DNA from: Panorpa germanica
Lineage: Eukaryota; Arthropoda; Insecta; Mecoptera; Panorpidae
Assembly: GCA_963678705.1 (NCBI GenBank)
Contig: CAVMBN010000168.1
Span: 1-64,000, forward strand
Length of the DNA: 64,000 nucleotides
Direction: 5' to 3'
In this document: one piece after another, positions 1-64,000 of the stretch
Layout of the letters: every line of letters begins with the position of its first letter
Position numbering within the stretch: position 1 is the first letter of the stretch
Notes under the pieces: generated by a model
The model's input: the letters and a program-made list of their open reading frames with translations, nothing else
What the model was told of the DNA's origin: nothing
Database searches by the model: none
Translations under genes and position numbers: made by a program

Positions 1-298
1 GATAGTAAAATTGCAATATTGTCCATTGTTTTCTTCTTTTTCCTGAAATATCCATTGTTTTGTGAAACAATAAATTCTATTGTAATTATTAAAATTGTGC
101 TCACTAGTAAAAGGAATCATGATACTAGTGAAGTGTAAAGACTTTATTTTAAATTGATTTAATTTGTGGATTAAAAATCGGTATGTGTGGAGAGTGAGCA
201 AGCGTCCTCTCAAGGACCGGATTATTAACAGCCCCCGTTACGCTTTGGTGATGAGTCATACGAATGACACATTTTACCCGTTTAGTAAGGCAAACAAA

Positions 299-1720
299 AT
301 GCAGAGAACTCCGCCAAAGCAAACAAAGGAACCGCAAGCGGGAACAAAAGAACAAATGGAATGAGAAAGTCAGTCATTACATCCAATGACAAATATTACC
401 TACCAAGAAGAAAACATTGGTTTAAATACCGAAAAAGAGAAACAGTTATATACTGCACTGAAAAAGGAAAGAGCAGAAAAAACAAAACTACTTGAAAAAG
501 TCGAACAATTGGAAGCGCGGATGCGCCAATTGGAAGAAAGGGAAAGCAGTCGGGCTGATTTCAAAACAAGTAGTCAAACTGAAGCTGATAAATATGAGAC
601 AGATAAAGATGAACTAAATTGGGAGACCGATTGGATCGTAGAAAAGAGAAAATCCAAAAACGCAAACCAAATACATCACCTTACATCTCTCCTGAAAAAG
701 ATGTAATCAAAACCCAACCACAAGCTAAAAACGATACTGAAATTGATCAACAACGAAATGAGATTCCAATTAAGACAAGTGCTCGGCCGCCACCTAATAA
801 TGGGGTATAAAGGAATATAAGATACTCTATGAAATCTTAAAAAATACAACCGATCAAGAATGCAAGGTAACGGCACTGAGTAATAACGCATGGAAAATTA
901 ATACACCTGATCCCAATGCGTACAGAGCGCTAGCGGATAAATTAAATGAGAGAAAATTTCAGTGACACACATATGAAGACAAGAATGAGAGATCAATTAA
1001 GGTCATGGCTAAAGGATTACATCCTTCATGTGAAAAAGATGACATCATTGAAGATCTCAAAGCTAAAGGACTAAACGTGTTGGATGCTGTAAACATCATT
1101 AAAAAAGATACAAGGATCCAGGAAAATAATGAAAAAATAACTACAAAGCGAGGACTACCACTTTTCATGCTGACCTTTGACAACAAAGAAAGCATAGAAA
1201 AAATTTACAAATAGAACCAATACGTAAAAATACTCGGTTAATTCCACAATGCAAGAGATGTCAGAAATATAACCACACCCAAAGCTATTGCAAGAAAGAT
1301 CCGAGATGTGTTAAGTGCGCTGGCAAACATAATACCCTGAACTGCACAGTTAGCAAAAATTCATCGCCCACATGCGTCAACTGTAAAAGAGATCATCCAG
1401 CTAGCTACAGAGGATGTGTAGTGGCCATAGAACTTCAAAATAGAACAGACAATCTTTTAAAGCCGAAGCAACAGACACAACCCAGACACACGCAAGAAAA
1501 AGACAATAATCCCGTTCCTAGCATAAGCAGCGAAATGCAAAGAAAACTATATAGCAAAATTGTCAGCGGAGGAGAAGAAAAATTAACAATTGAAGGAATG
1601 CTTAACTTGATTTTTAACAGCATGAATGAACAGAAAATTGTCAACAAACAAATATTTGAAAAAATTCAGTGTTTAGAAACTGAATTGAAAACAATGCGAC
1701 AAAGAAATAGAAATGAATAA
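299..1720 (+). pseudogene. LINE A ORF1 (Gag-like RNA-binding protein), frameshifted
   Basis: Nucleic-acid chaperone that would package the LINE RNA. A Glu/Lys-rich coiled coil is read at 386-706. A second piece at 1005-1214 has the KGLHPSCEKDDIIEDLKAKG type segment that precedes the knuckles in Jockey Gag proteins. From about 1207 to 1720 a third frame carries three CCHC-type knuckles (CKRCQKYNHTQSYC, CVKCAGKHNTLNC, CVNCKRDHPASYRGC) and a basic tail. The pieces are in different frames, so at least two frameshifts break the gene. A start near 299 is possible but not proven. The last codons overlap ORF2. Confidence 0.8.
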
Positions 1721-2798
1721 CGTGGTAACAATAGCTGTCTGGAATGCAAACGGATTACAAGGACGCATTCATGAACTAGAGCTATTCATGCGCTTACAGA
1801 AAATTGATATATGCCTTGTGTCGGAGACACATTTTACACGAGAGTCGTATATTAAACTTAATAACTTTAACATATACAAGTCAATTCATCCGGCAAATAA
1901 AGCGAGGGGAGGAATCGCCATAATAATTAATGAAAGAATCAAACATTACGCTGAAGTAAACATCGAAACAGATGAAATGCAAGTGACGATAGTGTCAGTG
2001 CATATACAAAATAAAAGGTTCAAAATAGCAGCTATATATTGTCCACCGAGATATAACTTAAAAAAAGAAAACTACGCAAACCTGTTCAAAACATTAGACA
2101 TCAAATTTATTATTGGTGGAGATCTCAACGCCAAAAACACTTTCTGGGGCTCTCGATTAACCACGGCCAAAGGAAAGGAGCTCTACCAGGCTGGATGCGA
2201 ACAAAAGTGCGACTTCTTATCCACAGAAATGCCAACGTACTGGCCAACAGATTGTGATAAAATTCCAGACCTGATTAACTTTTTTATTATTAAAGGACTG
2301 TCGAGGAACTATATGCACATTGTTAGTGATGAAACAATATCGTCGGATCACACTCCGATTATACTCACCATTAGCAGCTCAGTAATAATAAAAAGTGCAC
2401 CACCAAGCCTTACTAATAATAGAACCGACTGGGAAAGATTCCGTGAAGATCTTGAGCTAAGAACAAACATACAAACACCGCTAAAAACATCGAAACAACT
2501 AGAAGACGACATCGACTTGTTAGTGAAAGAAATCCAAAACGCAGCGTGGAGAAATACTCCGGTAGTGAAAAGTAAAGAAAATCTTGATGTGAAGTTCCCA
2601 CAGGAGATAAGAGAACTAGTCAGTAAAAAGTGGAGAACTAGGAGGCAATGGCAAATGAGTAGAGCACCACAGGACAAAACCACACTAAATTCATTAGTAA
2701 ACAAGTTAAAGGAGTTGCTGAAAGAATTCAAGAATGATAGCTTCAGTTGGTACCTGAGCGGACTCTCTGCAGAAAAAGACACAGAGTACTCACTGTGA
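1713..2798 (+). pseudogene. LINE A ORF2, endonuclease part
   Basis: N-terminal apurinic/apyrimidinic-type endonuclease of ORF2, which nicks the target and so primes reverse transcription. Visible family motifs are VWNANGL near the N-terminus, CLVSETHFT, the GGIAIII strand, AIYCPPR, the catalytic IGGDLNAKN and the C-terminal SSDHTPI. The ATG at 1713 overlaps the end of ORF1 by 8 nt, which supports this start. A linker of about 130 residues follows. The frame ends at TGA (2796-2798) inside a conserved EYSLWKA motif, as a Trp codon changed to stop, so endonuclease and RT are now separated. Confidence 0.88.
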
Positions 2799-4382
2799 AA
2801 AGCAGCAATAGCCATAAAGAGACAAAAGAATCAGAACCCACCTATCAAAAAAGGAGACGGATCTTGGATGGTCAACAATAAACAAAAAGCCGACTTATTC
2901 GCTGATCACTAAGAAAAGACATTCAAACCGTATCCACGATAGACTACTGAGAAAGAAATCAGATGCAGCAGAAGAACGGAGAACCAAAAAATTCTTCCAG
3001 TCACTCTTAAGGAACTAAAGAACGTAATAAAGAGCGATTTGAACGCTAAAAAGGAACCAGGATTTGACCTTATAACAGGTAAGGTTATAAAGGAACTACC
3101 TGATATAGCATTGAGAAAGCTCCTACACCACTACAATGCAGCTATCAGACTACTATATGTTCCTAGTCAATGGAAAGTAGCTGAAGTGATAATGTTACCT
3201 AAACCCGGTAAACCTCCAAATGAGATTACAAGCTATCGGCCAATTTCATTATTACCAGTATTATCAAAAATATTCGAGAAGCTACTGCTGAAAAAAATGA
3301 AGCCAATAATATCTGAAAGAAATCTAATCCCTGACCATCAATTCGGATTCCGAAGTAAACACACGACCATTGAACAAGTCCATCGGATTACCAATATTAT
3401 TGAAAAAGCACTGGAAACACAACAGTTATGTTCATGCGTGTTTCTTAATGTGGCACAGGCATTCGACAAGGTATGGCATCAAGGATTATTATACAAACTA
3501 AAAAAAGATTTACCTGGTGATTGGTACCATATTCTTAAATCTTATCTCGAATGTAGACACTTTAGAGTGAAAGTGGACGATGAGTACTCAGATATGAAAC
3601 AGATAAAAGCAGGAGTTCCACAAGGCAGCGTCCTTGGTCCAGTTCTATACTTATTATATACACGGGATATACCACAACCTAAGAACAGTAAAATAGCCAC
3701 ATTCGCAGACGACACAGCGATAATGGTTGTTGGGAAAAATGAGGAAGAGGTTTCCAGAAAACTACTGCATTTACTAGACGAGGTCTGCAAATCGACAAAG
3801 AAATGGCGAATTAAGCTGAACGAAGACAAATCCACGCATATCAACTTTACAAATCGAATAACTACTCCTCTCACAGTTACTATCAACAGCCAAAAAATAC
3901 CCTATTCCAACACAGCGAAATACCTTGGCATGACGCTTGACGCTAAACTCAAGTGGAAGGAGCATGTTAAGATATAAAGAGAACATCTGAATAATAAATT
4001 CAGGAAAATGCACTGGCTTATGGGAAAACATTTTTAGCTTACAGTGCACAACAAACTGTTATTGTATAAGCAAATTCTGAACCCCATATGGACTTATGGT
4101 ATACAACTTTGGGGTTGTACCAAGAAAACAAATTTAACAAAAATTCAGACTTTCCAAAACAAAGTACTACGGAGCATTACAAATGCGCCCTGGTACATAC
4201 GGAATGATAATTTACACCGTGATCTAAAGATGCCCACCGTAGACGAAGAAGTCAGGAAGGCAGCAAGCAAACATCTACTGCGACTGCAGAACCACCAGAA
4301 TGAAGAAATTCTGCAGCTGCTTAATAACAGAGAGAATCTGCGCAGATTGAAGAGGACCAAGCCGGAAGACTTTACCCTGTGA
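2799..4382 (+). pseudogene. LINE A ORF2, reverse transcriptase and C-terminal part
   Basis: Continuation of ORF2. The RT frame 3039-3977 has the PKPGKPPNEITSYRPISLLP block, the HQFGFRSKHTT block, AGVPQGSVLGPVLY and the catalytic box FADD at 3703-3714. Motif A reads FLNVAQAFDKVWH: the first catalytic Asp is Asn (3447-3449), which should abolish polymerase activity. A stop at 3975-3977 and a frame change separate the C-terminal segment 4044-4382, which has the IWTYGIQLWG and NAPWYIRND motifs of Jockey C-termini. The region 2799-3038 is the degraded linker with further stops. Confidence 0.87.
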
Positions 4383-4567
4383 TTCTGCTACTACAAACCA
4401 CACACGTTTTTAAAATTTTAGAACTAGTCAGTGGACTAGAACTGAACAATTATATTTAACTCTTTATATATAAATTACTAGATAAGCCTGGCTTAAAAAA
4501 AAAAAAAAAAAATTATTGAGCAAGTTTCTTATTTTAATTTAAAAATAGAGTTTAATATGAAATATAA

Positions 4568-4724
4568 TTACGAATTATTTTATTGAATTCAAATCATACA
4601 CGCCAAGAAAAAGTCGCTTTGCAACGGGGGTAAACTCTAGTGATCTTATACCCGTACTAGAGTAACGCAAAGCAACGTTTTCTTCGTGTGTATGATTTGA
4701 ATCCAATAAAATAATTCGTAATTT
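4568..4724. repeat. Imperfect inverted repeat (foldback) in repeat copy 1
   Basis: The arm 4568-4642 is the near reverse complement of 4658-4724, around a short centre near 4643-4657. Both arms contain the ATACACGC/GCGTGTAT and AATAAAATAATTCGTAAT type tracts and a CTAGAG/CTCTAG inner edge. The single-armed copy at 44880 carries only the right arm. The left arm is therefore best read as an inverted duplication of the family's end. Confidence 0.75.
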
Positions 4725-5607
4725 CATTTCAAATTTTAATTCTATTTTCGAATTAAAATATTTAACTCACTCAACAATAAAATAATTTTTCATACAAATT
4801 GCCTAAAGAAAATATTTTTTTCAACAACATAACAAAACAAAATATTTTCAATTTGTTCATTATTTGACCGATTTTTTTTTTTAATTTGGGAATTTTTTTT
4901 TCGATTTCTAAATTAGATACCAAAATTAGCTTATATATACAATTTTAACATTCTAGTCCAATTTTTACCTTCGACAAAAACCAGCCCCGTGCCCCAAAAT
5001 AAAATTCTTGAATATTGAATTTTTTTTTAATAACATATTTCATTATTAAATAATCCCAAATTTGAGTTTTCTCTAAAGTTTCCTACCGGGCCCCTAATTT
5101 TCTCAACGCCCTTTTCCAATTTTTCTATTTCTAATTTTTACAAAATGTTAACATTAAATACCGTAATACACATGCAAAATTTCATCTTTCTATCTTCTAT
5201 GAATTAAGAGTTATGGAGCAAAAAGTAAATATATTTTTTTTTAGTTTTTCTAAAATGACGGGTTCTCAGGAAATTTAGGGAAAAATCCGGGGACGCCAAA
5301 AGTCTAAGAATTTTTTTTCTCTACGAAATAGAAATTTTCCAAAAACATTGAAAAAGCCGTTTTCGAGCTACCATACGAATCGAGTAAATATATAAGAATA
5401 TAAACATAAAGTTGGGACATCATAAATAAGACAAACGCTTCGCCCCGTCGCAAAGCAACGTGTATATAATATTTGTGAATTAATAAATGTTATTTGCTAA
5501 ATTGAAAGTAATGCAAAATATTATTTTTAAGTAATTTTCGCAAAAATATATATTTTTTTAAATTTATGTTTCTTTATTTTGTTATAATCTTCTCATTTTC
5601 AGTAATA

Positions 5608-6060
5608 AAACACTGCATTGACCAGTGTCCAATACCCCGCCCCTAAGCCCCAATCATCACCTCTTGGCTCCATGCTCTCTTACGTTTCCAAACTGTTAAT
5701 TTGATTCCTCTTAACTTCCGATATGGATCGCCTCCTTCCTTCAGCACTCTGTATCGCTTCTTCCTTGAGTATCGTCGGTCTTTAAAGTACTTTCACAGCG
5801 CCTCCGCTTTAGCGCTATAATGAATGAAGCACAGTATTGAACAATGTCCACTGCCCCGCCCCTAAACACCAATCATCACCTCTTCGCTCCATGCTCTGTA
5901 TCGTTCTCGCACTTTCAATTGTATATCTCTGCACCTCTGCCACAATGCGTCCACTTGCAACACCACAGCCCACCTAAGCATCATCGCTCATTAGGGCACT
6001 TTCCTATCGCCCCCGCTTTAGCGCAATCATTAATTAATCATGCACTTCCACCTCCTGCGT
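5608..6060 (+). repeat. Two diverged tandem units of about 215-225 bp
   Basis: Each unit holds a GCCCCGCCCCTAA tract, then CAATCATCACCTCTT and GCTCCATGCTCT, and closes with CCGCTTTAGCGC (near 5808 and 6013). The block is much more GC-rich than its surroundings. The reverse complement of the same signature is at about 18830-18910 and 19980-20050. A 73-codon open frame at 5844-6065 is a chance product of this stop-poor sequence. Confidence 0.65.
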
Positions 6061-6080
6061 ACTAATCTCTTAACAATTAG

Positions 6081-6600
6081 TTTATAATATTAATACTTTA
6101 CTAGCAATTTACATACTAAATTTCATCCTTAGAAGTACATTATTTTTTAATAATTAAACAACTTTTTTCAAACTTAAGATGTTTAAAAAGAATTTCTCAA
6201 TACCTGCGTCTAAATAAATCTAATCTAAATATTAAATCTAAATCTAATACCTAGGTCTATTAAATAGAATCTACTAATAAATGATATGAATATGAAATAA
6301 TGAGTTAGAGAGAGATAGATAGATGCAATAATGAGTTAGATAGAGATAGATAGTGTTATGTTTGCTGGTATTTATAATATTTCCCTTCATTTGGTATTTA
6401 GATTTTGTTAAAAAAAGATATCTTTGTGTGCTAAATAATAAATAAAAGACATGTTTTAATTTACCTAACTTAACTAATATTTGTAATAGCAGGAATTGTA
6501 GAAATCGATGGTAAGTACATATATCGTATTTTATTGAATGTTTTTTTCATTTTATATTATTATCTTATTTCATATATTTTTTTTTTCAAGTTTAAATTTA
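6081..6600. other. AT-rich spacer with GATA-type simple repeats
   Basis: No gene or recognisable element is visible. Short GAGATAGATAGAT-type microsatellite runs lie at about 6303-6355, and TCTAAATCTAAT-like runs at 6210-6250. Confidence 0.6.
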
Positions 6601-9480
6601 TATAATACTAGTGTTTACCAAAAAAATAAGAAATAGAAAAACCAAACCTACCGGATCTCATTACGCAGATATTGCAAATAATTCTGGAAAAAATGATCAA
6701 ACTCCAAAAGAAGATGAAAACAATTTCTATTAGAGTACATAGAACAGAAACTAGCGTTAAAGTGCTGTAACCTTTACATATCAAAAGAAGGCGATAATAC
6801 ATTAAGAGTAACAGCATGGAATGCGTATGGACTAAAATATCATTTGTCCGAGCCAAAAATATTTCTGGACGAGCAAAAAATTAATATATGTTTAACATCG
6901 TAAACCCACTTTACGAAAGAATTATTGGAAAAAATTAAGTGTTACAACATATATCATACGATATATCCAGGAAATAAATGCCTGAGAGTGAGCTGCAGTA
7001 ATAATTCGTAAACAGGTATCCCATAACTAAGAAAGCTAGTATGAAACTAAGAAAATTCAAGAAACAGATACATATTTACAATAGCAGTAATATACTGCCC
7101 CCCAAGGCGTAATATTAAGAAAGCGGAATATATTCAATGTCTACAAACACTGGGTAAACGGTTTATAATTGGTGGATTTCAACGCTAAAAACATCTCATT
7201 GGGGTTAATAATAACTATAACGAAAGGCAAAGAATTCCTAGAAGCAATAAAAAAAATCAGTGTGACATGGAATCTACTGTACTGGTAAATTAACGTACTG
7301 GCCAACCAATAGAGAGAAAAGGCCTGACTTGATTGACTTCTTCAAACTAAGGAATGTCTCGACTAAATCTGATTATACACCTATTACGCTTACACTCAGA
7401 AAAAAAATTATCAAAAAGCAACTGTCTCCATGTTAACCAACAAATGGACAGACTGGGTGAAATTTAGAACTGATTTAGATAAAGTGATAATACTGAATGG
7501 CACTTTAAATACAAAGGAGCAAATAGATAACGAAGCAGAAAAATTAGTGACTGATATTTAACAAGCAATATGGAATAATACTCCCTAATTATCAAGAAAA
7601 ACAAAGTGTATTTGCTATCCTAAAGAAATTAGAGACTTAATTAAATAAAACGCAAAGCACGTAGAAAGTGGCAGAAATCAAAAAACACTCTTGATAATAC
7701 TAAATTTAACAGATTGACTATACAATTAACAAACGAAATTCACCAAATCAAGAATGAGTCTATCAACCATTTTCTAAGTGAACTCACTGACGATTAGGAT
7801 ACATAATATTTACTCTGGAAAGTTACAAGGAATATGAAAAAAACCAATGGTACAAACACCACCCATTTAAAGAAAAGATGGCAGCTGGGTAAAAGATAAT
7901 GTGAAAAAAAATAGAGCTATTTGCGGAACATCTGGAAGATACATATCAGCCCCACGCAAGATGTTATTAAAATAATAACTCCTTAAAGAAATTAAAAATG
8001 AAATTAAAACAAGCTGTTTACTGATGAAATACTAAAGCAACTACCAAGGAAAGGCATAGTCAAACTAACGCACTTGTTTAATGCTGCGCTATTCTTGAGA
8101 TACGTACATTATTACTGGAAGGTCGCCAAAGTAATTAGTCAAGCTAAACCAGGAAAACCGCCAAACAAGAGAACATCATACGGACCAATTTCGTTGCTTC
8201 CAATTATCGGCAAACTATTTGAAAAGTTACTGCAAAAACGTTTAAAACTGGTACATGAGAGAGATCAACTAACTCCAAATCATCAATTTGGACTTAGAAG
8301 CAAACATTCTACGTTACATACATAGATCAGGTACGTCGAATTACCAACATTAAAGAAAAAGTTTTTGAAGAAAAGAAAATATGCTTTACTGTATTTTTTG
8401 ATGTCTCTCAGGCGTTCGACAGAGTATTGCATAAAGGCCTAAAATACAAACTGAAAGAAATGTTACATAGACAATATAGTGAACTACTAAAATTATATAT
8501 AGAAAATAGGCAGTACAGAGCCAAAGTAGAAGATCAGTTCTCAAGTATTAAAAATTAAAACGCTGGAGTTCCACAAGGAAGTATACTAGGCTCTATCATG
8601 TATACACTATACAACAGTGACATTACAACAAACAGTGATACTATAATGGCAACGTTTGTAGATGATAGGCTATAATGGCGATAGCTAATAATATGTCAGA
8701 AGTAACCAAAAAAGTGCAAGAAGTCATGAACAACGTAAGTGCATACTTAAGGAAATGGAAAACTGCAATAAACGAAACAAAACCGGTGCATGTAAATTTC
8801 ACCAACAAAAGGACTAATTACATTCAGGTACTAATAAATGATCAAGCTATTCCGTAGGCGAATACAGCAAATTATCAAGAAATGACATTAGATTCCAAAC
8901 TTCGTTGGAAAGCTTACGTTAAGCAAAAGAGAGATGAACTGGGAAGAAGATATAAGAAAATATACTGGGTAATGGAACGCAAATCCATACATAACATTAT
9001 CCATACATAACAAACTAATATTGTATAAGCAAATATTGAAACCAGTTTGGACATTTGCAATCCAGCTATGGGGCTGTTCTAAGAAATGAAACATCATATC
9101 CATTCAGACTTTCCAAAATAAAGTTCTGAGAAACATAGTGAATGCATCATGGTATGTCCGCAATAGCGATATACATTGAGATGCCTCAAAGTAACTGCAG
9201 TAGCCGAAGAAGTTACGAAAATAGCAAGAAAGCACGAACAACGTTTCCAACACCATGCCAACGTGGAAGCAACCTGCTGCACATGGATGGACTAACAAGA
9301 AAATTCAACAGAACTAAGCCATTTGAGCTAGTGTGATGACCGACAAAAAAGAGTATAACCAATGGTTAATACTTTGACTTCAAAAATATTATTAATATTA
9401 AATTAACTATAAAAAAATTTATTAGATAGTTTATATGAACTAATTATAACAATATAATAGGTAATAAAAGAAAAAAGAAA
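6600..9480 (+). mobile_element. Jockey-like LINE, family B, heavily decayed
   Basis: Plus-strand LINE remnant, 5'-truncated within ORF1: the segment near 6620-6720 encodes the Gag tail found reversed at 9481-9560. It runs through endonuclease and reverse transcriptase to a 3' UTR ending near 9475 in an A-rich tract. It is clearly a different family from A, and much older, with many stops and frameshifts. Confidence 0.82.
6800..9340 (+). pseudogene. LINE B ORF2 (endonuclease-reverse transcriptase)
   Basis: Endonuclease traces are TAWNAYGL (about 6813), a CLTS-THFT equivalent with a stop (about 6890), VIYCPPRRN (about 7090) and FIIGG (about 7165). RT blocks are QAKPGKPPNKRTSYGPISLLP (8074-8325 frame), NHQFGLRSKHST, FFDVSQAFDRVLHKGL (about 8395) and AGVPQGSILGS (about 8562). 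The catalytic box reads FVDD (about 8655) and a stop follows two residues later. The C-terminal segment at 8675-8857 and beyond carries LRKWKTAINETK and the thumb-like SKLRWKAYVK. At least eight disabling changes are visible. Confidence 0.82.
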
Positions 9481-10030
9481 TCTTTTTGATTGGGTCATTT
9501 TTTCCAGTATTATTTGCAATGTATGCTTAATGCGATCCGGTTGGTTTGGTTTTTCTATTTCATGTATAGTGTTCATTGCTGCGCTTAAATAAATGATTTC
9601 TCGACTGTTACAAGTGAACTATTATTATTTTTTGTTTTATTGGAAATATTTTTAATTGTTTTTTTGTTTGGAGCTGGTTTTTTGTTTCTTTGTCTATTGG
9701 TCTATATTGTACCTCTTCTGTTTTGTATTTCTACTGCCACAATGCATCTTCTGTAACTTGCTAGATGATTGTCGTTACAGTTAAAGCATTTTAGTAATTC
9801 TTCTTTTCCTTTTTCACATTCTGCTGTCAGATGAGCACTTGCGCACAGTTTGCACATCTAGGTTGTCTGTTGCAGAATTTATGTGTCTGAGGTACTACTG
9901 TTGATTTTCTTATTGTTTCCATTCTAATTCTCATTCCCAGAATTTCTACAATGTTCATAATTGTCTTTATGTCGCCTTTACTGTCAAATGTGATTATAAA
10001 GAGCAGTAAAGGATCCTTTAAGTTTCTTAA
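9481..10030 (-). pseudogene. LINE ORF1 (Gag-like) fragment, inverted
   Basis: Reading the minus strand from 10030 leftwards gives a Jockey Gag segment: FIITFDSKGDIKTIMNI, then cysteine knuckles of the forms RCANC...HLTAEC and CFNCNDNHLASYRRC, then a tail matching 6625-6705 of element B. Frame changes interrupt it. It lies tail-to-tail with element B and overlaps it in content by about 80 bp, so it is a second fragment rather than part of the same insertion. Confidence 0.75.
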
Positions 10031-10795
10031 TTAAAAAAAAAAATGTACCGTTAAATTTTTAAATCTCAATTAAAAAAATAAAATTATGTATTTCACTAGT
10101 ACCAATATATATAAACAGCATATCATGATGTTCTCTTGTCTAGCCAGGCTGTCTTAAGGAATAAATTACAATATCTGCAGCCTATGGGTTCCAAAGAAAC
10201 GCAAAGAACCGCGACAAGTTTCTAAGAAAATGGGATTAGACACAATCCATACATAAATATAAAAGAAAATAAATATTTTTTTAAAATATATATAAAATAT
10301 TTTCGATTTTCTAAATGTATATGTTATTTGACCAATTTTATAATTTTTAAAATTCAAAGAATTTAACTGTACTATAAACTTCTACAGAAGTGACATCTGT
10401 CATTACCATCCTGTAACAAATTTATGAGTGTGTAAGTGGACCTGGTTCGAATCTCGAAAAATTTATATATATCAGGATACGTCTTCCGAAGACTATCCGG
10501 AATTTTATCTCATTTGTTCTTTCAATATGTTATTTCTTATGTTTAATATTATGTGCTAATATCTCTGCAAAATTTCGTTTCAAAAAAGAATTAACCTCTT
10601 ATTGCAAATGAAGTATACTTTGTAAATTTACTGTTATCTATGAAATAACTATTGGGGAACTTCAGATGGATTTTACAAAAAACTTTTTATGTAGTTGTTG
10701 CTTCCATATATTATTTTTTATATTCACTATTATGTTTTTAATTGTGTGTGCAAAGTTTTGTTTTTAAAAAGATTTGACTTTTTTTTGTAAATTAT
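10031..10795. other. AT-rich intergenic stretch
   Basis: No coding or structured feature is supported. A tRNA B-box-like GGTTCGAATC occurs at about 10443, but no A box, body or poly(A) belonging to a SINE accompanies it. Confidence 0.5.
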
Positions 10796-10887
10796 ATATT
10801 GTTATAGCACACATTCCATACAACACAAAACTAACAGTGTCTCTTCAGTATCTTTGCTGACCAAGCACTCTAGAGATAGTAAAATAG

Positions 10888-10894
10888 TATATAA
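10888..10894 (+). promoter_or_regulatory. TATA box of the LTR promoter
   Basis: TATATAA about 90 bp into the LTR. Initiation would be expected some 25-30 bp downstream, near 10915-10920, which would put both LTR hairpins in the transcript. The start site is an inference. Confidence 0.55.
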
Positions 10895-10937
10895 GTAATG
10901 TATTAGTCTTAATCTAATTAGTTCAAGTTTATGTATA

Positions 10938-11007
10938 ATCTGCATCGTGCAGATAGTAATTAGCTGGCTCACCATTTGAGTTCATGTATAAACTGCATCG
11001 CGCAGTT
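10938..11007 (+). promoter_or_regulatory. Paired hairpins in R/U5 with ATCGY loop
   Basis: Hairpin 1 is ATCTGC-ATCGT-GCAGAT (10938-10954). Hairpin 2 is AACTGC-ATCGC-GCAGTT (10991-11007). The second base pair of the stem changes from T-A to A-T between them, so pairing is kept while sequence changes. Both sit in a duplicated ATGTATAA...TAGTAATT context. The same pair recurs in the 3' LTR at 18121-18137 and 18174-18190. Confidence 0.75.
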
Positions 11008-11092
11008 AGTAATTGAATCAAATAAATATTATTTAAGTAAACTTAAAATAAATTGTTTTTTTTATTAAAGTCTAAATTACTCAAACTTTAAT

Positions 11093-11103
11093 TGGCGCAG
11101 TCG
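11093..11103 (+). promoter_or_regulatory. Primer binding site, tRNA-Ser type
   Basis: TGGCGCAGTCG directly at the LTR edge, the PBS used by gypsy-group errantiviruses. The identical motif starts at 39087 in the second errantivirus-like element. Confidence 0.85.
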
Positions 11104-11119
11104 TACGGATATTAAGGAA

Positions 11120-11134
11120 TTACAATCGCTGTAA
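11120..11134 (+). promoter_or_regulatory. Hairpin with ATCGC loop just after the primer site
   Basis: TTACA-ATCGC-TGTAA, a 5-bp stem about 17 bp downstream of the primer binding site. It has the same loop as the LTR and leader hairpins but a third stem sequence. Confidence 0.6.
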
Positions 11135-11278
11135 ATTTTTCCATTTTTATGGTTAACTTAATATTTCGAAACCTACAAAAATAAAGTTAAAGAATAAAGT
11201 GAACTTAATAAATAGTGGAGTGAAATAGAAACAGAAAGTGAAGTGCTCCGAGGCTCATCGACCCACTAGCAGCAGCAT

Positions 11279-11328
11279 ATGGACATGAAGATCTCGCAAG
11301 GCATCGCGGTGATAATCGTAATGTGAGT
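11279..11328 (+). promoter_or_regulatory. Short leader exon and splice donor for env mRNA
   Basis: An ATG at 11279 opens a 44-nt frame that ends at a strong donor (GTGAGT at 11323-11328). The encoded stretch is short, basic then hydrophobic, like the start of a signal peptide. Its phase (two bases over) matches the candidate acceptor at 16262/16263 upstream of env. Errantivirus env mRNAs are known to be spliced; the specific junction here is predicted from sequence. Confidence 0.65.
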
Positions 11329-11410
11329 ACTCATTCATATTTCCTTTCTATATTCACACTTCCCAAAAACAAAAATTATTATTATTTTTACAATAATATT
11401 TCCTGTTTAA

Positions 11411-11706
11411 AAAAAAAGGAGTATAAATCGCTTATACAGGCCTAAAAACAGGTATTAAATTTAAAAAAAAGGAGTATAAATCGCTTATACAGGCCTACCA
11501 AATATTAAAAATAATATTAAAATAAATATTACACAACGTAATACATAATAATTAAATAATAATTTTCTAAAAAGGAGTATAAATCGCTTATACAGGCCTA
11601 CCAAATATTAAAAATAATATTAAAATAAAATATAAATTACGCAACGTAATACAATAATTAAATAATAATTTTCTAAAAAGGAATATAAATCGCTTATATA
11701 GGCCTA
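11411..11706 (+). repeat. Four leader hairpin repeats (possible packaging or regulatory array)
   Basis: Four copies of an AAAAAGGA + hairpin + AGGCCTA unit. The hairpins are at 11421-11437, 11474-11490, 11577-11593 and 11683-11699. Three read GTATAA-ATCGC-TTATAC. The fourth reads ATATAA-ATCGC-TTATAT, with both bases of the outer pair changed so that pairing is preserved. Copies 2-4 lie in a longer repeat of about 103-106 bp. The array lies between the env splice donor and gag, the same place as the insulator repeats of gypsy, but it does not resemble the Su(Hw) site. Confidence 0.8.
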
Positions 11707-11851
11707 ATGAAAATTAAAAATATCAAAACTAATACTATAATGTAATATAATAAAATACTTGCAAATTAACTATATAATAATAATAATTTTTTTAAAAATA
11801 AAATGTTTACAAAATAACTTTTCTTAAATAAAAGTTACACTATAAATCAAA

Positions 11852-13573
11852 ATGGAGACATTCCATATTTATCTAAATTATGTAAAGGAATATAATGGAA
11901 ACAATTCGCTGACGAATTTTATAGAAGATTGCGAAGTGATCATAGATAATTTTGCCATATTCCCCGGTAAAAATGAAGATAAAAAAGAAGCTATTAGGAA
12001 TAACGGTCTATTGCTCTCAGCTATAAAAAGCAAGATTATTGGAGACGCAGCAAGTTTAATAAAGAATAAACATATTAATACATGGGAGAAATTAAAAACT
12101 ATTTTAATAGATAGTTATACTAAAAACCGCAGCCATATCCCGGAAACAACAACACTTAAACGAAAGCCTAATGAGAAAGTTATTACTTATTACTTTAGAT
12201 GTTTAGAATCAGTTAACAACTTTAATGTTTTGAACACACTTCACAATAAAACATCTTTAAATATGAAAGCACTGGCAAAACATCATGATTCCCTGATGGT
12301 GAGAGATTTCATAAAGGAGCTAAACGATCCTCTTGGATGTAAATTAAGACGCCAAAATCCTAACACAATGGATGAGCTTCTAGAATTAATAATAGAAGAT
12401 ATGACGAACCACGAAATCCATACTAACGAGGAATATAACCACCCTCACCAACAACAAGTGAAGAACACACAAGATTTTCAAACAGAGCCGTCAACACAAA
12501 AACCGTGTGAAACAATAATCGAACAAACCATTGAGAATAAAGAAATAGACAATGTACGGACGGAACTACAAGAAGTAATCATAAACAACGAGAGTACAGA
12601 AATCAAAGTACAAAACCAAAATTCAGAAGAAAAACGGGACACAGAAACAAATGAAAATAAAAACGATATCAAATTACATAAAGAAATGGCGATCAATGTG
12701 CCCACAAATATTAAAATACAAAGCCAGAATAATTCAGAAGAAGTTCTGAATACAGAAGAAAAGGAAAAAGAACTTGAAGAGTTTACCAAAACAGAAGTAA
12801 AGAAAAAGACAATTGTTGAAGTAAAAATGAAGCAAAGAAAAGTAAGCGTCAAAGAAAACACAGAAAATCAGCAAAATATGAAACAAGAATCAGAGAATCA
12901 AAATTCACAACATTTCAAAATACAAAATCAACAAAAAGTTAAGCAACAATCAAAAAATCCAAACTTTCTAGATTTTAAAGTAAACAATCAACAAAAAATC
13001 AGACAAGTAGCAGAAAAGCAAACTATACAAGAACTCGAAATAGTGAAGCAACAAAACATCAACCAAGAAAAACCAGAAAAACAAAATATACAATATTCTG
13101 AAGTAAAAAAATTACACAATATAAAGCAAGGAAAAGCAGGAAATAATAAAAATCAAAATTTTAAAATAAAAAATAAAATTGAAAAGAAAAAAAGAAACAA
13201 AGCTAAATGCATACCAGAAAAACAAGAAGATTCAGAAAACGAGGCACACACTTTGTGGATAAATGATCACAGAAAAGAAATAATTCGTGGACAGAAGATT
13301 AGAAATTCGGCACAACTAAAGCAACTATATGGAACCAAACGAAATAAAAATAATAACTGGATAGATGAATATTTGACGAATATTATGACGAATAAAAATA
13401 ATAAAACATATATTGACTTTACTTTAAAGAACTTCCTGATAAGATTAACTTCAAAAAAGTCTTCAATACTTCCCGAAAAAATTAAAATTTCTACCCGAAC
13501 CTTAACAATTCAAATACGCAATCGCAAGCAACCAGACCCACGTGACTATATAATATTTAACTCCGAAATTTAA
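11852..13573 (+). CDS. Gag fused to a Lys/Gln/Asn-rich charged module
   Basis: Open frame of 573 codons. Residues 1-190 look like a gypsy-group Gag capsid region: helical, with a WEKLKTILIDSY segment and a SLMVRDFIKELNDPLG motif near 150-165. About 200-455 is a low-complexity, highly charged stretch with recurring KQ/NQQ/ENQN units. About 456-573 is a separate basic tail with WINDHRKE and NNNWIDEYL. There is no zinc knuckle and no protease DTG. In the element at 38819 the same charged module (NQQKIKQVAGKQTIQ against NQQKIRQVAEKQTIQ here) comes after a protease. A deletion joining gag to this module is therefore likely. Confidence 0.85.
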   Translation: METFHIYLNYVKEYNGNNSLTNFIEDCEVIIDNFAIFPGKNEDKKEAIRNNGLLLSAIKSKIIGDAASLIKNKHINTWEKLKTILIDSYTKNRSHIPETTTLKRKPNEKVITYYFRCLESVNNFNVLNTLHNKTSLNMKALAKHHDSLMVRDFIKELNDPLGCKLRRQNPNTMDELLELIIEDMTNHEIHTNEEYNHPHQQQVKNTQDFQTEPSTQKPCETIIEQTIENKEIDNVRTELQEVIINNESTEIKVQNQNSEEKRDTETNENKNDIKLHKEMAINVPTNIKIQSQNNSEEVLNTEEKEKELEEFTKTEVKKKTIVEVKMKQRKVSVKENTENQQNMKQESENQNSQHFKIQNQQKVKQQSKNPNFLDFKVNNQQKIRQVAEKQTIQELEIVKQQNINQEKPEKQNIQYSEVKKLHNIKQGKAGNNKNQNFKIKNKIEKKKRNKAKCIPEKQEDSENEAHTLWINDHRKEIIRGQKIRNSAQLKQLYGTKRNKNNNWIDEYLTNIMTNKNNKTYIDFTLKNFLIRLTSKKSSILPEKIKISTRTLTIQIRNRKQPDPRDYIIFNSEI

Positions 13574-14090
13574 AACTAAAAAGAATAAAACTCTAGAACG
13601 AACAACCAACCACCAACCACCTTAATAAAGAAAATTGTATGAACTATTAAAAGAATTATTCAAAACAACCATTTAAATAAATTACTACAAATATTACGAT
13701 AAACAATACATTGACAAAACACAACAGACAAAAAGAAAAAGGAAATGATGAAACGAATTGAGAATCATAAACAACCACCTTAATGCAGAAAATCGCATAA
13801 GCACTGTTTATCACCAGCAGTAAAACCCTATAAACATACAAATTAAGCGACATCAAGTAATAACTATTTCGATACAATTACCAACGAAGTTAAAATTATT
13901 AAAATTAATAAAAAGAGTAAATTATTTAAATTAAAATAAAGAAACACGACCTATTAATATCTACATTAACAAAAACTACATTTAAAAATAAAAGTCAATA
14001 AACCCATTGTAATGATAATACATATTAAATGTACAATAATTTAAAAGATAAACACCATCGGAAAATATAAAAACGAGCATAAAATAAAAA
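13574..14090. other. Non-coding A-rich internal stretch of the LTR element
   Basis: Stands where protease, RT and RNase H would lie in a complete errantivirus. No RT motif is seen in any frame. Stops are dense and no frame is supported. Confidence 0.7.
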
Positions 14091-14400
14091 ATGATATCAG
14101 ACATCAAGAAACAAACGCAACGCACAAGGTCATTTACGAAAGATATAGCCGTGTATTCTAATAAAATACGTGGAAACTGCAAGCAATTTGCAAGCAATGC
14201 AAATACCATGATTTGAACGCCGCTAAATTACACAAAAACAACTGTGAGAGCAAAATATAAGCGCATTCCACAATACCAGAGTACCCGGTATCATAAAACA
14301 TAAACATGACCTATCCAAGTCAAATGTGCTATTATAAGACGTAATGAAACCCTATACTCCAGTACAAAAGATAATGCTACATTAACAAACTAAGTCAGCA
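14091..14400 (+). pseudogene. Diverged, shortened duplicate of the integrase region
   Basis: Nucleotide resemblance to two separated parts of the better copy downstream: first ACGAAAGATAT... and ...AACGCCGCTAAAT (compare 14695-14800), then CGCATTCCAC...AAACATAAACATGACC (compare 15115-15165) and TGCTATTATA...ACGAAACCC. The piece between, which holds the integrase catalytic centre, is deleted. It has no open frame. Confidence 0.6.
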
Positions 14401-14639
14401 TTTCTAATTCAGGTACTATGATAATCCATATACTAACACATTGGAAAACACAAAAATAAAATAGCAATTTTATCTGCATAAAGTTAAGGAAATAAATACA
14501 GACAGTACAATTCATTATCATGATTAAAGCTACTGTTAAAAATCCAAATGTAGACACAGTATACATGAACACTAACAAAAAACATAGCAATAGCGGAATA
14601 AAAACATAAAACCTTTTTTTAAGTAAAAGAACCACCAGA

Positions 14640-15318
14640 GTAATAATCAGAATCAGCAAGTAATGAAGTAATAGACGTCACATACAAATTAATTTGCGAA
14701 AGATATACGTGGTCTAGTCTACGAAAAGATGTCGAAAATTTCATCAATAACTGCAGCACATGCAAACAGTGCAAATATAAAAGAAAACCAATTAGAGCAC
14801 CGCTAAATAACACCGAAACACCTGAGAGACCACTTGAGAAATTACATATAGATACGTTTGGTATAGACAATATTATAATAGATGTATTTTCAAAATAACC
14901 ACAGGCATACAAAATCGCCAATAGGTCATCCACAGAAATTGCCGATAAACTAATAACGTATTTCTCACACCACGGCATACCTAATCATATTACGATGGAT
15001 GGAGGAACTGAATTCTCAAATAATCTCATCAAAGAATTACTAGAATTACATAAAATCGAAATTCATATAACAACACCATACAGACACGAAAGTAATTCTC
15101 CAATAGAACGAGCACATTCCACGATACTAGAACTATATCGTATAGCGAAACATAAACATGACCTTACACCCGAAACAATTATGAAATATGCTATTATAGG
15201 ATATAACGAAACCCCACATTCTAGTACAACATATAAACCTTTTGAAATAATAAATGGACACTTACAAACCAAGTCAGTATTGCTTATGGATTATGATAAA
15301 ACACTCATGGACTTATAA
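14640..15318 (+). pseudogene. Integrase, zinc-binding and catalytic region, broken
   Basis: Retroviral-type integrase would insert the cDNA. A zinc-binding trace (NNCSTCKQCKY) lies near 14740-14775, and the first core Asp in LHIDTFG near 14850. A short deletion and a TAA (about 14897) follow. The 14995-15318 frame then has MDGGTEF (second Asp) and SPIERAHSTI (Glu), the rest of the D,D-35-E core. A frameshift near 15300 moves the C-terminal domain to another frame. Not functional as it stands. Confidence 0.8.
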
Positions 15319-15769
15319 CACCCAAAATCATAAAACTAAAATCTCAACCCTATACTCAAAAATTAAAGAAATAAATGCAAATCGAAAAGAACAGATTATT
15401 AATAAGAGAAATGCTACCGTTAAAGACCCAAACGTAAAACAAGGAGATATAGTATACCTCAACACTAAATCAAAACAGGGCAAAAGCCGAATAAAGAACA
15501 CAGGACCCTTTAAAGTACTAGAAGTGTCCGATACTTATATAGCTAAAATAGAAGACCTAAAAAATAAAAAATTAAGAGAAACACATGTAGATAACCTAGT
15601 GAAAACCAAAATGAAAAACCCAACTTCAAACGAACTTAACGAAGAAGGAAGTAATGTACTATTCGAATGTACTACACTACCTGTAGATAACATAGGAAAA
15701 ACCAAAATGAAAAACCCAACTCCAAACGAGTTTAATGAGAAAGGAATTAACTACACTACCTGTCGATAA
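15254..15769 (+). pseudogene. Integrase C-terminal domain with duplicated tail
   Basis: Contains the VKQGDIVYLNTKSKQGKSR and TGPFKVLEVSDTYIAKIED strands of the small beta-barrel at the end of gypsy-group integrase, then a DNLVKTKMKNPT segment. That segment and the following 25 or so residues are repeated (second copy near 15700), a tandem duplication of about 100 bp. The natural start is upstream in the frameshifted core; the first ATG here is incidental. Confidence 0.7.
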
Positions 15770-16205
15770 ATCTAAGACAGATTATATTCTACACCTAGTT
15801 CACGACAAATTTAACCCCAGAGACGAAAAACCAAGATATTACAACGGATTCGCAAAGTTAGTAGCAAAGGACACACCCAATTTCGAATACATATTAAATA
15901 AAGCTAAAAGAACTAATAACCTCGTAGAGGGCCTATACAAACTCACGCGAATCAGAACATTTGGACACACAATAAATCTTGTCTGCAATCAACAAAACTG
16001 CCTTGACAAACTTGCCAAATTTCTAAAAGAATTTGAAAATTCACCAACCGAATTAATAATACGAATGCCCCCTATAGCACAAGGACTTTTTAATAGAACA
16101 AAAGAAGAGGTCCTAGAAGTATTTAAACGGCATGGGCCCACAAAGCACAAATACATCATGCACTCAAATCCCGAAATACAAATGAATTATTTATTTATTA
16201 ATTAA
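15735..16205 (+). CDS. Unrecognised ORF between integrase and env
   Basis: Open frame of 156 codons, starting within the duplicated integrase tail in a different frame and ending in an AT-rich stretch before the env acceptor. I do not recognise it. It looks like a folded protein rather than low complexity: a hydrophobic core with FAKLVAKDTPNFEYILNKA, an RTFGHTINLVC-like strand, paired cysteines (CNQQNC near residue 95) and a basic end. It may be a pol C-terminal extension or an accessory gene. It could instead be a continuation of the integrase frame after a small indel, since its first residues repeat the TTLPVD motif. Confidence 0.5.
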   Translation: MRKELTTLPVDKSKTDYILHLVHDKFNPRDEKPRYYNGFAKLVAKDTPNFEYILNKAKRTNNLVEGLYKLTRIRTFGHTINLVCNQQNCLDKLAKFLKEFENSPTELIIRMPPIAQGLFNRTKEEVLEVFKRHGPTKHKYIMHSNPEIQMNYLFIN

Positions 16206-16250
16206 TTATAAATAAATATATTAAAAACACGATCAAGTACTAAGAAATCC

Positions 16251-16263
16251 TGATTGTTGCAGG
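16251..16263 (+). promoter_or_regulatory. Predicted splice acceptor for env
   Basis: TTGTTGCAG followed by exon sequence from 16263, in frame with the env ORF for about 26 codons upstream of its first listed start. Its phase is compatible with the leader donor at 11322/11323. Confidence 0.6.
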
Positions 16264-17961
16264 ATCATCACCGCAATCAACACCAGCGATATTAACGAAT
16301 GCCGAATTATTAAAATCACTGATAACCCAGGATTATATCCTGTGCAACTAGGAACAGCCCAAAACATCAAGGAATATTGGACTTTAGTCAAGAAAATAGA
16401 TTTGGACCCCTTAATAAAATATTATAACCACGTACACTTGACTAGAGAAGATATTAAAACGAAATTAGAAAAAAAGAAATTTACAAGATATGGGCACAGC
16501 ACTGCTGTAATGGACATCCTGAATATGGAAATAAGTAGAAAATTTAAACAAATTCTCCCAACTCGAAGAGAAAAAAGAGGCTTCATAGATGGCTTAGGTA
16601 CTGTTTGGAAAGCAATCGGTGGAAACCTAGACGCTAACGACGGCGAGCGTATAAATTTAGCCCTGGAAACACTTGATAATAAACAAGAAACTCTAAATAA
16701 AGCTATATCTAAACAAATAAAATTAACGAACGATATACTCGATCAATTTAAATCGGCCCTACACACCATTGATTCTAATCAAGAAGAACTAGATAAACGT
16801 ACCAAATTCCTAATGAACGATATCGATAAACTCCAACACCAAGTATTTAACATCTTTATAACAGAATCGATCGGACTTGTCAGTCAATCAATGCAATTAC
16901 TTTTGCACCTACTAAGAACCATTGAAACTGACATAACATTCGCTAAACTGAACACGCTTAGTGGTTCAATCCTAGAACCTGATCACCTATTAGCAGAATT
17001 ACAAGCAATAAAGGAACATGTTGATACAACCAAACATATCAAACTGCCTTACGATATTACATCAGAGAACATTCAACAATATGAAACTATTAGCAAAGTC
17101 AAAGCATACACCAATAAAAACTTAATCGTTTTTGTAATAAATATACCACTAGTAAACCCTAATATATTTACGTATTATAAACTATATCCAATCCCCATAC
17201 CTTATAACAATAAATTCCAAATGATTATTCCCAGAACCCAATACACCATTGTGAATGAGTATAAACATGTAGATTTTAATGCACCCTGCAAAGAAATATA
17301 TAACAATCAATTCCTATGCAAGCTTAGCGAACCACTCAACATCGAGGAAACCACCTGCGAGATAGAACAAATTCAAAACCAGCCAACCAGCAAATGTCAA
17401 CCCTTAGTGATTTCTCTAACCGGTATCAAGATCCAGAACGTCGAATTCAACACCTGGATGTTAATCACAAATGACGAAATCAGTGGCACCTTAACATGCA
17501 ACAGCCAGCGTGACATACGTCTACAAGGAACGTATATAATACACCTTGCACGAGATTGTCAATTTTCTGTTTCAGATAATACTCTTCAATACATGGATAT
17601 AGAAGAGAAAGTCGAAGCCTGGAACACCATTTCCCTGCCGAAAATACCAGAGATCCAAAACAAACACCTAAACATCTCTACCGTGACCAACCTAAAACAC
17701 CTGGACCTGGGCAACTTAGACAAGCTACAGACCACCCTAGCCCTACTACCTGAAGACTTCGATGACAGAAAAATCCCAGACTATGTGCACATAATTAATT
17801 ATACACTATTACCCATATTATTCATAATAATTACTATTGTAGTATATAAGATAATCAAATATTTTAGAAAAATAAAAATAATAAAAAATGAAAATGCACA
17901 AGAAATAGATAGCAAAAATATTGAAGAGTTGCAAAAACCTTTTGCTACATTTGAAGCATAA
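16263..17961 (+). CDS. env: Envelope fusion glycoprotein (env), errantivirus type
   Basis: Membrane fusion protein of the errantivirus/baculovirus F-like class. The open frame continues from the predicted acceptor at 16263 to TAA at 17959-17961; the part from 16342 alone is 539 codons. A furin-type site (RREKR, 16564-16578) is followed directly by the GFIDGLGTVWKAIGGNLD fusion-peptide region typical of the family, then a coiled-coil heptad segment, a Cys-rich region (Cys codons at about 17287-17500) and a transmembrane stretch (about 17800-17860) with a short basic tail. No in-frame stop is seen. The signal peptide is probably supplied by the leader exon. Whether it is expressed is unknown. 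Confidence 0.88.
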
Positions 17962-17974
17962 GATTTTATCTTAT

Positions 17975-17982
17975 AGGGGAGG
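17975..17982 (+). promoter_or_regulatory. Polypurine tract
   Basis: AGGGGAGG immediately upstream of the 3' LTR, the plus-strand primer for reverse transcription. Confidence 0.8.
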
Positions 17983-18276
17983 TGTTATAGCACACATTCC
18001 ATACAACACAAAACTAACAGTGTCTCTTCAGTATCTTTGCTGACCAAGCACTCTAGAGATAGTAAAATAGTATATAAGTAATGTATTAGTCTTAATCTAA
18101 TTAGTTCAAGTTTATGTATAATCTGCATCGTGCAGATAGTAATTAGCTGGCTCACCATTTGAGTTCATGTATAAACTGCATCGCGCAGTTAGTAATTGAA
18201 TCAAATAAATATTATTTAAGTAAACTTAAAATAAATTGTTTTTTTTATTAAAGTCTAAATTACTCAAACTTTAATT
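17983..18276 (+). repeat. 3' LTR of the errantivirus-like element
   Basis: Reads the same as the 5' LTR base for base as far as I can follow, including both hairpins. The 4-bp ATAT duplication follows. Confidence 0.92.
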
Positions 18277-18316
18277 ATATATACTTTATAAATACTTCAA
18301 TTAAACTCTTTAAAAT

Positions 18317-18319
<3 letters not shown>

Positions 18320-18380
<61 letters not shown>
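18320..18380. repeat. (TA)n microsatellite
   Basis: About 60 bp of uninterrupted AT alternation just right of the LTR element's duplicated ATAT target. Confidence 0.95.
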
Positions 18381-18383
<3 letters not shown>

Positions 18384-18594
18384 TATTATTATATGACAAG
18401 AAATGTTTATTTTCTGATATTGCATTCTATATTTGTAATAATTTTAATAGAAATTCCTGTTTAGTTTACATTTGACTATTGAATATTGCCGAACTGACCG
18501 CTAGAATACCTAAGATTAACATCGGGACCGCCAATATCGAAGCTGCTAATTTTACTGACGTGCAAATATACTGATTTGCAAGTTTTGTCTGTAG

Positions 18595-20080
18595 GGGTTA
18601 CTTAAGCGCTCAGTTAAAAAAGCTTATTGTTTTGATTAAAATTTAACAACTCTTCTTCAGTGGCGGTAGAAAATGAGAAGACGAATATTATATTGTAGAT
18701 ATAAACATAAAATTCAGTATGCAAAATTACGATGCAGTATTAGTTAAATAAAGAAATTGCTATAGTATTGAATTGCAAATGATATTGACGCTGCAGATCA
18801 TAAACCATGGTGCAGAATGTGGGTTCGGCGATGCATGGGGACTTAATTGAAAGTGCCAGAACGGCAACGGTAAGGGCTAGAGCGTTAAAGAATAATTAGG
18901 AGCGTGACGCTGGGCATTCTTCAATAGAGAAATTAATTAAAGTAACTGGTAATTGGAATATTTTTTTAAAAACTTTATATTTTTCAAAACAGTTTATATA
19001 AAAAATTATATTATTATTAAACGAGTAAAATATTTTAATTTAAAAATGGAATTAGAATTTGAAATAAAATGACGAATTATTTCATTCAATTTAAATTATG
19101 CACACCAAACAGACTTCACTTTAGGATGGGGTACATACTGTTATATTATAATGTTAAAAGTGTATGTTTATATTTTTATATAGTTGGTATTGAATTTTGT
19201 ATGGTGGCTCAAAAACGGCCTCTTCAATGTTTGTTAACGCCCTCGGGTTTCCCACTGAATTAACGGGAAACAGTAAAGATATACAGATGACATTTTGCAC
19301 GTGTATTACGTAATTGAATGCGAACATATTACACAATTTAGAATTTTAAAATATTAATAAAGGGGCGCTGAGAATTAATATCGAAAGTAAATTAAAAACT
19401 ATATTTTCTTTTGAGTAATATTAGGGTTAAGAATTATAAACCGAACATAACCGATAAGTACAATATGGGGGTACAGTATGAAATAACAGATACGGTGTTT
19501 AAATTTTGTATGTAGAATATTAGGTAGAAGCAAAATGGTTCATTATTCAGAAGATATTCCAATTACATCCTGTTGTAGAATTGGATTTATAGCGGGTGCG
19601 TATGGATGAGAATATTACGCATTTAGATGGCGACTTTAAAAGGTCAATAACTGCATATATTAAATTAATATAAAATAGATACAATTGTTAAGTTAAATAA
19701 TGTCTAGTGCCTTCATAAAGCGTCAGTTAAAAAAGATAGAGAACTATAATTGATAGAGAGGCATAATATGATACATGTAATTTGTGTACGAGTAAAGACA
19801 ATTTTACCTCATAAACAGAGGGAAATAAGAAACCTAATACTATATTGCAGATTTAAATATGAAATTTAGCATGTAAGTTTATAGTGCAATATTAATTATT
19901 TTAATTTATTGCTGTATTATCGAACTTATATGAAGGAGGCTGGAGATAATACGCTAAGAAGTAGCGACGTTCGAAGTATGTGCGATGGAGAACGGAACAG
20001 CAGAAATTTCGGTGATTGGTGACGATCAGGGGCGGGGCACTCGATATAGCTCAATAAATTGCTTAATTAGAGTAAATATT
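18595..20080 (-). repeat. Foldback repeat family, diverged inverted copy
   Basis: The reverse complement of 19190-19370 matches 5100-5375 (ACGTAATACACGTGCAAAAT, GGCGTTAACAAAC..., CCGTTTTTGAGCCACCATA). The block 19030-19110 matches the AATAATTCGT...CATACACGCC end. At either side, 18595-18910 and 19715-20060 are diverged direct repeats of each other (AGCG(C)TCAGTTAAAAAAG and ATTGCAGAT..AAATATGAAATT), ending in the GGGGCGGGGC-type signature of 5608-6060. Confidence 0.6.
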
Positions 20081-20296
20081 AGGTTTTGATCAAAATAGAA
20101 CAAATTTCGAACAAATTTAAAAAAAATATATATTTTTGCAAAAATTATATAAAAATAATATTATGCATTAAGATAATTGCAAAGGGCAAAGTGCTAATAA
20201 ACAAAATAATCACATAAACAAGTCAGATACCCCTGGTACATTATAATGTATGATATTAGTATTTGTGTTAATAATTATTGTATTTTTCGTAAACAG

Positions 20297-23168
20297 AGCC
20301 ATCAAGACAATGATGCCCGTAAAAGAAGGCTTTAGTCTAGTTTATAGAAGCAAAAATGACATGATGGTACACCCCTTCCCTCCTGATGGTATCTTCCACA
20401 TGAAGTTAAGTGCCTCCTTCTCACCAGTAGCCACATGGTAAATATGTACTGTGCCTAACATCACTGTAACCTCACTGCAATTCGAGTAATCGCAAGTAGA
20501 CGATTGCTTTGTATATTCATAGAAAATTAATGGTGACCATTACCTAGCTTAACGAGCCTATGCTTCTTTAGGTACGAAGTTTACTTGAAAACGCCCACCA
20601 TGGTGGAGACGTCAGATTTTTACTTCATGGTATTTTCCAGTCATTTGTGGCTCGTATGCAGCATCTGTCTTTTCGTTTTGCCACTTATTTACTGGTTTCT
20701 CACAAAGACCGCCAAAAAATATGACGTAACGATTGAAATTTCATCTTCGGAATGTCTAGTTAACGCCGTGGGGACCGTTGCGGCACAAGGTATGGTTTCT
20801 ACTTCTGAAATAGCAAAGATTTAAACTATACAGTATAATATTATATTAGCGCCTGATTTAAATTTAATATTATTAATCGATGCAATACTTGCAACAGGTA
20901 TTCAGCAAGTCCAAGAACAGATGTCTCTTAGGATAATGTCTTTGACGATGCTCGTGTTCGGATTTCTTCTGAGTTGTTCTTATTCTGCCATGTTGATAGC
21001 AAACCTTTCCGTTCAGCTGGGCCCTCTCCCGTTCACCCACCTCGACGAACTGTTGCGCTTAAAGACATACCACGTCTGTTATACTGTTGGTTTTGGAGGA
21101 AAATATTTTAACAACTCTGTAAGTTAGCTAACTCACAACGACTCTGAATGTTATGATCGCCACACGACTGTACGTTCTAGCTTCTCAATGTATACAGCAG
21201 TGAATTAACTTGTATTGTAATGGTATTTTCTCTAATTTTGCTTGATCAATTCATAGAAAAATATTTGTTATGCATAAAGCCTTGCACTTCTATTGTTAGT
21301 TGGAATTCTTGAATAATACATTCTTGACTACATTTAAACTACACTGAAACAAATAAGAGAATTGACCACAAAATAATCACTTTATACTGTATTGCAATTT
21401 ATTTTTTTTGATTTAACTATTAAAATTTATACGCCATAAACCTAATACTATTAAGTAAATTCTGTGTCAAATTGCATACCCTCTACAATTGGCTTAGACA
21501 ATTAGGCAAATTAAAACTGTTTTAAAGACATAAAAACCATTTTTTTTAATGAGAAATATAGAACAAACTTTGATGAAAATAAAATTACTTGCACAGAAAA
21601 TTATTACCACCGTAAAGTATGAACGACGAATAATTCAATAATTGAGTATTTTTGAATACGCTTAATACATTGGGATTTTTCACAAGGAAAAATTGAGAAA
21701 TTTTGATTGGAAATTGATTAAATTTTTTTGTGGGTTTAATATTTTTCTATCAAAACTAATTATTTTTCTGAGGTATACAGATATTTAAAAATGATTTAAT
21801 GTCTTGCTTTAAATTTTTTGGACTGGTTGAAAACCAACCACTATCTTTGGTCCAAAACCATTTGTATAATTGTTTTAATATTTCTTATTAGAAATAATAG
21901 ATGATTCTGCTCCTTACATCATCTGTATTACTCCACTTTAAGATATGCCGATTCTCCTATTCTTAAACGTGTTTATGGCATAAGTTCTGTAACCAACAAA
22001 ACACTATTTCAATCTTACTCAAATACACATTTACAAATCATCTCTTTATCTAATATAACTGCCTACAAATATCTTACATTCCTTCTATTCTTTGCAAACC
22101 CGTTTCTATCCTATTATCAACAAACAACATTGTCTTAGATATAACAAGAGAAATAAAAACTAAAATTTAACATTGTTTTGGATTATAACAAGGTTAGTAA
22201 AAGCCACTCAAATTTAACATTGTATTTAGATACAACTTGTAAATTAAAGACATTTAATTTAATCAAGTGTACTGTTTCCTGTAAAATCAATCCAAATTGG
22301 CTTACACCTAATTGGAAAGATACATCATAGCATAGCAAAAACCAAGGCGTCGAAATTTGACTCCGTTTCATAAACTTGTGTGCATATATAATGTAATTTT
22401 GTCTATTTTGATAATTACCATAATTAATATTTATTTATAATGTTTTCTACAATTAAAAGGTAGTTCCAAATTCGAGTCTAAAACCAGAATGGAGAGGATT
22501 AGTGAATGGCCCGCAGTGCCAACTTGACGTCAATGGAAACCTGAATTCTAGCGTAATAGTACCACTGCTTTGCTCGCAACCCATTGTGCTTTACCTTTTA
22601 ACGAACTCTACAATAAAATTAAACCCTCTAAAGTAAGAATGAAATTATACGGAAATAATCACTAAGCCATTAATATAATAATTGGAAAATAATCTTTTGC
22701 AGATCGTGCACTCTCACTAAATTAAAACAAAAGTACATGAACTCTGACACTATGACAGTCATAAGAAATCAATTTCCATATTTACATCTCATCAATAAAA
22801 AGTAAGTCCTCAGCAAAATTGGAAGATGCTGATATAATAAATTACGAGTTTAATAAGGATGTGTTTACAGAATACTTCTTATGAAAGAGACCGGTGTCCT
22901 GAGTTATATGTACAAACAACACGTAGTGAGTAAAGTTACACGTGGAGATTTAAAAGCGATCAACTCCATTAAGATGTCTCATGTTACCGGTGTCTTTCAG
23001 CTGTACGGCTTACTTGTCTGCTGCAGTCTCTTAATGCTGCTATTAGAAATGTGTGTGGATAAGTTTTCTCTTGCTTCCTTGGAATTATCTATTAATCACA
23101 TGCAAAATGTCTTTCGCAAAGAGAGAGATAGAGGGTACAAAAGGTGTGACAAGACGTACTATGAATAA
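20297..23168 (+). CDS. Ionotropic receptor (IR, iGluR-related), 3' six exons
   Basis: Ligand-gated cation channel of the insect chemosensory IR family. The exons read 20297-20437, 20572-20789, 20898-21118, 22460-22632, 22703-22801 and 22871-23168 (stop TAA), all with GT/AG borders and compatible phases, about 383 codons. The order is: end of S1 (VKEGFSLVYRS), TM1 (HLWLVCSICLFVLPLIYWFL), a pore segment with AVGTVAAQG, TM2 (LVFGFLLSCSYSAMLIANL), S2 (PEWRGLVNGPQC), TM3 (FQLYGLLVCCSLLMLLLEM) and a short basic cytoplasmic tail. No lesion is visible. Exons for the N-terminal domain and most of S1 are not found upstream, where repeats begin. Some Ir75-like flavour, but I would not name a clade. Confidence 0.85.
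21119..22459. other. Large AT-rich intron of the ionotropic receptor gene
   Basis: About 1.3 kb between the TM2 exon and the S2 exon. No coding or repeat feature is recognised. Confidence 0.6.
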
Positions 23169-24963
23169 AAGTAACCACATCGGAGACAGAAGTCATAAAA
23201 CCATGAAATTTATGTGACCTAATTTTTGGAAGACCCTTTTATAAAGGTAGTTTCACAAACCAGTAGTGTGACTACGGTTTTAGTTTAATCCTTTATTTTT
23301 TATTACAATTATTTACCTGATTACCTTTAGGTCATAAATAAATTTTATTCTGTATTTGCTAGTGTTAAGGAAAATAACAGTAAATTAATTTAAACTGTAA
23401 TTTGTTAAAAATTAAATAATAAAACTACTGAAAGTCCATTTTAAACAGCCAATTAATAAAAGAATAAAAATAACTATATTATATATTAAATATATCATTT
23501 AACTTAGACTGAATATTAATTATAATATTGAAATTGCAATAATATTTATGAATTGTACACAATTTTATATTATTTATAAAGCGGTTGTATAGTTTTTGTC
23601 AAAACGACTTTCCTCAAAGCTAGACCACGTTTTTTTTGGATTTCTGCTCATAACTCGAATACTCTTCAATAGCAATGTGAACTATAGGCCTATATCTATG
23701 TATGGATGCTGTATACGCACATGTCTAGTACATTGTTTTTATGTAGCTATAAGATTTCACAAGTAACAGCGATTTCTTTAAAAATATTTTCTGATTCTCA
23801 GTCATTTTTATATGGAGAATGTTCAGAATAGCGTAAAACGAGTTATTTTTTTTAAATACGTCGTTTTAGCACTATTTCAACTTAATGTGATAAAAACTGT
23901 AAAAGTTATGAGAATTTCTTCAGGCTTAAGTACTGCATTACGTGCATTAAGTACTTTCGAATTTTACTCGAATATTTCATGTGAAATTTCATTGAAATCT
24001 TTTAAGATTTCATATCTTAAGAATTTAAGATATAGTATACTCGTATATTATTTCTGTAGTCCATTTACACAACACCATATTACCATTTACCATATTTGTA
24101 AAAAGGCAGATAAATGCAGGTAAATCTTTAATTTAATGCACGTTCCTTCCTATACACTTTTAAGTCCTTATTAATCCAAAAACTATAATAGAAACAACTT
24201 CTGAAGGTAAGATTAATATTTACAAATTTAAGAAACTACTTCAGAAAGATATAATAATAAACGACTAATTACTTTCAAAAATAGTTTTTAATAAATAAAT
24301 AAAGCGTTAAATTAACTAACGTTAAGTAAGTGTATTACGGTACAATATCGTCCTTACATTTCTTTAAATATCATAAAATCAATATAATTGTTATGTATTT
24401 AGTTAGTTTTAAGTTTAATATTGTAAAGTTTAACAAATGAAACTATTTAAAATTAGTGCTCAAACTGAATTAGAACTGTGAATTTAAAAGCGCTTCGCTA
24501 GCCGACGAGAGCATTTAATTGCCAGTACACTACAACTATTAACAACTATTCAACTTACAAAATAAGTTTTTATTTTAATCTAAATAAATATTTAACATTG
24601 CATTAATTAAGTACTATAAAATTGTTAATCAATAAATTTGAATCCAGAGTCTAATTAAACGAGATTATAATCTATTTTTACCCATAAGTGCTTAATTTAG
24701 TAAAAGATTATTATTTTTCTTCTAAACGTGGTAAAGATTTACTATCTTATCATGGCCATTTTTTGCCGCTTAAAGAAGTCATTTACGATCTTCAACATAA
24801 ATAAATGGAGTAATAAGTTTAAATTTACTGTAATGTTAAGGTTAATGTCAGGGCAAGTTATTTCTTTTTTGCTGCTGCACACAGGGAGTTATTATTCAGA
24901 AACAACGCACGCTTTATATGGTATGAGAGCGCTGAACGAGTAAGTAGTAGTATTTTTAGTTAC
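23169..24963. other. AT-rich 3' flank of the receptor gene, no supported gene
   Basis: A possible polyadenylation signal (AATAAA) lies near 23337. The open frames at 23812-24123 and 24728-24943 lack family resemblance. One candidate exon at about 24887-24940 has a good pyrimidine tract and CACACAG acceptor and a GTAAGT donor, and its peptide (HALYGMRALNE) recalls SDR active-site helices with the Lys missing. This is too short to call. Confidence 0.5.
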
Positions 24964-24975
24964 ACAATACATTTA

Positions 24976-25249
24976 AACGACACAGTGGGCGAGAGCATTG
25001 ATACTTGACGCCGACTGCTGTGTCTTCGGGTTCGATCCCCGGACCAGATATATATTTTCTGGGTTTGGTTATTATGAACTTATATTGATTATGGTCATAC
25101 ATAATCATACAGTTATTAGGCAGTGGTGTAGCCCACATATATGAGGCCACGACACCATAAATACTGCCAACATTGAAGGAGGTCGTCGGTGATAGGACTT
25201 AGCATCGGAAATAGGCCGACGTTAAATAAAAAAAAAAAAAAAAAAAAAA
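24976..25249 (+). mobile_element. tRNA-derived SINE, copy 1
   Basis: A 274-bp element with a tRNA-like pol III head: A-box-like AGTGGGCGAGAGC near 24984 and B box GGTTCGATCC at 25029-25038. An unrelated body follows (GGTCGTCGGTGATAGGACT...GGAAATAGGCCGACGTTAAAT) and a long A tract to 25249. A perfect 12-bp target-site duplication, ACAATACATTTA, flanks it (24964-24975, 25250-25261). A second copy is at 34614-34885. Confidence 0.88.
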
Positions 25250-25429
25250 ACAATACATTTATGTCGAATCTGACAATCGATTATAAGAATCACGGTTTTT
25301 AGGTCGTTAGAAGTTTACGAGTTAATGAGTCATGAACCTGGAATAAAAACAATGAAATGTGACTTATGCTATTTTAAATTTAAAAGAAATATAATTCAAA
25401 ACCCCTGAACACGATTGCTTATATATTAC

Positions 25430-25575
25430 TTACTAAACTTTACCTGGAAATGTTACGGCGTTCTAATTGTATAAAGAACTGCTTCAGCTATGTCTTTATG
25501 TAAAGGATAGGGCACTACGGAATCTTGTTGAAACTTATCTGTCATTTTAGTAACCACCGCATCAGTGATAATACT
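25430..25575 (-). pseudogene. SDR (farnesol dehydrogenase/DHRS11-like) 3' exon remnant
   Basis: On the minus strand, a TTCCAG acceptor opens at 25575/25576. The peptide ITDAVVTKMTDKF, then HKDIAEAVLYTIRTP, matches the C-terminal part of classical SDRs (PEDIADAVLYxLxTPxHVQV). A TAA replaces the codon after TP and the following HFQV confirms the family, so the stop is a lesion. The intron and acceptor argue for a genomic gene rather than a retrocopy. It might be the last exon of the SDR whose first exons are at 52740-53245, on the same strand. Confidence 0.5.
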
Positions 25576-25704
25576 CTGGAAATATAAAATAAACCTAATT
25601 AAAGAATGAAAATTTGTAATATTTATAATATAGTTTGTATCACCAATTTTATTATAAAGAAAAAAATAAGGTTGTTAGCATATGCAGATGAAGAGAAAGA
25701 AAAT

Positions 25705-26380
25705 GGACGAATTCTTCGCTACCTCTATTATCTTTGTCTCTTCGCCGTTGATTTTTAAACGTACAACCCGGATACATAAATTCTACCACTTCCTCAATGT
25801 TCTCAACTTTGTATTTCCACTTTTTCTTTGTTCTTTTTTCTTCCCTTCTTTGGAACACCATAATTTTCTTTTTCCGTATGCACCTCCTGCCCTTTTCTGT
25901 TTAAATATCTTTTTATCCGTTCTATAATCTTCTAAAGTTCTCCTTTATCTTTCGCCAATATTACAATGTCGACTGCGTAGGCTAAGGTCTATATTTTCGC
26001 GCTTTTGTCGATCATAACCTCTCCGTCTTGACCCTTTTCCACTATTTCCTTTATATGCGATATGTAGACTGAAATAGTGTGGGACTTACAGGGCAACCTT
26101 GCCTCACACTTTGTCAGTCAAAGATTTCTCTGACTCCTCATCCCTGATTCTTACCTTCATTTTTTTCCCTATATATTTCTTTAATTATTTATATTAGATT
26201 CCTATCTAATTTTTTACGTCCCATTACTTTCCAAAGATTCTTCCTCTACAATATATCAAACGCTGCTCTAAAATCGATAAACATTACCATCCTTCTTTTA
26301 TTCTTAGTTCTTTTTCAACTATATCAACGTAGTTATGTTATTCAACGTACCCCTCCCCTATCTAAACCCTGCTTAAATTT
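25705..26380 (-). pseudogene. R1/I-like LINE (family L related) RT fragment
   Basis: The minus strand aligns with the L elements at 48.3-51.2 kb and 58.1-60.9 kb: the RT segment from RKG/GTLDN-like through FIDF-AAFD, a QGCP-like turn (about 26090), ADIVILAKDKGELQK and the RKGQE segment. Dense frameshifts and stops make it an old, inactive piece. Confidence 0.7.
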
Positions 26381-26812
26381 GTTAGTTGGTTTATTATTTT
26401 AATAAACTAATTTTTAATTGTTTTTTGTTTTTGTAAATTACCATTTTTTTTTCTTTTGCACTTTGTGCTTTTGTGTCTATTTCAACTTTTGTATCCATAA
26501 CCTTATTTGTGGCAATGTCAATAGTATGTGATAAAAATTGACTATTATTTAAACAAAAGAACACGTACAGATATTGTAGTGTTATTCTAGAGATTAACTG
26601 AAACGGTATGTAACAAACGTACTTATTCTGGCTATGTTATTTAGAGCACAATGGAATAGTCACAAGGGAATCTTTATATTTCTCATAAACACTTCAAGTT
26701 TAATCTATAGTAGTTTTCATTGGTCCTATTTTTTATGTTAAAATGCTTTTTGCTATTTCAGTGAACATAATATCAAAGTTATTTGATATTTAAATTCAAT
26801 ATTTATAATAGA
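26381..26812. other. AT-rich spacer
   Basis: No gene or repeat is recognised. Confidence 0.5.
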
Positions 26813-26841
26813 TTAGCTGACCCGGCGAACATTGTTCCGCC
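26813..26841 (-). terminator. Helitron 3' terminal hairpin and CTAA end
   Basis: GC-rich stem of 7-8 bp ending 7 nt before CTAA, the usual Helitron 3' signal that ends strand transfer. Confidence 0.8.
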
Positions 26842-26989
26842 TTAGACAATAAATGAGCAGATTTTGGATTTTATTAATTTCAATTTTTTATTAGGATAAT
26901 AAAAATAAATATATAAAAAAATTAAGTATTTTATTGATTCTTTATTGACTATGTGTTTTGGTGCATGGGTTGCACTCTTCAGTGAAGCT

Positions 26990-28760
26990 CCTTGTTGTAG
27001 ATGACATTTTTTCCATTATTTTTAAGCGCAAGAACAAATAACACAGATGGTCTTCCGACCCGTGAACATGCCACATATAATTAACCATGGGAAAAACATG
27101 GTTTTTCTTGTTTCAGACCACAAACTTTCAAGGATTGGCCTTGTGGTTTGTTAATGGTCATGGCGAATGCAAGACGGATCGGAAATTGAAGTCGTTTAAA
27201 CTCAAACAGCATATCGGTTGAGATCATCGGGATCCTCAGAATGAGAACTTCCTCACTTTCAAATATTCCTTTGAGTATCGTCGCCTAAATCACATTGTTC
27301 ATCAATTTACTTACTACCAAACGCGTTTCGCTGCACAATTTTGGTTGGTTTATGTTTCGAAGCATGAATACGGAGCGTTACGGATTACATATGATACGGA
27401 GCCAACCTTTTGTAGTAAATTGTGCGGTGGTAAGCCAGGCACATCTAAGGAGTTTAAAAATTCAATTGGATAGTTGGTGGCATCATCTTCAATTGTTACA
27501 CAGGTAATAGATTTGAATAATGCAGTGCACCAATGATCTCCTTCTGAATTATGTAGTTTAAGTCATCTACATCTTTACCCTTAGTCGCCAAAATGGCTCC
27601 CTCACTCAACCACTCATTATTTTTGTGGTTTTAATGATGTTTAGGAACACTTTGTTGATGACTCCGTCTTTCGATGACACAAAGTTTGTAAGTTTGTAAG
27701 AATGTAAAGTAAGTAAGTTTGTAAGTAAGTAAGTTTGTAAATTTCTTAAGAAATGAAATAAATCCGCTCCATTTGTCGACAGGTACTCGAACATTACCGA
27801 TATTTAGCAATTGCAGAGCATTACTCTGTCATTTGCAAATATTTAGCAGAGAAATCTTTAGCAGATGTATCGTTCAGCCATGCAACTCTCATGTTTCTTG
27901 TCAGCTGAAGTTTCTTCACATAGCGTCATAGATTCAATGATTTGAGGCAAGCGTTTATTTTGTCGGCAGCAGTTGATCTTGGAATACTGGCAAAGTTTGG
28001 CGGAAATCGCCAGACAATAAAATCATTGCGCCTCTAAAACACCTAAAGTCATTGCGTAGATCTTTCAATTTTCGGTTAAGTTCTTCCAATGCAGGTTTAT
28101 ACGCCATTGTGTATTCGTCCTAGATGATGATTTCCAATGCTGATAAAACTTTGGCCATTTCAGAGTGTTTTGAAATATTTCATGTTGGTTCTTCAATAGT
28201 TTCAAGATTTAACGGCAATTTTAATGCTAAGTGAGCCGTACGGTATCCTTTTAACAATGTGGCTGCTGTTCTAGAAGAAGCAACTGCAACCGCAATGCTG
28301 GATCTCGAACGCACAGTGACTTAAACTACTGACATGAGAAATATCTTACCAGTTCCACCAGGGGCATCCAGGCAAAATAAACCACCATTTTCATCATCAG
28401 TTGCCTTCATTAATAAATCATAACCTTCCTTTTGTTGGGGATTCAACAGGGGTACATTCTTTTGAACTACTAAATCTAATTCCTGGTGACCATATTCACG
28501 TTCCCGTTCCAATTCTCGATTAAATGTGTCATTCATTTCACGATTGGCGCTCGCATTCCTAACCTGACTAATAACTACCGCACATGAGGTAACATATGTT
28601 TTCTTTCAAGAACAAAGCCCGATTATATATCTCCTCATTTATCTCAAGATCGGGATTTCTTGAACTGACACGAATTTGATGTAAAATATCTTCTGACATA
28701 TTATCCTTGTATTTTTGACTGATAAATTTTTCGTTTTCCTGTCTGTTGCGTTTTGTTATT
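26990..28760 (-). pseudogene. Helitron Pif1-like DNA helicase, disrupted
   Basis: Unwinds DNA during rolling-circle transposition. Reading leftwards from 28760: SEDILHQIRVSSRNPDLEI and an EIYNRALFLKEN stretch; the open piece 28536-28321 with VPLLNPQQKEGYDLLMKA and Walker A LDAPGGTGK; RTAHLALKLPLN; Walker B region DEYTMA (about 28105); LLSGDFRQTLPVF (about 28000); then motif VI LAFAMTINKPQGQSLKV and YVACSRVGRP (27180-27030). Several frameshifts and stops, including one directly before the LYVACSR block, inactivate it. Confidence 0.87.
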
Positions 28761-28770
28761 TAAAAAATAT

Positions 28771-28870
28771 CTTATGTCCGTCTCGTGGTTCTACGCTACC
28801 TCCCCACCAATGTTTAGCCTAATCGGTTAAGCCGTCCTTGAGTTATAAATAGTGTAACTAACACGACTTT

Positions 28871-28932
<62 letters not shown>
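28771..28932. repeat. Short transposon-tail-like tract and (TA)n microsatellite
   Basis: AATCGGTTAAGCCGTCCTTGAG and AGTGTAACTAACACGAC (28825-28867) look like the 3' region of other Helitron-type insertions. A (TA)n run follows at 28877-28932. Confidence 0.5.
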
Positions 28933-28935
<3 letters not shown>

Positions 28936-29602
28936 TGAGTCAATTTGGATATAATAGTACATATAACAAATATATTCTGATATATTTAGAAAATATAACA
29001 GAAAGTATAGGTAATTCGTAATGGTATCTCAAGTTGCGTACAGCGAATAACTAGAAACTTCTCCGCAAGTAATTTAGAGCACCAAAATCAAAAAAAAATA
29101 TTTAGCTTGCTTTTTAATTAGTGCACCGAATTACTTTAAAGAACACGTTGTTTATAACTTTGACATTGTAACAATGCTTTTATCCAAGATCAAACATCAC
29201 TTGGCCAATCAAAGGTAAAAATCACTTGGGGGTGTGTAACTCACAAATTACATATCAATCCTCAGCTTATTTTAACTGAAATCTAAAAAATATAAAATGA
29301 TCCTCCTCCTGACTTCTATTTATTAATAAACTAGGCGGCCCAGAAGGGACCTCTCAAAACTATTTAATCACTTGTCATCTGAAAATAAAATTAATAAGGT
29401 GCAATTGCGATAAAAGACAACTCATCAAAATATATTTTAATAAAAGATGTTATTTAATTAAAAGTATTTACAGCACAAAACACGTACAATAAGTCAAGCA
29501 ATTAATCCAATAGAAAAAACAATCGTCAGGTATTGTTAAATAAACAAAAATATAATCTTTATCATATAAATATAATATTTTACGTGGGCTCTCAATTTGT
29601 AC
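28933..29602. other. AT-rich spacer
   Basis: Nothing recognised apart from the 34-bp duplicated target that begins at 29603. Confidence 0.5.
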
Positions 29603-29636
29603 ATAACAAATAAATTAAATAAATTATGACAAATAT
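29603..29636. repeat. 34-bp target-site duplication, left copy (LINE D copy 1)
   Basis: Identical to 33827-33860. It starts ATAACAAATAAATT and ends GACAAATAT. Confidence 0.85.
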
Positions 29637-30554
29637 TATATCTTTTTTTTATTTATTTCTCCTATGGTTTCAGCAATCTGCCTAAGTAGGCAATAAGCTT
29701 CTTACATGAATAATTAGTTAAGACATGTAAGAGAAACATTGCAGTAAATGCCCTCTTGTTTTTATATACAATAAACTAGTATAATATATCATACATTGTA
29801 CACTATTCTCTATCGCGGACCTAAAGCTAAATCTACTGGTTAATATCGCCTTAATCTGCAGGGTTCCCGCAGGCGGGCAAGTTTCTCTGCGCGTGGTAAA
29901 TGTTACATGCGTTGATTTAGTTTCGTTTGCTTTTATTCGCCATTTCTTAAGCCATTCTTGAATCATATCAAGGTTAGTCTGTAGATTCCGTGATGCCGAT
30001 ACTGGGTCTGTGTGTGATGCTAATATAGCAGTATCGTCTGGAAACGTAGCAACGGTAGTTTCTGTTGTAGTTGGCAAATCGGAAGTGTAGAGAAGGTATA
30101 GTGTAGGTCCTTCCCTGAAAGACTCCTGACTGGATGGGTTTTAATTTAGTTTATTCGCTACCTATTTTAACCATGAAGCGCCTATTAGTCATATATATAA
30201 TCTCAATAGTTAATAATCTTGGTACGGAAGTATTTTCTTCAGTTTATATTAAAGACCTGTATGCCACACTTTGTCGAAGGCTTGGGCTATGTCTAGAAAA
30301 GCTGCTGAACAATATTTTTTGGCATTTAAATTTCTATTAATTGGTTAACAACCAACCGATGAGCTTGTTCTATAGTACCGTGCTTATTGCGGAAGCCAAA
30401 TTGATGTTCGGGAATTAGCTTTTTTTCATTAATAATACATTTTAATCTCTTAACGTATATTTTTTCAAATAATATCGATAGTATCGGCAGTAAATTTATG
30501 GGCCTATAGGAAGTAACCTCTTCTGGTTTTTTCCCAGGTTTCGGAATCCTAATT

Positions 30555-30739
30555 TATTTATTTTTTTTTTATTTATATATATTAATTGTGTGTGCCTTTC
30601 GGCTTAACAATCTACAGTATTATATTTCTAATGCATTTCATTCCTATATACATTCAAACTTAAAACTAAACTTAAAATATTCTAGACTTTTACTACTTCC
30701 AAAAGTGCTTTCTGCTTCTTCTTCTGCTTTCTGCTTCTT
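30555..30739 (-). mobile_element. Nested 3' end of LINE family L
   Basis: Reverse complement of the last 180 bp of the L element at 58066-60948 (AAAAGTCTAGAATATTTTAAG, GTAGATTGTTAAGCCGAAAGG-like, poly(A)). Inserted in LINE D ORF2, it is flanked by the 7-bp duplication CCTAATT (30548-30554, 30740-30746). A severely 5'-truncated insertion. Confidence 0.85.
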
Positions 30740-31464
30740 CCTAATTATTTGAGCAACCTTCCAACTACTTGGTTAGTAGTTGGTTCTAAGAAATGCATTA
30801 AAAATGATAGTTCGAATATTATCTTTCCTGTGATTAGGTCAAAACCGGGTAATTTCCTAATATCGATTTCTTTTACTATTGTTTCTCAAGTATCCTTGGT
30901 TTTTTTATGAGGAAAATCCATTTGGAAAGGGCTGTCTAGAAAATATAAAATACCATTTTCTTCTTCTGCTGCTGTTTCTAAAGGATACGGTTTGAACAAT
31001 TGCTTCAGATGATTAGCAAACATCGCAGCCTTTTCTTTGTCATTCCTTGCCATTTTATTTTTGTCATCTTTGATAGGAGTGTTGTGTGTCTCTGGTCTTT
31101 TAATCTTCCTTGTTGCTTTCCACAGCAAGTACGCCGTAGCTTCCGATGGTGTTAAATTTTCAAGATATTTTTGAATACATTCGTTATTTTGCTCGACTAT
31201 CAATTCCTTTAGGTCTTTTATAGCTCTATTTAATTTTCTTTTATTAGCAGGTGATTTACATAGTTGCCATTGTTTACGTAGATGTCTTTTCTCCATTATT
31301 TTCTCCTTAATAAGTAGAGGCACATCGTTCCTCTTCCCTTAGATAGCTTTATGCGTGGGAGTAGCAAACCATGATGCTTCAGTTTTCAGTGGTATATATA
31401 ACGAAATAGACTCATTTAGCTTTGATCTAAAAAGATCCCAGTTAGTTTGATTATTGTGCAAGGA

Positions 31465-31754
31465 TTTTTTTATTTATTTTTTATTTTTTTATTTACAAGA
31501 ATATTACAACTAAGCGTGGCTTATCTAGTAATTTATATATAAAAAGTTAAGTATAATTATTCAGTTCTAGTCCACTGACTAGTTCTAAAATTTTAAAACG
31601 TGTGTGGTTTGTAGTAGCTGAATCACAGGGTCAAGTCTTCCGGCTTGATCCTCTTCAATCTGCGCAGACTCTCTCTGTTATTAAGCAGCTGCAGAATTTC
31701 TTCATTCTGGTTGTTCTGCAGTCGCAGTAGATGTTTGCTTGCTGCCTTCCTGAC
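31465..31754 (-). mobile_element. Nested 3' end of LINE family A
   Basis: Reverse complement of about 4252-4494, nearly identical including the ORF2 stop and 3' UTR, with an A-rich tail (31465-31495). It sits inside the LINE D endonuclease. No target duplication is seen; by comparison with copy 2 about 280 bp of target are missing at the junction. Confidence 0.88.
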
Positions 31755-32219
31755 TAGTTAGTTACCCAGTGCTTGGCGTTATAGTCATCCCCAGCCACAA
31801 ATTTGTTACCCAGTGTTTTTAAAAAAAGGTCACGTAGTGTTCCATCTTGTTGCTGTGTTTTGGTGGACAATAAATTGCTGAGATTGTTACTGGGCTAACT
31901 TTATTTTCAATAGTAATACTGGTTGCCTGTAAATAATCCTTTGCAAACTTTTCTCTTTCATGATGTGCAATACTATCTTTTATAATTATTGCAGTTCCAC
32001 CATGTGCCTTACCATCCGAATGTCTAGTGTGATATATTTTATATTTTGGAGTACTAATGTTATGCCGTTCAGTGAAGTGGTGTCTCTGATATCATCATTA
32101 TATCTTGGTCTTGGTCAATTAAAAAAGTTTTTATTTCCCGAGTGTTGGTGTAAACCGTTTGCGTTTTAAAAAGACAATTTATACTTTTGTTGTTTATAGT
32201 TTTGTTGTTGTACTGTCAT

Positions 32220-33429
32220 TGTGCCAATTTACTAACTACGACAGTAAGTAGGTTGAGCATCGTTCCCATCTGTTCCATGAGTCTGGCAAGCGTTTCTTCA
32301 AGCTCAACCATATTGCTGACTTGGGTGCTTGTTGGTACTATTTTATCATTAGGAGCGCGGGCGTATGATACTCCAGTTCTTATTTGACTTTCTAGGGTGG
32401 GTTGAGCTTGAGTTTGGTTGTTCTTCTTTTAACGTAGTGTAGGCCATAATTTTTGTTGCAATTGTTTACGTACTTCACATCCTCTGTAGTTTGCAGGGTG
32501 ATTTCCTCCACAATTAGCGCATTTAACTTAAGTGTCTTTTATTTGCGGGAGAAATTTTTTGTCTCATGTTGCTTAGCACGTTTTACGCATTTGTGTACTT
32601 TGCGACAGTATGCTTTAGTATGCCCAAATGCCTGGCATCTTGTACATTGGGGAAATACTCTCTTGGTACGTGGTGGTTCGCATTTAACAATATTATAGTC
32701 AAGTTTTTCTATGTTGTGTACTTCTTTGTTTTTACCGCTAGTTTTAAAGTCTACATAAAACATAGGTAAAGGTAATTTGGTGACTCTATGTTTTATGTTA
32801 TAAATGTTCACTGCTTCGTGGCTAAGACCCAAGAGCGCTGATTTTATTGCTTCTGTTCCTTGGTGTAGTCCTCTTAGTACAAACCTAAATGTTTTCTTAC
32901 TTTTTGGTCTGAATGTGTGGTATTAGGTGTTTCTATCATTTTACTCTTTTATAAGTGTTTTAAAGTGTTCAGCCTCAAAAACTTGAACTTTAACTGTTTC
33001 AAATCTAGTAGATTTTACCGTATAATGATTCGTAATTTTTCGCATCAGTGTATGGATGAATTGAATCACTCCTACCTTATATATTGTTACGGGTAGAGGT
33101 TTGGGTATGATGGTTGTGTTGCTTAATTTATTGGTAGCGGTCTCGTTTGTGGTTTCTACGTTTCCTCGTTCCTCTTCTGCCAGGCATTCAAAACTGTTAT
33201 TGGTTTCTATTGGTTTACTCAGTCAATACTCAGCTAGTTTCGTCTGTTTCCTGGCATTCAGCGCTTCTGGATTTCTTAGTCTTTTCTTGTGTTGGACGGT
33301 TGTCCAACAGTTGGATGGAGATTGTACACTTTGGTGTATAGTCTCTGAGATGGTGTCCGTTTTATCAGAGATGTTTGTTTTATCGGTGCCGTAAGCTGTT
33401 GTACTTTGCGGTGGACTTTTGATTATCAT
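32220..33429 (-). pseudogene. LINE D ORF1 (Gag-like), copy 1
   Basis: Start ATG at 33429 (MIIKSPPQSTTAYGTDK). A stop follows about 68 codons on, the central RNA-binding segment shows HEAVNIYNIKHRVTKLPLPM (32832-32539 frame), and cysteine knuckles RCQAFGHTKAYC, a CVK-A-type second knuckle (Cys replaced by Arg) and CANCGGNHPANYRGC lie at about 32650-32480. The tail contains a coiled segment (MVELEETLARLMEQM). Stops and frame changes interrupt it. The same protein, also broken, is in copy 2. Confidence 0.8.
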
Positions 33430-33826
33430 CTTATTAATTATTGGCTCACAATTAATTAGGATTTGATTTTAATTTATTCACAATACAATAGTATTGTTAT
33501 CAGAACAATGATTGTGCACTGCATTGTTTATAGGAATTCACTTTTTATCTATGTATTTAGCTTGAGGAGAAATCCACATGTTATACCATATAGGTTATAC
33601 ACCATATAGTCTATGGTTTATTTTCTACTTTAAATACTGATTTAGATTATCTATGATAATTTGTAATTGTTCAACGGATACTCGTTCGAATCGTTTTCAA
33701 CACATTTTTTGTTAATATAATAACGAACAATAGTAGTTAAAAATAATTTTATTAAATAACTTATTGAATATATGAAGAACGAAAAAGAAAAAACGTCCGC
33801 ACTGCTTAACAAGCAAAATTGAACTG
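33430..33826 (-). other. LINE D 5' UTR, copy 1
   Basis: Non-coding leader of LINE D, matched by the inverted segment 56432-56830 (shared CATGTTATACCATATAGGTT and GTTCAACGGATACTCGTTC). Family D has a 5' UTR of about 400 bp. Confidence 0.7.
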
Positions 33827-33860
33827 ATAACAAATAAATTAAATAAATTATGACAAATAT
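33827..33860. repeat. 34-bp target-site duplication, right copy (LINE D copy 1)
   Basis: Identical to 29603-29636. It lies at the 5' end of the minus-strand LINE. Confidence 0.85.
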
Positions 33861-34613
33861 GAAAAGTTAATACAAAAATAATCAATTATAATAATAATTA
33901 ATATTAATAATAATCAGATGACACAAATAAATTAAATACAATTATTAATAAACTACATATTTTGCCTTAAACAAAATAGAATGGTAAACCATATTGATAT
34001 TAAATAAATAATCTACTTACAGGTTTTCTGTTTTAATCTCTAATTGCCATGATTTGTCTCATTACTCGTATTTACCCGTAACTACTCGCAACTTATTTGT
34101 CGACTCCACGGCTGTTGCCACCCCAGTCCAAAGCCAAGTCGAAGACCCGGTGCCAAGACCCAATGACTTGCTAATCCCGTACGACGTAACCTCGTATTCT
34201 TCGATTTGATTAATTTCGCATAACCGATGTCAAGACGATCTTAATTAGCCAATCACACTATACAACACTGTAGCGATACCTCCGGATTTAGATGCTCCCA
34301 GCTATAGGCTTACCGTTTTTTATCGTTACAACACCAAAAAACATCCTACAAACTATACAAATCTACACTTCTAAATTCTAAATTCTCTAGAATATCTTCA
34401 TTAAATTTACGAGATTATTAAAAGTAATCTTCACTGCGACAGAACGCAAAACCATTTACAACAAATAATATTAATAGAATTTTTTTCTAAAAAATTTATT
34501 TTTAAATTCGTAAATATAAATACAAAATAGAAAAATGTTTTCTGTAAAAAAAATGAAATATATTTTTATTTCGTTTGAAGGCGGAACTAAATAATTTTCA
34601 TGGTTTAATTGAA
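33861..34613. other. AT-rich spacer, nothing recognised
   Basis: A more GC-rich island at 34090-34330 has no frame, tRNA fold or repeat match that I can see. Confidence 0.5.
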
Positions 34614-34885
34614 TTTATTTAACATCGGCCTATTTCCGATGTTGAGTCCTATCACCGACGACCTCTTACACAATGTTTGTCATTTTTTGTGGTTTTTGTG
34701 GTCTCATATATGTGAGCTGCACCGTTGCCTAATAAATTTACGATAATGGTTATGTATGTAATCAATTTAACCTTATAGCAAACAAACTCTGAAAATATTT
34801 CTCTTGTCCGGCAATCAAACCAGAAGACACAGAAACTATACTTAACTGTGATTAGAGAGTTACCTATTTATATGAGCTCCCTGGT
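34614..34885 (-). mobile_element. tRNA-derived SINE, copy 2
   Basis: Reverse complement of copy 1: GTCGTCGGTGATAGGACT, GGAAATAGGCCGATGTTAAATAAA, GGCAACGGTGCAGCTCACAT and a decayed B box (GGTTTGATTGCC, 34811-34822). Diverged, with no clear target duplication. The poly(A) end points left. Confidence 0.8.
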
Positions 34886-35513
34886 AAGGATGCACAAACC
34901 TAATTCGTTAGAGTCCAGCGATGAATACAAGTAATGGTACAAAGGTGCTAATGATAAAGGCATGGTGATAATAGATTGAGACGAAATTAAAACTGTGAGT
35001 AAAGCAATTATTTATATATATTTAATGAGTAATTAGAATCTGGAGTAATACCGTGAAATTTAAGGTAGATTAAAAGTTGATATTTGTAACGATGTACGGA
35101 TTGTTCTACCAGCCCTAGAAGTCCTTATTGGGTGTGGTTCGTTCACCAGATAACTGGGTCCCACCGAACCAATAAATCTTGTTGAGATGAGTGGTATTGA
35201 TAGTTTGGACGTCGATCAGAGAGCTTGATTTAATTTAAGTAACTTTAGTTTGAATAATTTACCAAAAATATGTGTATTAAATCAGATATAGATTTGAGAT
35301 CCGTTTGTGATATTTTTTTTGTTTTAATGCAAAATATGTTGTCTATCGCTAAATGTATTTAATTAGGTGTTAATTTATTTTGTCACTAGTGTTTCAATTT
35401 ATTATATTTGTTATAATTTATTTAATTTATATTTTATGTACAAATTGAGAGCCTATGTAAAGTTAAGAAACACGTGTACGTATATATATAATGATGGTTT
35501 TTCCGATAAGATT
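34886..35513. other. AT-rich spacer
   Basis: No supported gene. A slightly GC-richer stretch at 35085-35190 shows no recognisable feature. Confidence 0.45.
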
Positions 35514-35520
35514 ATTTATA

Positions 35521-35608
<88 letters not shown>

Positions 35609-35620
35609 AATATATATATA
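35514..35620. repeat. (TA)n microsatellite
   Basis: About 105 bp of AT alternation with a few interruptions, directly adjoining the left end of LTR element Z. Confidence 0.95.
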
Positions 35621-35623
35621 CAT

Positions 35624-36525
35624 TGTTACAATTTTACTGGGCGTACGAGAGAGACGGCTTGTGTGCACGTAGCAACTATCCTCTTCAGCTTTTAACACCA
35701 AATGATACAAACTTGTAAGGGCGTGAAAGGGGAATGAAGGGAGTCTGGCTCTGGAACCTTCTATGACGCCAATTGTACAAAATTTGTATATGCGAGCGAG
35801 GATTAAGGAAAGGGAGACTAAGATTCTCGAACCTTCTAAATATACGCCGTATTACGCCTGCGACTGGGGTTCTATTAGTTGCCGAGCGGAGCAATTGTTT
35901 ACACGAATTAGTCGCGTTGTAACTTATTAAATTAAGGAATAGCCACAATTAAAATTAAAAGAAGGATTAACACTTTTACAAACTTTATTTATTCACACAA
36001 ACACAATTACAACAACTTTATAATTATTACTGTTTAATATTTCACTTAATTATTCATTGCTGGCTGACTTATTTTCGCGGACTGACTCTTGTTGACTCTC
36101 TGACTGACTGATTATTACTCGCGAACTCACCAACTCACTTGCGACGCGATGCTCTACTCCTTTTATATTAGCGGTTTACGCAGTACAGTTCCCCTGATCT
36201 CGACACTTCTGACTTTCTAGAATATTCCTATAATTATCCAAATACGCTGTTTGACCTTCCGGACTATTTCTATGACGTTCCACTTTATATGCGTATTATT
36301 TGGTTCTAGAAAGATCACATGTAAACAATAACAGAAGTGCATGGTATGCAGTTGCTTATGTTATCACCAGGAACACGCGAATCAAGATATACGCCAACGA
36401 GTAAACAGCTTCGTTACCAAAATGTCTTGATATTTGTACAGGGATGCGCAACCTTTTCTGTTAATTCCAGTTATTATTTTATAACTATAATTTTTGTATG
36501 CTCAGACGCCCGCAAATTCGTGACA
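35624..36525 (-). repeat. Z element LTR (3')
   Basis: 902 bp, TG...CA ends with TGTTAC/GTGACA inverted tips. It matches the right LTR closely, with small differences such as a short deletion near 38190 in the other copy. Confidence 0.88.
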
Positions 36526-36960
36526 CTTTCCCCCTCTTAAATGCGCTCGTTCTGAGTGCTAGTAATTTTCTAGTAACGTTGATGCATTTCCCTCGGGCTG
36601 ACCTCTCGGGCACGTTGAAGATCACGTCCTAACTTACGGCTAATTTCAAATACTGTCCTTTTTTTTTCGAGTTACAGCTTAGTGCTACGTCTTCTATTTT
36701 TCTTAGGATAATTAAGCCATACTGCATCACCTTTGCAAAAGCGCTGACTTAGTTTGCCACGATTGTAACGCTTTACGTAGCGATCCATCGCTCACGGCGT
36801 TTTTACGAAAACGGGTGGACTTCTAGTTCTTGCGCCATGGTTTCGCAGTACTCTACTGAAGGTGTCCATACAATGTATGTGTCGTCATGTCGACACCGTC
36901 GTTCCACTAAAGTTTCTTTTTACACCGGGGTTAGTACAACTTCTGCCGTATCTTCTGTAG
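36526..36960 (-). pseudogene. Z element integrase C-terminal end
   Basis: On the minus strand, VEYCETMAQELEVHPFS and MDRYVKRYNRGKLSQRFCKG, then GDAVWLNYPKKNRRRS, match the end of gypsy-type integrase (the GDxVWL strand). Stop codons interrupt it. It is followed by the polypurine tract, so it is the natural 3' end of pol. Confidence 0.65.
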
Positions 36961-37003
36961 GGTTGTATGCATCGGGAAATGTTCACCTTATTAAATCGTA
37001 CTA

Positions 37004-37146
37004 GGGAGCTTTTTCGGTCTTCACCTGCTAGGACCTGCTAAGGAGCATTTTCGGCCTTCACCTGCTTGGACCTGCTATGGAGCTTTTTCGGTCTTCACCT
37101 GCTTGGACCTGCTAGAGAGCTTTTTCGGTCTTCACCTGTTTGGACC
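37004..37146 (-). repeat. About 36-bp tandem repeat in Z element gag
   Basis: Four near-identical units of the type GCTTTTTCGGTCTTCACCTG + CTTGGACCTGCTA, coding on the minus strand for repeated AGPSR-VKTEKAP units at the end of the Gag-like frame. Confidence 0.8.
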
Positions 37147-37505
37147 CATTCCCTTCTATTGTTAGTTAGTGTTGAGGGAAGTTGCGCCATTCGCTGTAAT
37201 TTTCTGCACCTGTCGTAAGGCCATTGATTTCCTCTTCTTCTTCTTAAATTACCACGGCTTATGTTTTCCTTTCCTTGATCCAGATTCTGTTGTTTGTCCA
37301 TGGCCGGTGTAGCTTGTAGGGGGTAGAATGCATTGAAGGCGCTCCATTCGTAGTTCACTTCAAGAACTTGTATTATGGCTTCATTAATGTTCTTTAGTTT
37401 CGTAAATAATATGGCCCTTTTTATTCTGCGCTCTCGTACTATGTTCGCGAAATATCTGGGGGCTTTACCTGAAGCACGGTTCACTATTCGTTCGATGTCA
37501 GTCAC
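37095..37505 (-). pseudogene. Z element Gag-like fragment, C-terminal
   Basis: Open piece of 136 codons. It begins MTDIERIVNRASGKAPRYFAN, continues with NINEAIIQVLEVNYEW and a basic RRRRGNQWPYDRC patch, and ends in the repeat units. Gag-like by position (between the 5' LTR and pol) and by composition. It is in a different frame from the upstream coiled-coil piece. Confidence 0.55.
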
Positions 37506-37535
37506 CAGGTCCGCTGATCTTTCTTATGTAGCTTG

Positions 37536-37904
37536 CTAACTGTTCTTTTGAACGATTTTAACGCGATTTTCTATTTCTTTAATTTTTGTCTCCGCCAACT
37601 TTTGTTGTATTGTCACTGATTGAAGACCTTCTGCCACATTTTCTTCTATTTTATCTTTACGCGTTTTTAATTCCTTATTAGATCCTCTGCAATCCTCTTC
37701 TTCATTTTGCAATTGCACTTGGAATGCATTAAACTTCTCACATATTTTTATTAATTGTTTAGCCTGTTTTTGAAATATTTTTCTTAATTCAACATGGTGA
37801 TCTATAAACTTTTCTGGCTGTTCTTGTATCTTCCCTAATATTTCTCTACTAGTAGCTTTTTGTATTTCTCTTATCTCTCTAAGCTCTTTTAATATTTTCT
37901 TCAT
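37536..37904 (-). pseudogene. Z element Gag-like fragment, coiled coil
   Basis: 122 codons, strongly charged with heptad-like Leu/Ile spacing (MKKILKELREIREIQKATSR onward), consistent with the N-terminal coiled coil of an LTR-element Gag. About 260 bp of leader separate it from the 5' LTR. No catalytic motif. Confidence 0.55.
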
Positions 37905-38165
37905 TTTTTTTGCGTATTGTGTTGTAAATTGTTTTAAAAGCCTCTGGAATTTTCTGGAAGGTTCTGAAATTCTCTATAGTTTCTTTAAAATTAATATTAC
38001 CGTTTTTCTCAAACCTTCCTCTTCTAAAAATCCTTCTTGCTGCAAATTCCCACTAGAAGTTTCTGGAAGTCTCTTCGGAAACGTAGTTTCAGACTTCTCC
38101 GTTTTTCTTCTTGGATCTCTCTCTGCAGCGGCCTTAACTGTAGCTATCCCACTTTTGACACCAAA

Positions 38166-38818
38166 TGTTACAATTTTACTGGGCGTACGAGAGAGAAGGC
38201 TTAAAGCAACTATCCTCTTCAGCTTCTAACACCAAATGATACAAACTTGTAAGGGCGTGAAAGGGGAATGAAGGTAGTCTGCCTCTGGAACCTTCTATAA
38301 CGCCAAATGTACAAAATTTGTATGTGCGAGCGAGGATTAAGGGAAAAGAGACTAGGATTCTCGAACCTTCTAAATCTACGCCGTATTACGCCTGCGACTG
38401 GGGTTCTTTTAGTTGCCGAGCGAAGCAATTGTTTACACTAATTAGTCGTGTTGTAACTTATTAAATTAAGAAATAGCCACAATTAAAATTAAAAGAAGGA
38501 TTAACACTTTAACAAACTTTATTTATTCACACAAACACAATTACAACAACTTTATAGTTATTACTGTTTAATATTTCACTTAATTATTCATTGCTGGCTG
38601 ACTTATTCTCGCGGACTGACTCTTGTTGACTCTCTGACTGACTGATTATTACTCGCGAACTCACCAACTCACTTGCGACGCGATGCTCTACTCCTTTTAT
38701 ATTAGCGGTTTACGCAAAACAGTTCCCCTGGTCTCAACACTTCTGACTTTCTAGAATATTCCTATAACTATCCAAATACGCTAATTGACCTTCCGGACTA
38801 TTTCTATGATGTTCCACT
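38166..38818 (-). repeat. Z element 5' LTR, first part
   Basis: First 653 bp (plus-strand order) of the right LTR, ending in the CACT target. It continues at 41898-42135 after the nested element. Confidence 0.88.
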
Positions 38819-39087
38819 AGTTATCTGACGACACAATTCTCTCTCTCTCTTCAACAACTAAATATTTTATTATCTAAGTAACCATATAATTTATAAAAAA
38901 CACATTGACTTAAATCAATTTTGTTTTAGCAATTAATTAATTCATTTGTTTAAGTACATTAGTTACTCTCCATCGAGGATGTAATCTTCGTAGTATAAAT
39001 ATATAATTATATAGAAAGTGTATTTATTAATATAAATAAAGTACATAATAATTTAAATATTGTTATTTAACTAGCAATAACATAACT
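38819..39087 (+). repeat. 5' LTR of second errantivirus-like element
   Basis: AGTTA...TAACT inverted tips, with a TATAAATATA box near 38994. It is unrelated in sequence to the LTR at 10800. Confidence 0.88.
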
Positions 39088-39341
39088 GGCGCAGTCGTCG
39101 TCCAGCGGCGGAGATAAAACCAACGCATCGTGACGGAAAAGAACAAATCTACTCACCCCAGGGAAGAAGATTCGAAAGTTAAATAAAATTAAAAATAAGC
39201 TGTGTAAAATATAGTGAAGTGAACCGATAACTAAGGACCAAGGACAAAGGATTACAAGAAGATTAAAGGTTCATCTATTAATATAAACAATATTATAATT
39301 TTTGAAAATAATCCTATTTTCCTTTTATCCTACTCTAATAT

Positions 39342-40106
39342 ATGATAGATCAATTGAATTACCTTTTCACACAATTAAATATAAATAAAAAAGAAAAAAT
39401 GACAACGTCAACTAATAATAATTTCCAACAATATTTGGGAATGATAAAAGAGTATGATGGTAGATCCGAAGGGTTACCGGACTACATTAGAACAAGCGAA
39501 TTGTTACTAGGACAATTTTTCAATGAAAATAAAGTAGATTGCTTCGACAACATCGCTTTAATAGAATCGATTCGGGCAAAATTAACTGGAAAAGCTGCCT
39601 TACTAATAGAAGGAAGAGACATACAGAGCTGGGCAGAAATTAAAATGACATTGACACAAGCATTTTGCGACCCTAGAGATGAGATGTCATTACTGCAAAA
39701 ACTCATGGAAATAAGGCAGAGGAATGAAACATTCCTTGAATACTACGAAAAGTGTAGAAAATTGAGAGCATTATTATATGCTAATCAAAAATGCAATGGA
39801 GCAATAGAAGAAAGAACTATGAAGACAAAAATGTACGACGAGGTGGCTCTTAAATCATTTAAAGCAGGCTTAAGGGAACCTTTTGGATCATTCTTAAGAA
39901 CCAGAGCACCCACTACACTGGAACAAGCAATCTCTATTGTAACAGAAGAGCAGAACGACAGGAATTGGCAAAGACAAGAAGGGAATATAAATAATAAACT
40001 GGTACAACAACCAGTCAGAATGACACAAAGAACATTCAACAACCCTAAACAATCGAAAAACTTTAATATTTCCCACACATCCGATTTTAATGATAAACGA
40101 TCATGA
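39342..40106 (+). CDS. gag: Gag of second errantivirus-like element
   Basis: 254 codons, with a gypsy-group Gag capsid-like fold: QQYLGMIKEYDGRSEGLPDY, SIRAKLTGKAALLIEGRDIQ and a SFKAGLREPFGSFLRTRAPT block near residues 175-195. A second ATG at 39399 could be the true start. The frame stops just before a duplicated 45-bp segment (CACACATCCGATTTTAATGA, twice between 40073 and 40142), so it may have lost its C-terminus. No zinc knuckle. Confidence 0.75.
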   Translation: MIDQLNYLFTQLNINKKEKMTTSTNNNFQQYLGMIKEYDGRSEGLPDYIRTSELLLGQFFNENKVDCFDNIALIESIRAKLTGKAALLIEGRDIQSWAEIKMTLTQAFCDPRDEMSLLQKLMEIRQRNETFLEYYEKCRKLRALLYANQKCNGAIEERTMKTKMYDEVALKSFKAGLREPFGSFLRTRAPTTLEQAISIVTEEQNDRNWQRQEGNINNKLVQQPVRMTQRTFNNPKQSKNFNISHTSDFNDKRS

Positions 40107-40369
40107 AGACAGAGCAATTCCCACACATCCGATTTTAATGATAATCAATCACGGAGACAGAGCAATTTTCAACAACCTTATCAACAAAATTGGCAGGCAC
40201 CAAATACAATAGTCTTCAAACAAAGCAACTTATGGAATCGATACCCTAATGAACCAATTAAAAAGCACTTATGGATACTACATCAGTAATTAATTCACAG
40301 ATTCGAAGCAGAGAATATATAACAATTAATAATATAACATCAAGTAATTTCCTACCCTATATAATTAAT

Positions 40370-41152
40370 AACAAACTCAACATAAAATTACTTCTAGACA
40401 CCGGATCATCCTAAACCATAATTAACCCCAATTTGATATACAGAAATTTACCCCAATGTATTTCTTAAGAAGCTTTTTGTATTCAGACGGCCCATGGTAC
40501 CACAAACCATAATAAAGTGGCTCACATCCCCATATTTCTAATATTTAAGAGTCAAGACATTTGTAAAGTCTATTTGTTTAAATGTAGTGATAAATATGAT
40601 GAATTACTAGGAATGGATTTGTTGACAAAACTTGGAGCTAATATTAACTTCAATAAAAAGATGTTAACCATTAATGATACCGTGATATCGATATACTATC
40701 AGAATTCAAATAAATTGGAACTATATAATACTGAAATAAAAGTACAGAGTGAAAACACTACAGATGAAGTTTGGAATACAGAAGTAAACGAAAAAGATGT
40801 TAAAACATTTAATAAAATAAAAACCGATGAAAATTCAATTGTTGAAGTAAACGTCAAACAAGACACAGAAGATGAGAACATGCAAGATTTCAAAGTAGAA
40901 AATCTGCAAAATGTCAAACAAGAAACAAAGAATCAAGAAATAGAACATTTTGAAATACCAAATAAACAAAAGGTTAATCAACAAACAAAAAATCAAAACT
41001 TTCAAGATTTCAAAGTTAAAAATCAACAAAAAATCAAGCAAGTAGCAGGAAAGCAAACTATACAAGATATTAAAATAGAGAAACAACAAAACATGAAACA
41101 AGAAGAACCAGGAAAACAAAATATACAATATTCCGAGGTAGAAAAGTCATAG
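40370..41152 (+). pseudogene. Aspartic protease followed by charged module
   Basis: LLLDTGSS (about 40388-40411) is the retroviral protease active site, directly followed by a stop. LLGMDLLTKLGANINF (about 40600) is the protease C-terminal strand. In the same frame (40517-41152) a Lys/Gln/Asn/Glu-rich module follows, with QQKIKQVAGKQTIQ and KQNIQYSEVEK. These match the module in the gag fusion at 11852-13573. In a normal errantivirus RT would come here. Confidence 0.7.
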
Positions 41153-41629
41153 AGTATAAAGCAAGAAAAAGCAGAAAATAAGAAAATTAAAAAATTTAAA
41201 ATACAACGAAAAATTAAAAAGGAAAACAAAGCCAAGTGCTTACCGGAAAAGCTATAAGATTCAGAAAAAGAGGCACACACTATGTGGATGAATGTTCACA
41301 GAAAAGAAAAATATTATGATAAGCCAACATATGAGCAAAATGATATAAGTATAACAATTTTCAACAAACCAGAGGAAAATATAATTGAAGAAATAATCAG
41401 AAAAAAATACTATTGGGACTATATAAACAAACACATTCAAGAAGAATACATTAGAAGAAATGATAGAAGAGGGAAGATAACGAATCCACAAATAGGATTA
41501 CATAAAAGAAAAACCAATACAAATACTATTGCTGCAGGACCCTTATCAGGAAACAGAAGTGACGACTACATCTAGAAAAATCGAGACACCTTCACGAGAT
41601 TTCTCTATTTTTCTCTCTAAGGATGGAGG
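41153..41629 (+). pseudogene. Remnant tail of charged module and 3' non-coding part
   Basis: After the stop at 41152, KAKCLPEKL, then EAHTMWMNVHRKE, corresponds to AKCIPEKQED...AHTLWINDHRKE of the 11852 frame, so the module originally continued. The frame 41282-41575 (97 codons) ends shortly before the purine tract. Confidence 0.6.
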
Positions 41630-41897
41630 AGTTATCTAACGACACAATTCTCTCTCTCTCTTCAACAACTAAATATTTTATTATCTAAGTAACCAGATAA
41701 TTTATAAAATCACATTGACTAAAATCCATTTTGTTTCAGCAATTAATTAATTCATTTGTTTAAGTACATTAGTTACTCTCCATCGAGGAGGTAATCTTCG
41801 TAGTATAAATATATAATTATATAGAAAGTGTATTTATTAATATAAATAAAGTACATAATAATTTAAATATTGTTATTTAACTAGCAATAACATAACT
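41630..41897 (+). repeat. 3' LTR of second errantivirus-like element
   Basis: Preceded by AAGGATGGAGG. It differs from the 5' LTR at several sites, so the insertion is older than the one at 10800. Confidence 0.88.
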
Positions 41898-42135
41898 CAC
41901 TCCATATGCGTAATATTTAGTTCTAGAAAGATCACATGTAAACAATAACAGAAGTGCATGGTATGCAGTTGTTTATGTTATCTCCAGAAACACGCGTATC
42001 AAGATATACGCCAACGAGTAAACAGCTTCGTTATCAAAATGTCTTGATATGGGATGCACAACCTTTTCTGTTAATTCCAGTTATTATTTTATAACTATAA
42101 TTTTTGTATGCTCAGACGCCCGCAAATTCGTAACA
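41898..42135 (-). repeat. Z element 5' LTR, second part
   Basis: Starts with the second CACT and continues TCCATATGCG..., ending GTAACA. With 38166-38818 it makes one LTR. Confidence 0.88.
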
Positions 42136-42241
42136 ATATATTATATTAGATTATTTAGAGATTATAAATTTTTAATAAAATTGACACCTTTTTATTAAAA
42201 TATAAAGTTGATACCGGGTTACTGTTGTAATTGCATATATT

Positions 42242-42243
<2 letters not shown>

Positions 42244-42306
<63 letters not shown>
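42244..42306. repeat. (TA)n microsatellite
   Basis: AT alternation next to the right end of element Z. Confidence 0.95.
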
Positions 42307-42310
<4 letters not shown>

Positions 42311-42422
42311 GTAAATTATATATATATATTATATATAAATTATTATATATTATTAAATATATATTATGAAAGTAAATTTTGGTTGGGATCACCCCCTTCG
42401 GTATTATTCTTAAACACCTATT

Positions 42423-42830
42423 TCAAGTTGCAACTCTCAGCAACTTATCCCCACTGCACATTTCTTCTTCATAACGCACCATTTTTCCATAGCAAGTAAC
42501 CACTTCCCTTACTTCCTCTTCTGACACCTCAAACTGCACATTTAACAATTTTATCAGGGCCATCTCGACTTTTGACCTACTGTACTCTAACTTCCAACTT
42601 TCTCCTTTTAATGTGAATTCTATTACATACGGGAATCTTCTTTTAATTCTATTTATAATCTCTTCACTGTTAAACTTAACGAATAATTTCTCATATGTCA
42701 TGTTTACTCGACATAGATCTACCAATTCCTTCTCCAGAAGCACACGTTTTAACCACTGGTGAATGTCCGTAGAATTCAGCTGTCTCCCCACTGGACTAAA
42801 GTTTAAAATTAAAGTGTTTTTTCGTTTCAT
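42423..42830 (-). pseudogene. LINE-type ORF1 (gag-like) N-terminal fragment
   Basis: 135 codons starting MKRKNTLILNFSPVGRQLNS, with DIHQWLKRVLL, YEKLFVKFNSEEIINRIKRR and a second RRM-like half (QFEVSEEEVREVVTCYGKMV). This matches the gag-like ORF1 of insect R1/LOA-type LINEs (KNTLxLxFxPxGRxPxxxEIHxW) upstream of the zinc knuckles. It ends in AT-rich DNA with no knuckles, so it is the broken 5' end of a LINE. Confidence 0.65.
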
Positions 42831-43616
42831 TTCTGAACACGTATTCTATCACAACAAAAACAATAAAATCACAACAGCCAAACTCGACCTGTGCCCCCTG
42901 GTTTGAAACTCCACTTTACAAACACATTACAATGCACAGAAACTATTGTTATAACTTCCCACAGAAATACGTCTGCACTCCTTAATAACAATAAAATATA
43001 AAAATGATTAAACATATTAAAGTAGAATGCAAAGTTTTAAGTCAATTGGAGTTCAGTAAAATATTAATAATGATTTACTAAAATAAAATTGACATAGTAA
43101 TGTAAAAATAGTAAGTATAAAGATGCATTATTACAATAATGATAATGTATAGAAATGATTAACATATTAAGGTAACATTTTAAATCCTAATTAATTAGGA
43201 TTCTCTAAAATAATAATATTAGTTAGAAACAAAATTACTATTTAATATTTATTAAAATTAAAGTTAATATTCGTTGAGTGAGAATGAACATATTAAAAAT
43301 GAAAATATTATAATATATATATTAAAAAAAAAAAACAATAATATGCCTTTAAAACTAATATTATTATTGTGGATAAAATACGAATGTAGTTCAAGATGTA
43401 TATTTTTTGATTACTCTAGTTGAGTTTATTGCAGGTAAATCAATAATATTATCATCTTCAGGTGTCTCACTATTTGAATGTTTCATTGTCCTGGCAATAC
43501 TTAATTGTCTTTTTACTCAACAGTATGAAAATATATTTCTTATAGAAACACAATTTTTATTATTAGGTGAACCCGAGTTATCGTTTAATTGCCTTTTGAA
43601 TTTTAGGACACTTGCA
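42831..43616. other. AT-rich spacer, possible LINE leader at its left edge
   Basis: About 120 bp right of the ORF1 fragment are less AT-rich (42840-42970) and may be its 5' UTR. The rest shows nothing. Confidence 0.45.
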
Positions 43617-44136
43617 TTATTTTATACAACAAAACACTATAATTACTATGACACAAATCACTGTTATTATGGTAAATGTAGACAAATGTCTTTTAACGAA
43701 TGGCTTTTTCAAATCACTGAGTTTCCTTTTGATGTCATCTAGATTTCTAGTGGCGTCACTCAGGTCGTTTAGATTTGCGTGTTGTAAATCCAGTAGGACG
43801 ATGTCTTCGACTTCCTCTTTGAATAAATCTTCACAACAATCTATATTTACAATTACAATATACATTTACACATTACAATACATTTTCAAATATTTGTATA
43901 TGGCCCACGTAGCAAAAACATTTTTCTTCTAAGGAAAGTAAATGGTTCTTACTAATTATTTCTTTAAGAGATTGATCTTTGCATTTTATATCAACAGGGG
44001 TTGGTTTATTGACAATTATTAACCATTGGTTTTTATAAACATTTTCAACTTTTGTGCCCGTGATTCTGTGTAGTTCCGGTTCACAGCTGGAGTATCTTCC
44101 GGTTTTGAATAATATTTGTAGTTCACATATGGACAT
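43617..44136 (-). pseudogene. Retroviral/errantivirus envelope remnant (C-terminal half)
   Basis: Two minus-strand frames, 44136-43873 and 43865-43617, are 7 bases apart and differ in frame. The first has regularly spaced cysteines and a WLIIVNKPTPVDIKCKDQ segment as in the Cys-rich ectodomain of insect env proteins. The second has a LSDATRNLDDIKRKLSDLKK stalk followed by a hydrophobic transmembrane segment (FTIITVICVIVIIVFC). No LTR, furin site or fusion peptide is seen. A solitary, broken env relic; it could be related to the env at 16263 or to another lineage. Described as it stands. Confidence 0.55.
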
Positions 44137-44879
44137 ATGTAAATATATTTATAAGTAGTAGATAATATAAAGGATTGAATGTGGGATTTTTAGTGGATGT
44201 CGGCAAAGGATATACCTGATATTGATTATATTTAAATACTTCGACTAAAGGTATTTCTAATGAAAATTATTAAATTAAACTTAATTATTTGCTGATAATT
44301 ATGTAATTACCCAACGTTATAAGGCAACTTTACCTGTCTAGTTGCCTTGAAATATTATTTTAATTGTTTTTGTTAATCGGTTTAATTAACAATACTACTA
44401 TGCAATATTTCGAGTTTCGCCAATTTGTAAGAATAATTGTACTAAAACAACAAAATTCGCAATTACTCAACTATAGAATATTCTTAGTTGATTATTTGAG
44501 AAAAACAGCGATAAATGAGAAACATGTAATAATCCAGTTTTTAATCAAGTAGTAAGGTAATCTTTCTAAAATATGCTAATACCGTGTCGGCATAATTACG
44601 ATAATATCATTGTGTTTATTTTAACTTATAAAATATGATAAGATATATACCCTGTATTTAATTTGGACTTTACTTAGTAAAGTATATATATTTATTTATA
44701 TAGCATGATCTTAATGTAAAGGTCATTCATGTTTGAGATACTAAGATTAAATAGTGTTTTAGAATACTATATTATATTTACTATTGATTGTTATCGTAAG
44801 CACAAGGTTAGGTATGAATGCTACACGTCTGTTTACTATTCTTATAGTAAGTTAGGGTCGAGTGACATATGAGGATATA
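44137..44879. other. AT-rich spacer
   Basis: No supported feature before the repeat copy that begins near 44880. Confidence 0.5.
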
Positions 44880-45740
44880 TATGTACTAGAGTTTACCCCC
44901 GTCGCAATGCGACATCTTTTTGGCGTGTATGATTTGAATCCAATAAAATAATTCGTAATTACATTTCATATTTAATTCTATTTTTAAATTGAAATAATAA
45001 ATAAACTCGCGCACATATCCTTATACATTGACACATATAAATTGACTAAAAAATTTTTTTTTTTTCATCAAAATAAAAATTATTTTCAATTTATGCGTTA
45101 TTTGACCAACTTTTTTTCAAAATTTGGGATTTTTTTTTTTTAATTCGTAAATAAAGTTACTAAGGGGTGCGTATATACAAAATTCAACTTTCTATCACAA
45201 TTTTTACTCTCGGCAAATACAGCCCTTATGCCCCAAAATAATATTTTGAAATTTGAACTTTTTTTTATTAATAATATACTTAATTATTATAGAATCCAGA
45301 ATATGAACTTTCTCCAAAGTTCCCTACCGGGCCTCCGAATTTCTTCAACATCCCCTTTTTCAATTTTTGAATTTCTAATTTTTGAGAAATGTCACTTTAA
45401 ATAGCTAGATACACATGCAAAATTTCAACTTTCTATCTTTTACGAATTAAAAGTAATACAGCAAAAAAGGCTCACTTTTCTCCAGTTTTTCTAAAATTAC
45501 GGGTTTCCAGGAAATTCAGAGAAAAATCCGGGGAAGCCAAAAAGCTTAGAATTTTTTTCTCTACGAAATAGGAAATTTTCAAAAACATTGATAAAGCCGT
45601 TTTCGAGCTACCATACAAAATTCAGTACCAAACATATAAGAATAGAAACATATAAACATATAAGAATATAAGAATGTAAACATACAGTTGGAACATTATA
45701 ATATAGGATAAACATACAGTTGGAACATTATAATATAGGA
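44880..45740 (+). repeat. Foldback repeat family, copy 3 (no inverted arm)
   Basis: Starts ACTAGAGTTTACCCCCGTCG and follows 4640-5400 in order: GTATGATTTGAATCCAATAA, TTTGACCAAC, TTCCCTACCGGGCC, ATACACATGCAAAATTTCA, GAAAAATCCGGGG, CCGTTTTCGAGCTACCATAC. It ends in a short tandem duplication (AAACATACAGTTGGAACATT, twice at 45670-45740). Confidence 0.75.
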
Positions 45741-48296
45741 TGATATACGCATCTATGTATTAATGGTTTACTAGGTCAACGTTCAGTATGTACGTCTTTA
45801 TTAGGTATATAGAAATAACAATATGCACACGTTTAGCTGTCCGTTATGAATCCCACAATTATTTATTAGTTTTCAGTTCAGTATTTTAAGACGTCATTAA
45901 TGAATAGACCTCTCTTCGAAATTGAAATAAAAACATTATTGTGCCTAATTGGGTGAGATAAAAGATGACGGAGAGATAGAAAATGTACTACGTGAGTATA
46001 GCAAACACCAACCTACAAAATTTATATGGTAAAACGTATTAATAGGGAATTAAAATAAGATCAATTGAACACTGGTGAAAACTAAAGAAGTTATAATTTC
46101 TATCCGAAAGGTGACGGCAATATAGAAAAGTAAGGCTGACATAAGCAGTAACTGTAACGATTATGAGGGTTTCAACATCTTCTATACTTAACTGATGGTT
46201 ATCGTTAAGAAATTTAGTAAGTTTCTGTAACACTTTTATGATTATTTTGGTCTTTTCTGATACAGTAATTTACATAATTACCTGAAACATATAACACAAT
46301 TGGAGCAAATGACAAGATATAACTTATTTAATTTAAAAATGTGTGGTGGAACAAATTGACAAATAAGTGGCACAAATAAAACTAATAAAAAACTTTTTCT
46401 TTCCTTCGTTTTTATATGAAAGGATGACAAATATGAATTAATATTAGGATTAGGTTCTTATAACAAGGATAATAAAATATATTATTTATTTAGTTTTATA
46501 CATTCGGATATAGCAAACAACGTTAGTTTAATTTGTGTTAAATTGGAATTGCGATATTTACTACTATCATTGGCAAAGGAAATAATATATGTTAATAACA
46601 GGTTAATTTAAGATTGCTATTGTGGGTTTCAATTATATTACCTTCACTATGGTGGATACTAACATTATCTTTAGGATTTATTTCAATCAGTTTATATAAC
46701 CCTGTATATCAACAGGGAATTTTATTGGCTCTTTACCTTTTAAGTAAACTGTTTAGTTAGCTTGTCAAGTTAGTTTAAAGAACCTAACTGGTACTCATGT
46801 AAATGATCTTAATTAATGGATTAGTTAGTTGTCTTAATTCTTCTTGCAATGAAAAATGTATTACATTTTTAATTTTTAGTTTGGAACATGTCATAATTAG
46901 TTCTTTAGGAATACGTGCTCATCTTAAAGAATAAACAGCGGATAATTTTAATTTTAGGGTGGCTGGTATATAGTAGAATTTGTTTTGCCAATAAGGCGTC
47001 TTATGATTGTATTAGGCTTTACTAGTGAACGAAAATCAGATATAGGGTTGTAACAGTCCCATAGATTCATTAACTATTGATATATTATTACTAACTATTT
47101 AGGAACCAGTGTAAAGGTTCATATGTAAACTAAAACGAAGATTTTAATGATTTTAAGACGCCTAACTGTCGGGCACATTATTTAGATTAAGTATTGATTT
47201 ATCAATAGAACCAAGTCGCATATTATTATTATATTCAAAACTGACGATGTAGTATTTACATTAACTTTTAAAAGAAATATTAATTAACTAATCATTTGTT
47301 CATAAGCACGTAAGGTTTTAAATAATGCTTATATTGGAACTAAATACTAAAATCCAAAGAAGTGGTGACGAAACGATATTTGGATTTAAGATAAACATAG
47401 CTAGAGTTCAAATGAGATCATATATTCGAACAAAGACTTTTTAAACTATATAAACCTAGAAAAAAGGGATTCTTGATCAGTACATCAAGACCCATTTAAA
47501 AGGTCAGTCTATCCAGATCCCGTTAAAGAGGGAGTAGCGCCCCCAGTCGGTCGGTCGGTTTTAGTCAGTCGACTTGATATAAGAATTAAAAAGTTACTAA
47601 AAGAATTATTTAAGAATTAAATTAAATAATTGAATGTTCAATAAAGGAAATAAGTGTAAATGAATACATTGTTTTAATTGTAAAGTACATAGAATTAACA
47701 GTCGCGTCGCGTTAAAATAATGTGATTGTTCAAAAGCAGAAATAGCAGCCTGCCGAGCAGACAAAGTAAGTAAACCTAATATATTTATATAATATTATTA
47801 GATGAAGTACTAAGACCTGATACATAAATAAGACATCCACAATAAGCTCAGGTCATCCGACTCAAGGTGATCCAGATCACTTAAATCGTCCTTCGTTAGA
47901 GAGGATTGCAGAATCGCTCTCTTAAAATAAGTTAACTATCACCATATAGCTATGTTATAAGGGGTAGGGTTACAGGGTCCTGCTTAGTTGAAATGCAAAT
48001 TTACCGTCTATTCCGGTTATGTTTGTTAGATAACTGTTACCGTCGGTTACTATTTCCATGTTACAGTCGAAAAAATGAATGTTTGACATATGTCGTTTGA
48101 ACAAAGGAGGTGTATTTGTATAGAATTCTTAACCTAGTTTATTGTCACGCTACACTAGTTCTAGTTACACACTTTTAGATACAGACAAAGTTACTATTAG
48201 TTGCTAGATACTTTTTTCTTATAGCCATAACTGCATCGTTTTTTTAAATTTTAAGTCAAGAAAAGGCAATGTTATTATTAATGTTTCTTCTTACCT
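45741..48296. other. AT-rich region; possible solitary LTR near 47450-47700
   Basis: No gene is recognised. Around 47520-47700 an unusual GC-richer GGTCGGTCGGTTTTAGTCAG tract, an initiator-like TCAGTC, an AATAAA near 47640 and an abrupt change at TTAACAGTCGCGTCGCG recall the R-U5 part of an LTR. No second copy is present, so this is only a suggestion. Confidence 0.3.
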
Positions 48297-51180
48297 TATT
48301 ATTTATTATTAATTGTTCGCCGTTCGGCTTTACAATCTACATTCTTAATACATTTCATAGAACTTCAACTTAAAATTAAACTTAAACTATTCTAGACCTT
48401 TTTATTTCCAAAAGTACTTTCTGCTTCTTCTTCTCTTGACCCTCTTTCTTCATTTTCCCTAGTCTTCCTTTATTCTCACCGTTTCCTCACCTCTTGTCTT
48501 CTTTGTCTCCTCTCGGCAAACCGTTTCCTGCTTCTCCTTCCTTATTGCCTGTATTTTCATATATCACCTCTTGCCTTCCTTGTCTCCTATCGACAAACCC
48601 TCTATTATCTTTTCACTATCCTTCCTGCCTTCTCTCTTCGTTTTCACTTCTCCACTGATGTCTATCACAGGCCTAGACGCTCTGTCTTTACTATTTACTC
48701 TTGACTCTCTTACTTTACTCTTTCCTTTTTGACTCTCTACCTTTACTATGTTATTATTACCTCTATCTCCGTCATCTACATCTCGTCCTTATCTCCTTTC
48801 CAAAAATCCTCTATTTTTCTGGACTGAAGTTTAACTGTTTCCCCGCTACTTCTTTCTTTCTCCTGCTTCCTTTTACTGCCTCTTTTAGTACTTCCTCTCT
48901 CTTCCTGTTCCTTGTGCAACCCAGCCACCAGCTTATTAATTGTCCTGTTTTTCCTTTCCTTTTTACTATTTCCGCCATCCACCTCTTTCCTTCACTGCCT
49001 CCCATTAATAGCTGGCCAATACTTCTTTCGCTCGCTACTTTTTTTTTACACTCAAACTTAATGTGCTTCAATGTTTCGTCTTCCGCTCCGCACACTCTAC
49101 ACTTTCTTTCCTCACTACTTTCTCAGTATCTGTTTCCTTTTTCCTCATTTCTCAATCTAAACCTTACTGTCCTTCATATGTGTTTTATATCTTTTTCTAT
49201 AAGGTACTGAGGTACATTATTTTTCCATAACCTTTTATATCTTGTATTGTAGTTGCTTTTTTAGATTTTTCCCATTCTCTCCTGTTGTTGTATTGCCTTA
49301 TCACTTCTCCTTAGCTTCTCTTCCACACTTGCGCCACCTTCTCTTCTCCTCTCTGCCTCCTCGATCGCCATTCCATTCTTTTCAAAATACTGCTTTCTCT
49401 TTTTTGGACCTCCTTGCCCCCATTCTTTATAGTACCCTCCCTTATTTTCTTTAAAATTTTACTTTTAGCCCTGGTCAATTTCTTCTCATATTTTATTGCT
49501 CTTTCACCTGTTTTAATTCGTATCTTATCTCTTTTTAGCTCCTTCATGATCATGTATCCTGGCGTGCACCTGTCCAGCCCTAGTAACCATTTAATATATC
49601 TCTCGTGTATTCTTTCCAACTTGTCTTGCTCCTTCCACCCCCAAACCTCTGTTCCATACAACATCATACTGGTTATCAATCTGTCAAACATCTATAGTCT
49701 CTTTTGTATGTCCCCCCCAAATACCTTTTTTCCTAATCCTCACACCCGTCGCATTGCTAACTCCGCCTGCTTTGCTACCTCCCTTATCTGAGCCTCTTCT
49801 CCATTGTTCTTTTTAAAAGTGTAACATAGATATCTAAATACTTCTACTTCCTCAATGACCTCTGTTTTGTATTTCCACATTTTATGTATTCTTTTTCCTC
49901 CACCTTTTTGAAATACCATAATTTTTGTTTTTTCCACATTTAATTCTAGTCCTTTCCTGTCTATATATCTCTCTAGTCGATGTACCATCTGCTGTAGCTC
50001 TCCCTCTCTTTTTGCCAACAGGACTATATCATCAGCGTATGCTAAAGTCCATATCTTGTAGTGTCTTTCTATTAGCACCCCCTAATCTTGCCTTTTTTTC
50101 ATTACCCTCTTCAAATCTGCTGTATATATCGCAAATAAAATGGGACTTAGAGGACACCCTTGCCTCAACCCCTTGTCTGTCCAGAATTCTTCTGACTCTT
50201 CACCCCCAACTCTTATTCGCATTCTTGTTTCTTTGTAAATTTCTTCAATACTTTCCACTATATCCTCATCTATTTTTGTCCTTCTCATGTACTCCCACAA
50301 CTTCTCCCAGTTGACCATATCAAAAGCTGCTTCAAGGTCAATGAACATTGCATATATCTGTCCTCCTTTTTCCTTGAGTTCTTTTTCAACTACATGGTTC
50401 AATGCTTATATGTTGTCTAATGTTCCTTGCCCCTTTCTAAAGCCTGCTTGTGTCTCGGGTATTATTTTTTTTACTTTTACCTTTTCTTCCAATCTTTCTC
50501 TCACTATCCCTATATATATCCTGTACCCTGTATTCAATAGGGTAATTCCCCTATAATTCTTGGCTTCATGCCTATTTCCCTTTTTATATATCGGAGTTAT
50601 TACCCCTTCTCTCCAGCTGTCTGGCAGGTCTCCTTCTTTCTATATTTTATTCAACGCTGTCAGTAATCCGTTCTCTATCCTTTCTTGCCCAACTTTCATC
50701 GCCTCGTTCTTTAGTCCATCTCTACCTGGTGCTTTCTTTTCCTTGAGTTATTGAATTTGTGTTTTTAGTTTATTTGGTTCTATTTCGTTTAGTTTCTACT
50801 TCTCTTTTTTCCCCTTCTTTGTACTCTCCTTTCTTTTTTTTTCTCCTAGTACTCCCATAAAGTGTTTCGTCCACTCTTCCATTTTTGTTTTCTTGCTTGG
50901 CTCTTTCCTTTGCCTTTTCTCCCTATTTATGTAATCCCATGCCTGCCTCTCCGTTGTTATCTCTCTTATTTCTTTTTCTATCTTTATTTTGAACTCATTC
51001 TTTTTATCTTTTATCTTATCGTTATATTCCCTTTGCTTCCTCTTGAAGTCTTCTTTACTTGACTCTCCTTTCTTCCACCTCTTCAGTTCTCTTTTTAACT
51101 CTTTATTCTTTTCTTTACATTCTTTATCCCGCCATTTGTTTTCTATTTTTCTTCTTACCTTTGATTGCAGTTTTTAGATG
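48297..51180 (-). mobile_element. R1/I-like LINE, family L, copy on minus strand
   Basis: 5'-truncated LINE whose 3' end (GTAGATTGTAAAGCCG-AACGG type, AT-rich tail) is at 48297-48430 and whose 5' break is near 51175, within the region just before the RT. It matches the plus-strand copy 58066-60948 throughout. Stops and frameshifts divide it into several open pieces. Confidence 0.83.
48811..50960 (-). pseudogene. LINE L ORF2 (RT and zinc finger), copy 1
   Basis: Minus-strand pieces in order: linker (REKRQRKEPSKKTK, about 50900), RT (50402-50082: NHVVEKELKEK, FIDLEAAFDMVNWEKLW, GLRQGCPLSPILFAIY), catalytic YADD (LAYADDIVLLA, about 50028-50039) in frame 50078-49740, connection and thumb (49691-49311: MLYGTEVWGW, LGLDRCTPGY), then a C-terminal CCHC finger (MCGAEDETLKHIKFEC, 49095-48811). 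The catalytic residues are intact, but at least four frame breaks inactivate it. Confidence 0.83.
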
Positions 51181-52070
51181 AATTAGTTCTTGTCGCAAAG
51201 TTTGTGTGAGAGATTTGATAAAGTTGAATATAACTTGAATCTAAGACATTATATATGTGTTTAAAATTAGGAATTTAATAATCACATGCATTACTATTCA
51301 ATATTTACATTAGCTTTTGGAATCAAAATATTAGCACTTTTACTGTACTTCAATATTAACTACGGTCATATGTGCTTCTACAATATAGAGGAAACTAATA
51401 ATAATAGGAAATCATCACAACATAGAATAGGTAAAACAGAACGAGTCTAAAAAATAGCAGGTTATAGGAAAATATAACAACGGCAACGTTATAGAAAGCA
51501 GCAGAAGTAGGTTTCCACTTTAAATAAAGCTCCTTATGATAAGTGTAATACACGTATTCTTTAAGTTGTGTAAGGAGAACATAATTTTAAAACATATCCA
51601 CAATCCCAAGATTATGGAACTTAAAAATAATTTCTTGTATTAGTTAAGTATCATTTAATCAGTGATTTTATTTAAAATATTTTTGAAGGAGTTAAAAAAA
51701 AAAAAAAGATTAACTCGGTTATAAGTAAGAACAATAAAATATCTAAATTTGTAAATTATTATCAAAACATCATAAATGTGAAATAAGAATCAACATGGCA
51801 GCTAAGTATCATTTCCTAATCAATTTGTTTACGTGTTCTTCATATAAGCACCTCCTGGAATAGAACGATTGAATTTAACTGTAGCAGCTGTAACATAAAA
51901 TGGTCAACAAATATTGATATGATACAATTAGGTACAACTTTTTATCTAAAAACTTACCATTCTGCTAATCGGTTATTCACCGACATTTACTTTGTATTTG
52001 CATAAACATGAGAATAAAAGAAAGAGTAAAAAACAAATTAAGGAGTAGGGAAATATTTATAAAACAAGAT
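51181..52070. other. AT-rich spacer
   Basis: Nothing supported; no long frame and no repeat match recognised. Confidence 0.5.
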
Positions 52071-52690
52071 CCGTTAGGCTAAGTGTAAGGGTGAAGCAAG
52101 AGAGGGGAAGGAGAAAGAAGAAAGGAGAAAAGATGTGAATGTTGGATATAGAAAAGTAAGGGTGTAGCGAAAGATGGAAGTAAGAAAAAGAGAAGTAGAG
52201 AACAAAAAGATGAAAGAGGAGAATAAAAAATAAAAAATGTCATTAGTTTATAATAATATTATAAACGCTATGCAAATTATTATATATTGTTGTCAGAAAT
52301 GAGTGGGAAGGAGAACTATGAGGAAATGAAGAAGAAGGAAACAGGCTTTAAGAATAATTATCAAAGATATTCATAAGAGAAGGGGATACAAAGGAGGTAA
52401 AAGATATGTCAGTTTATGAGAGAGAATCGGGAAAGGGATGAGGGAAAGGGAAAAGTTTGCAAAAAGAAATAGTGTAATTAAAATGAAGACATAACAGACC
52501 TTGTGATGACCTAAAGAATCCATTGTATTAGTTTCAGTTTAAGTATAATTTGTAAGATTGGTTAAATTCTTTTTTATGTTAGAGTAAGTTTGTTTTTTAA
52601 TGTAATTTCATTTATATTGCGATCTGTCAGTTAGACATTAAAGTTATATGTAATATAATGGAAATTGTAAGATCGAAAGGCAAAAACAAT
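52071..52690 (+). mobile_element. Diverged 3' tail of a LINE related to family L
   Basis: Purine-rich (GAAGGAGAAAGAAG-like) sequence ending GGAAATTGTAAGATCGAAAGGCAAAAACAATT. This matches the family L terminus TAGATTGTAAAGCCGAAAGGCACACACAATT in order and spacing. No coding frame is left. Confidence 0.5.
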
Positions 52691-52739
52691 TTACAGAAAT
52701 ATATGTGCGTACATACACAAAGCTAACACATATAGTTTA

Positions 52740-53245
52740 AGACTTGTTAATGGGGATAATATGTCCGAAGACGTTTCTCTCGTTTCTTGCATAGAAAGCA
52801 CAGCCTCATTGATACAGATGCAGAGCCCAAAGACATTGGTATCCCACACAGAACGCATAGCATCGGAATTATCTTTTTCCGTTAAAAACTGTACACTGCA
52901 AAGTATAAGAAACATTATTCTCTGTTATAATTACATAATGCATTATTACCTTCTAAATTACGTAACAACTCCTGCGTTATTAATGAGAATGTCTGCGCCA
53001 CCCAGGCTCAATTTGACCCAAATAAATACAGCTTTCACCTCATCTTCTATGGTGATGTCATATTTCCTTCGATAAAGTTTACTTTTTTCATAGTTTAGCT
53101 CTTTGGCAATATCTTCTAAGCGTTATAATATTCTTACTATTCCAATCACCATCAATCCAGCTTTAACCAAGTCCTGAACAATGACAACACCAATACCGGT
53201 TCTAACGCCAGTAACTATTGCAACTTTTTTGTTCCAGCGGTCCAT
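52740..53245 (-). pseudogene. SDR (farnesol dehydrogenase/DHRS11-like), 5' exons, broken
   Basis: NAD(P)-dependent short-chain dehydrogenase. From the ATG at 53245 (minus): MDRWNKKVAIVTGVRTGIG, where the TGxxxGIG cofactor loop is kept; VGVVIVQDLVKAG-like helix; a stop after IVRIL; ...GGADILINNAGVV with the NNAG motif; then an apparent intron (GTAATA near 52960 to TTTGCAG near 52905); then NSDAMRSVWDTNVFGLCICI and NEAVLSM. The GHIIPIN strand follows only after a frameshift, then a stop. The YxxxK catalytic exon is missing. Pseudogene. Confidence 0.7.
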
Positions 53246-53806
53246 ACTTACCATTGAAAATAATATTATTTAAATTACTACAAAATTAACATGTGGCATT
53301 GGTAAATTATGCCCTAAAAACAAATTTTAACTAAAATTAAATCGGGTATTGTCAAAAATCGTCTGTATAATAAATTATTGTCTTTATAATCCGGTCAAAT
53401 TAAACGATAAATTAAGTGTAGATAAGCTATAATTTGCATAGAGCTAAAAGATGGTATAGATCTTTGGGGACACCATTACAAATAAAATACTAAAAGTCCT
53501 CACTGATCGCACATCTGCATAAAAAGTTATTCAAGGTCACAGGTCAATAAAAATGGTTTTTCTAATATTTTCGGTAAACGGCAACTTTTATCATAAAAAT
53601 ATATCAGATAAAAGTAGTGCATCATAAAATTATCTATAAAAATTGTTCTTTTACTTTTTTTCTAAGAATCACCATTCCTGAGATATTGCGATAATTATAA
53701 GAAGAATAAAACAGTGTCGATAATCAATCAGATTACATAAAATAAAAATCAGTTATTTTAAATTAATTCATTACATATTAAAGTGAAATGTTAAAATTAT
53801 TTATAT
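53246..53806. other. AT-rich spacer
   Basis: No supported feature. It may include the former promoter of the SDR pseudogene. Confidence 0.45.
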
Positions 53807-54708
53807 TGTTACGAATTTGCGGGCGTCTGAGCATACAAAAAGTATAGTTATAAAATAATAACTGGAATTAGCAGAAAAGGTTGCGCATCCCTGTACAAAT
53901 ATCAAGACATTTTGATAACGAAGCTGTTTACTCGTCGGCGCATAACTTAATACGCGTGTTCGTTGGAGACAACATAAACAACTGCATTCCGCGTATATCT
54001 GTTATTGCTTACGTGTGATCTTTCTAGAACCAAATATTACGCGTATTAAATGGAACGTCATAGAAATAGTCGGAAGGTCAAAACAGCGTATTTGGATAAT
54101 TATAGAAATATTCTGGAAAGTCAAAGATGTCGTGACTAGGGTTAGTCTACTGCGTAAACCGCTGATATAAAAAGAGCAGAGCAACGCGTTGTAGTCAGTC
54201 CGCGATAGTAAGTGAGTCCGCGAGTAATAGTGAGTCCACAACAGAGAGTCAGTCCGCTAGAAAACATTAGTCAGTAACAAGCAATCACAGTGAAATAGTA
54301 AACAGTAATAATTATAAAGTAGTTGTAATTGTTTTTGTGTTAATAAATAAAGTATGTAAAAGTGTTAATCCTTCTTTTTATTAATTGTGGCTATTCATTA
54401 AATTAAATAAGTTACAACGCGACTAAATAGTAAAAATAGTTACTTCGCTCGGTGATAACAAAGAACCTCAGTAGCAGGCGTACTACGGCGTACATTTAGA
54501 AGGTTTAAGAATCCTAGTCTCCCTTGCCTTAATTCTCGCTCGCACATACAAATTTGTACCTTTGGCGTCCTAGAAGGTTCCAGAGCCAGACTTTCTTCAT
54601 CCCCCTTTACTTTTACAAGTTTGTATCATTTGGTGCTTGAAGCTGAAGAGGATAGTTGCATACGTGCACACAAGCCGTCTCTCCGTTACGCCCAGTAAAA
54701 ATGTAACA
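53807..54708 (+). repeat. Solo LTR of the Z family
   Basis: TGTTACGAATTTGCGGGCG...GTAAAAATGTAACA, 902 bp, matching the Z LTRs in reverse orientation. It has ATAT on both sides (53803-53806, 54709-54712), so an intact insertion lost its interior by LTR-LTR recombination. It contains a TATAAAAAGAG promoter-like motif near 54166 and an AATAAA near 54345. Confidence 0.88.
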
Positions 54709-54712
54709 ATAT

Positions 54713-56216
54713 ATATATATATATATTTTTATTTTAACATTATCTCAATACCTTCTAAAGATGCATCTGTGTTAATGTTTATTTTCAAATTATAATCAAA
54801 TATATTTAGAACTTGTTATGAGAGCAATTTTATGTCTTCAAAAGATTTATGACTATCTACAGACTAAATAAATTTCGAAGGAGTTATAAAATTACCGACT
54901 TTTAGGTATATTCATGAAAGAAGCTAACTTTGCCCAGAAGTTGTCTAACATATTTCTGGTATTGAGAAATCCTTTATTGATTCTAACGTATCTCTTACTG
55001 GACGTACTGTAATATATGACCGAGATATTTCACTGAATAAGAAGCAAATGTGCATATTGTGAATTTTAGTCTAAAACGAGTTAAAATTTAAAATGAGTTT
55101 GTTTCATTTTTTACCTCCTTAGAAGTGTTGCTTTTATCGTAGCTCTCCTTTATAGGACCATTTTGTTCATCTATTTATATTTCTTTTTCTTTTTTGAGTG
55201 ATTTTTTATATTTTCATATGGAACCAGTATAAATTGTTTTGTGATATCCAGTTCAATATGGAAATTTTGTTATATATAATTTTGCCTTTTCTTCCATATC
55301 ATATTCTTTATTTTACTAGGTGTCAAAGAAATTGTTGTTATTAATTGTTTTTAATTAGTTAAATTATCACTTTTAGAATCATCCTATGTTTCTCCTTTCA
55401 GTGTTAATAATTTAGAATTAATTATAAAAACGTTTGAGTCTAAATCATATATGCCCAATATTCTTAATTGTGCATTTAGTAATAGTTTAACTTAAATGAA
55501 TGGTGTTATTATTCAATTTTTTAATAATTATACTAAAGTTTATTACCAATCACTGAATTGTTTATGGTTTTTTTTAATATTTTTCTTTATGATTGTATTT
55601 TTCTGTCTGTTTGCACTAACACTTTTTTTCAGGATGAAACCGAATACATTTAATTAAATTTTCAAAAGTTTTACATGGTATCGTTTTATTAGAGTTTCTA
55701 TTACAATCATAGGTATTTCTCTTATTCCTGCTGAAAATGTTTTTTTTCGCTGTATATTTATGTTTTCCAATTTCATTTTAGAGGTCTGCGGTTGATTTTA
55801 CAGTTTCTTTATCGATTTTATGGTCGAGACGAGCCTTGCACCAACTAAAGAAATATAATTTTTTTTTTTTTTTATTATTTATATTATTTGTGCATCAACT
55901 TTTAAAAGTTAATAGCACTTAAAAAAACAGAAATTTGTTTACATTTGTTTACATATATTTAAATATAGCATTTACTTAAGCTTATTGTGTTCTGATTTTA
56001 TATTATAAAATTTGATATTTTTTTGAAATACATACATTATTTTAAAATTTGTACATTAGTTTATGATTTTTTTAAACCTATTATTATACCGGCTCATCTC
56101 AAAATGCGAATAAAAGAAGTATAAAAAAGAATTCTATTATAATATTTAATTGAATTTTTTAAAGGATTTGCAAAGTTTATATCAAAAACAAGTGTATAAT
56201 ATTAATTTATATTTTT
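54713..56216. other. AT-rich spacer
   Basis: Starts with a short (TA)n run. No gene or repeat is recognised over 1.5 kb. Confidence 0.5.
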
Positions 56217-56830
56217 TCAACTCAGCCAATAGTCGGTTAGCTTTGTCTGTTTCCTGGCATTCAGCACTTCTGGAATTCCTAGTCTTTTCTTGTGTTGGAC
56301 GGTTGTCCAACGGTTGGATAGAGATTGTACACTTTGGGGTATAGTCTCTGGGATGGTGTCCGTTTTATCAGAGATGCTTGTTTTATCGGTGCCGTAAGCT
56401 GTTGTATTTTGCGGAGGACTTCTAATCACCATCTTTTTAATTATTGGGTCACAATTTATTTATATTTGATTTTAATTTATTTACAATACAGTACACTATT
56501 ATTATCAAAACATTGATTGTGCAATGCATTGTTTATAGGAATTTACATTTTATCTAAATATTTAGTTTGAGGAAAAACCCACATGTTATACCATATAGGT
56601 TATACACAATATAATATAAGGTTTATTTTCCACTTTAAATACAGATTTAGATTATCTACGATAATTTGTAAATGTTCAACGGATACTCGTTCAATTCGAT
56701 TTAATCACTTCTTTTGTTAATATAATAACGAACAATTGTAGTTAAAAACAATTTTAAATAATAATTTATAGAATATTTGAAGAACGAAAAAGAAAGGACG
56801 TCCGCACCGCTTAACAAGTAATAATAAACT
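56217..56830 (-). repeat. Inverted 5' segment of LINE D copy 2
   Basis: Matches 33217-33826 in the same (minus) sense: MVIRSPPQNTTAYGTDKTSI at 56432 and leader tracts CATGTTATACCATATAGGTT and AGGACGTCCGCACCGCTTAA. Its inner edge is the LINE's first bases; its outer edge is the middle of ORF1. Confidence 0.85.
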
Positions 56831-57790
56831 GAAACCAATAGAAAACAATAACAGTTTTGAATGCCTGACAGAAGAGGAACGAGGAAACCGAGACAGCTAC
56901 CAATGAATCAAGCAACACAACTATTATACCCAAACCTCCATCCGTAACAATATATAAGGTAGGAGAGATTCAACTCATCCATATACTGATGCAAAAAATT
57001 ACGAGTACTTAAAGTTCAAGTTTTTGAGCATTAAAACACTTATAAAGGAGTTGGATGATAAAAACACGCAATACCACACCTTCAGATCAAAAAGTGAAAA
57101 AACACTTAGGTTTGTACTAAGAGGCCTACACCACGGAACAGAGGTGGAAGCAATAAAATCAGCGCTCTTGGGTTTTCGCCACGAAGCAGTGAACATTCAT
57201 AACATAAAACACACAGTCACCAAATTACCTCTACCTATGTTTTATGTAGACCTAAAAACTAGTTGAAATAATAAAGAAATATACAACATAGAAAAATTTG
57301 ATTTGAATATTGTTAAATGCAAACCACCACGTACCAAAAGAGTAATTCCCCAATGTACAAGATGCCAGGCATTTAGGCCTACTAAAGCATACTGTCGCAA
57401 AGTGCACAAATGCGTAAAATGTGCTGAGCAACATAAGACAAAAAACTGCTCCCGCAAAATAAGAGACAACCAAGTTAAATGCGCTAACTGTGGAGGAAAT
57501 CACCCTGCAAACTACAGAGGATGTGAAGTTAACAAGCAATTGCAACAGAAATTATGGCCTACACTACGTGAAAAGAAGAACAGTCAAACTCAAGCTCAAC
57601 GCACCCCAGAAAGTTAAATAAAAACTGGAGTATCATACGCGCGAGCTCTTAATGATCACATATTACCAACAAGCACCAATCAGAAAGCAATATAGTTAAG
57701 CTTTAAAAAATGTTAGCCAGATTCATGGAACAGATAGGGAAGATGCTAAACCTAATTACTGTCGTAGTTAGTAAATTAGCACAATGACAG
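56831..57790 (+). pseudogene. LINE D ORF1 (Gag-like), copy 2
   Basis: Segment 57024-57266 (KTLIKELDDKNTQYHTFRSK, RFVLRGLHHGTEVEAIKSAL, VTKLPLPMFYVDLKTS then stop) and 57303-57617 with three CCHC knuckles (CTRCQAFRPTKAYC, CVKCAEQHKTKNC, CANCGGNHPANYRGC) and a basic Gln-rich tail. The RRM-like plus knuckle layout is the Jockey Gag plan. The N-terminal part lies inverted at 56217-56432. One stop splits the remaining frame. Confidence 0.83.
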
Positions 57791-58134
57791 TACAACAACA
57801 AAGCTATAAACAACAAAAGTATAAATTGTCTATTTAAAACGCAAACGGTTTACACCAACACTCTCAAAAACTAAAAAAAAATTTTATTGACCAAGACATA
57901 GAAATCATGATGGTATCACAGACCCACTTCACTAAACGGCATTACATTAGTATTTCTAAATATAAAATATACCACACTAGACATCCGGATGGAAAGGCAC
58001 ATGGTGGAACTGCAATAATTATAAAAGATGGTATTGCACATCATGAAAGAGATAAGTTTGCAATGGGGGAATAGAAAATAGGAATATGGGGGAATACAAA
58101 AAAGAAAAGAACAACGAAAAACAAAACAATAAAC

Positions 58135-58566
58135 GCCGAGGGAAAAGAACTAATGGTAATGCTAGAAGAACAAGGATGGATAGTACTAAATGGGAACAAA
58201 GGAGGAGATGAAGAAGGAGAATATACCTATGTGGGAAGCAGAGGGGGTACAGTAATCGACTACGTGGTGACAACGCTGGGAGGAGGACAGAAGGTAGAAA
58301 GAATGAAAGTGGAAGAGAGGGTGGACTCGGATCACCTACCGCTGGTGGTGGAGTTGGAGGCGAGGAGAGGTGAAAGAAAGGGAAACGAATGGAAAGAGGG
58401 CAGCGATTGGACGGAGGAAGGAAGGAAGAAGTTTATGGAGGAATTGGAACGGAGGTACGAGGAAGAAGGAGAAACGGAGGAGATGAAGGAAATTGAAGAG
58501 AGGATGAAGGAAGCCACCCAAAGTAAAAGGTGGAGAATATCTGATAGAACGGGAGAAAACAAATAG
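58135..58566 (+). pseudogene. LINE L ORF2, endonuclease C-terminus
   Basis: Ends of the AP-type endonuclease: VIDYVVTTLGGG and the catalytic SDHLPLVVEL (about 58330), preceded by an EGEYTYVGSRGGT stretch. A Glu/Lys/Arg-rich linker follows, with a stop at 58564. The N-terminal endonuclease was not copied (5' truncation). Confidence 0.8.
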
Positions 58567-59809
58567 TGGGATAAAGAATGTAAAGAATGGAAAAAAGAGG
58601 TAAAAACGGAACTAAAGAGATGGAAGAAAGGAGAATCAAGTAAAGAAGACTTTAAGATAAAGCAAAGGGAGTAAAACGAAATGATAAAAGATGAAAAGAA
58701 TGAGTTTAAAATAGGAATAGAAAAAGAAATTAGAAAGAAAACAACGTAGAGGCAGGCATGGGATTACATAAATAGGGAGAAAAAGCGAAGGAAAAAGCCA
58801 AGCAAGGAAATAAAAATGAAAGAGTAGACGAAACACTTTATGGGAGTACTAGGAGGAAAGAAAAGAAACGAGAAAACAAAGTAGGGGATAAAAGAGAAGG
58901 AGAAAGTAAACGAAATAGAATTAGGTGAAATAAAAACACAGATTCAAAAACTAAAGGAAAAGAAAGCACCAGGTAGAGATGGACTAAAGAACGAGGCGTG
59001 GAATGCTGGGCAAGAAAGGATAGAGAAAGGATTACTGACAGCGATGAACAACATATGGAAACCTGCCAGACAGCTGGAGAGAAGGCATAATAACGCCGAT
59101 ATATAAAAAGGGAAATAGACATGAAGCCAAAAATTACAGGGGTATCACACTACTGAACACAGGGTACAGGATTTATGCAGGGATTGTGAGAGAAAGACTG
59201 GAAGAAGAGGTAAAAGTAAAAGAAATACTTCCCAAAACACAAGCAGGCTTTAGAAAGGGACGAGGAACTTTAGACAATATATACGCACTGAACCATGTAG
59301 TTGAAAAAGAGCTAAGGGAAAAAGAAGGACAGATATATGCAATGTTCATCGACCTTAAAGCGGCGTTTGACATGGTCGACAGACAGAAATTGTGGAAGTA
59401 CATGAGAAAGAAAAAAATAGATGAGGACATAATGGAATGTATTGAAGAAATTTACGAAGAAACAAGAATGAGAATAAGAGTTGGGGGTGAAGAATCAAAA
59501 GAATTCTGGACAGACAAGGGGTTGAGGCAAGGTTGTTCTCTGAGCCCCATTTTATTTGCGATATATACAGCAGACTTGGAGGGGGTAATGGAAAGAGGAC
59601 AAGATGGAGGGGTGCCAATAGGAAGGCACTACAAGATATGGACTTTAGCATACGCTGACGATATAGTTTTGTTGGCAAAAAGGGAAGGAGAGCTGCAGGA
59701 GATGGCACACCGGCTAGGGAGGTATATAGACAGGAAAGGACTAGAGTTAAACGTGGAAAAGACAAAAATTAAGGTATTTAAAAAAGGAAGGTGGAAAAAG
59801 GAGACATAA
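58567..59809 (+). pseudogene. LINE L ORF2, reverse transcriptase
   Basis: RT open from 59186 (RERLEEEVKVKEILPKTQAG, FRKGRGTLDNIYAL), motif A FIDLKAAFDMVDRQK, GLRQGCSLSPILFAIYTADL, catalytic YADD at 59651-59662 and KGLELNVEKTKI. The upstream part (58567-59185) contains the linker and KKKAPGRDGLKNEAW and ARQLERRHNNADI blocks, with stops. Key catalytic Asp residues are kept. The frame breaks at 59807. Confidence 0.85.
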
Positions 59810-60023
59810 AAGGTGGAAATACAAGACAGAGGACATTGAGGAAGTAGAAGAATTTAAATATCTGGGCTACACTTTTAAAAAGAATAATGGAGAAGAGGCG
59901 CAGATAAGGGAGGTGGCAAAGAAGGCAGAGCAAGCAATGCGACGGGTATGGTGACTAGGGGAAAAGGTATTTGGGGGGGACATACAAAAGAGAATATGAA
60001 TATTTGATAGACTGATAGCCAGT

Positions 60024-60755
60024 ATGATGTTGTATGGAGCAGAGGTTTGGGGGTGGAAGGAACAAAAAAAGTTGGAAAGAATACAGGTGAGATATATGAA
60101 ATGGGTACTAGGGCTGGACAGGTACACGCCAGGATACATGGTGATGGAGGAGCTAAAAAGGGATAAGATACAAATTAAAACATGGGAAAGAGCAGTAAAA
60201 TACGAGGAGAAATTGAACAGAGCGGAAAGCAAAAGTTTAAAGAAAATAAGAGAGGATAACATAAAGAATTGGGGGGGAGGAGGTCCAAACAAGAGAAAAG
60301 AATACTTTGAAAGGAATGGAATGGCGATCGAGGAGGCAGAGAGGAGAAGAGAAGGTGGCGCAAGTGTGGCAGAGGAGCTAAGGAGAAGGGATAAGGAGAC
60401 ACAACAGCAGGAGAGAATGGGAAAAATAGAAAAAAGTATCTACAATAAAAGATATAAAAGGTTATGGGAAAATAATGTGCCTCAGTACCTTATAGAAAAT
60501 GACATAAAACACATAAGAAGAATAGCAAGGTTTAGATTGGGAAATAAAAAAAATGGAAACAGATACTGGGAAAAGAGTGAGGAAAGAAAGTGTAGAATGT
60601 GTGGAGCGGAGGACGAAACACTAGAGCACATTAAGTTTGAGTGTAAGGAAAAAGTAGAAAGCGAAAGGAATATTGGCCAGCTATTAAAGGGAGGCAGTGA
60701 AGGAAAGAGGTGGATGGCGGAAATAGTAAGAAGGAAAGGAAAAACAGGAGAATAA
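60024..60755 (+). pseudogene. LINE L ORF2, connection and zinc-finger C-terminus
   Basis: Open piece of 243 codons: MMLYGAEVWGWKEQKKLERI, LGLDRYTPGYMVMEELKRDK, a highly charged helical middle, and the C-terminal CCHC finger CRMCGAEDETLEHIKFEC (about 60590-60650). This connection and finger arrangement is typical of the large insect R1/I-type group. Read separately from RT only because of frame breaks between 59809 and 60024. Confidence 0.83.
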
Positions 60756-63190
60756 ATAAGCTGGTGAAGAATAATAGAGAGGGTCAAAAGAAGAAGAAGC
60801 AGAAAGCACTTTTGGAAGTAGTAAAAGTCTAGAATATTTTAAGTTTAGTTTTAAGTTTGAATGTATATAGGAATGAAATGTATTAGAAATATAATAATGT
60901 AGATTGTAAAGCCGAAAGGCACACACAATTAATTTATATAAATAAAAAATAAGTTTGCAATGAATTATTTACAGGGCACCAGTATTACTATTGAAAATGA
61001 AGTTAGCCCAGTAACAATCTCAGCTATTTATTGTCCACCAAAACACAACAACAAGAAGGAACACTAGGTGACCTTTCTTGAAACACTAAGTAAAAAATTT
61101 GTGGCAGGGGGTGACTATAACGCCAAGTACCCAACATGGGGCTCGAGAAAAACTAATATTAAGGATAAAAAACTAGTAAAAGCAATGAGTGCTTAAAATC
61201 TAAAATAAATTTTAACTTACGAACCAACTTACTGGCCTTTTTACCAAAAAAAAGTTCCGAATGTAATCGATTTTTGTCATCAGATCACTACTAAAGGTGT
61301 ACCCGAGAAAGTGTAAAGCGGAATCCTGTTTAGATTTGTCATCAGATCACTCTCCGGTTATTATTACTGTATACGAGGAAATACGTAGTAGAGAAACTGG
61401 GCCATCCTTGCACAATAATTAAACAAACTAAAATCTTTTTAGATCAAAGCTAAATGAGTCTATTTCGTTAAGTATACCACTAAAAACTGAACTGAAAATT
61501 AAAATAGCAGTAGAACACCTTACCAGAAACATCCAAGAAGCAGCATGGTTTGCTACTCCCACGCATAAAGCTATCCAAGGGAAGAAGAATGATGTGCCCC
61601 TACTCATTAAGAAGAAAATAATGGAGAAAAGACATCTACGTAAACAATGGCAACTATGTAAATCACTTGCTAATAAAAGAAAACTAAATAGAGCAATAAA
61701 AGACCTAAAAGAATTGATAGTGGAGCATAATAGTGAATGTATTCAAGAATATCTTGAAAATTTACCACCATCGGAAGCTACGGAGTACTCGCTGTGGAAA
61801 GCAACAAGGAAGATTAAAAGACCAGAAATACACAATCCTCCTATCAAAGATGATAAAAATTAATGGGCAAGGAATGACAAAGAAAAGGCTGCGATGTTTG
61901 CTAATCATCTGCAGGAAGTGTTCAAACCATATCCTTCAGAAACGGCAGCAGAAGAAGAAAATGGTATTTTGGATTTTCTGGACAGCCCTTTCCAAATGGA
62001 TTATCCTCATAGAAAATTTGCAAAATAGTAAAAGAAATCGATATTAGGAAATCACCCGGTTTTGACCTAATCATAGGAAAGATAATATTCAAACTATCTA
62101 AGAAATGTATAAAACTAATTACTTTTGTTTTTAATGCAATTCTTAGAACCAACTACTATCCAAGTAGTTGGAAGCTTGCTCAAATAGTTATGATTCCGAA
62201 ACCTGGAAAAAAACCGTAAGAGGTTACTTCATAAGTTTACTGCCGATACTATTGAAATTATTTGAAAATATATACGTTAAGAGGTTAAAATGTATTATTA
62301 ATAAAAAAAATCTAATACCCGAACATCAATTTGGCTTCCGCAATAAGCACGGTACTATAGAACAAGTTTATCGGTTGCTTAACACAATTAATAGATTTTC
62401 AAATTCCAAAAGATATTGTTCAGCAGCTTTTCTAGACATAGCCTAAGTTTTCGATAAAGTGTGACATATAGCTCTTTAACATAAACGAGAAAAAATTACT
62501 TCAGTACGAAGATTGTCAACTATTGAGATCATATATAACTAATAGGCACTTCATGGTTAAAATAGGTAGCGAAAGTACTGAATTAAAACCCATTTAGTCA
62601 GGAGTCCCTCACGGAAGTCTCCTAGTATCTACACTATACCTTCTCTTCACATCCGACTTGCCTACTACAACAGAAACTACTGTTGCTACGTTTGCAGACG
62701 ATACTGCACGTGATTATCACACACAGACCCAGTATCGTCATAACGAAATCTACAGATTAACCTTGATATGATTCAAGAATGGCTCAAGAAATAGCGAATA
62801 AAAGCAAACGAAACTAAGTCAACGCATATAACATTTACCACGCGCAGAGAAACTTGCCCGCCTGTGAAAATAAATAATTTTGTTATTCCACAATCCAATG
62901 ACGCTAAATATCTCGGTATACATTTGGACAGAAGGCTCACCTGGCAAAAGCACATTTCTACAACACGTAAGCAGCTTGGTCTTAAAATAAGGAAAATGTA
63001 TTGGATTATTGGTCGAAAGTTAAAACTCTCTCTGGACAACAAAGTACTTATATATGTAAAACCATTCTGAAACTCATCTGGACTTACGGAATTCAGCTTT
63101 GGGGTACTGCATGCAACTCCAATATAGCCATAATCCAGCGATTTTAAAATAATGTACTACGACTCATTGTAGATGCACCATACTACGTCA

Positions 63191-63726
63191 CTAACAAATA
63201 AGGAAGATCAGATTTTGCAATTAATATTAAGCAAACTGAAGCACCAAGAACAATTGTTTTCAAAACTTGACGAGCAACTCACCAAATTAGAATATAGGGC
63301 TAGAGGAGTTATAGCCAAGCAGAAAATGAATGACCATGAACCTAAGAATTATGGGGTGGAATGCCAATGGACTATTCCAACACAAGCATGAGCTACAGGT
63401 TGTGCTAGATATAGAAAAAATGATGTGTGTCTAGTATAGGAGATACATTTTACACAAGAATCATATATAAAATTTAGAGGATATAAGGTTTATCACACTA
63501 CCCACCTGAAAAACACTGCCAATGAACGAAGTGCTTTATAATAATTAAGAATAATATTTCACACCATATAGGAATGAAACATAAAACTGATGAAATCCTA
63601 GCTACAACGGTTAGTGTTACGACTAATAAATATCGAGTTGATAAAATTGCAATTTTTTTTCCACTAAATCATCTTATTTAGAAAAAACGGTTTCTCCAAT
63701 TCTTAAGAAACTAAAGTAGAAGATAC
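63191..63726 (+). mobile_element. Jockey-like LINE fragment, family E
   Basis: ORF1 tail (KEDQILQLILSKLKHQEQLF) followed by the ORF2 endonuclease start (LRIMGWNANG at about 63340, then QHKHELQVVLDIEK, a decayed CLVSETHFT, and SAIIIKNNISHH). Frameshifts and stops are present. The right side is replaced by a Z LTR at 63727. It abuts the truncated RT of LINE D, so one inserted into or recombined with the other. Confidence 0.7.
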
Positions 63727-64000
63727 TGTAACGAATTTACGGGCGTCTGAGTATACAAAAATTATAGTTGTGAAATATAGTCCGGAATTAGCAGAAAAGG
63801 TTGTACACCCCTGTACTAATACCTCAGCAATGCAATAAACAAGGTTGTTTATTTGACCTGTCATAACTTTATTACGCGTAGTCCTTGGATATCAATGTAA
63901 TCAAATGCATAACGCGCATATTTGTTTAGCGCGTGGTTTCTGGGAATAATTATACTGCGAGCTACAAAGAGAACATTGTAGACATATTTAGAAAATCAAC
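63727..64000 (+). repeat. Z family LTR, start only (window edge)
   Basis: TGTAACGAATTTACGGGCGTCTGAG onwards, collinear with the solo LTR at 53807 but more diverged. It runs off the window, so whether it is a solo LTR or part of an element cannot be told. Confidence 0.8.

Follow-up and report, generated by a model that had tools for sequence, protein, structure and literature searches.

The 5' part of an LTR element in the window (the whole stretch of 64,000 nucleotides analysed here) carries seven hairpins that present the same loop on perfect stems, and copies of the element elsewhere in the genome indicate that this loop is better written AUCGH, H being any base but G. Our best explanation, which we hold tentatively and from sequence alone, is that these hairpins form an array of small stem-loops on the element RNA, with AUCGH as the part recognised by a single protein and the stem merely presenting the loop to this protein. 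Two or three such sites would lie in R, near both RNA ends, and one directly 3' of the primer site; the env intron, upstream of gag, would usually contain one to four more, each in a 32-nt unit. The full-length RNA would keep the units of the intron, and with them the largest number of sites, and would be preferred. The reader would most likely be Gag, or else a protein of the host recruited together with it, and the most likely result would be the packaging of full-length RNA.

The element (10800-18276; + strand, as are all features below unless stated) had paired LTRs, a gag ORF, integrase pieces and an env ORF. The 5' LTR (10800..11093) and the 3' LTR (17983..18276) were identical over 294 nt and the target duplication ATATAT was present on both sides of the element, both being features of the errantivirus type. 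A run of about 38 TA dinucleotides (18320-18394) lay just past the 3' LTR. The 5' LTR contained a promoter-like TATATAA box (10888..10894), with the RNA probably starting near 10920, and the sequence AATAAA (11021..11026), the likely poly(A) signal. It was followed by the primer binding site GGCGCAGTCG... (11094..11110), 3' of which the bases differed between copies; the primer-site sequence TGGCGCAGTCG, from 11093, is again of errantivirus type and we take it to be Ser-type (tRNA-Ser). At positions 11104-11106, the window and its copies showed two main forms, ...GTCGTACGG... and ...GTCGGTAGG..., with a minor share of about 0.35, perhaps reflecting two primer tRNAs. The gag ORF (11852..13573) encoded 573 aa from its ATG, with a basic C-terminal part, and gave no match to the CCHC pattern used. 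Integrase was represented by two ORFs (14647..15318), with H2C2 above and rve below the cut-off. The env ORF (16225..17961, 578 aa), with a predicted splice acceptor before 16263, was related to the baculovirus F protein (Baculo_F, PF12259, E 1.1e-31), as in errantiviruses; a protein search with env retrieved four relatives, as protein sequences only. Two direct repeats of 72 nt, 85% identical (15583-15654 and 15679-15750), separated the integrase pieces from env. No reverse-transcriptase domain was matched in the scanned ORFs of the window copy, which we thus consider defective, and no + strand ORF of at least 45 aa was present between gag and 14647. The element is therefore called errantivirus-like solely on account of its LTRs, its primer site, env and the integrase pieces. 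The window also contained the gag-like ORF (Retrotrans_gag) of another element at 39339-40106, and a reverse-transcriptase ORF at 59048-59809.

All seven hairpins listed in the preliminary description were recovered at their positions, with perfect stems and the loop ATCG[C/T]. Hairpin U1 (10938-10954, ATCTGC-ATCGT-GCAGAT) lies in what is probably R, and hairpin U2 (10991-11007, AACTGC-ATCGC-GCAGTT) forms the top of a longer hairpin ending just 5' of AATAAA. Given the position of this AATAAA, U1 and U2 would sit at both RNA ends; they are repeated in the 3' LTR at 18121-18137 and 18174-18190. The post-PBS hairpin (TTACA-ATCGC-TGTAA) is located at 11120-11134. The last four hairpins, at 11421-11437, 11474-11490, 11577-11593 and 11683-11699, belong to leader units 1 to 4 (11412..11443, 11465..11496, 11568..11599 and 11674..11705), the fourth having an A-T instead of a G-C outer pair. 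In these four, one 32-nt unit is repeated in tandem, and a second unit is repeated in the two LTR hairpins. Because of this copying within classes, the independent hairpin classes number three (LTR, post-PBS and leader). Other copies of the element had an extra LTR hairpin, U3, with a CTGT or CTGC stem, that was absent from the window. Across the 64 kb, the search for further ATCG[C/T] hairpins in the same register with stems of at least 4 bp yielded a single case, at 15133 with 4 bp on the + strand, the - strand having none, and 0/214 ATCG sites outside the element, on both strands, were in a same-register hairpin of at least 5 bp.

The leader exon (11279..11322) contains the short ORF MDMKISQGIAVIIV, which encodes the predicted start of an env signal peptide, and is followed by a predicted env splice donor, AAT/GTGAGTA (11323..11324), whose motif was also present in two family B copies (see below for the families). 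Joining this donor (11322/11323) to a good acceptor (16262/16263) would produce an env message with a signal-like peptide start. With respect to these predicted sites, four of the seven hairpins would lie 3' of the donor, where most of a retroviral packaging signal is expected, and three upstream of it. The leader units are located between donor and acceptor, that is, in the predicted env intron, so that spliced RNA should lack them. The statement of the preliminary description that the leader copies are carried by unspliced RNA only is thus supported for these four hairpins, but the other three would be in spliced RNA too and cannot, alone, mark unspliced RNA. If R is as we infer, full-length RNA would have seven sites and env RNA three, the sites of the 3' R being added in both cases.

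We favour packaging because there are several sites, most of them expected on unspliced RNA only, in a leader that is common to two types of Gag. The packaging signal already proposed from the position of the leader copies thus remains our best guess, with Gag as first choice, rather than an established function. Export or splicing control comes second and seems to us rather unlikely. A host factor for export or splicing would then bind the intron units, and intron-containing RNA would leave the nucleus in the manner of a constitutive transport element. This would fit both the location of the units between the predicted donor and acceptor and the repetition of identical recognition sites, but it leaves unexplained why R and the stretch 3' of the primer site have the same loop, in hairpins that spliced RNA would carry as well. 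In the literature consulted (mostly without subscription journals), we found no account of how full-length RNA is chosen for packaging or export in insect endogenous retroviruses.

A shuffled AT-rich leader did not account for the hairpins, an outcome that had been proposed as a test of their significance. None of 2000 dinucleotide shuffles of 10920-11860 reached seven ATCG hairpins, and 21/2000 had even one. When a single copy per class was retained (10980-11460), three ATCG hairpins were obtained in 0/2000 shuffles, any three hairpins with the same loop in 1/2000 and three sharing a loop with at least two G/C in 0/2000. Duplication explains the number of hairpins per class, not the loop common to the three classes. 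Only moderate support came from an arm-swap test, based on the folding of chimeric arms, in which 71/5040 arrangements were as good as the native one. Folding energies were less telling for the short hairpins: the leader units (-4.5 to -3.3 kcal/mol) gave weak z values against shuffles (-1.24 to -0.41), U1 and the post-PBS hairpin gave -1.57 and -1.74, and the fourth leader hairpin, with pair probabilities of 0.17-0.26, was not the favoured fold. The long hairpin before the poly(A) signal was far stabler than its shuffles in the window (z -4.07), and a U3-type stretch from copy L119, cut short on one side, gave -1.45.

Copies were searched in the genome of the window (464 Mb). The core pattern of the leader hairpin had 294 reported matches, and a looser pattern of the leader unit with fixed loop and flanks had 623; the reversed controls gave none in either case. 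The copies to be compared were chosen by a 14-base primer-site pattern and not by their hairpins. This pattern also had 294 reported matches, and as it gave the same counts as the leader core (149 forward and 145 reverse), the totals were not relied on. The sample comprised 82 sequences, the window and the first 81 of the 100 listed among these 294 matches, and was divided into family A, that of the window (51), families B (18), C (8) and D (4) and one unplaced sequence. One copy classed in A by words, L186, was left out of the alignment and adds no hairpins to the counts below; it combines an A-like leader before the donor with another LTR and a gag of a second type without start, and matching with substitutions allowed found no hairpin of any class in it.

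The 50 other sampled A copies contained 307 hairpins (51 U1, 39 U2, 27 U3, 50 post-PBS and 140 leader), detected with up to 7-9 substitutions and no indels, so that copies broken by indels can be missed. The stem was perfect in 292 of them (48 U1, 37 U2, 26 U3, 48 post-PBS and 133 leader), five had a G.U pair and ten were broken. The decay of stems without compensation, named beforehand as the observation that would speak against the hairpins, was thus confined to 10/307. Leader units numbered four in 4 copies, three in 35, two in 9, one in 1 and none in 1. The copy without leader units, L174, was considered as a possible sign that the leader is dispensable, but its deletion junction was whole in 1/40 scored places, L174 itself, and therefore provides no evidence of movement without leader units.

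Changes on both arms of a stem were observed in three places. Between U1 and U2, a T-A pair is changed to A-T. In hairpin U3, the corresponding list, drawn up with no condition on loop or stem, comprised 100 of 198 genome matches, among which one pair was T-A in 64, C-G in 34, U.G in 2 and C.A in 0; these places are not independent because both LTRs of single elements are included, and the changes could have been copied from U1 or U2 by conversion. In the leader, the outer pair of the 140 hairpins was G-C in 96, A-T in 42 and mismatched in 2, and the 100 matches listed of the 623 leader-unit matches showed the stems with these two pairs and six altered ones, one of them with a U.G pair. The hairpin before the poly(A) signal, in addition, comes in two types, U2 and U3, with lower stems that are different on both arms, and in each of the 15 distinct forms found in the 50 copies the minimum-energy fold included its outer and inner stems. 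The compensation claimed in the preliminary description thus corresponds to few events, about three two-sided base-pair changes and one replaced lower stem. The covariation is thin, the family is young and the copies are not independent. The further claim that structure is selected fared better, since both the pairing and the shared loop look selected from the shuffles, the perfect stems, the U3 counts and the two R sequences that fold alike.

The loop had been described as a constant ATCGC/T, which proved accurate for its first four positions, nearly fixed among the 307 hairpins (A 307, T 306, C 303 and G 305), but not for the fifth (C 235, T 55, A 17 and G 0). This fifth position was C or T in U1, C, A or T in U2, C or T (one copy) in U3, C or A in the post-PBS hairpin and C, T or A in the leader. 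In the alignment, its minor frequency was 0.40 in U1, 0.20 in the post-PBS hairpin and 0.36 in leader unit 1, a value of 0.2 being reached by 4.0% of 454 background sites; conversely, none of the 46 other hairpin sites exceeded 0.1, versus 21/454 background sites. The variation of the same loop position under unrelated stems is our strongest reason for proposing that one factor would read all hairpins. Among the 100 U3 matches listed, seven were off the AUCG core (ATCCC, GTTGC, TTCGC, AGCGC, ATTGC twice and ATCAC), as would be expected of decaying copies.

Excluding position 5, the mean minor frequency was 0.0077 at hairpin sites versus 0.0285 in the background, a modest extra conservation. 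Random triples of windows were as low in 990/20000 cases after removal of the most variable site from every window, which is the fair control, and in 244/20000 after removal of a fixed site; columns with fewer than 40 letters and the mixed part 10975-11020 were omitted. A control including the mixed U2/U3 columns (176/20000) was rejected as too kind, its background being inflated. The hairpins could also have no function, having arisen by chance, multiplied by tandem duplication and been spread by a young family whose youth would pass for conservation. Two of the three classes are indeed tandem duplicates, much of the leader has diverged nearly as little and the folding is weak. We nevertheless consider this quite unlikely, since it does not predict a loop common to three independent classes or variable at the same position in each of them, a 32-nt leader unit that stays constant while its flanks differ, or R hairpins that fold alike despite different sequences.

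The array is not general but belongs to one lineage, because family B (18/82 sequences) lacks most of the hairpins. The post-PBS stretch of family B resembles that of A and its post-PBS hairpin has a 6-nt loop, AATCGC; no LTR or leader ATCG hairpins were found in the B copies read. Sets of hairpins sharing one GC-containing loop were found in 0/31 copies outside family A (families B, C and D and the unplaced sequence). Within family A, 33/51 sampled copies had the Gag-type start of the window. Nine of those without it were translated as a second type, and eight of these nine had hairpins. This second type (MANFTGYLNYIKEF... where the start was seen) followed the same LTR and leader in L140, L111, L131, L152, L170, L172, L175 and L180, which suggests that gag was exchanged between elements. 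The two types were 42-57% identical over their first 68-129 residues and about 29% beyond. The leader is also that of a lineage in which a 1301-nt stretch without reverse-transcriptase ORF (13400-14700), this absence being judged from the ORFs of the window only, was nearly whole in 33/40 scored places at 90-100% identity, and in 14 of these 33, window included, at 99-100%. The family thus looks as if a lineage without reverse transcriptase had spread in trans, and since this stretch is widespread, cis signals usable in trans are expected. Beyond this genome, 60 IMG/VR stretches (L001-L060) matched a 15-base core; they were taken as chance because the AGG...AGGCCT flanks were absent from their printed context. 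No env or gag relatives were confirmed in IMG/VR, and the leader-unit pattern had no match in the prokaryote genome collection.

On a broader and more doubtful reading, AUCGH would act as a modular address in the RNA of an insect retrovirus lineage, with one protein reading both RNA ends, the primer site and the intron. Common to elements with different Gags and to a lineage without intact reverse transcriptase, it would serve as a common pass for packaging and for mobilisation in trans. If true, this hairpin address would help to explain the mobility of a lineage without evident reverse transcriptase. In any case, such a repeated hairpin, its loop defined and variable at one position, offers both a direct hypothesis and a bait with which to find the reader.

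It is improbable that the hairpins mainly serve reverse transcription, those of R and the post-PBS one steering strand transfer or dimer formation and the leader units adding dimer contacts. The R hairpins, probably located at both ends of the RNA, would agree with it, as would the post-PBS hairpin, which is also seen in family B copies, but the leader units are outside the regions of strand transfer and CGAT, the complement of the loop, is absent from 10920-11860; kissing loops, also considered, were set low because of this absence from the leader. Recognition of RNA rather than DNA is suggested by three unrelated stems under one loop (arms CTGC/GCAG, TATAA/TTATA and TTACA/TGTAA), and the U.G intermediate without C.A, in two places only, agrees with it. 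Tandem dyads bound by a DNA-binding protein as an insulator or enhancer, like the gypsy leader or the Idefix LTR, are thus likewise improbable, as three different dyads would need different proteins and a factor reading ATCG alone would not need complementary arms, despite a position and tandem repetition that resemble the gypsy insulator in the available part of its description (PMC7800606). Against the packaging array that we favour stand the weak leader and post-PBS stems, the modest conservation, the gag without CCHC match and the restriction to one young family.

The preliminary description knew of no errantivirus motif of this kind, and the literature consulted, again mostly without subscription journals, yielded none. 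In Rfam, the window had 0 matches at the gathering score and the region 10900-11880 had 0 up to E 5. The constitutive transport elements of simple retroviruses are a repeated RNA motif on intron-containing RNA; the likeness lies in the repetition, but here the hairpins are small, separate and numerous, and are also found outside the intron. Dispersed packaging signals present a loop motif on variable stems. Several stem-loops present a recognition motif to the capsid protein in MS2, picornaviruses and hepatitis B virus, according to the accessible parts of the reports (PMC6281560, PMC7793301, PMC4751978, PMC8677749). Those signals are spread over the genomes of other kinds of viruses, whereas ours are clustered within the 5' part of an LTR element's RNA.

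Among insect LTR elements, gypsy has an insulator of 460 bp with 12 sites in its transcribed leader, and Idefix has one in its LTR (PMC7800606, as far as the available text goes). Gypsy thus shares with our element repeated sites in a transcribed leader; these insulators are DNA elements, in contrast to the constant loop and variable complementary arms found here. Ty3 is an LTR retrotransposon that likewise has functional 5' RNA structures, but with a palindromic dimer site and, in the available part of the source, no repeated loop motif (PMC11381356). Finally, alpha- and gammaretroviral leaders contain GACG tetraloop hairpins, reported in the part of the source available to us to have a role in packaging and perhaps in dimerisation (PMC516450); these are similar in that one loop is conserved among hairpins of a retroviral leader. 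Their loop, GACG, is different from the five bases of AUCGH, and we claim no homology; furthermore, our hairpins are located in the putative R, in the stretch that follows the primer site and in the predicted intron, and their role in packaging is proposed from sequence. By analogy, these GACG tetraloops and the dispersed packaging signals would be the nearest to our array in their working principle.
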